Part shown: positions 1-64,000 of the stretch, piece by piece
Layout: every line of letters begins with the position of its first letter
Numbering within the stretch: the stretch's first letter is position 1
From: Arabidopsis thaliana
Lineage: Eukaryota; Streptophyta; Magnoliopsida; Brassicales; Brassicaceae
Assembly: GCF_000001735.4 (NCBI RefSeq)
Contig: NC_003076.8
Coordinates: 1,054,001 to 1,118,000, forward strand
DNA length: 64,000 nt
Direction of reading: 5' to 3'
Notes under the pieces: model-generated
Databases searched by the model: none
What the model was told of the DNA's origin: nothing
The model's input: the letters and a program-made list of their open reading frames with translations, nothing else
Program-made: the position numbers and the translations under genes

Positions 1-41
1 GTGGGTGCAGTTGTAAAAGCTCCTTCATGGTGAAACTCTGA
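1..41 (+). CDS. 3' end of an A-type (IscA/HesB-like) iron-sulfur cluster assembly protein, partial
   Basis: The window opens inside a coding region. Read from base 3, the codons give G-C-S-C-K-S-S-F-M-V-K-L and then TGA at 39-41. A Cys-x-Cys followed by Ser-Phe at the extreme C-terminus is the hallmark of A-type Fe-S carriers (IscA/HesB family, usually CGCGxSF), where the two cysteines ligate iron or a cluster. Here the glycine between the cysteines is Ser, as in some plant mitochondrial members. The gene runs in from the left and converges on ABCB29 with about 270 bp between stop codons. Only 12 residues are visible, so the family call rests on this motif plus my memory that such a gene (At5g03905) neighbours ABCB29. 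Confidence 0.65.
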   Translation, partial: GCSCKSSFMVKL

Positions 42-312
42 ATCATTGACTCAACTTTCTTCTTTACATGGACTAGAAACCAAATTTGATCATTTGTTTA
101 TTACATGTATAATGTCAGAAGTTTTGCTATGTATCAAAAAGGCATAACTAGGGAAAGATACAAAAACTCTGTAGGCTTCTAGCTCAACAAATGATTTGTC
201 CATCCTATTTTTAAACAATAATGGAAAGATTTATACAAAGAGGAATCTTGTATCTTCTCTTAATTTACACAACAGTTGGTCTGTACATGCTCTTGATCAT
301 ACTTACATAATC

Positions 313-3105
313 TCAAATCACGAGTCCAGCTGATGTCAGTGAGTCTTTGTGAGTACTTAACAGAGAAGAGCGATTCAATTCCTTTAGTTTTCCCCTCTCT
401 ACCAAGAACACTCTCTGCGCCATCATCACTGTCTCCAGTCTATGTGCAATCACTATCACCTGTGAATGCAAACATAAGAGCCATGGAACCAGGAAGTTTT
501 TGAATAATATCAGTGATGATTCAATTAAAAGGTTGTTTAGAATGGAAGAATCGGATGTGTGCTTTTACCGTATGGTCTTGCATTACACGTTCAAGAGCTT
601 CTCTGACTAGCAACTCCGACAAACTATCCAATGCTGATGTTGCTTCATCCAAAATCAGTATGGATGATTTCTGATAGAGCGCTCTTGCGATAGCTAGTCT
701 GCACATTTGCCAAATGAGAACAAGACGCAGTAAGCATCGTGAAGAGAATATATGAAACAATCAGTCTTCCAGACCCCACCTTTGCTTCTGGCCTCCGCTT
801 AAGCTTGAACCCCTGGGACCAACTCCTGTGTTGTATCCCTCTGGTAGGTTTCTGATAAATTCATCAGCATTTGCAGTTTTTGCAGCAAGCTCAACTCTCT
901 TCATGTCAATTCCTGTCGTGAGATCTCTGTACCCAATGTTGTCAGCAATTGTCCCTGAAAACAGAGTCTTGCATGTGCAAAAAAAGTTATGTAACTACGA
1001 TGAACCATTATGAAATTCTTGGGATGAATCACGAAAGGAGTAAATTTGAAGACTGGAACGTACTGTGTCCTGTGAAACTAGACCAACATGTTTCCTCAAA
1101 CTTTCCAGTTTGATATCCTTGATGTCAATTTTGTCAATGATGATAGAGCCTATTAAAGGGAAGAAAAAAACAAACACACATATGTGCTTAGATGTCAAAC
1201 CGTTGGTTCTTAATATTGTGATTAAGTTAAGAAGTAAGAATTTCTAACCAGATGAAGGTTCGTAAAGGCGGAGGAGCAATTTGATCAGTGTTGTCTTTCC
1301 TCCTCCAGATGGTCCAACAAGAGCTACAGTCTCTCCTGCTTTAATATGAAGATTTAACCCATCCAAAACGGGAAGCATATTTTCGTCATATTTAAATGAT
1401 ATATCGCATAACTCAACTTCTCCAGCAACTTTTTCCAATTGAATGGCCTCAGGTCTCTCGATCACCTAATTTTCAAGACAGGGCCAGAAGCACTTTGCAT
1501 CATATTTTGAGATAGACAACGAACAAAACCAAATCATTAGGAGTATAAACTGAAGAGAAGATCAGAGGAAAGATAGGGTGTAGTACCTTAGATTCCAAAG
1601 AGGTCAAATCAAACAAACGTTCTATCGCTGGCTCTCCTTGTTTCAATTCATTATAAGCTTTTCCCAAATCCTGCATGTTTTTTAGATTCAAAATCCCAAT
1701 AAGACAGCTCCTCTATACACAAAAAAGTATAGAGGCAAGGCATGGAATGCCACACTGACACAAGTATCTACCTGGACAGGATCGATCAAGAAAGCTAATG
1801 ATGCCACGAAGGAAACAATTGCACTAGAGCTTAAAGAAGAGCCTGCAAGGATAACAGCTCCAACACAAAATATCGACAATGATCCGAGATACATAACTTG
1901 AACAATCTGAGGGATAAGTGACTTCATTTTCTTCTTCTTAAACCGTTCATCTAGGTCAGCACGAGCAAACCTCTGAAACCTCACACTCTCAGAGATCTCT
2001 GCGTTATTAGCCTTGACAAACAAAATTGCAGGAAGAACCTAAACATAAAAAGCTCTGCTTTAGTAATTTTCCCGTAAATTAACAAGAAGAAGAAAAACAC
2101 CAATTGTAGGAAAGACTAATACCTCATTCAAGTAGGTAGAAAGTTGAGCAGAGGCAATCTGTGCTTTTCTAGATATCTTACGAAGCCGGTCACCAAGATA
2201 TGCTATAAGAAGCGCAACAGATGGTATCACCTAGAACAATACCCAAACTAATAAGAAAACTCTAGAGCAAAAGAGACACAAACAGAGACAATTGATTCAC
2301 TTACCATTGCAGAGACTAGTGTCAAGGCAGGACTTGCAACAATCATATGTGCCGTCATTACAGATATCTGAATAGCACTGGGCACAACTGTCTGCCATAT
2401 AAATGAAGTGTAGAGCTTATAGTTGTTAGCCAAAATCACCACAATGTATCAAAAAATTCTGAAAAGAAGGAAACTTTCTCTTCGCAAAACATTCATAACA
2501 AGCAAAACACTCACGTTGAGAAGAGCATAGATAGTGTCAGCAACTTCAGAAGCTTCAGCAGTGATCCTGTAAGCAATGTCTCCTGATGAAATCCCATTGC
2601 CACCTTCAAAGAACTCTAGTTCTCTCTCTAAAACCCTCCTATACGCGAAAACCCGAATCTTGTAAACAGTATTCAAAGCAGCTTCCCAAAGAAACGCTTG
2701 CTGCAGATAATAAGCAACAACCTTAGCCAAAACCAGACCCGCCAAAACGAGACATTCGCCTTTGAGCTTCGTCAAGCTCGCGGCGTTTGCGTTAAGGTTG
2801 GAAGTGAAGGAGCCGAGCCTAGGAACAATCTGAGAAAGCGAGACAACAGAGACACAGCTGCAGAGCCAGCCAAGTAGGACGGTTTTAGATTCCGATTGAA
2901 GATAGGGTTTAATAGTTTCGAGGGCTTTTAGTGAATTGACTGTTGTATTGGCTCGGAGACGGAGAGCGGAGGGTTTACAGAAGCTCAAAGGTCTCGGAGA
3001 TGGTTGAAATGGATGTTTGAGAAAGAGAGATGAGCTCCGGCGATGAGATAGCGGCGGCGGAGGAATGAGAAGACACGGCGGCGGTGTTAGGAGGAGAAAT
3101 GACAT
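313..3105 (-). CDS. ABCB29: ABC transporter B family member 29, chloroplastic (half-transporter)
   Basis: Ten coding exons in reading order: 3105-2515, 2391-2305, 2230-2123, 2038-1772, 1670-1587, 1465-1249, 1149-1064, 967-780, 698-569, 459-313; together 634 codons, matching the known length. All introns are GT-AG. An N-terminal Ser/Pro-rich stretch (about residues 1-55) looks like a plastid transit peptide. One six-helix ABC membrane domain follows (about 75-360), then one nucleotide-binding domain: Walker A GPSGGGKT, signature SLSGGQKQR, Walker [10 protein letters not shown] and H-loop IAHR. One membrane domain plus one ATPase means it must dimerise. The substrate is unknown. An in-frame upstream codon at 3135 is not ATG, so the start at 3105 is used. 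Its 5' end is duplicated, broken, at 4841-4998. Confidence 0.95.
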
Positions 3106-3135
3106 TTCTCTCCAAAACAAATTTAATCGAACCAA

Positions 3136-4156
3136 AACGAATCAACTTCTAATTCTAATTCGGTGATAATTCTTCTGAACCGAACCTAAACCCGAACATT
3201 TAAGCGATTGCTAAGAAGTAAGATCTGAGGCCTTTATGAGTTTAATACCCGAGGCCCAACCTGATCTTATCAAGTAAGAGGTTGATATTTAACCCCAAAT
3301 AGTTTTACTTTACAACTATTAAATAAATTTTAAAACTCATTATACACACTATATTGAATATTTCAAGAGATTTATAGTTTTTGGTAGAAAAACATTTAAA
3401 CTAAATTTCAGTTAATTTTGTTTGCAATTTAAAACGTTTCGATTAACTTTAGTTGAAATTGTAACATATTGATATATGTATTTTAGATTTAGGTTCGTAA
3501 CATGGTGGGAGAGGTCCACCACCTAGTATAATTATAGAGCAAATGTCATGAATAAGAAGTTGTTTCAAAACTGTAAAAGTAGTTTGTTGACACAAATGAA
3601 AGTTTACAATCAGTTAATAACATATGTATTTTGTTTTGTGAGAGAATTTTAATTTAGTTTGAAATAACTCAGAGAATAAATCTAATTAGATAAAAATATG
3701 TGTTAACATTTGTCAAAATATTTAACACCCTTATCTAACTAATATTTAATAAGAAAAAATCAATACTAAATTAAATCATAAAAAATCTCTAAAAATAATA
3801 AAATCTGAAAATTATTAATTTATTATAGTAATTAAATTAATTCATTATTTTAATATCTAATCCACCTAGTATGAAATGTTGGACTCATAACCATGAAATG
3901 CTGCAGAATGGCCCATAATACACCTAGCTAGTATAAATCTACAAATTTCCATATATTTTGTAAATTATTCAAAAAAATACTCTATATTATTAGAATATAT
4001 GACGAAAATTAAAACTCTATATTAGATATTTAATTGTAATCAATTTTAGTTCCAGTATTCCTAATTCATTGAGGATTTGTACCACTATATATAAATTATG
4101 GAGGGTGAATATATAAACACAAAATTCATTCCAAAACAAAGAGAGGTTAAAAGTAG
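3136..4156. other. AT-rich intergenic region between divergent genes
   Basis: No open frame or RNA gene is recognised. The first 150 bases are the ABCB29 promoter and 5' leader, and these are repeated near 4990-5100. A TATA-like ctatatataaat lies at about 4083-4094, about 65 bp before the ATG of the next gene, which fits a promoter for it. Confidence 0.6.
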
Positions 4157-4681
4157 ATGGAGAAGTCCCCGGTGGTCATGGCCGAAGAAGGAGAACACTC
4201 GGGAGCTAAGGAACTTCCCAAACCCAAAATCTCCATGTCGGATCTCACCTTTGTCATAGGCGTGTACACAACCAAATCAAAGAAGTTAACAGTTGTAGAA
4301 TTTGGCGCGGACCGCGAGTTTAACCCTAATGACCGGTTCAAAATAGAAATCGTAGACTTGAGTCGTTTTGAACTGCCCAAGTCTGGTATGGATGATGTAA
4401 TGATCACTTGGGAAGTCGTTTATAAGAAAGATTGGCAAAACATTGTCACAATCGTTAAAGGTCGAAGGTCATTAGACACAAACTTACGATGGTTGTTCAA
4501 CGATCTTCTTGCTCCAGAAGATCTAATCAGACGTGGCCTAACCGGCGATGTCAAGGTGAGTTTAAACGGCGACTTACTTGACAAGATCAGCCTTGAGATA
4601 TTCATTGAAAGCGACCAGAGATATTTTTCCCCTGAAGATACTCTTAGATATCTTCAATGTTTTTTCCCCTCTAAAAACTAA
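4157..4681 (+). CDS. Stand-alone F-box-protein C-terminal domain (copy A)
   Basis: A single-exon ORF of 174 aa starting with ATG. From about residue 23 (PKISMSDLTFV) to the end (LRYLQCFFPSKN) it aligns along its whole length with the C-terminal part of the F-box protein at 26205-27068 (PKISLSDLVFI ... LRYLQCFLVD). It lacks the F-box and linker that precede this domain there, so it is unlikely to dock on SKP1. The domain has no function known to me. No signal peptide or membrane segment is seen. The protein could start at the second Met (MAEEGEHSGAKE), which is where similarity to copy B begins. A TATA-like element lies about 65 bp upstream. It is a tandem paralogue of the gene at 5453-6043. 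The role is not inferred; a decoy or a relic are both possible. Confidence 0.75.
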   Translation: MEKSPVVMAEEGEHSGAKELPKPKISMSDLTFVIGVYTTKSKKLTVVEFGADREFNPNDRFKIEIVDLSRFELPKSGMDDVMITWEVVYKKDWQNIVTIVKGRRSLDTNLRWLFNDLLAPEDLIRRGLTGDVKVSLNGDLLDKISLEIFIESDQRYFSPEDTLRYLQCFFPSKN

Positions 4682-4840
4682 TTATTATGTATATACAAAG
4701 TCTGTGAAATTTAAAAATATGTAAGCGTTTCTACCTAAATAATCAAGAGCTTTGTTTTGCACCAAAAAATTTACTGCAAAGGCGTTGATGCTTGATGAAC
4801 AAGAAACCAATCCCCTATTTTTTTTTTATCCCCTATTTTC

Positions 4841-4998
4841 GAGGGTTTACCGGAGCTCAGAGGTCTCGGAGATTGTTGAAATGGATGTTTGAGAAAGAGA
4901 GATGAGCTCCGGCGGTGAGATAACGGCGGCGGTGTTAAGCGGAGGAGAAATGACATTTCTCTCCAAAACAAATTGAATCGAACCAAAAGGAATATCAA
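4841..4998 (-). pseudogene. Truncated duplicate of the ABCB29 5' end
   Basis: On the minus strand this stretch encodes MSFLL, then [19 protein letters not shown] and PRPLS, nearly identical to the first about 45 residues of ABCB29, and it is preceded by the same leader sequence. Similarity stops abruptly near 4845 (the end furthest into the gene), where unrelated AT-rich sequence begins, so transit-peptide codons remain but no transporter. Small deletions inside the proline run show drift. Similarity continues through about 5100 into the copied ABCB29 promoter. This is a promoter-plus-first-exon fragment, not a gene. Confidence 0.85.
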
Positions 4999-5452
4999 CT
5001 TCTAATTCTAATTTGATGATAATTCGTCTTAACCGAAACTAAACCGAGAATTTAAGCGGTTGCTAAGATCTGAGGCCTTTTAAACCCCGAAGCCCGTTAA
5101 AGCCCTTTAACAGCATATTAATATCATGACAATAGTCTTAGTGGTTCCCCGTGCCATGCATAATTGCATATTATTAATTAAATTTATATTTAAACCTATG
5201 ATATTAAATACATACAATAATAATGTAGTATAAAAATATGTTAACACATAATGTTTAAACCATGAGCAATAAATTTGGAAGTTAATAATATATGCATGTG
5301 AAAAGGAGATTATAGGAATTCAATATTTTGTTATAAAAATTACTCCTAATTAATCAATTAACAATTAATGAGAATTAATGCAAAAAAACATAAAAATAAT
5401 TGAGAGTCATTGTGGTGAGATATAAAGAAGATTTGTAACACTAAAAATATGG

Positions 5453-6043
5453 ATGGTGAATAACATAAAACTCATTCCAAAACAAAGAAAAGAGAAGTCA
5501 CAGGTGATGATGGCCAAAGAAGGAGAACATTCCGGAGCTAAGGAAGTGAAACTTACCAAACCCAAAATTTCCTTGTCGGATCTCACCTTTGTCATTTACG
5601 TAACTACCCGAGAAAAGCTATCATCTTCTACCATAAGTTGTGAGGAGATACCACTTAAGAAATGTGGCGCGGAGCTAGAGTGTGGCTCCAATGATCGATT
5701 CCATATACAAGTCGAAAACTTGAGCCATATGGGAATCTCCAAGTCTAGAATGGCTGGTGTAAAGATCGAGTGCGAGGTCATTTATAAGGAAGACTCGGAA
5801 GACGAGGCGGTAGTTAGAATCGTTAATGCTGAAAGGCCATTAGGCACAAACTTTGGATGGCTGAACAACGATCTTCTTGCTCCACTAGCTCATCGTGGTC
5901 TAACAGCCGAAATCCAGCTGAGTTTCAACAGCGAGTTATTGGACAAGATCGACCTCCAGATATTCCACCGAGGCGAGGGGAGATATTTTTCCCAAGACGA
6001 TACTCTTGGTTATCTTCAATGTTTTTTCCCATCTAAAATCTAA
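5453..6043 (+). CDS. Stand-alone F-box-protein C-terminal domain (copy B)
   Basis: A single-exon ORF of 196 aa from the ATG at 5453. Internal Met codons near residues 19-20 (MMAKEGEHSGAKE) align with the start of copy A and may be the real start. The body (PKISLSDLTFVIYV ... LGYLQCFFPSKI) is clearly homologous to copy A and to the C-terminal half of the F-box protein at 26205-27068, but contains no F-box. It carries a longer insertion after the first strand than copy A. A short upstream ATG at 5449 opens a frame that stops within five codons and overlaps the main start. No localisation signal is seen. Expression cannot be judged from sequence. Confidence 0.75.
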   Translation: MVNNIKLIPKQRKEKSQVMMAKEGEHSGAKEVKLTKPKISLSDLTFVIYVTTREKLSSSTISCEEIPLKKCGAELECGSNDRFHIQVENLSHMGISKSRMAGVKIECEVIYKEDSEDEAVVRIVNAERPLGTNFGWLNNDLLAPLAHRGLTAEIQLSFNSELLDKIDLQIFHRGEGRYFSQDDTLGYLQCFFPSKI

Positions 6044-6264
6044 GTATTTTAGTTATGCAAAGCCTATGAAATATTTAAAAGTACAATTTGTATGCATTTT
6101 GTTTGGTCGATTATATGATATTTAAATAAGAATATATTTCTACCTAGATAATCATGAGTTTTGTCAACAAATTGGTAATTAACTTGTAAGGTTTCTGTCT
6201 CATTCATTAACTTATACAAAAAAATAATCCGTTTAGAAATTAACCAAATTGGGCTGAAATAGTT

Positions 6265-9257
6265 TTAGTTACCAGAGCCGAAGCCACGAGGACCAGGCTT
6301 GCTTGATGCTGACTCTACAAATTTCTTCCTTGAGTCTGCCTTTCTCTTCCTCCTTGCAGTTCCAGGTGGAGCCTTAAGATACATTTACAAGACCCCATTA
6401 AACTCTGGTACATGTTAAAGATGAAGAAGAAGAAGAAGAAGAAATGGAAGAAACCTTTTGTTCTGCTTTCAATGCGTCCTCGAGACCGCTTAATGCTGGA
6501 ATTGATCCTCCTTCCATCACTCCCATCAAGTTCTTCATTTTCACTCTCATTTGGAAGATTTGTGCTACAAGTGCGCTCACCTGAACCAACAACAACAAAA
6601 TGGTATTGAGAATCTCCTTCTTCTTGTCTGAGATCTGCACAAAACTAAGCTCACAATCTGAGCGAGAGTACCTGTTGTTCTGTCTTTCCTGAATCTTTAG
6701 CGATTCTTTTTCTTCTCTCTGGAGATTCTGCTAGTAACTCTGGTCTCTCTCTTTCCTCTGTTCCAACAGATTTAAACCAAGAATTAGACAACCAAAATCT
6801 AGTTTATGAAATGCTTGTTTATTTAATGGAATGGAAGAAAGGAACAGAGACAAACCGGGTGTCATCACTTCAATCATTGCTTCCATGACTAAAAGATTCT
6901 TTTCCGCTTCTCGGATTTGTGCTGGACTCACTTTCCCCATTCCGGGAATCATTCCAAGAACTCGTGTCATCGAACCCATTTTCGCTACAGCACGAGTCTG
7001 CTTTAGAAAATCGTTGAAGTCGAACTTTGCACTCATTATCTTCTTCTGCAGATCTTCTGCATCTTCTTGACGCATCTATAAAGACAGATGAAGAAGGCCT
7101 CAATGGATAGAGAGAGAGGGAGAGGAAAACATAGTTTTGATTGTAATTTTACTGAGAAAGAACTTACAACTTCTGTTGCCTTCTCTACAAATGAAAGCAC
7201 ATCTCCCATTCCTAGAATTCGTCCAGCCATTCGATCTGGATAAAAGGGTTCAAGATCCTCCATTCGCTCTCCACGTCCTACCAGTTTAATCGGTTTTCCT
7301 GATACCTAGTAACACCCATTTAAGTGTAAACTATCAATGTTGAGCAACATTAAGTAAATTTCTATAAAATAATTGATTAAAGAAGAAGAAAACAAACCTC
7401 CTTGACACTCAAAGCAGCACCACCTCTTGAATCACCATCTAGCTTTGTCAAAATGGCTCCTGTAATTCCTATCTCTACATTGAATGTCGTCACCAGTGCT
7501 GTAGGAAGTACAGAAGCTCATCTTAGTATATGACCGATACAGCTACGGTTTTGAATCTAATCCATTTTCAGGATGTCTCGAATCTTCTTGACAAAGGTAA
7601 AATAGAAACAGCGTACCTGCAGCTTCTTGTCCAGTCATGGCATCAACAACTAGTAACACTTCTGTTGGATTCAGAAATTTCTTCACGTCTTTTAATTCGT
7701 CCATCATGCCTTTATCTATCTGTCACAAAGAGGCAATTTCATGACTGAAGCTGCAATAGATTTATGATACAATGACTCTTAAAGACGAAACATTACCTGA
7801 AGCCTCCCTGCAGTATCCATAATAACTACATCAACATTGTTCTTTTTAGCTTCTTTTAGACCTTGCTTAGCTATATCTGCAGGTTTTACATCAGTCCCTG
7901 CTGTATAAACCGGCACACCAACCTGACACAAAGAGGGCATCAGGGAATATTGATTTCCGGAATCAAATATCATCACATATTCACACAGAGGTTAAGCCAT
8001 TTCAATACCTGTTCACCTAAAATGACAAGTTGATCGATAGCAGCAGGTCGGTATACATCTCCAGCAATAAGCATGCAAGATTTTCCCTGTAAACATCATT
8101 ATTAGTCAGTGTCATTGACAGAAAGTAGTAACAAACAATCCCATCAAAATCTCCACTGTATTCATACCTGCTTCTTTAGGTAACAAGCTAGTTTAGCACA
8201 AACCGTTGTCTTTCCAACTCCTTGGAGCCCAGCCAACAATATTACTGTAGGACCTGATTTAGCAAACTGTAACTCAGATACTTCTCCACCCATCAATTTC
8301 ACTAGCTCATCATGTACAATCTGCAATAAAGCCATGATAAGCCACACTTGAGTACTATTGATACCAAAATGATCATCATAGAGTGAATCAAATATCAAAC
8401 CATTATGCTAATGAAACAAAAACAAGAACCGGTTTTATTGCTAATTACCTTGACCAATTGCTGATCTGGTTTGACTCCACGAATGACACCCATTCCAACG
8501 GCTTGGTCACTAACAGACTGAACAAACCTTCTAACAACTGGGAGACTCACCTGTTAACAAAATTACTTTTATACCACATTCTTCACAAGAACCTAAATGA
8601 AACAGAATAAAACACCACTCACATCTGCTTCCAGGAGAGCTCTTCTGATATCCCGCATTGGCTCAGCAATATTGTCCTTAGTCAAGACCTCTGCAAGTTC
8701 AAATAACGTAACTAGCTTAAACCCGTGCTCATCTTTTCTGCATCTTCTAATAGCAAACACTACTCTTAACTACAAAGTTTTCTTCATTGAATACATCAAT
8801 AAAACTTAGTCTCTATTCATTCCTCCTAATTTGAGCTCACGGGCAACGAAATAAGAAAGAAAAAAACCGAACCTTCGCCTTTGAGTTTGCTCCAAGCAGC
8901 CTCGAGGCCACCAGTCAACTGACCAAACATCTCGGCTCTCACTTGGCTTCTTCTGTATCTTCCATGGCCAACAACAGTCTTCGATTTCACCCAACTCCAT
9001 ATCTCTCGCTACTCAACACAGAACATCACAAACAAGACTAAATAACCAGAAAATCTTACAAAACCACCAAACTAAAAAACGAAAAGAAGCAAACTTTGAA
9101 GCCAAACCGTGGAGAGATTCCTAGAGGAGGACAGAGAAGCTGAATTGATGGTGCCACCGGTGAACGCAGAGCTGAAGGCAGCCTTAATTCTCCTATTTCC
9201 GGTACAGCTCAGAGTACAAGGAACTCTATTCACGCTGGAAAATTGAAGAGCCTCCAT
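6265..9257 (-). CDS. CPSRP54: Chloroplast signal recognition particle 54 kDa subunit
   Basis: Fourteen coding exons: 9257-9108, 9008-8873, 8690-8623, 8550-8449, 8320-8168, 8086-8009, 7922-7797, 7719-7617, 7498-7398, 7305-7168, 7075-6856, 6757-6672, 6580-6455, 6372-6265; 564 aa, as known for the protein. It is the GTPase of the stromal SRP, which with cpSRP43 carries light-harvesting proteins to Alb3 in thylakoids and also acts on plastid ribosomes. Visible: a Ser-rich transit peptide (about 1-75), the N domain, the G domain with [14 protein letters not shown] and TKLDGD, and the Met-rich M domain with IPGMGK. The C-terminal tail carries ARRKRK, the motif type that binds the cpSRP43 chromodomain. 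The true ATG is at 9257, seven codons inside the open frame. Confidence 0.97.
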
Positions 9258-9360
9258 TACTAGTGAGTGAGTGATCAAAGCTCAAAACTTTTCACGACTC
9301 TCCGCAATCTTCTTGGTACTTCTATCTTCCTTTTGGATGGTTCCATTTTATCCGTTTCGA

Positions 9361-9369
9361 TGACGTGGC
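9361..9369 (-). promoter_or_regulatory. TGACGTGGC element upstream of cpSRP54
   Basis: A TGACGTGGC box lies 104 bp 5' of the cpSRP54 start codon. This C-box/G-box hybrid is a known type of binding site for plant bZIP factors such as HY5 and GBFs. Light regulation would suit a gene for light-harvesting-protein targeting, but only the motif is seen; the regulation is inferred. Confidence 0.4.
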
Positions 9370-9669
9370 CCAGTAACAGACCGTCGATGGTGAGCTTTCC
9401 ACAAAACGCTGCATTTTAAAACTAGAACCATCTCTCTCTTTCTCCTTACAGGCGCGGCTCAGATCCCGACAAGTGTACGGCTAAGATCACGAATCTCTTC
9501 TTGAAAGTAATCCTCCGCGATTACCCAATCGGTTATCGGTTCGGTTCCACTCGATTTCGGTTCTTTCGATTATAAAGTTTATTTGAATATTTTAAAATTT
9601 AGTTCAGTTTGGTTCCACTTCTTTCAGTTTTAAAATTTAGTATCCATTGTTTTAGATATTTTCTGGTGT

Positions 9670-10500
9670 TTCGGTTATTTTTAGATATTTTTAAGTATTT
9701 TTACTATTATATATATTTTTCAAAAATTAAAAAACTTTTAATAGTGGTAAAAAATTGCAAATTTTAATTTATTTTTTTTAAAATGTAAAAAAATTATATG
9801 TATAAACATATTGAATTTAGAACACCGCTTAAGGACCTCATATTATGGACAAGATATTGTGTCCAATTAGTTTACACATAATTAAAATTTAACATTTAAA
9901 ACAAAAATATTTTGTATAAAAACAAAAACAAAAACAAAAACAAAAACCTTAAATTTTAAATAGTGATATGAAAAATACAACTTAATATATTTTAAAATAT
10001 AAAAAATGTTAAAATTTAAAGATGTGTATAACATATTGAACCTAGAACACCGCTTAAGGACCTTATATTATGGACGGGATGTTGTATTCATTTAGTTTAC
10101 ACATATTTAAAATTTAACACTTAAAAACAAAAAACATACTATGTATATATAAAAATTATTTTATCTAAAATATTAATTAGAAATAAAAAAAATATTAAAG
10201 TTTAAATAGTGGTAGAAAAAATACAAATTTAAAATTTTTTTAAAATAAAAAATTGTTAAACATTTATATATATGTAAACATATTAAACCTAGAACACCGC
10301 TTAAGGATCTCATATTATGGACGGGATGTTGTGTCCAATTAGTTTACACATACTAAAATTTAACATTTAAAACAAAAATATTATGTATATTTTAAAAATA
10401 AAACACTTGATCTAAAATATTACTTCAAAAATAAAAAAAAAACTTAAAGTTTAAACAAAAACTTGAATAAAAATTGCAAAAGATTTTTTAAAAATTAATG
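9670..10500. repeat. Tandem AT-rich repeat array, about 3.3 units of 226-247 bp
   Basis: Three copies of a diagnostic block beginning aacatatt(g/a)aa and containing gaacaccgcttaagga then atattatgga start at 9804, 10030 and 10277 (spacings 226 and 247 bp). Each block is followed by tagtttacacat and an A-rich stretch. Each is preceded by a related ttaaatagtggta-like segment, and a partial fourth copy of that segment is seen at about 10450. An (AAAAAC)n run lies at about 9927-9950. No ORF crosses the array. It may be satellite-like or derive from a non-coding transposon that I do not recognise. Confidence 0.7.
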
Positions 10501-10610
10501 AGAAAAAACCCTTTTTTTCGACATCACTGAGGAAAAACCCTTTAATTAAAAATATATTAATTTCTAAATTAAACAAGAAAATGAGTTGCGAAATAACCTG
10601 ACAATGGGGC

Positions 10611-10808
10611 TCATTGTTTGATGGGCTGAAATTGTTTGTGTTGGGCCTCCGAGAACACATCGACCATCTGAGAGCACATGCGATCATCAGTAACCGTTAC
10701 CGGAAAAACGAATCCCCCAATCTCCGACGATCCCTCCACCTGCTCAATCTCCATCGCGGAGAAAACCTCCAACATCATGAATCCAAAAGCCTTAAATCCC
10801 GGCGACAT
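10611..10808 (-). CDS. Hypothetical 65-aa protein
   Basis: A minus-strand ORF from the ATG at 10808 encodes MSPGFKAFGFMMLEV then an acidic middle and ends FQPIKQ. The upstream 200 bp on that strand is rich in GA/CT runs typical of plant 5' leaders, and base composition here is clearly less AT-rich than the repeat array next door. I recognise no family. The opposite frame (10614-10820) is Arg/His-rich and looks like its shadow. It could be a real small gene, a leader ORF, or chance. Confidence 0.35.
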   Translation of the reverse strand: MSPGFKAFGFMMLEVFSAMEIEQVEGSSEIGGFVFPVTVTDDRMCSQMVDVFSEAQHKQFQPIKQ

Positions 10809-10992
10809 GTAAGCCTTTAACTCCTTCGAATCGTCTCGCTCTCTCTTTCTACGGTGAGATGTGGTCCCAAATTGACGGCGAAGTGAATATCCTCCGTCGT
10901 TTATACGAGACGTGATGCTTGCGTGTGTGATGATCTCTCTCTCTCGTCTTCTTCGTAGCTATAACAAGTGAACAGAGATCCGTTGTATATGT

Positions 10993-11151
10993 ATGAGTCT
11001 TTCTTGGGCTTTGACTTGTGGAATGATTCTTTCTAAACGAAGGGCGAAGAAAGAATCAGAGCATCATCATCTTGAAGCAGACAGATATCGAAGAAGAGAA
11101 TTGATAATAAAGCTAATCAGAGAAATTGCATCTTTTAACTCGTGGAGATAG
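10993..11151 (+). CDS. Possible 52-aa small ORF
   Basis: A plus-strand ATG at 10993 opens MSLSWALTCGMILSKRR, then a highly charged stretch, and ends at TAG 11149-11151. A pyrimidine-rich tract ending in tcttcttcgtag just before (about 10945-10963) looks like a 3' splice site. A second in-frame Met is at 11023. No homologue is recognised, and the sequence was too short to be called by length alone. Low support. Confidence 0.2.
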   Translation: MSLSWALTCGMILSKRRAKKESEHHHLEADRYRRRELIIKLIREIASFNSWR

Positions 11152-11434
11152 AAGACGCGAGACGCAGGTATTTATAAACTTATTTGTTTGAGACTCAAGT
11201 TTCCTTTTTCCTTTTCACTTAGGGTTTGTTTAAAGCCCAGAGCAAAACACCAACCTTAGGTTCGGTGATAATCTAGCCGTTATACACGGTTAGGTGATAA
11301 TCTAACAGCTATACATGGTTCGGGTAACAAACTTTCCTTTTTTAAGTTGATACGCTCCTACTAATTTCTTTATATACGCTTCTCATTTATCTAAGGGTAA
11401 TTTGCAAGCCACACCCTTTGATCATGTTTTATTT

Positions 11435-13860
11435 TCAGGAATTGCCAAAGTGAAAGGTGGTTTTCACGTTTTGTCTTTTCAGCTGAAATTTGACCATTTT
11501 GCCCTTGCTGCTACAGATGAGAAATTGTTGAATGTACGGTTTAGTTAGTCAGGTTTAGTTAGGTACACTGTTCCGGTTTAGTTAGAGATATTTTTGTTTC
11601 ACGTTGAGGAGCGCGCTGTACAGTTAGAAGAGAGATTTTTTCATTATAAACGAAATGACATCAACATTTAATGGCCCAAAAAGTTTAGACGTGACTCTTG
11701 TTATAATTAATGCAAAATCATCATTACATGTTATTATATTATAAAATTATTGATAATAATTGTTGAGTTAAAGATGAATCCAGGAACAAACATTAATTGC
11801 GAACGTACATTGATGCTCAAGAAGTGTTGATCTTGTCTATTTACGAAGTTTGGAGCCAAGATAAGCATTATCGTGTAAGTAATGAAGTTTTAAAGATTTT
11901 TTTTGTTATAACACGCTATGATCTTCATTTTATTCGAAATCGACTTTGTTTTTTTATAGAAAAACCCAGAATTTTTTTATTTCCAATTTTGTTGGTTGAA
12001 AATGCTAAATGTGTAAATATTTATGTTTCTAAGTGTGTACATCGAAATTCTATTTATTTTTGTAGATATAATCATGTTTTCAGTTGCATTTAATGGGTTT
12101 CTCCTGAATTTATGATGCAGTTGGGTAATGGATATTCCCGTATTTACTATGGTCGGTGAGTGGAGATGCAAATAAGATAAATGGAAATTTGAACCAAAGG
12201 AAAACATGTTTGGTCGTTGTGTACGTGTTAAGGAAAACAGGACGTACACGGAATTTGTACGTACACTAAGCGAGGCTTTCAGTTTGAAATCCATAGAGAT
12301 CAATCCCATAATTAGTTACTGGATGCCGGGAGAGATGTTAGTGATGATAGATACTAAACGCCCTCCTGTCTACATTGACAGTCAAGTGGGGTTGGATACG
12401 TTCTTTTTAATTCGTGGTCGGTATCCTTCTCTCAACTTGTTTGTCTCTTTCATTACAACCGTCAAGACACTCGAGAATAATGTCTCTAGGACTCATGGTG
12501 ATGATGCTGAAAGTTACCGTGTATGTGATAGTGTTTCAAATGTTGATGAAAATAATGAGGCCGTAGATGAGCAAGACGACGATGAAGACGATAAAACAAA
12601 TGAGGATGAAGAGGAGGGGGACAACGAATATCGTGGTGGGTATGATGATTATCAGGGTGACGATGGATCTATAGGGGGAAGTACCCTCGATCCTACTATT
12701 GATGGTAGTGAAAGTAGTGGCGAAGATTATGATTACAACAAGTGGAACGATGTAATTGTAGAAGAATATGGAATAGGGAATGTTGAGGAGAACGTCATTC
12801 TCACACCAGGGGAATTCAGTCGTCTGTTGGCAGAGTGTACGTACACAAGTCAGCGTGTACCTGGCGGAGATAACATTTCTCACTCGGGAGACCGCACACC
12901 AGCTGTGACTCCAAGAAGTATGTGTCAACATGGTTTGTACCAATGTACCTACACTATACATTGAGAAGTGTTTTTAAGAACAGAAAATCATACAACAAAC
13001 AATGTCTTATCTCAACCACTGCCAATATTGGTTTAATATTGTATCAATAAATTTTTCTTAATAATTTAATTCACAAACAAAAATGTACGTATATTATTTC
13101 ACATGTACACATGTACACATGTACATACATTAATTTACCAACAAAAATGTACGTACATTATTTCACCATCTATTTTTATTTAATTATTATGTATGTATTG
13201 AGATTATTGAGATATAAGAATACGTAATAAAATAGTTTTAGTTATTAGAATTCGTCCCATATATGTTCCAATAAATAATTTCGTGTACGTACACTATAAA
13301 TTGAATATACGTACACAGAAAAAATTCGATGAAGGGTATAATTGTAATTTTTCAGTCATCTTCAACCTGTGTATCCTTTTCTGCAAACCTAATTTTGCGG
13401 CCGTCTTTATTAGTTTTCTGAAAATCTCATTTTTTTTACGTTTTGATTACTATTTATAAATAAATCTTGTAAACCTAGAGTATCTTTAGTTTAAAAAGCT
13501 AAAGTGTTTGTATCTATGAGCTTTTTTTTTGCATTTTGTTCATCTCTGAAAACAAGAAATTTGTTCCTCAATTTTGGAGTTCAATGCAAAGATGTCGAAA
13601 TATGAAGGAGTGGATAATGAATTTTGAACTTCTTTCTACTTCTCTCTCGAAATACTCCATCTCTTTCTCTTTTTCTTCTTCTTCGATTTCTTTGTTTCAG
13701 TTTTTTTTTTTTTTTTTTTTTTCAAAACTGAACCACAGAAACTAAACCGAAATCAAGTGCTGTGTGGTTTGGTTGCTCCCATTAATGATATTTTAGTCTG
13801 AAAATAACTGAAAAGACAAACGGTGAAAACCATATCTCACTTTGGTAAACTACGAGAGCA
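11435..13860. mobile_element. Decayed Mutator-like (MULE) element with imperfect terminal inverted repeats
   Basis: The left end (from about 11444, ccaaagtgaaaggtggtttt, then gttttgtcttttcag) reappears inverted at the right end (ccaaagtgagatatggtttt, then tttgtcttttcag, read on the minus strand from about 13844 down to 13806). The likeness extends gapped for about 120 bp to paired ggtttagtt tracts (about 11538 and 13740). Inside lies a MuDR-N-terminal-like ORF with a premature stop (12128-12964). A dense set of tacgta palindromes is also present. No transposase catalytic core is seen, so the element is non-autonomous. I could not identify a target-site duplication. Confidence 0.65.
12128..12964 (+). 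pseudogene. MuDR-type N-terminal domain ORF of a MULE, broken by an in-frame stop
   Basis: An ATG at 12128 follows a good 3' splice site (tatgatgcag, ending at 12120) and reads MDIPVFTMVGEWRCK, then TAA at 12173-12175. It continues in the same frame as DKWKFEPKENMFGRCVRVKE and on to 12964. The layout (short strand, W.F.P, then V..NxTYxEF, then a run of beta strands, then a very acidic D/E-rich region) is that of the N-terminal domain of MuDR/VANDAL transposases. The zinc-ribbon/DDE part is absent. An ATG at 12206 gives the 252-aa remnant if translation restarts. The protein is probably not functional. Confidence 0.6.
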
Positions 13861-13869
13861 ATTCTTTTT

Positions 13870-14332
13870 TCATCTACTTATGTGAAAATTTCTTTTTATC
13901 TAATTAACGTTGTGCTCTGCCTCCTTTGTATTATTTGATCCTGTTATTGAATGTTCCCATACTAGTTTCGATTTGCTACTTGTTCTTTTATTTCCACCTC
14001 TGTTCAAGAGATACTAGTTCATTCACAAGTTTGATTAGACTTGGTGGATGTATATATGTTTTGTCTCTTTTCTACTTTTATTCCTAGACTAAGTGGCTTA
14101 TGTTTTACTCTTCTATATACTTTGAATTGCAGCTTTCAAGAACAGAGGCTAAGAAGATCAGAACCAAAGTATATTTAGGAGGATCTTGAACAGAAATGAA
14201 CAGAAGCAAGACATCAAACACCAAAAAATTGACCTCTTCATAACCATATCTATAAAGCACATGAGATATGAGATCCAAATAACAAAACAACTGGGAAAAC
14301 CAAAGAAATAAAGTGACATGAATGTTCAAGAT
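13870..14332. other. Intergenic, 3' side of IQD12
   Basis: AT-rich sequence downstream of the MULE and of IQD12 (minus strand). It probably holds the IQD12 3' untranslated region near 14100-14332. No other feature is seen. Confidence 0.5.
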
Positions 14333-15683
14333 TCAACAATTATGTTGATATGTGGTCAGAGACGACTTCTTAGCGTTGTTGATCTTACTATTTTCGCAGA
14401 CAAAAGTAGACCAGAGAGAGACTTTATCCCCATCCTTCTTGTAGTTATCAAACAAAGAATCCATGATCCCTACACGTTGCCTTGGTGTGCTCAGTGATCT
14501 CATCTTTTCCCTTGCAGACTCTGTCACACTCATGTACGGCTGGAAACCATTGGATCTTTGAAACCAGCTCTCGTCTTCCAATATACTCTGCTCCAAACGG
14601 CTGAAAGATCTCCTTGGGAAAGAAAATGGAGAGTCTTGTCCATCACCAGAGTCTTGTCTCTGCAAAGATCTAAGCTTTACTTTTGTAGGGACAAGCATTT
14701 CACTTGGAATGAGAAATGAGTTGATGGATTTTGCAGACTTGGATTCACCCCAATGTTCCAGCCGACAGCTTCTCATCCCCATATCCTTAGCGTACAGTGA
14801 CTCCACAAGCATATGAGGACTTCTTCTCTCCTGCAAAAACAACTCCTTGAAAAACTAACCAGATATATAAAGATCTTGAGAGAGAGACTTTACCCGTTGA
14901 GACCGGGAGTATTTCAACATACGATCGCGCTTGATCACACCTTCTTGCTTCCTCAACCATATGGCTTTTATATCTTCCTTCGTGAGAGCACTACTGTCCC
15001 AACCATTGCACTTCACCTTTGAGTTACACAGCGAATGGTTCGATACCTGAAGCTCCTCTTTGATCTCAGATTTGGTATTGGACCAATGCTTTCTCTCTGT
15101 TTGTCTCTGGATGATGTTTGATGTTGAAGCTTTGTTGGAGTGTGAAGACTTCAATAAAGCAGAAACCTTTCGCCTAACAGCTCGGCCACGCACAATTGCT
15201 TGAAGCCTTACAAGTGCCTTAAGCGCCCGCAACGCTTTCCTGGCCAGAGAAGCCCTGAATGCACTCTGAATCTTGATAGCAGCCACATTGGGAGCGAGCT
15301 TCTTGACAAAATGTTGTGATGTGAAGGCGTTTCCCGCCATCCGGACAACCTCAGCAGCTGCCTTGGCGGCTGCAACCGCTGCCTCAGCTGCTGCAGCCGT
15401 GGCAATGGCTACATTCATTGCATGTTTCCTCTGATCCTGTGTTGCTTCGTTCAAAGTCCTTGTCTCTTGCCCACAAGTGGCAAGCTGCGGTCTCAGCTTC
15501 AGCCTTTTAAACACCCATCTCAATCTCCTTGGCTTCTACGTAAAAAGAAGAATCATTTTAGATTCAGAAACATAAACAATTCATAGTGTGTAGAGAAAGA
15601 AACAAAACCTTCTCTGCTCTTGCTTTGGCCTCGCAGATGAATAGTCTTTTCATCCAACCGAACCACGACCTCCTCTTCGCCAT
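14333..15683 (-). CDS. IQD12: IQ67-domain calmodulin-binding protein IQD12
   Basis: Three coding exons (15683-15609, 15535-14894, 14830-14333) give 404 aa. The protein starts [15 protein letters not shown], the basic N-terminus typical of plant IQD proteins. An Ala-rich helix precedes the IQ67 core, where [17 protein letters not shown] and [16 protein letters not shown] form two tandem IQ motifs; the exon 1-2 junction sits in the usual IQD place. The rest is basic and Ser-rich, with no enzyme domain. IQD proteins bind calmodulin and act as scaffolds on microtubules, the nucleus or the plasma membrane. The initiator is the 23rd codon of the open frame; earlier frame sequence is leader. A pyrimidine/purine-rich leader extends to about 16030. 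Confidence 0.93.
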
Positions 15684-17720
15684 TAGATGGAGTTCTCTGG
15701 TAACAAATGATAAAATCCTCTTATTAAGTTGATCAAGAAAACAGAACAAACATCTAAAGAAGATCCATTAAAGATCGAACCAAAATAGGTATATATCCAC
15801 AGATTTTGTGTTTCAAGATCATTAGACTCATCAATATATAAATCACATCAATAGAACAAACGATATAATGATGTAACAACACATTAGTGTCTAATAGGTA
15901 TGGAAGAATCTTACTTTACCTATGAACGAACACAAACCAAATGATGAGAATCAGGAAGAAAGATGATGTGGGAGATTCAGACACTTGTGAAGAGATGATT
16001 TCAAGTGATGTCTAAATATAGTGATGATCCTCTCTCTCTCTCACCTTTTCCAACTGTCACTTTCACTATCTATATGATTACTGACTTGTTCAAACCCCTA
16101 ACTCTCCTTTTTCTTTTGCTTCTTAACCAATCACTTTATAAATTCATACATTCTTTTCTTTCTTCCTACTTTTGGCTTGTGATAAAAGAACATGTGGCTT
16201 GTCAACGTATCTAATATCTATGCCTCCAAAATATATATGAAAGTATGTTAAAGTAGATTATACATATTTTAATGTAACCATTATATCGCTTGAAAACTAT
16301 ATACATTGGACTCGTAAATTATTATAGCTTTGGGAGAAAAGAATAATGACGACAATGAGTGATAGTACAGTTTAATCATTAATAGAGAAATAAAATTAGA
16401 TACATCAAACTTTGGAGATTTTTAATCAAAGACTATTTTGGGTTTCATTTTCTTGTAGTTAGGGGTGATTGTTGTCTTGTTGAGAATGCTAAAAAGTATT
16501 AGTCACTAAATGTTTATAACTCACTAAAATGACATTATACGAAATAGCAGTAACGGAGTTTTAATTATGAAACTGAGTTTTAACACCCAAACTTGGTAGA
16601 AACTCAAAACATGCACATATTTATTACTTTAAAAGTTTCATAATAATGAGCTAAATTTATCAAAGATTCACAAATCTCGTAATCGGATGAATATCAATAA
16701 AAATTAGTTGATGGTGGTGGTCCATATAGACCAAAATTCGTTGTTGAGTAGATCATTACAACTTTAGTTATCATGTCATTGAAACAATGATGAGCCATGT
16801 GAGCCATATATATGATATGAACATATATAGAGAGCGACCTATAGGTTTTGTTTAGGCCTTTATAAATAATGCATTGGAGTTTCTCAACACAGTTAAAGAT
16901 CCTTTTGAGTTGTCATAATGTCCCACCACTCTTTTAACACCAGCTTCTTTTTCCCTTCAAATCCAACAATATTAGTGATCATCTTTTTTCTAGGCATAAT
17001 GCATAATTTTGAAATGTAAATCTCACTTGAAGTCAGAATTGTTGGTGCATATTTAGACGGGTCTCTATTTATTCAAATCAATGATCTTTACAAATATCTT
17101 AACATAACATTTTCATCATTCATAAAAAGATAAAAGGGAAGAAAAAGGTTGCAAGCAAAAAGAAAATAGAAAAAAAATCAATGTACCAATAATGAGATCA
17201 TAAAGTTATTATCTGTACCTAAGATTACATAGAGAGAAACTATGATCTGTTTCTTAGATCACTACATGACTTTATAATTATTATTATGTTTATTCGTTTT
17301 TTAGAAAATTGAAAGAACAAACATTCGTCATTACATTTCAAAGAATGTGGACATTCTCCAAGTGACCCATTAATTCAACTTATAATATTGAAACTATTTG
17401 GATCAACCTATAACTTAAGAACTATGTAGACAAGTGACATCGATTATCTGTGTAAATAAATTGATCTGTTTTATAATTTGTTAGATTGAACCATTTGTTC
17501 TATGTGTAAATTATCATAAATTAGCTACAAACGGAGTCAACCACAAAACGCAGATCCAAAACGCAAATGCAAAAAGGCAGAGTCTTTAATGACACCCATG
17601 AGAGAATACATCAAAACCATGAGAGGTTCATCAATGGCCAAAACCAAAAACCTTCAGCATCAAAACATAAAAGATAGTTGAATAGCCTACATACATAAAC
17701 TGATTAAAAGCATAAACTAC
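15684..17720. other. Long intergenic region 5' of IQD12
   Basis: The IQD12 leader and promoter occupy roughly 15684-16300, including a (ga)n tract at 16030-16044 on the minus strand. The remaining about 1.4 kb is AT-rich; I see no ORF, RNA gene or repeat in it. Confidence 0.5.
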
Positions 17721-19001
17721 TTAGTTACTTCCTGCGGAAGAGGCGTTGCATTGAGGAGTGTCGATCATCATGGCATTGTTTTCAAACAGAGGAGAACAAG
17801 GCCAGGTACGTCGAAAGTAAGGCACCACTTTGTTGAAATCCCAAACGAGTGTCGATTTTCGTCCTTGGTACTGAACTACTTCGACCCTTTTAGTCTCTGT
17901 GTGATAGATGAAGATTTGTGTATCACATCTGATGTACACCAAGTCCGACTTCTGATTGAAGAGCGCAAGCAGCTGCGTTTCTTTAGTCCAAGTGCTGAAT
18001 CTTGTAGCTACCGCTTGGTTCATTTTCCACATCGCCTTGAAATTCACCTTAAACAGCAGGTTCCATTCAAGCACATTGCCTACCTTTTCAAGCTTCCATA
18101 CCTCCATTACCGACTTATTGCTCCATCCGTATTGTAAAGACCCATCATCGGTTTCTCCCAGAACCTGTTCATCATAGTCATATGTTTTCGGAAGCTTTAT
18201 CACATCAATCCGTTTCTCCTCACTGTTTGAGTCATATATGGCAATTTTACCTCCTCTAGCATGCCAATAAACAACGCCTTTAATCACTCTCCCTGGAGTC
18301 CACGGGCTGAGAGATAGAGGCTCGAGACAAATAAGCTCTGAGTAGCTCCACGTAGAAGTTTTTGAGGAAAAAGTCTCTACCTTCACCTTTGTACTGTTAA
18401 CAGGAAAGGCTACACACTCTGCCCGGACCACCTTGTAGCTAAACCCTTGATCAGGACTATCCTCAGAAATCAAAGACATACAAAGTTCTTCGAAATGAAC
18501 TCTGGGACGTGGAAGTTGCTGCTGCTTCTGTGTACTCGGATCCCACAAGTAGTAAGCTTTTGGATGGCGGCCGCAGAGTAGAAGACCATCTGCAGAGTCG
18601 ATGTAGTATCCAAGCTTTTTCAGAATACCAGAGGATTCAATTTCATCACCAATACTGCTGGTTGAGAGCAAAGGAAGAGATGGCTCAGCGCGAGGGCGAC
18701 GAGTTCCATCTATGCGTCTTCCAAGGTACATTGAGCTGCAGACGAAGAAGCCAATGAGTTCAAAATTAGGTTTCCACTTGGCTAAGTAAGTGTGACGGAA
18801 GCAAGGGCTGGCTATAATCTCAAGCCATCTCTTGGACACCAAAATCAGCTTGTATATCGTTTCTGGTGGAAGCAGGATAAGAATCTCACACATAGTATCA
18901 TTACTGTTAAGAACCTCATGAGTACTCAGAGCAGAAGTCATCCCCAAATTGGTTTTTAACCTGGCAGAACAAGACATTGCAGACACTGTTTCTTTGTTCA
19001 T
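17721..19001 (-). CDS. F-box protein with F-box-associated domain
   Basis: An intronless coding region. The open frame begins further upstream on a non-ATG codon; the first ATG is 19001 (426 aa), with an alternative at 18977 (418 aa). A divergent F-box lies at about residues 35-80 (EILILLPPETIYKLILVSKRW), as in substrate receptors of SCF ubiquitin ligases, where it contacts SKP1/ASK. The remainder (LWDPSTQKQQQLPRP, then repeated W/Y-containing strands) is an F-box-associated beta-propeller-like domain of the plant FBA type, the presumed substrate-binding region. The target is unknown. A leader intron is likely: gtag just upstream at about 19061 reads as a 3' splice site, and AAG/GTTCTT at about 19370 as a donor. 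Confidence 0.85.
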   Translation of the reverse strand: MNKETVSAMSCSARLKTNLGMTSALSTHEVLNSNDTMCEILILLPPETIYKLILVSKRWLEIIASPCFRHTYLAKWKPNFELIGFFVCSSMYLGRRIDGTRRPRAEPSLPLLSTSSIGDEIESSGILKKLGYYIDSADGLLLCGRHPKAYYLWDPSTQKQQQLPRPRVHFEELCMSLISEDSPDQGFSYKVVRAECVAFPVNSTKVKVETFSSKTSTWSYSELICLEPLSLSPWTPGRVIKGVVYWHARGGKIAIYDSNSEEKRIDVIKLPKTYDYDEQVLGETDDGSLQYGWSNKSVMEVWKLEKVGNVLEWNLLFKVNFKAMWKMNQAVATRFSTWTKETQLLALFNQKSDLVYIRCDTQIFIYHTETKRVEVVQYQGRKSTLVWDFNKVVPYFRRTWPCSPLFENNAMMIDTPQCNASSAGSN

Positions 19002-20204
19002 CAGTAATAGAAATCCAACACAATCAAAACAACCACACAGAATCAAAAGACCCACAAGCTACAAAGAAACACAAATCAATTTCAAGTATCTAGTGGATTG
19101 AGAAAACTCAATAACCTAAAATCTCCAAAGAGAATCTACCAAAACGCATGCAAAATCACAAAAGATGTTATTTTGGTTACACCCATGAGGAACAAGAACA
19201 AAAGTCGGAGAATTTCGCAGAAATTTTTCTGAAACCCTAAGCTTCAAAGTTACGATTTTTAAGAACAGGAAACGATTACAGAGCGAGACTCATCACTAAG
19301 GTAGAAAAAAAGACTTAGCATTACGTCAAGAAATTGGAAGATACAAGAGCTAAAAGAGGAGAGAGAAGAACCTTGGTGACGACGAACGCTGAACGCAGAG
19401 AAGGGATGCAAACGTTTCTTCACAAGACTAAAGTTATACAATGCTACAATATAAAGGGACAAGTACTTTCTCCTAACCGGATCTCGTTGCGATTGAACCG
19501 GGTTCAGTTCAGTTTAAATTTGGTTCGGATTGATGGAAATCCAGAATTCTGATTGGATGAATTGCTTTAATTTGATTTACATTATTTTTATGTTTGGTAC
19601 GATTTCGTTAGGGTTTAGGTCAATTTGTTACTACAATAAATGTGAACCGGTTATGCTATTTGCTTTTTAACCTTTTTTTTTCTGACATCCCCTCTCTGGT
19701 TTCATCTGACGACGGACAAGATTTAAGGGATAATCGAACGGTCAAAATTATAAACTACGGGACAGATTTCGTTTTTTTTTTTTTTTGACAAGCGACGAAG
19801 ATTTTTCTTTCTTTCAAATTGTGTTTTTCTCTATATTCGATTCGAGATTAAATTCTGAAATATTGTTCTTTTTTTTTTTTTCTCTTTTGTGGCATGAACA
19901 TAATTGTTTTCTTTTGTTCTAGGAATGTCATTTGTCACTTTTGTTAATGCAATTGAGAAATTTGAGGTTGCAGTTAGGTATGCATTTAAAATAAGATTGT
20001 CTAGTAGAAATTGGACTTACGATTTATATGATCTTCATAAGTAAAAAAGGATGCTAACATATTTTAAAAAATCTGTTGTTCAAAAAAAAAAAAAACATAT
20101 CTTAAAAAATCAATAAAATCTAAGGATGTAAGATATTATTACAAATAGTAGAGATTTATAACTTAACAAAAAATCGAGGAGGGACTAAAAAATAACGCTC
20201 GTAA
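19002..20204. other. Intergenic, F-box leader and unassigned DNA
   Basis: 19002-19450 is probably the F-box gene's leader and promoter. From 19600 on there are several poly-T runs (19672, 19773, 19869) and AT-rich sequence. Nothing else is recognised. Confidence 0.45.
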
Positions 20205-21289
20205 TTAAGCCCTAGTACACTTGATCTGTGAAAGAATCTGATTGTTCAAGAACTTAGACATGAATCTATAAGCCTTTTGAGTCAAGTGCACTCCGTCCCA
20301 ACTTATGAACTTGTGTGGATTCTGACACACCGGAACTCCCACTGCTCCGTATGGCCTCTTTCCGTCGTAGTTGTAAGCTCCACCGGTCCCGCAACACGAT
20401 TTCAAAGCTACACTCTTGTCGAATCTTTCACTTCGTAGAACGTATTGAAACGCATTGTAGTAATCTCCGTATACTATAGCCACGTCTGGAAACTCTTTTC
20501 TCAAAGAAGCTATAGCTTCTTGGAGTTGGTTATTGTGATCCATTGCGAATTCGTTGAGATGCGTCAAGCAACCGTTGTCGTCGTAATCTTTTGTATCTTT
20601 CACGGGAAAAGACGTCAAGTAAATCGGAAAACATCCCACTGGAAAGTTTCCCGGGACGACCACGTTAACCGCACCAGCACGGATCACCTCTCTAGCTGCG
20701 GCTGTGATGGCTCCAACCACGTGAGGGATGTAGCTTCTGATTTCTTCCATTGGTTTGCCTTGGAAGAAACCGTAGTTGTAGTCGTTGCCTCCTATCTCAC
20801 CGACCATGAAAAGAGAGTGCTTCAAGCAATCCGAAGAAGAGCCGTGACACGTGGAACGTAGATGACCCTTGAACCAAGCAAGCTGCATGGAGAGAGGAGT
20901 GTTTGTTGCCGGAACGTGGAGATTTCTCTCGGAGAAGAAAGAGCTGTTGAGTGCTGTGCTTCCGGAAACTCCGAAGTTAACAAAGACGTTGTGTTCCCGT
21001 TGAGGTAAGGGTTTAGGAGTGGGAGATGAAGCCTGCGTGCCAAGTAATCGATCATTAGCAGTCCGTTAGATAGACGACCGGTGGCTTGGTGAAAGTATGT
21101 TTGACCGTATGGATAATTAGCGGCGTGAGAAGATCTGGCTCCAACAGGGCCGTTGCGGATTAAGTTTCCAGTGTCGGAGATGGAGTCACCGAATTGGTAG
21201 ATAGAGTTGATAGGACATTGATCCGATGAATGAACAAGGGACACGAAGAGTATAAACACAAGAAGCGATAATGCTTTGGTCGTAGACAT
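20205..21289 (-). CDS. GDSL-type SGNH esterase/lipase, reading frame disrupted
   Basis: The ATG at 21289 begins MSTTKALSLLVFILFVSLVHSS, a signal peptide for secretion. Block I is FGDSISDTGN (nucleophile Ser), block II NFGVSGS, block III GGNDY (oxyanion Asn), and block V SWDGVHLT supplies Asp and His, so all catalytic residues are encoded. The frame breaks at about 20995-21005: N-terminal codons run through YPYGQTYFH and GRLSNGLL into LNPYLNGN, while NFGVSGS lies in another frame. Splicing out 21145-21033 (exons 21289-21146 and 21032-20205) restores one 323-aa frame, the length I remember for the reference model, but removes about 38 conserved residues. Either the enzyme is damaged by a 1-nt deletion or that intron is genuine. 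Confidence 0.8.
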
Positions 21290-21956
21290 TGTTAGAGAAG
21301 TTTGAGAGATTTGTTTGTTGGTTTTAGACAAAGAGAAGGATGAGAGAATTTGTTGCCTATGTGTGTGTATATATAGAGTTTCATAATCTAGCTCCTAGTT
21401 AGTCTGTGATTTAGATAGATATATTCAATAATAATTATTGATAGTGATAAATTCAAGAAAAATATTTGATAGAACGAGATCTGAGAAAATATGTCAGAAT
21501 TTTTATTTTATTTTATATTATTAAAAAACATTATTATTTAATATTTAATCAACTAGAATCAGGCAAAACGAGGCAACGTATCGAAAATTCCTCTTTTTAT
21601 TAATATCAATATTTTGCCTAAAACAAAAAGGAAATAAATATTAAAACGCTTTCTTTACTTTTTTATTTTCACCTGAAAAATTCGAAATTAAGAATGAAAA
21701 AGGAAACGACAAAAAAAAAAGAATGAAAAAGGAAATTTCTAGAGAGAAATCTCTGTGTTCTTTGATTTTTCTTCACCTCATCTTCTTATAAATCATCTGT
21801 TTCGTTGCAGAGAGCTCTAAAAGAAACAACAACCTTTCTCTCTGATTATCTTCGCCATTTCTCGTCGAAATTAGGGATTTTGTTCATTAAATCTTCCTGA
21901 TTTGGAAGGTATTTTCATTGTCTGCTTGAAAAAAATTCAATCTTTGTCGGTTCATT
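21290..21956. promoter_or_regulatory. Shared upstream region of divergent genes
   Basis: 667 bp separate the GDSL start from the start of the next, plus-strand gene. Minus-strand TATA-like tatatata at about 21366-21373 lies about 80 bp before the GDSL ATG. The plus-strand leader (CT-rich, from about 21770) precedes 21957. No other feature is seen. Confidence 0.45.
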
Positions 21957-23358
21957 ATGAGTAATTGGAGAAGACAAAAACCCAGAAACAACAACAGCAA
22001 TAATTATAGTCGTCAACGAGGGACGACGATGACGCAATCATCATCAAAGCCACCTCTTGGTATGATCTCTGTTCTCTCCTCTCTGTTTTTTTTCTTTCTT
22101 AAATTTGTGATTTTGAGTTGTTCAATTATGTATAACCTTTCGTCGCTTGCAAATCGAGTTCCTTGATGTGTTTCTCATTGGGTTTTCCTCTTTTGTGTTC
22201 TTAATTAGGGTTTGTGTTCGTTAAGCAATGTTCGGTCTTTTAATCTCTTCTATGTATTTTAGGTTAGTGAAATTAGAGAATTTGTAATACTAATTGACTC
22301 TATCTTTGTTAGGTTTGTGAGTTTTTTTTAATCTTAATTTACTTATGTTTCCTTCTATATACTAATTCCTGCATGTACAGTAGAAATATATGAACTTTAA
22401 TCTCTTCTATGTATTTTAGGTTAATGAACTTTTGATTCTTAACCCTCTGATTCTTGACAAGTTTATTGTTTGTAGCTTTTGCTTGATCTGTAAGTTATTC
22501 TTCATCCTGTGATCAGAATTTCTAACTCTTGGATTCTTATGTTTTTTTGCAGCTAATTGCAAGATCTCTGTTCCAGCGTGGGAGAAGGATTTTTGTGCTG
22601 TGATTGGTTCAGTTCCATGGTGGAAAGTTGTAGAGGCCAAGCGGTTTATGCACATATACGATAGAGTGGTCCAATGGGACGACTCAGCTGGTGAAGACGC
22701 ATTCAAGAACGCTAAATCTCGTTTCTGGGCAGAGATAAATGGTTTAACTTGTGACTTATCTTTGCCTGATCCTGATGTTTACATTGATGATGTTGATTGG
22801 GATGCTGAAGTTGACAATGAGTTGATACTTGACCTTGAACGTGGTCCAGACCCTTTAACAGAAGAACAAGAGCATGTTGTGATACTCGATGCTTTGGTTT
22901 TATCTGGACAGTATGGCGGGCTTGGTTGGGGAACTGGTTGGGGTGACGCTGAAGGGATTAACGAGGAGAATGTTGGAAAGGGTAAACCAGAAAACTCATG
23001 GGGTGATCAGAAATATGATGGATGGAATGAAGATTCTTGGGGGATAAAGGAGAAAACTGAAACTTGGGATCATAACAACAACAACACCAACACTGATTCT
23101 TGGGATCATAACAACAACTTCAAAGCTGAAACTTGGGATCAGAAAAACTGCAACAACAACAGCTTCAACTACAAGAAGGTTGAGAATTGGAATGGTAGGG
23201 ATCAAGGAAGAGAGAACAGAGGGTGGAGAAAGAGAGGAGAAGGGCGACATGGAGGAGAACGAGTGGAGGATTGTCGATGGAGGAATGGGAGAGGGAGAAG
23301 CAGAGGCGGGTTTCAGCAACATTCGGCGAATGCATGGGGTTGGACTGAATCCTTCTGA
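21957..23358 (+). CDS. Plant protein of unknown function, acidic N-half, W/N-rich and RG-rich C-terminus
   Basis: Two exons, 21957-22059 and 22553-23358, give 302 aa; the intron is GT-AG with a tttttttgcag acceptor. The basic, Asn-rich N-terminus is followed by a conserved-looking segment (VPAWEKDFC, PWWKVVEAKR, VVQWDDSAGEDAF), then acidic strands. Next come loose repeats of the form (E/D)(T/S)WD followed by Asn runs (about residues 190-245), and a Gly/Arg-rich tail ending AWGWTESF. RG-rich tails and low-complexity W/N repeats suggest RNA or protein binding; this is inference. No enzyme motif is visible. I recall it annotated as 'FK506-binding-like', but no FKBP domain is visible. Confidence 0.85.
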
Positions 23359-24190
23359 ATCAGACACAGAGTCTCTCTTGATAAAACATTTTTTGAGGAA
23401 AGAGCTGTAGTATAGTAGGTTTAACTATATAGTGTGAGTGTGTTCCGTGTGTGTGTGTTAGAATCATACTGATGGCTCAAAATTATTTTGTCTAAACGTT
23501 TCAGAGGATCTTATCACTTAAAATGATATGCCTATATAAGTTTCTGAGTGATTTTGGAAATTATAATCTAATATACAACTTGTGAATGATAGAGCTCAAT
23601 TCTTGAATATATACAAAACGCTTGGAGAGTGATGATCGGGAAAATGTACGAGTTTCTCTCATGCCTCTGGCTCGAGAGTTCCACTGTTGGTCATCTTCAT
23701 GAACCTTTGGAAAGAAAACGAAGAAAGCTTCTGCAGATTTCTCCAAAGAATGTCTCTGCTACATTTTAAAAGATCTTGAGGACTTGTCCTGAAACATAAT
23801 TGGATCTCAAACTTTTTTTCTACCAAGAATCTCTTACAAAATCTAAATCACAAATACCTCTTGTTTAAGAATATACAGATCGATACTCTTGAATATCAAT
23901 AGATAACTGAGTCAAAAGAGAAGGAAAACAAAAACAAAAAACTGTTTCGCTAAGTTTAAGAGAAGAGACATGAATTAAGCTTAAGATAACAACACCTAAT
24001 ATGTGAAGTTTAAACACAATATATAAATGATGCATCCATGAAAAACTAACTATATATAAATTAAGCTCATAGAAGCAATTTCTAGTAAAAATAGAAAGCA
24101 TTTTCGAGACAAAAATACGCACGTGTGTCTGTGAAGCATGAAGAACATTCTCAGAGAGGCATCGTGTGAAGATGTCCTCCACCATTAGAG
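23359..24190. other. 3' flank of the previous gene and a doubtful minus-strand short transcript
   Basis: On the minus strand a TATA-like tatttatatc lies near 24335 and an ATG at 24185 starts MVEDIFTRCLSENVLHASQTH, ending at a fair donor (CAC/GTGCGT, near 24122). A possible acceptor is ttcag at about 23790, giving a product of about 30 aa. I cannot confirm a protein. The first about 170 bp is the 3' untranslated region of the plus-strand gene. Confidence 0.25.
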
Positions 24191-24873
24191 CGGAGATGAA
24201 AACTGAGAATATGCTTTTTGATGGTTAGAACAAAATATCATTGTTCTTTGATTCTCTCTTTCCCCATATAGAAAGTGCCAGTGTTTTATCTGTTTGGTGG
24301 TGACAAGAGAAGGTAAGTCTATGATGTGGAGATATAAATAGGGGCAATATTCGATATTGGTGACCTGAAGAGACAAGTAGGATATATACATTGTTATGCT
24401 AAGAACAATTGCTTCTTTTGTTTAAAAATTAATAATGAGGCTATTATGCTAATGAATAATTAGAAAGTGCTATAGGAGACAAAATAAAAACTAGAAAGTG
24501 ATAAAATACTAAAAGAAGTTATTATTCAAATGCTCTTATTATAAATTATATGTATTGTACAACTCTAGTGTTTTATTATTTTTGAAGTTAACCAATACTC
24601 TTATAGCTTAGTGTGTTTTTGCTTTGAAAGTGGGTGGTAAAATCGTTTATCTGTTTTTTTAGATAAATTGATAGATTTTCTTGGCTTTGCAAGAATGGGA
24701 CGAAAAAACTAATAATGTATAGTGGTTGCCAATAAGAGGGTCATCAAATAATATCCAAGTAGCTGAGTGCTAGCTATGATTAGCCACTTTGAAAGATATG
24801 AAATAGTATTTTTTTGTTTTTATAAAAGTTCTAAATATTTTTTTTTTAAAAGGAGAGGAAATGAAAGTCTTAC

Positions 24874-25083
24874 TTCATAAAAGTTAGAACAGGACATTGG
24901 ATGATACATATGAGCTAAAAAAGCATTGTGGAGTCTCTTCAACTTGAGCCACTTATTGAATGGTGATTCCATTTTTCTTTCTCTCATTGGTTTTAATTTG
25001 TCCCACCAGCTAATGATCTCAACGTAATTGCCACATAATGATAATTCTGATTTATAGAATGATTGGTAGTTTCCATAATCCAT
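24874..25083 (-). CDS. Possible first coding exon of a small unknown gene
   Basis: The ATG at 25083 opens MDYGNYQSFYKSEL and continues 70 codons, rich in Trp, Lys and His, up to a strong donor (GAA/GTAAGA at 24873) in phase 0. A TATA-like gatataa lies about 10-15 bp upstream of the ATG, too close for a normal leader. No convincing second exon could be chosen; acceptors near 24760 give short tails. No family is recognised. Confidence 0.25.
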
Positions 25084-25304
25084 CCCCCTTATATCAAATA
25101 TTAAAGTCCTTTAAAAACTTTTTGCTATAAGCAGGGCAAGAAAACATATTTAGATTCATCTTGACAGAACTAAAAACTTTCTATAAATGTAGCAACTAAA
25201 ACCAGAGTTCTCTACCTTGGAATGATCCAGCCTTAGTCCATCATCACAATTCACACATAACAATTGAACTCACAAAACCCAACAAGAACTATAGAAGCAA
25301 AGAT

Positions 25305-25732
25305 TTACACTTTCGGATAGCCAAGACCCGGTCTTTGAACCTCTGGTTGCGCTTCTTCATAATCGCGTGCAGATCGGATTGATTCCTCAAAGTCAGTCGA
25401 GTCACTCGCCACAGGAAGGAAGCTTCCAATGTCATCTTTAGCACCAAACCCTCCAGCTCTTATCACATCTTCTGCTGATATAGAAGCTTCCATGTTCACT
25501 TCACCATGAGGCTGATCTCTACCATCTTGACTCATATCATTCTCATTAGTAGCACTGTGACTTTGCCTCTCTTCGATCTTGGACCCTCCCGGAGATAATA
25601 CCCTCGGCTCTTTTACTTTACCTGCACCTTTCTCGGAATGATTAATTAAACTATTCATAGAATCGAGTAAAACTAAAGTCGAAGAAGAGGATTTGTACCA
25701 TTTGAGACATCTAACGCCGCAATTTGCTCCAT
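25305..25732 (-). CDS. Small hydrophilic plant protein of unknown function
   Basis: Two coding exons: 25732-25699 (MEQIAALDVSN, then the first base of a Gly codon) and 25621-25305, total 116 aa. An alternative acceptor six bases upstream would add two residues. The protein is hydrophilic with no signal or membrane segment. The C-terminal half (AEDVIRAGGFGAKDD, FLPVASDSTDFEES, RDYEE, RPGLGYPKV) resembles a conserved motif I remember from a small uncharacterised plant family. The composition is LEA-like. The 5' flank holds TGACGTGGC and ACACGTGT motifs (25887-25924), so ABA or stress control is plausible. Function unknown. Confidence 0.8.
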
Positions 25733-25886
25733 TTAGTAAGTGAATTTGATTCTCCGAGAATCTAGGAACTACACGAAAAATCGAGCAAAGATGTTTAAAG
25801 ATCGCTTACCCTATGTGAGAGAGAAGATAGAACAAAGTATGTTTCTTTCTTGTTTTGGGGAAAGTTTTTGGGATGGAGACTCAGTG

Positions 25887-25924
25887 TGACGTGGCGTCTT
25901 CGTAGCCGTTACAGTTACACGTGT
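25887..25924 (-). promoter_or_regulatory. G-box/ABRE-like pair upstream of the small hydrophilic protein gene
   Basis: TGACGTGGC at 25887-25895 and the palindrome ACACGTGT at 25917-25924 lie 155-190 bp 5' of the start at 25732. Both are ACGT-core sites of the kind bound by plant bZIP factors of the ABF/GBF classes. Two such boxes within 40 bp often make an ABA-responsive unit. Only the motifs are observed. Confidence 0.45.
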
Positions 25925-26204
25925 TCCCTGCAGTTTCAACTTCGTGTCAAAACTGACAATCTTATTAAAATATTTAAAAGCCTAATTATTAAATTTCAAA
26001 ACCCTAATTATTTAATATTGGAATTTAATTTGTATCGGAAAAAAGGATTCTGATCGAAAGTCGCTTAAGGAAACTATGTAAACTTTACTTTAGCCAGAAC
26101 AAAAAGATATTGTACATTATCCATTAGAAACTTGTTGACAAAAGGAATATACATTAGAAATTTCTAGGTTACTTGCTCAACAATTAATCCACACTCGAAA
26201 ACTA

Positions 26205-27068
26205 TTAGTCGACAAGAAAACATTGGAGATATCTCAAGACATCGTCAACGAACAGAGACTTCCAGTTGCGTGAATCTGCAATAGCGAACACGACTTTATC
26301 AAGAACATCTTCATTAAAACTTGGCTTGACTTCTCCCACCAGGTTGCTACCGTCACAGTAACGGTTCTTTGTCCCCGGAAGTTCATCGGTGAACCATCCA
26401 ATCATAGAATCTAATGACTTTATAACAGTCTCCGACATTAGAAACATTCTTTCGTAATTCCTTAACACGACGTTCCACGACATGCTCACGTCTTTCATAT
26501 CGGCGGTGAATCCCGAGTCGCGGACATCAGCTTCGATTTGGAACCGCTCGTTCGAGCCAAACACAAGATCCTTCCCCTGTTTCACAACCACTGCTTCTTT
26601 TGATCCAGCTGACACGTGGACGATGAAAACAAGATCGGAGAGAGAGATCTTTGGCTCCGCGGGTTGGTTGTTGCGGCGGCGTTTTGCTGCAGATTCTGCT
26701 TCAGAGATTAGACGCTTGTACGATAACCAGGCGGGCTTAGCTCCCTCCTTGGTGATGGCTTTAGCGAATATAGAATGTCGTGTGGCTGGTAGAGACTTCC
26801 ATAGATCTTCCGAGGAGAAGCACTTCGACCACGTGGTGGAGACGCAAGAGGCTACGGCTAGTGACTCAGGGTCCATGTAAGGACCAACAAGGCAGAGAAT
26901 CTCCCAAGATGGTGGAGACGGTTTGGTATGTTGGTGCTCGTCGTCTTCTTTGTGCATAGCCATGAGTAGTACGACTTTCTCTTCAGTGATCTCATCGTTG
27001 CGTTTGCGCTTCAGAGGGTTTTGTTTCATGGTGGCGAGAGAGAAGACAGAGGACACGTATGTGGACAT
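26205..27068 (-). CDS. F-box protein with the C-terminal domain shared by 4157-6043
   Basis: An intronless 287-aa ORF from the ATG at 27068; a second Met at 27029 (MKQNPLKRKRND) is an alternative. After a basic N-terminus comes an F-box (about residues 50-95: SWEILCLVGPYMDPESLAVA, then SCVSTTWSKCF and LWKSL). A helical linker follows with a KRRR nuclear-signal-like patch. From about residue 145 (PKISLSDLVFIVHV) to LRYLQCFLVD it carries the domain found alone in the genes at 4157 and 5453. By family, the F-box would recruit an SCF ubiquitin ligase and the C-terminal domain would choose the target; the target is unknown. Confidence 0.85.
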   Translation of the reverse strand: MSTYVSSVFSLATMKQNPLKRKRNDEITEEKVVLLMAMHKEDDEHQHTKPSPPSWEILCLVGPYMDPESLAVASCVSTTWSKCFSSEDLWKSLPATRHSIFAKAITKEGAKPAWLSYKRLISEAESAAKRRRNNQPAEPKISLSDLVFIVHVSAGSKEAVVVKQGKDLVFGSNERFQIEADVRDSGFTADMKDVSMSWNVVLRNYERMFLMSETVIKSLDSMIGWFTDELPGTKNRYCDGSNLVGEVKPSFNEDVLDKVVFAIADSRNWKSLFVDDVLRYLQCFLVD

Positions 27069-27979
27069 GTGGAAGTTGTCTAATTGTTTACTTCAGTACT
27101 TGTTTTATTTTTCTTCTTCTAAAGCTTGGAACTGAACATGTGTATTTATAGCGGTATGAAGATGTTGATGACCAATGTCGAATCCTATTAGGAAACGCGT
27201 TAAAAGTTAAAACAATAAAGTGAGACTTAATCTATAATTCAAAAAATAGGAAATATTTGGATTGATTTAGGGTGAGTATATCCGGATTCGATCCAAATAT
27301 ATCTTTGTAATCAAAATACATGTTTAAGGGTTTTTATTTTTACAATAAATAAAATAATTGTTAAAACTATTAGCAAAATAAACTATATGTTGAAACATTG
27401 ATGTATTTTAGAATGGTTATAAGAATTCTATATTCTAAAATTCTTTAAAACTCAATTTGAAAACTCTTATATTTGAGATTTTCGTATTGAATATATTTTT
27501 TTAATTTTTAAAATAAATTTTTCGTATTATTATTTTAAATATTTTATTTTTGAATTCATTGATCATACAACAACACAAATGACAACTATCTCAGCTCTAA
27601 TATCACACTGAGTATATACTGTTGTTTTATTTCTTTTATATCATCAAAATCAAGAGAATGTGTATATAGACGAAACTCAAAGAGTTTTGACAACTCTGTA
27701 ATTGAATCCATTTTAATCAAAATAATGAATCAATGCAAGAACAAAAGACAAAGAAACACATGAGATAATTTGCAAGAGCAAATAAAATGCCTTTAGTTAT
27801 CTTCCGGTTCCTTGATTAGTCTTTTAGATATTGTTCTTCATGGTTCTTTGTTTTCTGAAGCTGCAAAGCTGTATCAAGTTATCATCAAACAATGGAGAAA
27901 CTAAGTAAAGAGTAAAGTATTCTGATGCTTTGTTTACCTTATGAACTGGAAACTTTGTAATAAGAAATATTGCTTGGTC
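27069..27979. other. Intergenic, F-box promoter and PICBP 3' flank
   Basis: A minus-strand TATA-like ctataaatac lies at about 27144-27153, about 80 bp from the F-box start. The rest is AT-rich; 27800-27979 is probably the PICBP 3' untranslated region. Confidence 0.45.
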
Positions 27980-30900
27980 TCAGTTCCCTGTAGCCGAAAG
28001 TGACTCAAACGCTTGCACCAATAACTGAACTTTAAGTTTGCGAGCTGGTGTTAGCTTCGAAACCACTCCTTGAAGTGCGTTATCGACCATCCATTCATCG
28101 CCATTTTTCTTGTTTTGGGTTTCTTGATGCCTAAGATTCACCTTTTCCGCTTCAACTTCGGGGTTCGGAGGCAAGAACCGAGGCTCTCTTGGGTTGAATT
28201 TCCTTACATTCTCTAAGGCTTTGACGAATCTCCTAAGCAAAATCGCTCTTTTGAGGTTGCTCCATCGGTCAATCCTCACTTTTGAGACCTGTAGAGTTTC
28301 ACTCTTCTGTCTTGTTTCTTCATTGTTTAGGTTCTGATCTTGACTCTCTTCAAGAGAGATTCCATCTATGACTTCTCCTAATAGTTCCACTGCTTCGGTT
28401 TGGTAAAGTTCCATCTTTTCACCATCCACACTTGTGTCTTCTTTCAGTTCTTCTTCTTCTTCTTCTTTTCTTGTTTCTTCAGGCAATGTTTGGTTTTTCT
28501 CGTTGTCTTCCATCTGTTTGCATAATATCCGCCACAAGCTCGAGCACTGTTGTTTCTCTTCCAAATCTTTGGATACACCATCAAGTTTTGCACTCTCTTT
28601 GAGATCTTCTTGGAGATTTCTCAGTTTTCCTCTAATGATCTCAGCATTAGCTTCATTTTCATAATGGGCCGCCATAGAAGAAATGCTGGATTGACGAGAG
28701 ATGTTCCTGGACGATGCTGCTGACCCCGGGGTTGAACCACTCCCCATATCTTGTAAGCTTATAGTGTCGAAAGCTTGTGCAAGAAGAGAGACTTTTCTTT
28801 TCTGAGACGGTGCTAATGTCGATATGGCTTGTCGTAGAGCATAATCGAGCATCCATTCCTCTGAATTCCTCTTCCCTCCGATTTCCTGATGCCTCAAACG
28901 GATCTTTTCGGTTTCTGGATCGGGTTCCCATGGCAAAACACGAGGTGTCTTGGGGCTGAGTCTTGTCAGACTTCCTAAGTCACTAACAAATCGCTTTAGA
29001 AGAATGACTTTCTTCACATTGTTCCATCCCTTCACTCTTTTCTCAGTAAACTTTGGTTTGAAGGTAGCTGAAGAAACTTCACTCTTTTCTTCACTGACTT
29101 GAGAGTTTCTTTCAAATAGTTCTTGCTCCGTAGTTATATCACTGTCCATAGACTGATCATCAGATGAGTTATCCGGAATTTCAGAGAGAATTTTCTCAAG
29201 CGCTTCTCTAACAAGTGTAACTGTTCCGCTTCTTCTTGCATCAATCTGAAGACCACCAGCCTCATCATCATATTCACTTTCAACTGAAGCCACTGATTCA
29301 GCATTTGCAGAATCAATTCCTTCTTTCTCTGTTACCATGTGTTTATAGATGAGCTTCCACATTCTCGAGTCTTTCCCTTTCTCAACCACGATTCGCTGTT
29401 TAAAATTTCTGATAGGAGGCAAATTTCTGGATTCCTTAGGCGTATTATGAACCTCCTCTTCTCCTTTCAAGTCTTTTTGATGTACCTGAAATCTTGCAAA
29501 GACATTTTTAATCTTCTGCTCATCTTTGTTGACTTCACAACCTTCCTCTACTCTCGGTTTTCCTTCTTTAGTTTCATCATTGTTCCGGGGAGTATCACTG
29601 TTCTTGGTTTGTTTAGGTGTATCATGGCCATCAAGGACAATATCAAAGGCTTGCACAAGGAGGTCTACCTTCTTTCTCTGTATAGGAGCCAATCTTGATA
29701 TCGCTTGTCTCAGAGCATAATCCAGCATCATTTCCTCTCCTTCTGTTCTTGTTCCTTCCATTATTGATCGGTGTCTCAGGAATACATTTTCTGCCTCAAA
29801 TGCAGACTCAACAGGAAGATTACGCATCTTTCTCGGATTAGGAACCTGTACTTTCTCCAAGCTTTTCACAAATCTTTTCAAAAGTATAACCTTTCTCAAG
29901 CTGTTCCAGCTCCTCTTGGTCTCTCCTTGATGTTCTTTCTCCTCTTTAAGAGAGTTAGATGATTCCGAAACACTCTCTTCGTCGGACGATGAGTCAGGTA
30001 TCTCCGAGAGAATCGTTTCAAATGCTAGCTGAATCGATTTAACAGCTGCAGCATTAGCATCATCAATACCTGTCATCTGATCAGTTCCATAGGACCACTT
30101 GTGTTCTTGCTCAGTTTCATTACGATTTCCCTCGCTGTTGTCTCTCATGACCATGTGCTTCTGTATAAGGTTCCTCCATGTAGAAAGATTTTGCTTTTCA
30201 GATTCTCCCTTCTTTTCTTCTTCTTCTATAAACGAACCCAAAGCCAACCCATCTACTTCTTCTTCCACAGCAAGATGATTACATAAACTTGCATCTGCTG
30301 TTGATTCCAAAGCTTCATCAGATTTCATACCAATACACAGAGATGATGATGATTCACTAGTTAAGTTTGTTTCTTCAAGATCCTTTGCTGGTACAACTTC
30401 CAGTAGATCAGTAGTGTCTTCATTGTCTCTCCAGATCGTTGGTGAGTTCACTGTTTCGTTCTCTTCATCAGATTTCATATCAATAGACAAAAAGGATGAT
30501 GCTTCACAAGTTAAGTTTGTTTCTTCAAGATCCTTTGCTGGTGAAACTTCTAGTATATCAGTAGCGTCTTTATTGTCTCTCAAGATCGTTTGCGTTTGCG
30601 AGTTCACTGTTTCGTTCTCTTCTCTTGCAGGACTTACAAGATCATCATGACCTCTAGAACCACCATCCATTGGGATTAAACTTTCAAAAGCTTTAACAAG
30701 ATGTTTTACTTTCTTTTTCTGCGATGGAGCAAGTGTCGAAATGACTTGCCTAAGTGCGTGATCAAGCATCCATTCTTCTGCATTCTTCCTCTCCCCAACC
30801 AGCTCTCTTCTCAACCGCATTATTGTTTCACTCTCTTTGCCATCAGATAACTTACGCCTCTCTTTTCGGTCCAAAGACTTGAGAAATCTCTTGAGAAGTA

Positions 30901-32546
30901 TTACTCTTTTCAAGTAACTCCACTTCTTGGGACCTCTCTGATGACCAAATTCATCTCTCATATGAAAAGTAGAAGCAATCACAGACAAATGTGTATCTCT
31001 TTCTATAACAGGCTGCATATCCGAGCAACTTGAATCACTCGAATCCGCTCCTACATCTTCTTCCCCCAATCCAACCTCTAAAGCTTCATCCTTCGTCATA
31101 GAAATATCATCAGACGAGTCATCATCGGTGATTTCCGCAAGTATCTCATCAAACGCTTGCTTAACGAGCGTTACAGTTTCATTCCATACATATTCGGTTT
31201 TCTTTCCATCCTCTTCTCTCAATTCTCCAGAGGAACCTTCTCTGCAAACTTCTTCATTATCTCCCACAGTTCCATCACTCGTCGTTCCATCGACCTTACC
31301 ATCATCATGATCGTGACCCGTCACAGTTTGCTCACATATAGCGCGCCATAGTGTGGCACCTACAGTCTCCGTTTTAGATTCCTGAACCTTTGATGCAACA
31401 GTCTCCATTGCATCCATTCCTCTATCCACATTATCATCAACATCAACCATTACTGTCTCACTAGATCTTCCAATCGATTCATTATCATTTCCACCATCCA
31501 CAGAGCTGGAAACCTCTTCTTCAAACACCTCTTCATCAGAATCTCCATCTACATTATCATCCACCTCCTTTGATTCTTGATCAGTCACAACCCGACCACC
31601 TAAAGGCCCTCTCTTTCTACTCAAAGTCCTCTTCAATAACACCAACCTCCGGTTCACACTCTTCTGCCTATTCATAAACTTCCTCCTCATCGACACAAAC
31701 CGCTTCAAAGAGGGAACACCAGCATTGTTATCCGCAGCGTGGCTATGACGCCTACCATGCAGAGAACAATACCTATAAGTGCAAACATCATTACTCCTCT
31801 TAGAAGAAGAACCTTTCATAGCTGAAGAACATGTAGCTTTAAGCAAACCATTGTATCTCAAGCTTGCTATTCTCTTCAACCTAGCTGCTCCAAGATTCTT
31901 CTGATTGTTTTCGACATTCTTTGAAGCAGAAGAGCTCGTTGGTCTCAAGTAATGAGGCTGTAACAATCCAAAATCTCCCCTATCAAGATTCTTTTTCCTT
32001 AGAATTTGTCTCGAATTTGAAGTTAAACGCTTCATAGATCTCATCTTCTTCAATCTCTGTCCTGCTCCATATAATGTCCTCGTTGACTGTCTCCTAAGAA
32101 CCTTCATGCTTGAAATTCGTGAAATACTCTTCGATTTCGCTCGTCTCTTCACCGATCTTGGCCTTTCCTGAAACCAAAACTCACCAGATCTCTCATTCTA
32201 AGGAACTCTAAGATTCCGACAAAAACAGAGAGAAATGAAGAAAAACAGAACAGATTGTGAGACTTGCCTGGTCAAGCTCCTCATTCTCATCAGATGATTT
32301 CGAGTAAGTTCTGGAATCATCAGACATCTCGGAGGAAGAGGAATCTTCAGACTCGGCAGTGTAGCCGGAGAAGATGGCCGGAATCTGATCAAGAGTGAAG
32401 TCGGAACCGGAGAAACCGAAACTGGGAAATCTAGAAAGCTTGATGGGTTTCTTCCACATCTTCCTCTCTCTCCTTTTATGAACTCTTCTGCTGCTTTTAC
32501 TTGTTGAGCTCTCCTCCCATTTCTCCGGGAACATCGGATTCGACAT
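27980..32546 (-). CDS. PICBP: Four-module plant calmodulin-binding protein (PICBP type)
   Basis: Two coding exons, 32546-32268 and 32167-27980, give 1488 aa. The intron has a GC donor (CAG/GCAAGT) and a normal AG; no GT donor there keeps the frame. The N-terminal 300 residues are very basic (KRRAKSKSISR); acidic, Ser-rich spacers follow. The plant calmodulin-binding domain occurs four times, at roughly residues 505-600, 845-935, 1140-1225 and 1395-1486. Each has a W-xx-(L/V)-K-(K/R)-(V/A)-ILL-(K/R)-RF helix and ends with ALRQ or ALQG, L(A/T)P, then the (L/V)QAF motif. This is the family of the potato pathogen-induced CaM-binding protein. A tandem copy of about 50 residues (ENETVNS ... MKSDE) lies before module 2. 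No catalytic domain is seen, so a multivalent Ca2+/CaM scaffold is inferred. Confidence 0.92.
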
Positions 32547-34461
32547 TCTCTGTTTACTCTAAAGTTTCTAGCTTTTTGATTGATTGTCACCGCAAATCTC
32601 TCTCTGTTTTTTTCTCTTTTTCAAAGACAGAGATGACCAAAATTCACAAAATTGCAATTCTTCTTATGTTTCTCTGTGTTCGTCAAAGATCGGAACTTTT
32701 TATTCGTTTTCTTTGTTTTGTTTGATTCGTGTTTGAACACTCTTCGAAGATGAGAAAGTCGCCGTAATTGAATTTTTATTTTTATTTTTTTAAGCTGAAG
32801 TTGAATTTTATAGCACTGTTAGATTTGGATAAATATTATTTTCCTCGATAGAAATGATGACGTCAAATATCACTTGACCTGTTTTATCAGCTTATATAAT
32901 ATTTTTTTTAAATAATTAGTACAAAAATTGTCTTTATAATTTAGGAAATTTTAGTTTACAATAAATAAAAGAATGTTGTAACTTAACTAAGAATTTAAGT
33001 CAATTCTTTAATTAAACGTTTGCGTTATATATATAGACATATTAGTATCAGTTTTTGTTGATAGAAAAGAAATCTGAAAAGAAAGAGCGTTCATTGACTA
33101 AGAACATTTAAACGACATTTAATGATATAGTGAGGCACAAAATATCTGTCTCTAATAATTTCAGGCTTAATACACATATTAATTGAGGTTGGTGAATTAA
33201 TTGAACAGGGAATGTGGGTGTTAGTTCGCTAATAATACTACGTAATTATTTGTGAAAAATCAGAAGATATTTCAACTATTTAGTAATATATATAGAGATA
33301 TATACATAGTTGACACTTGAAAGGAAAGAATTAGTTGGTATTAATACTAGAGAGGATACTTCAACAGTAATCAGATGTGTTAATGAGTTATTGATGTTTC
33401 ACTTTGAGTAATGTTCCAAAGTTTAGGTCATATAATATAGATTTGATTTGACTGAATCATAAATCAAGCTTGTATCATGATTTTATGATCTAGTAAAAGT
33501 AGGGCCACAAGAAAGGTAGTAGTAGAAAGATGTACCAATAAAAGTTAAATAAATAGAACGCGTAATTGTGGGACCCTTCTTAAACATGTGTTTGATTATG
33601 ACACATCTACCATGTGATTTCAAATATCCCTCTGAAATCACCTGTTTTTAATCAATTTTGAAACTTGTAGATTTACAACTTACAAGACATAACAAATATA
33701 TACGCACATCAAAAACAAAAGTTAAATATCAAATTTTCTTACTATATAGCTGATCTTATTTCCTATTTCCTATTTAAATATCAAATTTCCTATTTCGTAT
33801 TTTTAATTCAATGAAAATCGAGTGTGTTGGAATATGCTTTTTTCACACAAACTAAATTTCAAGCAATATTCACACTCTCTTCACCCATTGATCTTTGCAG
33901 GGAAGAACACCTTTTTGTTTTGTTTTTGTAACAAATATTGGTGATATAATAATTTCATAATTTTCTAGAAAACAGAAAAAAAATAGAGTACAAAGAGATA
34001 GAACACTAGAAGTATATAAAGATGCAATAATCTCGATAAGCTAGCGATACAGCTTTACTATTGCATGTTCAGAAATGTAAGAGACTTGTGTCGCACCACG
34101 AAATATAGTTTTTAGGGTTTCCGACTTTTGATATTCTGGAGCACATTCGATTGATCAGAGCGTAAACATGTTTTAAGGTCTAAATTTTGATTTACAAGGT
34201 ATAATTACGCTAGATAGGTAGAGATCGAGTAAGAAAAACACTAATTTAGAAACAGATTACTGAACAGTGATATGCGGCATAAAAAACTTATTATCAATTT
34301 AAAGCATGACAAGGAAATTTTTTCTCAAAACCATTATTCTTATCGAAATCTATAGACTATAGTATAATATATAGATGCTTAAAAAAGATATAACGTATCA
34401 AGAGATTCTATAACTATAAAAAAATCTCGCTTTGATCGTTAGCAAAATCAGAAATCTCTAA
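32547..34461. other. Intergenic, PICBP promoter and AT-rich DNA
   Basis: About 1.9 kb. The first 250 bp is the PICBP leader and promoter. The rest is AT-rich with many short runs; no ORF, RNA gene or repeat family is recognised. Confidence 0.5.
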
Positions 34462-34692
34462 TTACGCTTTCAACCTACGTGGTGGTGCAAAATCATCATG
34501 AGGAATAGGTGCTGGACTACGTCTTGGAATTTTTGGAGTCGGGCTCCAAGAACCATAATCCCCGTGAAATACTTCTTCCCAAATTACATCTCCCTTTGCT
34601 GAATCTTGCTTCACCGTAAAACTTTCTCCGGCCACGAAAGCAACCACAATGAGGATAAGAAGAAACCTTACATGGTTCATACGAAGCGCCAT
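34462..34692 (-). CDS. Small secreted-peptide candidate, 76 aa
   Basis: The first ATG in the frame is 34692 (earlier codons in the open frame are not ATG). MALRMNHVRFLLILIVVAFVAG forms a clear signal peptide with likely cleavage near GES. The 50-residue mature part is acidic in the middle (DVIWEEVFHGDYG) and Pro-rich/basic at the end (SPTPKIPRRSPAPIPHDD, then PPRRLKA); there is no cysteine. A short secreted precursor with a conserved-looking Pro-rich C-terminal block is typical of post-translationally modified plant signalling peptides. I do not recognise the family. A minus-strand TATA-like ttaaatatt sits at about 34735-34743. Confidence 0.65.
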   Translation of the reverse strand: MALRMNHVRFLLILIVVAFVAGESFTVKQDSAKGDVIWEEVFHGDYGSWSPTPKIPRRSPAPIPHDDFAPPRRLKA

Positions 34693-34705
34693 GACTCGTG
34701 GTTGA

Positions 34706-34859
34706 TTCAACTAGGGCTTTGTATCTTCTCTAGAATATTTAAACGTTTTTTTGTTAATGTGTGTAGTCATTGAAGTTCAACTAGTAGGGACTTTTGATCT
34801 TCTCTAGAGTAATTATAAGTTTTTTTTTGGTATAATGCGTGTATTCGAAAAAAGAAGTA

Positions 34860-34905
<46 letters not shown>

Positions 34906-35150
34906 GTGTGGACATCATAAATGCCTAAATGATAATAGTTGATTTCGAGTTTTATTTTCGTTACTTCCAATCAAATTCTCCTTGCACCATATTTATTTTT
35001 TTACTGTGAGAACATATATAAGTATATATTGGAATTACGTATCCGAGAGGTTTTTGCATATTTCGTTTATTTATTTTCGATATCCACACTACTGTATTAT
35101 TAAAAATTTGAAAAATTCAACTAGGGCTTTTCATCTTCTCTAGAATTATT
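34706..35150. repeat. Three copies of a 35-39 bp motif in the 5' flank of the peptide gene
   Basis: A block starting ttcaactag and ending atcttctctagaNtaatt-like occurs at 34706-34740, 34776-34814 and 35116-35150. The first copy is the leader of the 76-aa peptide gene. A second shared segment (cgtttattta followed by atccacac or gtccacac) occurs at about 35064 and 35150. This is local duplication of the gene's 5' end without its coding part. Confidence 0.7.
34862..34903. repeat. (AT)n microsatellite
   Basis: A perfect AT dinucleotide run of about 21 units. Confidence 0.97.
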
Positions 35151-36345
35151 CGTTTATTTATGTCGATGTCCACACTATTATTAAAATAAAACGAGAGGAT
35201 ATGGTTGGATCATCCAAGTTTCGTTTATGACTCTTTGTTCATTTACAAACGTTTAGTTTTCCACTTAAGTTTTGAAAAGAGTTAATTTCCAATATATTCG
35301 GCACAGTTTTTCAAGTGTATTCATCTGTTTTTTTTTTTTTTGGTTGGCTATATGGTCCAAATTTTGATTTGCAATATGAGATTGCACAGAGAGAACAATC
35401 TTTCATTATGATTAATTATTGTACAAGTAACAAACACCAATCTCCGATATACTTTGGCTCTTTAGCACATTGTTATGCTAGAAGTTAGCGGAAATCTATA
35501 TGTTGTTAAACGCAGCGTTTAAATTGAACAGTGTAATTTACCTTGAAATTTTAAGACTACATGCTGTTTAGAATTTCAGATGAAAACATCTTGATGTTTT
35601 AGAAATCCACGTGGGAATAGCGTAAAATCTTATCCAACGAACTTATTTTGGTTTTGTTGTATTTGTGCAAGTCGTCACGCTAATCGAAAAAAGAAAAGAA
35701 AAAAAGAAGCCGTCATGATCGGCCATTTCTCGGCCGAGTCTGAGTCTGACTCTGCGTCCGTGTCACCATTATCAGATCGAGCCTGTCTTATCTCGTTGCG
35801 ATTCCCTATGCAAAAATCTTCTTCTTTTTTTTATTCCCCCATTTATCTCTGATCTCTTCTCTCTTCTCAAGTAAACCTCTCTGCTTCACGTCTCTTCTTT
35901 TCTTGTCGATTTTCCCCAGATAATCAGGTAAATAAGGCTACTTTCTTATTTGATCTGGTGGTCTTTGTGTTGAAATCTCTGGGTTTTCTCTGTTGATTTC
36001 AAAGTTCTCTCTTTTTTTTTTTGTTTACTGGGTGCTGTGAAAAATGATCTTGTCAAAGTCTCCTCTTTTCATCGAATTGAAACTCTAATTAGAAAAAAGA
36101 TCATAACTTTTATTAAAAAAATGAGTTTGCTTTGCTTAATTTTGCGAATTGCTTCATAGATTCATTGATTAGCCTATTTGGGGTAACAAAAAAAAGCTGA
36201 CACGGTTTCAGATTCCAAAAATAGATCATGACTCTGTTTCTTCTCTGCAGAGGTTTTAATAAATATATGCTTCTTCTCATGAGTTCTCGTTTTTTTTGTC
36301 ACCTTCGCAGTTGAAAACACACCCAAATTCATCTTCGAATCAATA
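34971..36345. other. SDP1 promoter and leader with a likely 5'-UTR intron
   Basis: The proximal part (about 35700-35930) is CT-rich and less AT-rich, as expected for a leader. A donor-like ATCAG/GTAAAT at 35927-35929 and acceptors ttctctgcag (ending 36250) or caccttcgcag (ending 36310) suggest one intron before the ATG at 36346. Confidence 0.5.
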
Positions 36346-39003
36346 ATGGATATAAGTAATGAGGCTAGTGTCGATCCCTTTTCGATTGGACCATCATCTA
36401 TCATGGGTCGAACCATTGCTTTCAGAGTCTTGTTCTGTAGATCAATGTCACAGCTTAGGCGTGATCTCTTTCGGTTCTTGTTGCATTGGTTTCTTAGATT
36501 TAAGCTGACCGTTTCACCGTTTGTGTCGTGGTTTCATCCTCGGAACCCTCAAGGGATTTTAGCGGTGGTTACAATCATTGCCTTTGTGTTGAAACGATAC
36601 ACGAATGTGAAAATAAAGGCGGAAATGGCTTACCGGAGGAAGTTTTGGAGGAATATGATGCGGACGGCTTTGACTTATGAGGAATGGGCTCATGCTGCTA
36701 AGATGTTAGAGAAGGAAACACCAAAGATGAATGAATCTGATCTTTATGATGAAGAGTTGGTTAAGAACAAGCTTCAGGAGCTTCGTCATCGTCGCCAAGA
36801 AGGCTCACTTAGAGACATTATGTTTTGTATGAGAGCTGATTTGGTGAGGAATCTCGGTAATATGTGTAATTCGGAGCTTCATAAAGGTAGACTTCAGGTT
36901 CCTAGACATATCAAAGAGTACATTGATGAGGTGTCTACTCAGTTGAGAATGGTTTGTAACTCTGATTCAGAGGAGCTTTCTTTAGAAGAGAAGCTTTCTT
37001 TTATGCATGAAACACGGCATGCCTTTGGTAGAACGGCTTTGCTTTTGAGTGGTGGGGCTTCTCTTGGTGCGTTTCATGTTGGTGTGGTTAGGACTTTGGT
37101 TGAGCATAAGCTTTTACCTCGAATAATTGCTGGTTCTAGTGTTGGATCCATCATTTGTGCTGTTGTGGCCTCAAGGTCTTGGCCAGAACTACAGAGTTTC
37201 TTTGAGAATTCTTTGCATTCTTTACAGTTCTTTGATCAGCTCGGAGGCGTGTTCTCAATAGTGAAACGGGTAATGACACAAGGGGCTCTACACGATATCA
37301 GACAGTTGCAATGTATGCTTAGAAACCTCACAAGCAATCTCACATTCCAAGAAGCTTATGACATGACAGGAAGGATTCTCGGGATCACCGTTTGCTCCCC
37401 AAGAAAGCATGAACCTCCTCGGTGTCTTAACTATTTGACTTCGCCTCATGTGGTTATATGGAGCGCAGTGACTGCTTCTTGTGCTTTTCCTGGTCTCTTT
37501 GAAGCTCAAGAGCTAATGGCTAAAGATCGAAGTGGAGAGATCGTACCGTATCATCCACCTTTCAATTTGGATCCAGAAGTAGGCACTAAATCATCATCTG
37601 GACGCCGGTGGAGAGATGGTAGTTTGGAGGTTGATTTACCAATGATGCAGCTTAAAGAACTGTTCAATGTCAATCATTTTATTGTGAGCCAAGCCAATCC
37701 TCACATTGCTCCATTACTGCGTCTAAAGGATTTAGTTCGAGCTTATGGTGGTAGATTCGCAGCTAAGGTATGTATTTAGCATAGTTGTTTTTGTTGGTCT
37801 CTGTTTCTTTTCTTTGTTGTAACCACGCTACTTTTTCGCCTTTTATATAGCTCGCGCATCTAGTGGAGATGGAGGTCAAACATAGATGCAACCAGGTATT
37901 AGAGCTCGGTTTTCCTCTCGGTGGACTCGCAAAGCTTTTTGCTCAGGAGTGGGAAGGTGATGTTACAGTTGTAATGCCTGCTACTCTTGCTCAGGTTTTT
38001 ATCCAAAACCCGAAATCTTGAATTTTCTTTGATTGGTATCAGAGATTTTAGACTTGCCTGAGATTCTTATTGGGTTGTGGATTTTGTGTAGTACTCGAAG
38101 ATTATACAAAATCCGACTCATGTCGAGCTTCAGAAAGCGGCTAACCAAGGAAGAAGATGCACTTGGGAGAAGCTCTCAGCCATAAAATCAAACTGCGGGA
38201 TCGAGCTTGCGCTTGATGATTCTGTAGCTATTCTTAACCATATGCGGAGGCTCAAGAAAAGTGCGGAGAGAGCCGCCACTGCCACGTCTTCGTCTCATCA
38301 CGGATTGGCTTCAACCACCAGATTCAATGCTTCAAGAAGAATCCCATCTTGGAACGTCCTTGCCAGAGAGAACTCAACAGGCTCACTGGATGATCTAGTC
38401 ACTGACAATAACCTCCACGCTTCTTCGGGCAGGAATTTAAGCGACAGTGAAACAGAGAGCGTGGAGTTGAGTTCTTGGACAAGAACTGGTGGACCTTTAA
38501 TGAGAACAGCTTCTGCTAATAAGTTCATTGATTTTGTTCAGAGTCTTGATATCGACATTGCATTGGTCAGAGGATTTAGTAGCAGTCCCAATTCTCCAGC
38601 AGTTCCTCCTGGTGGCTCGTTTACTCCAAGCCCGAGATCCATAGCGGCTCATTCGGATATCGAATCAAACAGCAATAGCAACAATCTTGGAACAAGCACT
38701 TCAAGCATAACAGTTACTGAAGGTGATCTTCTACAGCCTGAGAGAACGAGTAACGGATTTGTGTTAAACGTCGTTAAAAGAGAGAACTTGGGAATGCCAT
38801 CGATTGGGAACCAAAATACAGAGTTACCAGAGAGTGTACAGCTCGATATACCGGAGAAGGAGATGGATTGTAGCTCTGTATCAGAACACGAAGAAGATGA
38901 TAACGACAATGAAGAAGAACATAACGGCTCGAGTCTGGTTACTGTTTCTTCAGAAGATTCCGGTTTACAAGAACCGGTGTCTGGTAGTGTTATAGATGCT
39001 TAG
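36346..39003 (+). CDS. SDP1: Triacylglycerol lipase SDP1 (patatin domain)
   Basis: Exons 36346-37767, 37851-37994 and 38092-39003 give 825 aa, the known length. SDP1 starts storage-oil breakdown in germinating seeds by hydrolysing triacylglycerol at the oil-body surface, feeding peroxisomal beta-oxidation. A hydrophobic segment lies near residues 60-80. A DUF3336-type region precedes the patatin domain, which has oxyanion motif LSGGASLG (residues 234-241), GSSVG with nucleophile Ser265, and DGS with Asp424 forming the catalytic dyad. The last about 250 residues are Ser-rich and acidic ([11 protein letters not shown]), without known domain; this part is typical of the plant enzyme. Transcription runs away from the minus-strand peptide gene. 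Confidence 0.97.
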
Positions 39004-39712
39004 AGTGTGATTGATTCAAGTGAGTATAGATTCTTAATTAAATTTGCAGAGTTTCCAAAGGGTTTAGTGCACCACTTGTGTATGTTTGTATTGCTTATTG
39101 TTTGAAATTCATTTGTGAAATCGAAATATATCTGTAAATTCAGAAAATATTCTCTCATCCATTACAAAATATTTGAGTCAAAAATCATTAGTCAACAAAA
39201 TAATCTAAAATATATCTGTAATTTGTGTGTGTATGCTGACAAATACGACAATTTGTGTTGAAAAAATAATCTAATATATCTTTTTCGACAAGGAGATGTA
39301 CGTAAGTATATGATTGGAAAATATATGAAGATTTAAAGGAGACGTGAGATATACAGTATTTGTTCTGTTCACTATGTACAAAAAACACTTACATGTACCC
39401 AAGATTCGCAAAAGGCTAATAATGTAAAACTTTTATTTTTGGGCTATGATAAGATAGTAAACTTTTAGTTTGAAAAAATATAGAAGAAGATTTTTTTATA
39501 AAAAGGAAAAAAATAAGAAGATTATAAGGTAAAAATTCTTTTTCGCCAAGATAAGGTAATAAATCTAATATCGATATTTTTTTTTTGACCAAGTCATATC
39601 GAATTGAAACAAAGGAGACACAAAACCCCATATATATAAACAAGTCTGCATTCACCCAAAATACTAACAAAAAATTGAAGAAAATCGAAAAATTAGTAAG
39701 CAACAAATTAAA

Positions 39713-40095
39713 ATGGAAAAAGTTACAAGCATTTTCTTTGTTCTTCTCCTAATTTCTTCATGTAAGTTTCTCAAGGTCATTTCTAACGTATTTTTTTAAT
39801 ATATAATTTAGTTTAGTTTGAAATTTAACTCTGGTAAAATATATATACAGGTCTGATTTTGAGGAGTCAAGGTCAATTTCGATGTAAGAGTGTTGCGGAA
39901 TGTGATTCTCGTGGTTGCAGAGTAGGAACACATGTAATATGCAATGAACACCACATATGTACATGTGCTCATGGTTCTCCCATTGGTGGTCAGTGTGATG
40001 GAGTCGAAGACTGTGACCTTTCTGGCTGTCCACCAAACTCTCATGTTATATGCGATAGAATTGGAGGAAACTTCTGCACTTGTGTCCCCAATTGA
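39713..40095 (+). CDS. Defensin-like (DEFL) cysteine-rich secreted protein with duplicated cysteine motif
   Basis: Exon 1 (39713-39761) encodes MEKVTSIFFVLLLISS, a signal peptide; exon 2 (39851-40095) encodes the cysteine-rich part, 97 aa in all. The phase-1 intron just after the signal peptide is the standard DEFL gene layout. The mature part has two tandem units: C-x5-C-x4-C-x7-C-x5-C-x-C and C-x5-C-x4-C-x7-C-x7-C-x-C. THVICN in the first matches SHVICD in the second, so the units arose by internal duplication. Proteins of this class are secreted and act in defence or reproduction; the specific role is unknown. It is too short and too split to be seen as one long frame. Confidence 0.88.
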
Positions 40096-41145
40096 TTTAA
40101 ATGGTCTCTAATGATTGGAGTAAATTTAATATAATGTCTTATATATAAAGAAATATCCATTATAATTCATATGTGTGAGATGTAATATCAGTAAAAAAAA
40201 ATATTGATTTTAATTAACCATTATGCTTTGAAAAGTCTTCGTTGCTTTTAGTTTTTAGACACAAGTAATTTAAATAAATACATATTTTACTTTACATATA
40301 ATTCTTAAAAATATATATTAAAAATAAATTTAAACTTTAGAGAATTAACTTTAACATGTTTTACTAAAATAATTTTATTGAGAAAATAACTCACATAATT
40401 AAATGCTTGGAAAATATACAAAAATTTGGAGGAGACATAAGAAATATTTGTTTGTTACTATGTAAAAGTAACTTACATGTAGCAAATATTAATAACACTT
40501 ATCGAAAAATTTAAGTTAAGATAATTAAAAGTTAAAAAAATTGAAACATAATTTTATTTTATTTTATAATTTTATTGTTGAAATCTATTTTTCTAAATGT
40601 TTAAAAGTTTAAACAAATATGAAGATAATTAAAAGAATTATAGTAAAATAAACTTTTTTATGTCCAAATCAAATAAAGTAAGTCTCTTTTTCTAAAGAAA
40701 AAAATGATTAATTTGATATAAAATATATAAAAAATAAATTAGTTTATTATATAGTAATTGATCTTAAATAGTTAGAGTAAAATATCTAAATCTTCAGAAT
40801 TTTAACATCTAGTAAAAAAGAAGACATGTGTCACATGTGGCCCTCATTTTTTGGTTTTCAACATGTTGACTCTATTCAACTGTGTTTAATCTACATATGA
40901 TTTTTTGCTGTTAAACAATTTATTCAACACCCCCATTACTCATAGTAAGGTAAAATATTTTTTTTTTCCTTAAAACTTTAGTCAAGGTCATAAGATCGAA
41001 TGTAATTAAATCACATCTCAGCAACCTCTTAATTTTGTAGATCAAACAACAACACATTTTACTAAACGAAATATTAATAGACTACCATTTTCTTATCTTG
41101 GTTTTAAACAAAATCTGTCTTATTGAAAATAAGTCTCTAATTTAT
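40096..41145. other. AT-rich intergenic
   Basis: Roughly 1 kb of very AT-rich sequence between convergent small-protein genes; I see no gene or repeat family. Confidence 0.5.
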
Positions 41146-41684
41146 TTAAAGTTTTTTGATATTGGTCGAATCCCATTTATACATTAACTTAAAGGTTCCA
41201 GTTGCATTATTTCGTACATAAATTCCATCTTCTTGCGCTTGCCAGAAACATATGTTAGGTTTTCTCCCTCCACATATATCATGTATAAAACTTTCTTTCC
41301 CAATAAATGCGTTAAACTTCGCATGATGCACATAGTTAGGTCCCTGAAAAAATATATGTATTTCAAATATATAAAACTTGAGACTATCGTAGTAATGAAT
41401 ATGTAATTAGGAGTAAAAGAAGAATTTGAAATTACCATCCATACGTTGCACCATATCAAAGTTTTTGGGAAAACTGTGAACTTGAGTGTCCATACGGTAT
41501 TAAAGGGAAGAAAATCAACTTTGGTTGCTTGTTGTTTGCCGGATCTACAATTGATCATAAGCTGTTTGTTACCTCCAAGTTGATTCGAAATTTGGATGTT
41601 GAAATGCCTAAATATAAGTAAAGAGTCTATTTGCTGGATAGAGATAAAAAATATAAAGAGGAAACATATAAGAATTTTCTCCAT
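41146..41684 (-). CDS. Plant self-incompatibility S1 (SPH) family secreted protein
   Basis: Two exons, 41684-41436 and 41343-41146, encode 148 aa. MEKILICFLFIFFISIQQ is a signal peptide. The body shows the S1 pattern of short beta strands: HFNIQISNQL, MINCRSG, WTLKF(T), WCNVW(M), NYVHHAKFNAF, then CFWQAQEDGIY and FKLMYKW. The four conserved cysteines are present (INC, WCN, DIC, ICF). Poppy S1 proteins are pistil self-incompatibility signals. In a self-compatible crucifer these homologues are secreted proteins of mostly unknown role, usually expressed narrowly. The gene is divergent from nMAT3 with about 400 bp between starts. Confidence 0.88.
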
Positions 41685-42091
41685 CTTTGTTATTATATAT
41701 TTTTTTTCTCATTACATGAATAGGTATATATACCCTTTTTCACACACTTGTATAATTGTTAATATATTTAACTTCATTTCATTTATTGTGTTTCTTTTAT
41801 ACTCTTTCCGTTTCATATTGACTATCATTTTATAACTTCTAAAAACTATATCAAAGGAAAAAGATCTATCAGCGATAACATAATAAGATTGATCATCAAA
41901 ACATGTATGTTACAAAAAAAAAAAAAATTGTTTCACGTAATTTGGATTTCACTTGAGAACTCGGCCCACGAAACAGACATCAAAGCCCAAAAGTAAAGTA
42001 ATCCATTTCTTCTCCAATTTGTTTTCTCCCTCTCTGCTCTGCTCCTCCTCCGTCGCCGCCGGTGAACACTTCGCTGAACTTTTTCTATTCC
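41685..42091. promoter_or_regulatory. Divergent promoter region, S1-family gene and nMAT3
   Basis: 407 bp. Minus-strand side: TATA-like tatatata near 41728 (about 45 bp from the ATG). Plus-strand side: a CT-rich leader from about 42020. A poly-A run lies at 41914. Confidence 0.4.
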
Positions 42092-44364
42092 ATGGTTTTG
42101 CGGCTGAGAGTTCACTCTTTCTACAACCGTGGAATCTCATTCCTTGTCTCTTCTTCCTTGAGGAATCTTAGTACTGCTTCTTCGCTTTTTTTGAACTCCG
42201 ACCAAACCATCACTGAGCCATTGGTGAAATCAGAGCTCGAAGCCCTAGTTCTCAAGCAATACTCTCATGGTAAGTTCTACAGTCTCGTTAAAAACGCCGT
42301 TTCTCTGCCTTGTGTCCTTCTCGCCGCCTGTCAGAATCTGTCTCTCTCCGCCAATTCGTCCGGAGATTTAGCCGATCGTGTCTCCCGGAGGTTCTCAATC
42401 GAAGAAATGGGGCGCGAGATACGCGAAGGCAGGTTTGATATTCGTTCATGTTGCGTCGAATTCATCTCTTCAAGTCTTGTTCTTCCCAATTTAAAACTCA
42501 AAGTGTTGATAGAAGCTATTAGAATGGTTCTTGAGATTGTGTATGATGATCGATTCGCTACGTTTTCGTATGGTGGACGTGTTGGTATGGGTAGGCATAC
42601 AGCGATTCGTTACCTGAAAAACTCGGTTGAGAATCCACGGTGGTGGTTTCGTGTTTCGTTTGCTCGAGAAATGTTTGAAGAACGTAATGTGGATATACTG
42701 TGTGGCTTTGTTGGAGAGAAGATCAACGATGTTATGTTGATTGAGATGATCAAGAAGCTGTTTGAGTTTGGGATTCTGAAGATTGAGCTTGGTGGATGTA
42801 ATAGTGGAAGAGGTTTTCCACAAGAGTGTGGCTTGTGTTCGATTTTGATCAATGTTTACTTTGATGGACTTGACAAAGAGATTCAAGATTTGAGGCTAAA
42901 GATGAAAGTTAAGAATCCTCGCGTTGGTACAGGAGATGAGGAATCAACAGGTAATGTTTTCTTTAAGCCAGTGAATATTTATGCAGTTAGGTATTTGGAT
43001 GAGATACTTGTGATAACATCAGGCTCGAAAATGCTGACGATGGATTTGAAGAAGCGGATTGTTGACATTTTGGAACAGAGACTAGAGTTGAGAGTAGATA
43101 GATTGAACACATCGATTCATAGTGCAGTGTCAGAGAAGATTAACTTTTTAGGGATGTATCTTCAGGCTGTTCCACCTTCGGTTTTGCGCCCGCCTAAGTC
43201 TGAGAAGGCGGTCAGAGCAATGAAGAAGTATCAGAGGCAGAAAGACGTTAGGAAGTTGGAGTTAAGAAATGCTAGGGAGAGGAATCGTAAGACACTGGGG
43301 CTTAAAATATTTAGACATGTCTTGAAGAAAATCAAGCAGAGCAATGGGTTTAAATTTGAAGGTGAGATAGAGAATGAGGTTAGGGATATTTTCCAGAGCT
43401 GGGGAGAGGAAGTTATGCAAGACTTTATGGGTTCTCTCGAAGAGCGATGGAAATGGCACTGGCTGCTCACTAGAGGAGATTTTCTCTCTTTGAGACATAT
43501 TAGAGAGAAATTACCACAAGACCTGATTGATGCTTATGATGAATTTCAGGAGCAGGTGGACAAACATTTGGCTCCGACCCAGGCTAAAAAGGTACTTGAG
43601 GATGAGGAGAGGAGAGTAGAAGAAGAAGAGGAACAGAGATATGCTGAAAGGACAGTTGAGGATTTGACTAAGTTATGCATGAAGGTGTCAGCTCCGGAGG
43701 AACTTGTCAGAAAGGCTATTAAGTTAGTTGGGTTCACAAACAGCATGGGACGACCACGGCCTATCATTCACCTCGTGACTCTCGAGGATTCTGATATCAT
43801 CAAATGGTATGCAGGGGTAGGGCGTAAATGGCTTGATTTCTTCTGCTGTTGCCACAATTATAAGATGGTAAAATCATTGGTACGTATCATATGAGGTTCT
43901 CATGTATTTGACACTAGCATGAGAAGCATGGATCCACTAAAAAGCTTATTAGACACTACACGAAAGATCTCAGAGTATCAGATCTTGACGGGAGGGAAGA
44001 GGCCCATTTTCCATCGGAAAGAGAGGTTAAGATGATGGGAGACAAGAACCTTTCAGACCCTAAACCTGTGGATGGCACACTATCGTTGCTTTTGATCAGG
44101 CTCGCATCTGATGAGCCCTTGCATCACTGTGCTGCTAGTTTTTGTGAACGATCAGATACAATTATGCACCGTGTACATCTACTGCAAAACCGTTTACATA
44201 TCAACCCACTAGACGAAGAGAAATGGGTTCCTGGCATGGGCACCATCCACTCAGCTTTGAATCGGAAATGTCTCCCTTTGTGCTCCACTCACATCAGTGA
44301 TGTATACTTGGGTAAAATAACCCTTCAGGATGTTGATAGTAGTTCATTCATCGATCTCAGGTGA
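42092..44364 (+). CDS. nMAT3: Nuclear-encoded mitochondrial group II intron maturase-like protein, RT and X domains in different frames
   Basis: The ATG at 42092 (the codons before it in the open frame are not ATG) begins MVLRLRVHSFYNRGISFLVSS, a mitochondrial presequence. The reverse-transcriptase-like part follows; its active site reads YLDE in place of YxDD, so it is probably not a polymerase. The open frame ends at 43894 (607 stop), but the X/maturase continuation (RHYTKDL, REVKMMGD, then to 44364) is in another frame. The intervening 43880-43944 codes for conserved YHMRFSC and EKHGSTKK with a shift and two stops. Removing it as a 64-65-nt intron (TTG/GTACGT ... AAAAAG/CTT) gives 735 aa in frame but loses about 21 conserved residues. 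By homology it would assist splicing of mitochondrial group II introns. Confidence 0.85.
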
Positions 44365-45270
44365 TGTCTGTTACTCTCTTCTACAATTGGTTATAACATC
44401 TGCACGAGAGTAAGAAGTAAAAATGGCCATTGCTGAGATCAGGCGAAAATGCGTGCCAACAGGGTGTATCACATACACATTTTGTCTTGATTTCATCATG
44501 ATAGGAAAATGAATGAATACTTCATAAGCAACTGTCTGGCTGCGCAATGGCATAGTAAGCTTCATAATTGTCAGGGGGTTTGGTTCTTCTCAGGATCAGG
44601 AAACAAAGATTTGAGCATTAGTTACCTGAAAAACGCAATGATCATCTGCATACACCTGAGCTGTACCTTGCACGGAGCGAACATGTTTGTTCCTTTACGG
44701 TCGTCAGTATCACGCTCAGCATTGTGATCTCATTTGACACACCAAAAGCAGTTGACACGATGGATATTTGTCGAATTGGCGGTTGGCAATTGACAGTTGT
44801 ATAACTATAATTTTGCAATCGTGTAATGTATGAATCTACATTTTAGTATTGTAGTAGTAAGAGGGACACTTTTCTTCTGTATCATGTAAAGAAAGAAGTG
44901 AGGTCAATTACTGTTCTGGTAAACTCGCGAGGACGTCTAGTATAATTGCGAAAATGTAGGAGTGGATATGTGAATACAAGAAGTTTTGAGGGGCCAATTT
45001 GCAAAAAGACATGAAAAAGAAAAATGTGTCGCGTGTCCCTCACATGGATTGCCGACGGGAAGCATTAGGGGTAAAGTCGTAAATAAATTTGAGATCTTCA
45101 TCTTCTCTGTCTCCTCTGTTCGAAGCTGAGCTTTTTTTGGTTGCTTCAGTCACTCAATAGATTCACATGGTTTCAGACAGAAAAGTATAAAGAAAGATTT
45201 GAATAGCAAGCGTGCGAGAGTTGAAGAAGAGGAAGGATTGTTTTAAGAGCAAGAAAGGAATTTGAAAACC
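44365..45270. other. 3' flank of nMAT3 and promoter of PMT7
   Basis: The first part is probably nMAT3 3' untranslated region (CAG/GTGATG at 44360 could also be a donor). 45060-45270 is the PMT7 leader. Short ORFs here resemble nothing known. Confidence 0.4.
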
Positions 45271-47810
45271 ATGGGAGGAGGTTATGTGTTGTTTGGTTCG
45301 GCTAGATCGGGGCAGATGATAATGGTGGCTCTGGTCCTAATGGTTGGATCATTTTACGCAGGCTCTATCTTCGGAAACAATTCACCTATTTACATTTCCC
45401 AACCTTCTTCTTCCAATTCTTCTTCTTCTTCTCCATCACAATCTGGTTCGCTCTCTCTCTCTCTCCCTCTGTATTTTTTTAAAGTCTTATCCTTTTCTCT
45501 GTATATCGTTAAATTTCCATGCTTTGCTTGATTTTTGTTTTCCGGAGCTATATTGATTGAAACCCACTAGATTTCTATTCTATATCGAACATAGCTCTCA
45601 GTGTAGCTCGCTAGTTTCTTTTTTGACCACTTAGGTCTTCAGTTTCTGTTGGATTAGGACATGAATAGATAATGCAACAGTTTTTTTGTTGCAGGTCCAT
45701 CAAATTTTGCTAACAAAATAGAGCTCACTTACCGGAGAACTTCTGTTTCGATCCCTGAGAGTGGGGTGAATGTTTGTCCATTGAAGTTCAATGAGTATAT
45801 ACCTTGTCACAATGTCACGTATGTGCAACAGCTTCTCCCAAGCTTGAATCTTTCTAGAAGAGAAGAGCTTGAGAGACACTGTCCGCCACTCGAACAGCGT
45901 CTGTTTTGTTTGGTTCCTCCGCCTAAAGATTATAAGATACCAATACGCTGGCCGACTAGCAGAGATTATGTATGGAGAAGCAATGTGAATCATACGCATC
46001 TTGCTGAAGTGAAAGGCGGCCAAAATTGGGTGCATGAACAAGGTCAGTTATGGTGGTTCCCTGGTGGTGGTACTCATTTCAAACATGGAGCTCCGGAATA
46101 CATCCAGAGGTATTTGAAATTATCATGTGTTTCGATTTCTATATTGCTTTGGAATTCGAGGGAGAAGAAGGTTAGACCGGGTTTTATACTTTTGCCTAAT
46201 GCATTCCCCTGAATTTCTGTATTGTAATACAGGTTAGGAAACATGACAACTAATGAAACAGGTGACCTTCTTTCAGCTGGGGTTGAACAAGTTCTTGATG
46301 TTGGATGTGGAGTTGCTAGCTTTGCAGCTTATCTTCTTCCTTTAGGTATAAAGACAATGTCTTTTGCCCCTAAAGATGGTCATGAAAACCAAATCCAGTT
46401 TGCATTGGAGAGAGGAATCCGCGCAATGATCTCTGCCATAGCCACCAAACAAATGCCATATCCCGCGGCCTCGTTTGATATGGTTCACTGTTCAAGATGT
46501 CGTGTTGATTGGCATGAAAATGGTATGTCTCTTGTGTTCTTCTTTTTGTTTCTCAATGCCTTGCTTGGTTTTGTATTATTTGGAACTAAAGAGAGTCATT
46601 TGGGTTTGATTCTGCAGATGGTGTCTTGATGAAAGAGGTTAATCGTCTTCTCCGACCCAATGGATACTTTGTTTACTCGGCACCACCTGCGTACAGAAAG
46701 GATAAAGATTTCCCTGTGATTTGGGATAAGTTGGTCAATCTAACTAGCGCAATGTGCTGGAAGCTCATTTCCCGAAAGGTACAGACTGCAATATGGGTTA
46801 AAGAAGATGACGAGGCTTGCCTTAGGAAGAATGCAGAGCTAGAGCTTATAACTATATGTGGTGTAGAAGATGTTTCGAAAGCTTCATGGAAAGTTCCTCT
46901 TAGAGACTGTGTGGACATTAGTGAAAATAGACAACAGAAACCCTCTTCTTTAACTGACCGTCTATCTTCATATCCAACAAGTCTAAGAGAAAAAGGTACA
47001 TTTCTTCTTAGAAACGAGATTATGTTCTGTTTGTCTCCTTTAATTCACTTGGGAAAATTTTCACCAGGCATCAGCGAAGACGAATTTACATTGGACACAA
47101 ACTTCTGGAGAGAACAAGTGAATCAGTACTGGGAGTTGATGAATGTTAATAAGACTGAAGTGCGAAATGTGATGGACACAAATGCATTCATTGGTGGATT
47201 TGCCGCAGCCATGAACTCATATCCCCTTTGGGTCATGAACGTTGTACCTGCTACAATGAACGATACCTTATCCGGAATTTACCAGAGGGGCTTAACCGGT
47301 GCTTATCATGATTGGTAAGCGAATACGATCTCTTTCTCAAATTTTCATCCTTTCTCACTTAAGCTTAGCACCGATAGTAAAACTTGTTCCTCATAGGTGT
47401 GAGCCATTCTCAACATATCCCCGTACTTACGATCTGCTACACGCGGACCATCTCTTCACTCACTATAAAATCTACGGTGAAGGTTGTTTACTAGAGGACA
47501 TCATGCTTGAGATGGACCGCATTATACGCCCTCAGGTATTTTACAAAGCATTAACCTTATCGGTCTCACTACCATTTAGTCATAACCCATCTCATCTTGT
47601 TATGTCTGTGACTGGAAATAATGGTTAATGCGGATTTTGGGGTTTTTGCAGGGATTTATCATTATCAGAGACGAGGAATCAATCGTCTCAAGAGTCCGAG
47701 ACTTGGCTCCTAAGTTCCTTTGGGAAGTTGAAGCACATGAGCTTCAAGACAAATACAAGAAGACAGAAACTGTTCTATTTTGCAGAAAGAAATTTTGGGC
47801 AATCCTTTGA
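45271..47810 (+). CDS. PMT7: Probable S-adenosylmethionine-dependent methyltransferase PMT7 (Golgi, QUA2-like)
   Basis: Seven exons: 45271-45445, 45695-46109, 46233-46522, 46618-46995, 47068-47314, 47397-47535, 47652-47810; all phases agree and give 600 aa. The open frame starts three codons earlier with a non-ATG codon. A single N-terminal membrane helix ([17 protein letters not shown]) and a Ser-rich stem suggest a type II Golgi protein. The DUF248/Methyltransf_29 domain follows: [28 protein letters not shown], then the SAM-binding loop [15 protein letters not shown] and [12 protein letters not shown]. Family members are linked to pectin methylation or deposition; for this member that is inference. 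Confidence 0.93.
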
Positions 47811-48237
47811 AAAAGTCCACGTGTAGAAATTCTTTTTTACTTGTCTTGGTTATTACTAAGAAAAAGAAATTACAGATTACTTTTGTAATGTTTGTTCATT
47901 GATTAACTGTAATAGATGTCTCCTTGTACATGTTTTGTTTCGCAACACACTCTCATAACCAAAACTAGAATTAGCCGATGGGCCTTTTTTTAAACTTGTA
48001 AACATTTTTGTCCCACATTGAACACTCTGCATAAGCCCAAAGTGAGTCCATTTGTTCTCTTCTTCGTCTTCGTCATTCTTAGTGCCTTGTTCAATGTCGA
48101 ATTTAGTCTACAACGGAAAAACCCATCGATTATTCCCCGGAAAAAGCATCTAATCCTTGCATTCGGCTCTGATTTCTTCACGAGTTCGCAAGATCAAGTT
48201 GTTAGTCTACAGATTTTTGTTCAGGTACATAAATTTG
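47811..48237. other. Intergenic, PMT7 3' flank and SDR leader
   Basis: 427 bp between tandem plus-strand genes. A CT-rich leader begins near 48050. No extra gene is seen. Confidence 0.45.
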
Positions 48238-50192
48238 ATGGAGAATTTGAAGGAGGCTTTGCGTTTTATCTGCTCATCTAATTTCTGGAGGATGGTTCTG
48301 TTTTGGAACATTGCCCTCCTTTTTTCGTACTTTCAATTGCTTAAAAAGAGTATCTTTGCCCCCAAATCAAGTTCCTCTTCTTCTTGCTCCAAATTCAATC
48401 ATTCACACACACCTGTTTGTGTTATAACTGGTGTAAGTCAGTCATTCTCTGTTGCCTCGAATCATGAAATGTAGTGTTAGTTTCTGTTTTTATATCGTCT
48501 GTTGTTGAATTCATTGCAGGCTACTTCGGGACTTGGTAAGGCCACTGCGTTTGCTCTTTCAAGGAAAGGTTTCTACGTTGTTCTTGGTAAAAGACTCTTG
48601 CTTTGAATCTCGTTTTCAATTATCTCTTGTTGATATGGAGAGTGATAACTTGGAACATGTCTTTTGTCATATATTCAAAGTGATTTATAAGCTGAGTCTT
48701 TCTTGTTGATTTTGCAGTTGGACGGTCCTCGCACTTACTATCAAAGGTTTTCTACGGTCCCTTTGATTTTCCTTGTACCGATAGATAGAAGAACCTCCGC
48801 TTTTTCCTTGACGCTAGAATCTTTGTGATTGCCACTTTCTGTTGACAGACCTTGAGTGATATTAAGAGGCAGAACGAGGATGCCAAACTCAAAGCTTTTG
48901 AAGTTGACATGTCGTCTTTTCAATTAGTTTTAAAGTTCAGAAGCTCTCTAGAGCAATGGCTTTTTGAGTCAGATTTGCATTCTTCAGTCCAGCTTTTGGT
49001 GAACAATGCTGGAATACTGGCAACATCTAGTCGTCCAACTGTTGAAGGCTTTGACAGGTAAGGTTTTCACTTTTCACTATGGTTTCAGAATTTTGAACTC
49101 TATTGATTACACTTTCAGTCTCCATCGTTTTCAGGATGATTGCTACAAATTATGTCGGCGCTTTCTCTTTGACCAAACTTCTCTTACCGCTCCTGAGAAA
49201 CAGCCCTGTGCCTTCAAGAGTAGTGAATGTTACATCTTTTACACATCGTTCTGGTGAATAGTTTCTCATAATCAATCTGATTGAATGATTTTGCGTCCTA
49301 AATGAGAATAAGATAGTTATGTCTTTTCTTGGTATATGTTTTTCTATGTAGCTTTTACTGGGAGGTTTGACATGGATTCTGTTACTGGAGTGAACTTTTC
49401 AAGATCAAAGCAATATCCTTGTGCTAGGATCTATGAGTATTCTAAATGTAAGGAAACCCACTCATAAAAACAAGCATGTGTGTTTTCCCTTATATTGTAG
49501 TGATGCTGATATAGTTTCTGATCTTTTGTGATATAGTATGCCTTCTACTTTTCTCGTACGAGCTGCATAGACAGCTTCACCTCATGGATGATTCACATCA
49601 CATCTCTGTTGTGTATGCGTCCTAAATACTCATTTCTCTTTACATCATCGCTCACTTATGTTGTCTCTAGTCTCTACTGTTCATAATTGAAACAACCAGT
49701 CTTAAATTAAGCAAATTACTATCTTAAACAATTAGGCGCTCTATTATTCCTATATGTTTATAAGTTTTGGGATTATGCCTTACTCATGTGTTTACACTTT
49801 TTTTATGGTTTGTTGTAGAGCGGTAGATCCAGGAGCAGTAAAAACAAACATAATGCATGAGCTTCCTTCATATATACAAGTCATTGCGTTTTGTGGTCTC
49901 AAGATTCTTGGACTGATGCAGTCTCCAGAGGATGCAGCTGAATCTGTCATTGATGCTGCTTTAGCTCCACCTGTAAGATATGATCTTTTGGAATTCTTCA
50001 TCTTATCTGCATCAACCTTATGTGGTTGAAGAGCTCTATGTTGATCTGTTTTTGCAGGAAATATCAGGCAAATATTTCTTTGGCGGGAGGACCATTGAAT
50101 CTTCAACACTTTCCAGTGACCCGAAAATGGCTAAGGAACTTTGGGACACATCATGTCTCATATTTAACGAATTGCAGCAAACTCACACTTGA
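48238..50192 (+). CDS. Short-chain dehydrogenase/reductase, membrane-anchored (retinol-dehydrogenase-like)
   Basis: Nine exons: 48238-48432, 48520-48586, 48718-48746, 48849-49057, 49135-49253, 49352-49447, 49537-49612, 49819-49972, 50058-50192; 359 aa with consistent phases. A hydrophobic segment (MVLFWNIALLFSYF, about residues 20-35) suggests a membrane anchor. The Rossmann domain shows TGATSGLGK (split by intron 1), the VVLVGRSS strand, DM after the acidic strand, LLVNNAG, VNVTSF (catalytic Ser region) and Y-x-x-x-K in IYEYSK; then DPGAVKTN. All SDR catalytic residues are present, and Arg after the second strand favours NADP(H). The substrate is unknown; plant relatives act on lipids or pigments. 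Confidence 0.9.
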
Positions 50193-50814
50193 AGATCAAA
50201 AAGCTTCTAGTTGTTGCTTGCTAATGACATAATCCTAGGATCCAAACTGTATCACCTTCTGGTTTCTTGTATAAAATCAGTTTTTGTGTTTAGTATTCCC
50301 TTGTTAGCATCTACGTAGATTCTTCTTTTATAATTCTTTTTGTTCAAATTTCTTATTGTTACCAAAGGAAATTTTTGCTTAGGGATTTGTTGTCAACTTT
50401 TGAGCCATTCAACTTAAAAGTATGATTAGACCAACATTCTGCTTTTAATCCCATTGTGGTGATCTCAAGTAAAAGTCTCCTTTTCACATTATAAAACTCA
50501 CGGAACCATAGTTTCTGCAATAGACCCTTCGTGAAGGAAGGTATAAAGATATAAACGAATAAACCGAAAGTCATGAAAAAAAACAAAGAAGAATATTTCA
50601 TCTAACAGTGCCACCGTTACACGTATTAGCTTAAGAAAAAACAGAGCTTATATAAAGAGAAGCATCCACACCACAATGTGTAATCTCATCGCTAACCAAA
50701 CCAAGAATCATATTCCCAAATCACAATCCGCTTTTGTGTCTTTCCACTTGCATAAGTGAAAGAGCCAAGACAAAGAAAGGAGCTTCTTCTGTTTTTGTCC
50801 ATACTTTTGAGAAG
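50193..50814. other. Intergenic, SDR 3' flank and CYSTM promoter
   Basis: 622 bp. A TATA-like cttatataaag at about 50647-50657 lies about 165 bp before the CYSTM start. Nothing else is seen. Confidence 0.45.
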
Positions 50815-51186
50815 ATGCAGGACATGAGAGATCAAAATCCTCCACAAGGTCAGATTTTTTCTTCGGTTTCCAGTAACAATGAATCAAACTTATTATAGAT
50901 TTGTAGTACTTATATCTCTTTACAGGATATCCAGCTGCAGAACAAGTATCTGAACAGCCTGGACAAGACAAGAAGAAGAAGAAACCACGGTTTTTCGAGA
51001 CAAAGCAGAAAGGAGACAGAGGCTTCATTGAAGGATGGTAAAGGCTAAAGTAGCAAAACTAAATCATTATCTTTTGATAGCAACCAAAACTAGCTACTCA
51101 GAAAAATCTTTTCTGTTTTTGTTTGTTTCTTTTGATGCAGTCTCTTTGCACTATGCTGCTGCTGGATTTGTGAAATGTGTTTCTAA
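50815..51186 (+). CDS. CYSTM (cysteine-rich transmembrane module) protein, 63 aa
   Basis: Three small exons: 50815-50848, 50926-51037 and 51141-51186. The product starts MQDMRDQNPPQGYPA, has a Lys-rich middle (KKKKKPRFF) and ends FIEGCLFALCCCWICEMCF. That Cys-rich tail, with hydrophobic residues between cysteines at the very C-terminus, defines the CYSTM family: small tail-anchored membrane proteins linked to stress tolerance. The Gly-Tyr-Pro segment after exon 1 is also typical. The final exon supplies only the tail, and the stop comes in the middle of a longer open frame that is not used. The next gene converges from the other strand. Confidence 0.9.
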
Positions 51187-51671
51187 GGAAACGAAGGGAC
51201 ACGTGACGCTTCTTTCTTCTGTATCTAAGAATGGCTTTCCTTATCTATAGTTTTACCTGAGAGAGATTGAAGTTTCAGGTTGCTCAGTTTCAATCTCCCT
51301 AATCTATTTGTGTGGTGTGTTTATTGAAAGAAGATAATTATACTAATAATGTAAAGGATCATACTATTTTATGGGTCTTACAAGTTTTAGACTTGGTCAC
51401 ACTAGCCCAAAGCAAAAAACTGCTTCAAACTGATTATACAATCAAAATCGAATATCCTACAATGATGCAATTAAAATCAACAGGTTCTTAAATATTTATT
51501 ACTAAAAACCAAATTTCTCTACACTTGAGAATAATAATATTAGTAATCACCCTGAACCCCAAAATTGTCTTTCGAAAGGTAAGAATATCTATGTACACTG
51601 ATCATGGGATTAAATCCTGCAAGTAGTTGCAGACGTAAAAGCATGACTACGAAGTTCCATGTGTAATAAAC
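51187..51671. other. Convergent 3' flanks
   Basis: 485 bp between stop codons of the CYSTM gene (+) and the next gene (-); AT-rich, likely two 3' untranslated regions. Confidence 0.5.
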
Positions 51672-53629
51672 CTAATTGCTTCGGAAGTTTTCGTAACTGA
51701 AGCCTGATGATATGGTCCTCAATCTTTCGTGGTCTCCTGCAAGAGAAAGCACTTGTGGTTACCATTCACTCTTTTATTTTTCTGCAAGACTTACTGGTGT
51801 CTCTAGTTCCTGAATGATTCAGCTTTAAGTTTTTCCCATTATAGCTGAGATGAGCCAAACACTCCATGAAATCTATTGAACTAGAGAAATAAAAGAAGGT
51901 CAACAAAGCTTCAAGTGCTCACCTTGATGTTCTACCCTTTCGCTAGAGTCCAGGAAATTTTCAGCATCAGCCAATAGGAACGGTGATCCCTCGTAGCTCT
52001 CCAGAATATCTGGTATTAACAAACAATTTACGTATAAAAAAAAAGAAAAACAACGAATCCTAAATTCTCAATGCCAAAACTGCAGTTGCTGTGCGAGTTT
52101 ATGCACAAGTGTCTGCTTAATATGTGTGCGAAGGAAAAAGGGAGACCATGTATGAAAATAATACCTGAACTCTGGGAAAAATCAGCTGTCAGATCAGAGA
52201 GGCTGAAGTTCTGAGGAATTTGTCCTAACGAGCCAAATGTAGGAGCATCTGGATCGACAAGAGGATCATTCAGGGATTGGTTGCTGGAATCATTGCTGAA
52301 AGATGCGATGGTGACATCTCCAACTGTGGACTGTGCTTCACCACCATACATGTATGGAGCACAGTTTTGATATGCAGTCTCAGACTTGATCATTCCTTGC
52401 ATCAAAGGCATATTTGTGGCCTGCAAGGAGAGCGAGTTTGGTGAAGGATCAACTCTTCTAGAATGGGATGAAAAGTCCACATAAGAAGGTATATTTGTGT
52501 TAATTGCTGAGCCTCCATTGAGGTATGGACTTGACAGATTAGGAGAGGATTGATCTGGTTCCTTGCGTTCATAGAGTAATTGTTGCTGATTCACTGTTGA
52601 AAGAAATGACGTTAGTTGCAACATGAAAACCTCTTCACAACTCATTACTTCCATGCAGTATCCAACAAGTAAAACATAAAAAGCCTCAAAACAGTAAAAA
52701 GTCTTTGGACTCATTAAGCTTTAACAGAGGGATGCGTGAATCAGTGAAACAAGACGCTCAATGCTTCAAACAGATGATCTAGGTCTATCTAAATGATTCT
52801 AAGAGACAACAATTATGTATCACTAGAAAATACAAATCCACAGGAAAAAACTCGAACTAGTTCCAAAACATATCTTACTTGGTGGAACATGAGAACCATT
52901 CCTGTTTCGAACAGAAGCCCCTGCAGTTGGATGCATCTGGCGCATGTGGTTTATCTGCTGCTCAAGCAGTTCGTTATATTCCATTATCTGGTGCTTCACC
53001 ATGAGCCTCAGATAATATGCCTTGAAAAATTCGCGGTTCTCTTCTTCAAGCTTCTGCCAAACTGTCAACTCAGAAGGAAAATATACAATCATAATGATCT
53101 ACTAGAGACAAATAAGTTCAACCTTCATATATCTAGTTGCTAATATCAACCACGATCTATGATTTTTAAATAATATTCTTCCAAAGTGGTTCAAACCAAT
53201 ACAAGCTAACAAGTCAGACTTGGTCTAAGAATTATCCAATCAGGTTCAAAAAAATCCAGGAAGTGTGGAGGTTACCTAGTTCTGTAAAACCAGGTTCGAT
53301 CTTAGCCTGTTCTAGAAGAGTGTCAACAACTTCTTTCTGGTTCATGTAAAGCTGGAGGCATCGTTCAATTAGATTCTGAACCTGCAAAGAAACAAGGACA
53401 GGCCAGAAAGAATAGTATGTCACATATTCTAAAGAGGTTTACACACAAAAGCTGAAGGCCTTCCTTAATAATTCCAATGCACAGGTGAAGAGAAACACAC
53501 AAAAAAAAAGAGAAGATCTCATGGCTAACAAAATTATTTCCTTTCACTGATTCAACGCATCCCTCTGTAACAAAATTATACCAGTTGTATATCTTCGCGC
53601 GATACCCTTCTCACTGTTAAACTTGACAT
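51672..53629 (-). CDS. Plant-specific protein of unknown function (A_thal_3526 / 'plant protein 1589' type)
   Basis: Six coding exons: 53629-53582, 53381-53276, 53061-52879, 52593-52165, 52009-51923, 51736-51672; 305 aa. The N-terminus MSSLTVRRVSREDIQL then VQNLIERCLQLYM, VVDTLLEQAKIEPGFTELVW and EENREFFKAYYLRL is the conserved block I know as a plant-only uncharacterised domain. It is helical and is followed by a coiled-coil-like stretch (IMEYNELLEQQINHM). The remaining two thirds are Ser/Asn-rich and disordered-looking, with acidic short motifs (DPLVDPDAPTF). No enzymatic residue is evident. A leader intron is likely: exon 54220-ish ends TTGG/GTAGGG, acceptor gacag at about 53660. Its first coding exon is duplicated in GYRB3. 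Confidence 0.88.
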
Positions 53630-54350
53630 GGGTGAAATATCTGTAGAAGCGATCCTGTTCCTGTCAGAAGAAGTACGCATCTAACTCCTGTCAGAATAAC
53701 AAACTCAAAAATGTACTTAACTGATAAAGCATACAATTAAGACACAAAAATACCAAGCATTTAACATACTAATCTCCTATTAAACTGAGCTTCAAATTAG
53801 AAGCCATAACCCATAAGACATCAATATTCAACATATTTAATACAACATTGAATATATATTTTTTTTGCGATAAAGAGAATAACAAGAGCTAACAAAATCG
53901 AATTAGTCGACATAGACCAAAAAAAAAAGAATCCAACAGAGGAAGATGGATTTAAGAGCAGGAGCTTATAAAATTCGAAACCCATAAACTTTTCCAAGAA
54001 TTCGTAATTAATTTCTTGTTTAACGAAAGCTGGATCAAATCAAATCCTATTAACCAACCATCAACTCAAATAAAATCGAATAAAACACACAAAAGGGGCG
54101 AGAAAACCAACAGATTAACAGAAACCGGAAACAGGAAAAAAGAATTTTAAGAAAAATCGAGACAAAAAAAAAAACAAAGGTCATAGTAGAAGAAGCGATC
54201 AGAGAAACCCTACCCAAGAAACCTCAAGACTCGAATCAGAAAGCAAATCGTCCGATAGAGAAAGTGGAAACCTTTTTTTTTCTTTTTTTTTTTCTCTTCT
54301 CAGTGTATTTAATTTAATTTTAATATTTGCGGAATTGCAAAAGAGAATCT
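53630..54350. other. Leader and 5'-UTR intron of the 305-aa protein gene
   Basis: The minus-strand leader begins near 54290 after a poly-A/G tract; a donor (GG/GTAGGG) lies at about 54215, and an acceptor (tgacag) about 30 bases before the ATG. The intron between is AT-rich. Confidence 0.45.
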
Positions 54351-54352
54351 GC

Positions 54353-54374
54353 CACGTGGATAACGACCCACGTG
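54353..54374. promoter_or_regulatory. Double G-box (CACGTG) in the promoter of the 305-aa protein gene
   Basis: Two perfect CACGTG palindromes, both in a CCACGTGG context, at 54353-54358 and 54369-54374, spaced 16 bp start to start, about 60-80 bp upstream of the apparent leader. ACGT-core boxes bind bZIP and bHLH factors (light, ABA). Only the sites are observed. Confidence 0.5.
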
Positions 54375-54419
54375 GAATCCACCAGCTAAGCATCTCCGGT
54401 TCGAACCCTAGCTTGCCTT

Positions 54420-56756
54420 CATTTACGCCAAAAATTAGTTGCACGTTGTTTAAAGGAAAAAAACCACTTTTTCTATTATAATCGAATTTTACTGATAGGA
54501 TTCAAGTTGAAAGAGCCGGCAAAGATATTAATTCTAGGACCTGCTCTAGCCTAAAGCCTAACAAACAAAGGAATTAGTGCAACCTTAATGGTATGCTCTT
54601 AATTTTGTCTCTTAACTATTAAGATGAATTGTTTTATTGAAAAATATTATAGTTAAAAGTTTTTGTAATGGTTTGAAGCTCTTAATCCTTCTTTTATCTT
54701 TTATCTAAAAGACACTTCTAAACTATTCACATATTATTTTGATTAATTATACCTAAAATTTATAGTAAGAGACTTGCAAAAATGATAGTTTTAGGCGCCA
54801 AATACTCAGTGTCGGTTTTAAGGGTGTGTCAGAGGAGCAAAAGCACAGAGTCTTCAATTTTTTTTTTAATTTTTCTTAAGATTTTAGGGTCCAAAAATTT
54901 CACTAATTAAAAAATAATATTAACTAAAATCAGTTTTTATAAATCATCGTAAAGTTTTCAAAAACTTTGAGCCGGCCATGCAAATACTATATAAATATTT
55001 GAGGGCATCAACAATAGTAAAAGTCCTTTAGTACAACGGTTGCTCTCAATTTTATAATTCGTCATGTCACAACTTCAAGTCGTGGTAGTAACATTTAGCC
55101 ATTATTTACTACTCGATGGCAAAAAAAAAAATTGCTTTAGATAGTCATAGTGTTGGGCCAGCCCTCATCAATCCTTCCCAAAACATAAAGAGGTGAAGTG
55201 CAAGAATCCCACAACCCAATTAAAACGAATTTGAGACTAAAAAAACACACAAACGAGTTGTAATACAAGAATCTCTTTTACCACAAATTAGAATTAGAAT
55301 CAGATGAAAGTGTCATGCGATCCTCTTTATATTGCTCATGCGAGGAACTACTAAGGTGGTGAGACACATCCAAAACCTAAAGACGACTCTTCACATTGAT
55401 AATCTCTTGGATAAAGGAAGAAGATTATCCAAGAGACTGGTTGAAGACTGCTGCTACCATGGAAAAAAACTACTGATCTGAAGCTAAGTTTGATTAAGAT
55501 ACAAAAGCCAAGCAGCAAGAACCCAAAGTTGATAAGATTTAAGCTTTAAATATCTAAATCTGAAAAACTAGAACTGATTCTGTTGGAAGAAAAATCATGG
55601 ATGTGCCAAGAAAAGAAATAAAACAAGATACGAGAAGGATAGAAAACCCCAGGAACCGGTGCAAAAGAAGTAACTTAAACTAGTTAACCAATACGACGAC
55701 TTTTCCGAGAGAGGAGGGAGAGCTTGTTTAACAAAGCAAGGGGACAATCCTACTTAATAACCATTAATCACACTGATTTTAAACACAAATCAATACATTC
55801 TTGTTTTTTCTTTTGTAGAATTTTGATAAAAAGGTGCATTCAGTCGCATTTTAAGTGATTTGTGTTACAATAATTTTTTTTATGTTATTCAATTATTGAT
55901 TTTAAAATATTTTCCAAAATCTACTGTTATTTTTGGTTCATCAGCTTGACGATGGCCCTCTCTTCGCCGGATTCTTCACCGGAGATATCTTTTCAGTTTT
56001 TTGAATTTTGTAACTCGGTATAACCAATTTGATATTTTCTTTTGTGCCTAACCAGTCGATTTTGTAAGTATTTTTTGTTTACCGGTCGATTTTGTAACCC
56101 TCAAAACTCAATAAAACACAAATCACATTCGACTCGAATAATACAAAATAAAAAATTCTAAGCCATTCAAGTTATTACAAATTCGATTCGGATTCGGATT
56201 GATGAATTTTGGTTCGGATTTATTGCCCACCAAAACTTTTTTTCACATTTAGTTTTTATGAAAACTAATAATTTGTTTTTCTTTTTGTTCAAAAATATAA
56301 TTGATTAAAATGAATATGAAACCAAAACAATGCTAGCCTACCCCACTAGGTTCTCTCTTTGAATTTGAAAGAAAAAAGAAAGATCAAAAACTAGGAAAAT
56401 ATTACTAGAGAATCTTTGAAGCCTTGGGACTTTTAAGTCAAATATCCTAAGAAAACTTAACAATATTAAAGGTTCCAGATTCGAAATATTGTAGAACTGT
56501 TTCGTGAGTGAAACAAATCTTTAAGGTTCACGAAGAAAAGAAAAAAAGCTACGCATGACAACTCACATTTAATTTGGCCCTACAAGGATCTCTTCTAAAA
56601 GATCCTATGACAAAGAAACTTAGAGGAAACCGGTTCTTGAATCACTTGGAATCAAGAACATGGTAGAGCGATTTACATGTAGAACAAAAGAGTGAAATAC
56701 CTGTAAGCACGAGAAACTCTGCAATGGTTACGGATTTACTATTATCAACAAGGCCT
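54420..56756. other. Gene-poor AT-rich stretch
   Basis: About 2.3 kb without a supported gene. It holds a weak tRNA/SINE-like piece at about 55030-55100 and a short GC-richer island at about 55930-55990 with a 24-codon frame, and GYRB3 3' flank from about 56500. No complete transposon is recognised. Confidence 0.4.
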
Positions 56757-59700
56757 TCATCCTGCTAAGAAATCGTCATAGTGGTCATCATCGCTATCGA
56801 TATTGTTAGCAGCGGAAGACTTAAGCAATCTCATGCGTTTGATGAGGAAAACATTGTAGTAGTAACTGAGCAGATCCTTCTTACTTTTTTGGGGGAAGGC
56901 ATTAGAAGCAAATTCCCAAAATCCATCACTACTTGACAAAGGATTCTTTTTCACAAGAGCTTCAAACCTTCGCTCTTCTTTGGCCGTCCACGACTTTAAC
57001 ACTATTTCTTCACCCATTTGATCAAATTCCCATGTAGAGAAAGCACGGTTAATTTCCTTTTCCAAAAGCTCCTGTGCTTCTTTCTTGTGTCGTTTTATGC
57101 AATTGGTTGACCTCGGAGAAGCACAAGAACAAGAGTCGGATCTTCCTTCGCCAACTTTTTTGGAGTGAACTGTCTTCTTTAGGCTATATGTTGGCCAAAC
57201 ACCAGTTCCAAGCCATCTTAGAGTATTGGAATCTCCAGGGCTACCGTAGAATTTTCCCTTCTTGGTAGGGGCAATCCAAACCGGTATTTCAGCTTGGAAC
57301 CTTGGACCGATCGGGATAGCTGGTCTTGTTTTATTGGACCCATGGGTTATTACATCTTTGGACGTCTTGTTGCTAACATCTTTATTGGACCCATGGGTTA
57401 CATCTTTGGGAGTCTTGTTGCTAACATCTTTAGGGCTTGGTGAGTTTGCATCATCAGCAGATTGTCGTGAAGAAAAACAGAGATGCGAGGACGAAACAGA
57501 AGACTTGGGTTTCTTGCTTTTCTTCTCAAAACTTGAACCACTAGTATTCTCTGAAGACTCTCCTGGAGCTGTAGAGACTGCATCATCACTCCAAGGCTGT
57601 TCCCATGTCCTTTTGTTCTGGCAAGAGATAAAGATACCTGTCAGAGCCACCCAGACAATGTCTTTTGGCTGGTAAAGAGGACTCTTTGGCACTGGCATGC
57701 CATAAGGAGTCACCAGTTTCTGTTTTCGTCCAATCTTTTACATGATTTTCTGACAAACTCTTGCGAGCTGTCCCAACTCTACTTAAATAAAGTGTATAAA
57801 ATCCAAAAGTATGGTTGTTTTCAAGCATCCACACGCTTGGAGACATAAAAGCGCTGCCTTATTGCCTAGATATAAACTAAATCTATAGTCAAAGAATGTA
57901 TTACCTTGAAACACCTGTCAGAGTCGTGTTTTGCAGCACCACCAGAAGAAACTCCTCTACCTATAAAAGTTTCTGGAGGCATTGGGAAAGAGTTTTAATT
58001 AAAACTATCTTGTTTTCTTTTTCTACTTCTCATAATAAATGTACGAGATCGAATCTCTAGCCACTATATTATAGAGTAACTTCAACGTTTTATTCAGAGT
58101 TTTTTATTGGCACCGTGTATATGGTTCGTGTTGGCCATAGGGAAATACTCGTGGTGGTGACTAGGCTCCAAGAGGAGTTTCCTACAAGTCCACCACGGGT
58201 AAACCACTGGCTCAAAGACCCAGTGATGATATGGTTCAAGAATATTGTTTACACCTGTGGGGAAAAACAACGGACTATCTGAATTTACAGCATAGCCGCC
58301 GGTTTCTCCTACCACACGACTAACACATGCAGTTTTTTTTATCATGTTATATGTACCAATATTTAATCAAATAGAGCTCCTTTTCTGACTTAAGTTCAAA
58401 AGACATACCAGATGTTTCAGAAGAAGAGTTGGTCAGTTTCATAGGAATGGACTCAATGGCACACACCATTGCTACACTTTCTGAACTATACACATCCCTT
58501 GCCCTCTTGACAGCCAAATCAGTCTAAAAAGAGAAAGAGTCGCCATGTATATTTTCGTGTTCATTAAATTGAAAGTAAGAAAGCAACATGTAGAACACAA
58601 CAGTGTAAATGAAGATACAGCAGTATCAATAGGTATAGAAACAGCATACCTTGTAAGCGTTATAGGATTTGGACATAATGCTCTCGAATACATCTGGATG
58701 CAATTCAAAAGACTCCATTAAGCACTCCTGGACTGATTGGTCAACAATTTCCCTGACATTTGGATTTCCTAATCTCTTCTTGCAGATATTAAGAGAGAAA
58801 ATATCAGTGCAAATAATCGAAGAAAGTGGGAAAATATCACTGCTTGCAAACAGATAAGAATGCCAAAGAGGAGGATTAACAATCACTATGATCTTGTGTA
58901 CCTGTGTTTGACCTTCAAACTCAGGTTTTGGAACAATGACTGAGACAATGCAAGTCAGTCCTTCCATAACATGCTCCTCAGTAAAGATAATATCCTTGTC
59001 CTGGACAGAATCAACAACAATAAATTTCACCATCAGTTATACAAAACACTGGAAACGCCTCCCTGACACTGGTAACATTAAATGCCCAAACGGGAAAGAA
59101 AGCTGTAAACTCTTCTATTGTTAGGTGCTGAAATTTTTTACAGCAAAGTCTACTATGCTGCAGATATGAAACTATTCAAATTCGGTTCAGTCTGTGAAGA
59201 GTGGGGTATATTGGCAAATTGAATGCAGCTTTTCGTGAAAATATGATGCATGGCAAAAAATGTTCGAAACCTCATATATAGCGAAATAAAAAGCGTTTCA
59301 TAGACAAAACTTGGTCAGTGATGTCGACTGGTCTTATACCTCAACAAGCTTCGACTTCTCCACAAGGCTGTTCAGAGTTCTTGTTATTGACGCTTTCACA
59401 CCATCTATGTATGTTCCACCATCCATGGTGCGGATGCCATTGGCGTATCCCAGAATTTTGTTTGAATATCCATCTACGCACCTGGTACAACAACAAGACA
59501 ACAAAACTGGGATCAGATCAATAGAATTTTGTTCAGAGTAACTACAACATCCACATACATAAACATACAATAGTACAAAAAGGGCCATACCATTGAAGCG
59601 CAATGTTTATGGTGGTACCATTTATCTCTTTTCTAAATCCCAGCACATCGTGAAGCGGTTTCTGAAGAGGTGCAGTCAGTTTGTATTTTTCAAAATAACA

Positions 59701-60112
59701 GATAGCTTGAAGTTATGTAAGGAAGAAAACTAATGATACTGCCGCATTGCATTTTGGCATCGTCCGACATACAAAAGCTTGACAGGCTTGCTACAACCAA
59801 AATAAAATAGTTGTGGAGGCAAACTCTCACCTTATCAGCATTTAGCCAAGTAACAAATTCACTTAAGCCTTTAGCATACAAATATTCTTTATTCGGATCA
59901 TTATCCTCCATTTCCAAAGAAACTGTAATCTGCACACGCTGTAAAATATAGACCACTCAGTAAAGCAATCTCTGTCCCATTCAAAAGAATCATCATGAAC
60001 ATACAAAAACCAAACCCTTGAAAAATTCAAACAAACATAAGAATTGATTTGATGATCTTACCAGTTTAATATCTTGCAGTGGTGATACCCTCTTCACAGT
60101 TCCACTGTACAT
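56757..60112 (-). CDS. GYRB3: Chimeric GyrB-transducer / SANT-like protein (GYRB3)
   Basis: Ten exons: 60112-60062, 59938-59831, 59661-59591, 59481-59340, 59000-58902, 58778-58650, 58523-58409, 58254-58114, 57960-57905, 57719-56757; 624 aa in frame (577 if the poorly conserved eighth exon is skipped, also in frame). Residues about 18-230 match the transducer part of plastid/mitochondrial gyrase B ([72 protein letters not shown]). The GHKL ATP site and the TOPRIM domain are missing, so it cannot be a gyrase subunit. The C-terminal exon ([24 protein letters not shown], then [14 protein letters not shown]) is a plant ELM2/SANT-like chromatin module. I recall published work saying it is not a gyrase. 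Exon 1 is shared with the neighbour at 53582-53629. Confidence 0.85.
57326..57440 (-). repeat. In-frame tandem repeat inside the last GYRB3 exon
   Basis: The encoded protein has adjacent related units: [16 protein letters not shown], then [17 protein letters not shown], then a partial NKTRP. At DNA level gacccatgggtta and gttgctaacatcttt recur. This hydrophilic linker precedes the [11 protein letters not shown] block; its copy number is likely to vary between accessions. Confidence 0.8.
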
Positions 60113-61500
60113 TGCTGAAACTTACGAAACAGATGTTTGTTCCTGGCAGGAAGAAGAAGCAGTAGAATAAGGTTGAGACACAAAAACATAAAAAAAAGTA
60201 TGTAACACGAACAAGAACAGAACCACAAAACAATTATACTCCATTACATCAATCAGACAAGAAATGCAATGCAAGACAACCCTGACACCAAAGATGATGC
60301 AGAAACAACAACATCCAGATGAAGCAATTAATGAGTAAAACCAGCAACAAGAACCCGGTTACTAGTAATGTCTTTAGGTTAGAACACAGTTACTAGTAAC
60401 GTCTTTAGGTTACTAAATATGTATAAAAAGCATCTGATAATCAATCATTTGGCGAAAATCAGGTAAAATAAAACTCCAGATCATCAAAAACTCGGTGATA
60501 GAAAGAATGAAATTGAAACCAGTCATGTTGATTTTCTGGGGAAAACAAAATCAAAATCACAACCAAAAATGTATAGACAAACAGAACCAATTCAAAATTG
60601 AATTCTGAAAATGGATCAAAATCGATTTCTAACAAAGAGCAGAACGACAAATTCGTTATTTAGACAAAACTAAGAGAAAAATTACGAGAGACCCTATCGG
60701 TATCATCATAAGCTCCTTAATCGAATCCGGAGTATACGCGAGAAAATCTCAAAATCGTTAGAGAGAGAGAATTTTAGAAAAGAAAAGAAAAAATCTAACC
60801 TTACTTTTTTAAGAACCATCAGCGATAATCATCACTCTTATGAATTAAAGGGTGTGTCCATTTCCCAGAAAATTTATGAAACAGTCAGTTATTTATACGG
60901 AGAAACATTGAATATATGAGGACCACATAACCAAAAACTCTGAACGATTATAAAAAAAAAAACTCATTTTACAAAATGTTTTGTATTGCATCAAAATATA
61001 GATTCAAAAATTCTAAATATTCATTTGGAAAAATATACAATTTTAACTTTATACTCATCGTAAAACCTTATATATATATATAAACTTATAAACAATTATT
61101 ACCGACTTGGAGAAAATATTGTTAAGATCTAAGAAATATTCTAGGTTTGATGAATATTAGAAAATCATGATCTCCTAGTGAATGTTTTCTATGGATTATC
61201 TAATAAAAAGGATTTATTCATAATTATCTTTACTTAAAATATTAATCTATTAATGCTTAATTGCCAAAAAATTAATGTCATATTTGTTACACAAGAAGGA
61301 AAATCCTCTATTATCAGAGTTTTTCTAAAAAACTTATGGAAGAAAGAATAAGTGGGGTAAAAAAATCATAAAGGAAATTCTTAAATTGTGAGAAACCATG
61401 GAAATCAAAGAGCATATGAATGATCCTAAAAAAAGCATGTAAAAAACTATATGCAGATGAAAAACAAACAATAAAGAGTGTTATTGTGTCAATGTATTAT
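60113..61500. other. GYRB3 leader and AT-rich upstream DNA
   Basis: An acceptor (tgccag, about 60150) just before the ATG implies a leader intron; leader sequence may start near 60830. A 25-bp imperfect direct repeat (gttactagtaaNgtctttaggtta-like) lies at about 60356-60415. Beyond that no gene is seen. Confidence 0.4.
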
Positions 61501-61681
61501 GGCCATGAATGGTGACATAGACCACACCCAAAACCGCACTGCAACAGTGCTGTAACAGTATCAAAATCTCTACATATACATATGTATCCATGTATTTCCG
61601 TTATTATTTGAACCGCACCGCACTTCTCCCGTACCGCAAAACGCAGTCACCATTCGGACATATGAATAGAATAAAAGGGAC

Positions 61682-61830
61682 TTTTTTTTTACCGCAAAAA
61701 CATCATACTCTATTAAGCTTGTTCGAATAGGTTGGCCTCATGAGCCAACCACTCCGGAACAAAAGGGCTTACATGTGAAAAAAGTTCATCTCTGTTTCGT
61801 GCGCTCTTAGCGAGACAGTCAGCCCGGACA
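61682..61830 (-). mobile_element. 5'-truncated LINE tail with RNase H-like codons and poly-A
   Basis: On the minus strand, codons from about 61830 read VRADCLAKSARNRDELF, then FVPEWLAHEANLF and a stop, the typical C-terminal end of the RNase H-like domain encoded by plant non-LTR retrotransposons (LADCLAKxAR type). About 35 bases after the stop comes a run of ten A (61682-61691), a LINE 3' end. Only about 150 bp remain, so it is a dead insertion or a mis-primed fragment. No target-site duplication was identified. Confidence 0.7.
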
Positions 61831-62017
61831 TTACATAAAAATTATTGGATTCAATTGAACTCAGTCTAGCTCTACCACTTTCGATAACAAGTTATGACAA
61901 AATTTAAACACATGAAACAATCCAACAATTGATTTTGACATACAAGTTCATGAACTTTGACATTAACAATGGTAATCTATGTTGAAATATATAGCTACAC
62001 AAAGAATTTATACATAC

Positions 62018-62139
62018 CTTGTGATTTTTCACTAGAAATAAGAACAATCTTCTAAAGATGAGTTAGTGTTGCTTTGATGTCTCTTCTCTGAGTTATGGGT
62101 AGGTAGAGGATAGTTTATGTGTGGGGATGGCATTTATAG
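62018..62139 (-). promoter_or_regulatory. Promoter-like module with TATA box and leader-exon donor, no gene attached
   Basis: On the minus strand, TATAAAT at 62133-62139 is followed by about 90 bp without an ATG, ending in a strong 5' splice site (CACAAG/GTATGT, exon end 62018). That is the structure of a non-coding first exon. Downstream in this direction lie only the LINE tail and AT-rich DNA, so a non-coding RNA, a lost gene or chance are all possible. Confidence 0.3.
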
Positions 62140-62149
62140 TGAAGATCTT

Positions 62150-64000
62150 AAAACCCTAAACAGGGTTAGGTTTCCTTGTTAAGTTTGTTCACGGTAATAT
62201 AAAACGCATGTGAGCCTGTATACCAGGCCCACAAGATAACATATAAAAAAAATTTCAAGAGCCTCATCGATAGGCCTCTTATCAGCATGACAAGGATAAT
62301 TCTGCAAAAAAAAAAAAACTTGTTGTCACTGGATAGAGACTAAATATAATATTTTACTAACAAATTTTTATTGAAAATAACTACAGAATATTATTTATAA
62401 ATGATTTAATTTAATGAAACTAGAACTCTTTAAATTATTAGAAACTAGTGTTGAAGCCATTTGTCCTAGTGATAAGGGTTTAACAGAGAATATAGGATAA
62501 TTGAATTTAAAAGAATTAAAATGAACAAAAAATAAAAGATTTTAATGTATTTGACAAATTCTATCCAATCACACCATAAAAGGTGGGATTTGTTTGTTTT
62601 TATCTTTGATTTCCTTTAAATTCTACTCAAGTCACATTGCCAATAAAACAATCTTAATATTGAGTAACAGTATAATTTAACATAATTCTAAAACCAACAA
62701 ATTGAATAACAGTAGAATTTAGTAAAATTCTAAAACCAATCAATTGAATAACACTAGATTTAAATAGAATTTCATATTCAATTAAAATCATATGTTCAAT
62801 AAACACACACACACCCCCACCCACCCCCTTAAAGAATTTTACTGGCGTTCGTTGTAATCTCGAATATTAGGGGTAAAAGTAAAACTGTCAATAGTTGGTA
62901 TGACGCAGAAAAAAAAAAAAAAAATCGTTAGTAAGAGATCTGAGTATTGAGGAGAGAACTGCGCATCATGAAATTGTTAGTGGAGTCTTTCGCCATAATT
63001 ACTGTTGTGTATGGGACCACACCAGACCAAGATGATAAACAGAGATTAAACTTTTTTTGAGTTTGAAAGTAAAAATTGTAAATCAATGTTAATGTTTTTT
63101 TTTTTTTTTTTTTGTCAAACTGTTAATGTTTTTTTAGTTCTCTTTATTTCTGCTTTGTTTGATACAAAGTTAGTTAGTTTTTAATGTTATTGGGCTAAAG
63201 ATATGGGCCTGGGACGATCTCTTCTTGTGTGCAAGCTTAAGAAAACAATTTATCAGGGAGATGGGAGGGAAATGAAAGAAGAGGAAAGAGCCGGCGAGAC
63301 TTCAGCCGCCGCCTGATCGTTCGAAGCAAGATATTGTGTGTTGTTGTTGTTGTGATTTATTCTCTCTGTGACTGTTTGTTTTGTTATGTTCTTCCTTCCG
63401 ATTCTACTAGACAAGTCGAAATCTGAAGTAGATGTTTGCTGCAACGGTATAGTTTTCTAACTTCTGTTTTGTTCAGTTTGACTATTCTCTGAGAAATCTC
63501 CATCGCGTGACAAAATAACTAAAGAAGTGGGCCTAAAAATTAGGACAATTATATATCTGTCAGCCTTTTAAAGCAAATTCGGACAATTATATTTTCGGGC
63601 CCAAAGGGTTAAATTAAAATGGGATCAGTGGGCCGGGCCTAAAATAGTTAGCTTTAGAAGAAAATTCCAACAGGGCAAATCTCGAATATCTCCTTCTCCA
63701 CCTCTTGAGGAGAAGCAAAATCTCATATCCACTAGGGACAATCAGAAATTTATGCAACATTATTAGAAGAATAAAAGTCAAACACCCAAAAATAAGTGAT
63801 TTTTTGGGCGTAAGATAGTTAAATAATTAGAATCCACAGTAGTAGCATCAAATGACCATATCTTGTATTATGTTTAGAGTTTTATTTTTATATTTTTAGT
63901 CAATGATCTGCTAGAGGTAATTTTGAATTTTGACAATTGCCCTAACCACGTTTTTTCCATTGTAGCAATAGATTTAATACAAAATATATTATGAATCAGG
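62150..64000. other. Intergenic to window end
   Basis: Contains two and a half copies of a about 55-bp motif (attgaataacagtagaattt-like, 62660-62770), a CA/C-rich simple repeat (62803-62826) and a poly-T run (63098-63114). Around 63240-63330 is a GC-richer island with a 14-codon plus-strand frame (MKEEERAGETSAAA, 63273 on) that could be the leader of a gene; a minus-strand 63-codon frame overlaps it. I cannot support a protein gene here. Confidence 0.4.

Follow-up and report, generated by a model that had tools for sequence, protein, structure and literature searches.

Patchwork structure of Arabidopsis GYRB3 and its probable origin from PF09713, gyrase B and ARID1-type exons

Background

GYRB3 (At5g04110) of Arabidopsis thaliana shares with GYRB1 and GYRB2 the transducer exons, the intron positions and one TOPRIM exon, which has become a relic in GYRB3. 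Unlike these two genes, GYRB3 has no transit peptide, GHKL ATPase, working TOPRIM domain or tail, and the lysine that contacts ATP is a glutamine. No gyrase activity is on record in the sections of PMC2845627 that deal with GYRB3: the protein shows neither supercoiling with E. coli GyrA nor binding to it on a column, it fails to complement gyrB, and it gives no two-hybrid signal with AtGyrA or with itself. In the same sections, expression is described as highest in stamens and pollen, the protein is predicted to be nuclear, and a fusion of the transducer with the DNA-binding domain of a transcription factor is proposed, as early as 2010 (PMC2845627). A table in a 2019 review still lists the gene as 'DNA gyrase B3' (PMC6843274, table entry). 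The patchwork origin proposed here would account for a gene so labeled, and ARID1 and HDA8 offer a function that can be tested.

The end of GYRB3 resembles ARID1 (At2g46040) and an ARID-ELM2 gene on Chr4, both of which have an ELM2-SANT region in a single last exon. According to the passages of PMC4109846 on this protein, ARID1 is a pollen-specific protein that binds HDA8, with an important contribution of its ELM2 domain to the binding. ARID1 and GYRB3 are thus both reported in pollen, at least in the parts of the two papers cited here. In contrast to ARID1 and the Chr4 gene, GYRB3 has no ARID domain and carries a gyrase transducer in front; the identity in the shared region is about 35-42%. 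The MTA1-type co-repressors also possess the ELM2 core (G...xQA.I) followed by SANT, and a profile built from six plant sequences matches both. The MTA1 ELM2-SANT structure is the first match of this profile in the PDB, although the similarity is weak (E 3.5e-5).

The beginning of GYRB3 resembles that of two PF09713 (A_thal_3526) genes, namely its neighbor on Chr5 and the Chr3 paralogue of this neighbor. The 5'UTR, the splice sites and the first 17 codons are common to all three, whereas the PF09713 domain, which is encoded from exon 2 onward, is missing from GYRB3. We take PF09713 to correspond to TIGR01589. In rice, short TIGR01589 members act as repressors of GLK factors; what the long members do is termed obscure in the pertinent text of PMC13292954. 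The PF09713 leader, the TOPRIM relic and the ARID1-type end of GYRB3 appear to be new in the open-licence literature searched.

Structure of the gene

The window analyzed is a 64-kb stretch of A. thaliana Chr5 (contig C5, 1054001-1118000), in which the gene occupies positions 60142-56757 on the minus strand (Table 1). Eight of the nine published At5g04110 primers considered here map within or just upstream of this gene, which is therefore A. thaliana GYRB3; the remaining one, a 5' RACE primer, has no match in the window. Of the RACE primers, the 5' one that could be located maps to exon 3 (59598-59619), and those for 3' RACE fall in the last exon. GYRB3 is provisionally treated as one transcript on the basis of RACE at each of the two ends, as described in the relevant part of PMC2845627.

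Table 1. Exons of GYRB3 and the homologous first exon of the neighboring gene (window positions)
Feature	Position	Strand	Remarks
Leader and exon 1	60062..60142	(-)	30 bases of 5'UTR and 51 coding bases; source, by homology, exon 1 of a PF09713 (A_thal_3526) gene
Exon 2, start of gyrase B transducer	59831..59938	(-)	
Exon 3, transducer	59591..59661	(-)	boundaries as in GYRB1/2
Exon 4, transducer	59340..59481	(-)	boundaries as in GYRB1/2
Exon 5, transducer	58902..59000	(-)	ends QTQ; QTK in GYRB1/2
Exon 6, end of transducer	58650..58778	(-)	
Exon 7	58409..58523	(-)	degenerate counterpart of the GYRB linker exon (transducer-TOPRIM)
Relic of first TOPRIM exon	57905..57972	(-)	EGDSA motif gone; splice sites and frame intact
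Last exon	56757..57734	(-)	about 108 residues without assigned homologue, then ARID1-type ELM2-SANT
Candidate acceptors of last exon	57734, 57719 or 57691		
Homologous leader and exon 1 of local PF09713 gene	53582..53660	(-)	PF09713 domain in the following exons

When all exons of the ancestral structure are joined, including the TOPRIM relic, the frame is still open and encodes 586 residues (65.4 kDa). This 65-kDa product does not match the size of 61 kDa that is given in print (PMC2845627). A product of about 61 kDa can be obtained from several splice combinations. The acceptor of exon 2 apparently lies before 59938, 9 bases upstream of the ancestral GYRB acceptor (59929), and adds the residues RVQ. 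The residue numbering used in the cited portion of PMC2845627 (Gln157) agrees with this upstream acceptor.

The gyrase-derived part

Judging by the exon comparison, the middle of GYRB3 is a DNA-level genomic copy of GYRB that starts with the transducer exons and reaches the first TOPRIM exon or beyond. Exons 2-7 and the relic correspond to consecutive exons of GYRB1/2, and the splice positions are kept at all seven; a preliminary description of this DNA had noted a gyrase B transducer following exon 1 and had proposed that common intron positions be looked for. The transducer is recognized by Pfam PF00204 with an E value of 2.8e-51 over positions 1-172 of the 173 in the profile. In the PDB it finds 26 sequences at E values up to 0.001, which are named gyrase B, GyrB or topoisomerase IV. 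A remark quoted in PMC2845627, according to which GYRB3 aligns with eukaryotic topoisomerase II, was considered and set aside, as none of these 26 sequences is so named.

The relic exon matches GYRB1 with an E value of 2e-6 and GYRB2 with 7e-6 (7.6e-7 to GYRB2 at the DNA level). It reads GRGVSSGG where GYRB has EGDSAGG, and there is thus no working TOPRIM (EGDSA motif) in GYRB3. The exons of GYRB2 downstream of the relic found no match in GYRB3. The relic does not figure in the account given in the cited sections of PMC2845627, which state that residues 185-465 match nothing. At the other end, the GHKL ATPase and the transit peptide are absent and the PF09713-type exon 1 directly precedes the transducer, with which the 5' RACE in the same sections agrees (PMC2845627). 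The earlier statement that GYRB3 lacks the ATPase and TOPRIM parts is therefore correct for the ATPase; since a degenerate first TOPRIM exon is present, it is true of the working TOPRIM domain and not of the DNA. In exon 5, the change of QTK to QTQ replaces the ATP-contacting lysine, equivalent to K337 of E. coli GyrB in the residue correspondence quoted from PMC2845627, by glutamine.

The Nei-Gojobori dS is 0.59 between GYRB1 and GYRB3 and 0.52 between GYRB2 and GYRB3 (237 codons each), and 0.57 between GYRB1 and GYRB2 (244 codons). GYRB3 is about equidistant from the two genes and therefore arose near their split, an estimate made within one genome, that of A. thaliana. The true GYRB2 gene does lie just outside the window, at C5:1122-1127k, as had been stated, but the derivation of the transducer from GYRB2 was not upheld. 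There are 86 sites that separate GYRB1 from GYRB2: GYRB3 has the GYRB1 state at 32 of them and the GYRB2 state at 37, and shares neither at 17; with counts so nearly equal, assignment of the gyrase piece to one or the other was rejected.

In a codon model of three sequences and 183 codons, the omega of the transducer is 0.59 on the GYRB3 branch and 0.096 for GYRB1/2. The difference gives a 2dlnL of 19.0, and the comparison of the GYRB3 value with an omega of 1 gives 2.4, which is not significant. For exon 7 and the relic (61 codons) omega is 0.96, as if neutral. These values imply loose, possibly almost absent, constraint on the transducer and drift of exon 7 and the relic. If the sequence were neutral, the probability of finding it free of stops, with stops alone counted and frameshifts disregarded, would be 0.013-0.096 for the transducer and 0.0005-0.011 for the 325 codons of the last exon (d from 0.27 to 0.12 in both cases).

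The leader and the first exon

The coding part of GYRB3 exon 1 runs from the ATG at 60112 to a final CTG codon ending at 60062, followed by the donor GTAAGA. The first exon of the local PF09713 gene (MSSLTVRRVSREDIQL) runs from the ATG at 53629 to a CTG ending at 53582, with the donor GTATAA. The acceptor CTG(C/A)CAG/GAACA precedes both, the ATG is found 30 and 31 bases in, respectively, and both exons end in phase 0. All these common features had been pointed out beforehand, and the likeness of the two exons has proved to be real. Local alignment of the 116 bases 60165-60050 (match 1, mismatch -1) yields a score of 30 with the local PF09713 exon and of 43 with its Chr3 paralogue. None of 2000 first-order Markov sequences per target attains these scores (maxima 17 for the local and 19 for the Chr3 exon), and neither does any of 5056 real 116-base stretches of the window, taken from both strands with the two exons excluded (maximum 18). 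The match spans the splice acceptor, the 5'UTR, the coding start and the donor. The non-coding acceptor and 5'UTR alone are also above chance, with a score reached by 0 of 2000 nulls for Chr3 and by 3 of 2000 for the local gene.

The closest match is the Chr3 copy and not the local gene (72% over 119 bases, E 1.8e-8). Of 48 coding bases compared, 38 are identical between GYRB3 and the Chr3 copy, 35 between GYRB3 and the local copy, and 41 between the Chr3 and local copies. The Chr3 copy could be nearer because the local copy has changed more. When these 116 bases were compared with the whole genome at the DNA level, the query found nothing but itself; the method used scores just the best candidates and missed the Chr3 match too. 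A genome search for PF09713 gave 27 matched places, several of which are second exons of the same genes. Exon 1 was looked up in 14 of 20 excised PF09713 loci with flanks of 1.5 kb; it is clear in two, the Chr3/Chr5 pair, partial in two and not seen in ten, and at least one further member (C5:9924863) lies outside this set. No PF09713 domain is present in GYRB3; the common part is exon 1 alone, upstream of the domain. On this homology, exon 1 and the leader of GYRB3 are derived from the PF09713 gene of this block.

The similarity does not extend detectably into the adjoining DNA. Intron 1 of GYRB3 aligned with GYRB1, GYRB2 and the PF09713 genes of Chr3 and Chr5 gives scores that 315, 303, 695 and 880 of 1000 nulls reach. 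An alignment of this intron with the GYRB intron, plausible by eye, was rejected on these ordinary scores. Upstream of GYRB3, 9 of 100 nulls reach the score with the Chr3 PF09713 gene, and 70 of 100 reach that with the local one. The positive controls are themselves barely significant (0 of 1000 for the GYRB1/2 intron, 2 of 1000 for the PF09713 intron pair, 0 of 100 for the upstream pair), and for this reason the power of both the intron and the promoter tests is low. Of the supposed duplication of promoter, leader and first exon, the leader and first exon are supported, and the promoter is not detectable.

The last exon

The final approximately 190 residues of the last exon match five other places in the genome, the best being a gene on Chr4 (42%), which carries an ARID domain (E 2e-15). 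In a tree of six sequences, the GYRB3 end groups with the Chr4 ARID gene and ARID1 with support of 100/99; the branches of these three are long and their order is not resolved. The identity of the Chr2 locus, At2g46040, with ARID1 is supported by the antibody peptide quoted in the cited part of PMC4109846, which occurs in this locus. The Pfam ELM2 and Myb matches of GYRB3 fall under the curated cut-offs, as do those of the Chr4 relative, and Pfam finds no ARID domain in the GYRB3 pieces. In ARID1 and the Chr4 gene, the single last exon follows a phase-0 intron. The GYRB3 exon shares this phase with a start at 57734 or 57719, but not with one at 57691. By its relationships, the last exon of GYRB3 represents the exon that encodes ELM2-SANT in an ARID1-type gene, which makes the initial assignment to a SANT-like chromatin domain more precise.

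A tandem repeat with a 48-base unit (2.1 copies, matching at 90%) occupies 57330-57432 in the linker of the last exon and doubles the peptide KDVSNKT(P/S)KDV(I)THGSNK.

Origin and function

Along the direction of transcription, the order on Chr5 is GYRB2, GYRB3 and the PF09713 gene, all on the same strand, with a histidine-phosphatase gene on the opposite strand between GYRB2 and GYRB3 (L017:2460-3602). On Chr3 the order is GYRB1, a reticulon gene (L019:1400-2530) and the PF09713 gene. These loci belong to a collinear segment (94 kb of Chr5, 90 kb of Chr3) in which four anchor clusters besides GYRB3 are arranged alike in order and orientation; within the window, no Chr5/Chr3 anchor cluster falls in the first 45 kb. 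We assume that this segment stems from the alpha whole-genome duplication. The split of GYRB1 and GYRB2 belongs to it, and GYRB3 is an extra gene between the PF09713 gene and GYRB2.

The most plausible history of GYRB3, to which we assign a probability of about 0.62, is that a PF09713 start, a GYRB middle and an ARID1-type ELM2-SANT end were joined within introns, the first join most likely by a tandem duplication, and that the product is a nuclear adaptor for histone deacetylases. A single tandem duplication near the time of the GYRB1/GYRB2 separation would have joined intron 1 of the PF09713 gene to the GYRB intron that precedes the transducer. Since both introns are in phase 0, such a duplication yields an in-frame product in this order in one step, and it would explain the position of the chimera, which has a parent on either side, all three on one strand. 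The end of the relic exon and the introns of the ARID genes are in phase 0 as well. A second shuffle may have brought in the ELM2-SANT exon, which stands in the place of the rest of TOPRIM and the tail of GYRB. As neither intron 1 nor the upstream region has homology to either parent beyond chance, the breakpoint itself is not visible. The three sources named in the preliminary description are borne out, each piece being assigned by homology, and its phrase 'mainly local pieces' fits two of the three; the SANT part has its nearest relatives on Chr4 and Chr2.

Several observations count against this account, the invisible breakpoint among them. With an order like that on Chr3, the duplication would have copied the reticulon gene as well, and no trace of it was detected on Chr5: in the DNA that separates GYRB2 from the PF09713 gene, the best E value for a reticulon relic (0.083) falls inside the range of the best values of 20 Markov versions (0.003-0.43), and this candidate was rejected. 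Exon 1 has its closer match in the Chr3 copy, not in the local gene. The omega of the transducer on the GYRB3 branch is not significantly below 1, the printed 61 kDa disagrees with the full ancestral exon structure, and three insertion lines show no visible phenotype.

As exon 1 occupies the place of the GYRB transit peptide and ATPase, the GYRB3 protein is no longer a gyrase and probably works in the nucleus. The ELM2-SANT end would most likely do the work, as in ARID1, and the transducer may be a loosely constrained spacer or an interaction surface. We presume that the Chr1 and Chr2 genes related to the last exon are among the proteins SANT1-4. In the passages cited from PMC10808059, which deals with SANT1-4, plant SANT-family proteins are required for HDA6 at genes. 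Together with the binding of HDA8 by ARID1, these data suggest, by analogy, that GYRB3 is an adaptor of the ELM2-SANT type for a histone deacetylase of the male gametophyte, with its site of action in stamen and pollen. Against this, no deacetylase is found among the three named two-hybrid partners in the relevant section of PMC2845627. It is even conceivable, although rather doubtful, that the tandem duplication and the second shuffle moved a domain of an endosymbiont enzyme from organelle to nucleus and made it a chromatin adaptor that is a rival or partner of ARID1 for the deacetylase in the male gametophyte. On the preferred history, GYRB3 would be a roughly dated example of an organellar bacterial-type domain that is re-used outside gyrase via exon shuffling; its donor exons are still recognizable, a parent lies on either side, and the discarded domain is visible as a relic.

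The pieces might alternatively have been collected by a transposable element, in a capture of the Helitron or Pack-MULE type. The presence in one gene of three sources, one of them on other chromosomes, would fit such a capture, as would a dispersed repeat that takes up about 90 bases of the leader region (60290-60420). A capture does not, however, predict a chimera between two local parents on the same strand, and the introns and exon order of GYRB are retained, which leaves this route quite improbable beside the tandem duplication. That the first-exon likeness arose by convergence or chance can practically be dismissed. The match is short, about 100 bases, and the genome-wide search with 116 bases gave only itself, though by a method restricted to the best candidates; the nulls (0 of 2000 and 0 of 5056), with non-coding bases included, refute chance at this level.

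GYRB3 might also be a decaying chimera that is transcribed into a protein of little or no function, with frames that are open by chance or recency. The omega of the transducer, which is indistinguishable from 1, and that of the linker exon and relic are what decay would produce, and the three insertion lines described in the cited sections of PMC2845627 have no visible phenotype. An age close to that of the GYRB1/2 split, the low probabilities that neutral sequence would stay stop-free, particularly in the last exon, and the expression in stamens and pollen reported in the same paper speak against it, and we consider decay unlikely, though it has to be taken seriously. A role for GYRB3 as a degenerate gyrase regulator, with gyrase or topoisomerase in organelles as its continuing target, is very improbable. 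The transducer has retained its similarity, but the transit peptide is absent, the ATP lysine is replaced by glutamine, and the assays given in PMC2845627 for GYRB3 detect neither GyrA binding nor self-interaction.

Repeats and other features of the locus

Exon 7 and the TOPRIM relic are separated by a longer intron in GYRB3 than in GYRB1/2. An open stretch within this intron, at 58095-58281 (-), gave no convincing match elsewhere in the genome (best E 0.06). The dispersed repeat of the leader region, on the minus strand, recurs at C4:4791356 (87%) and at C2:4020379 and C5:24798226 (78% each). A 31-base part of it is tandemly doubled at 60350-60412, and the C2 copy adjoins a fragment that resembles the C-terminus of a 14-3-3 protein (E 1.8e-8).
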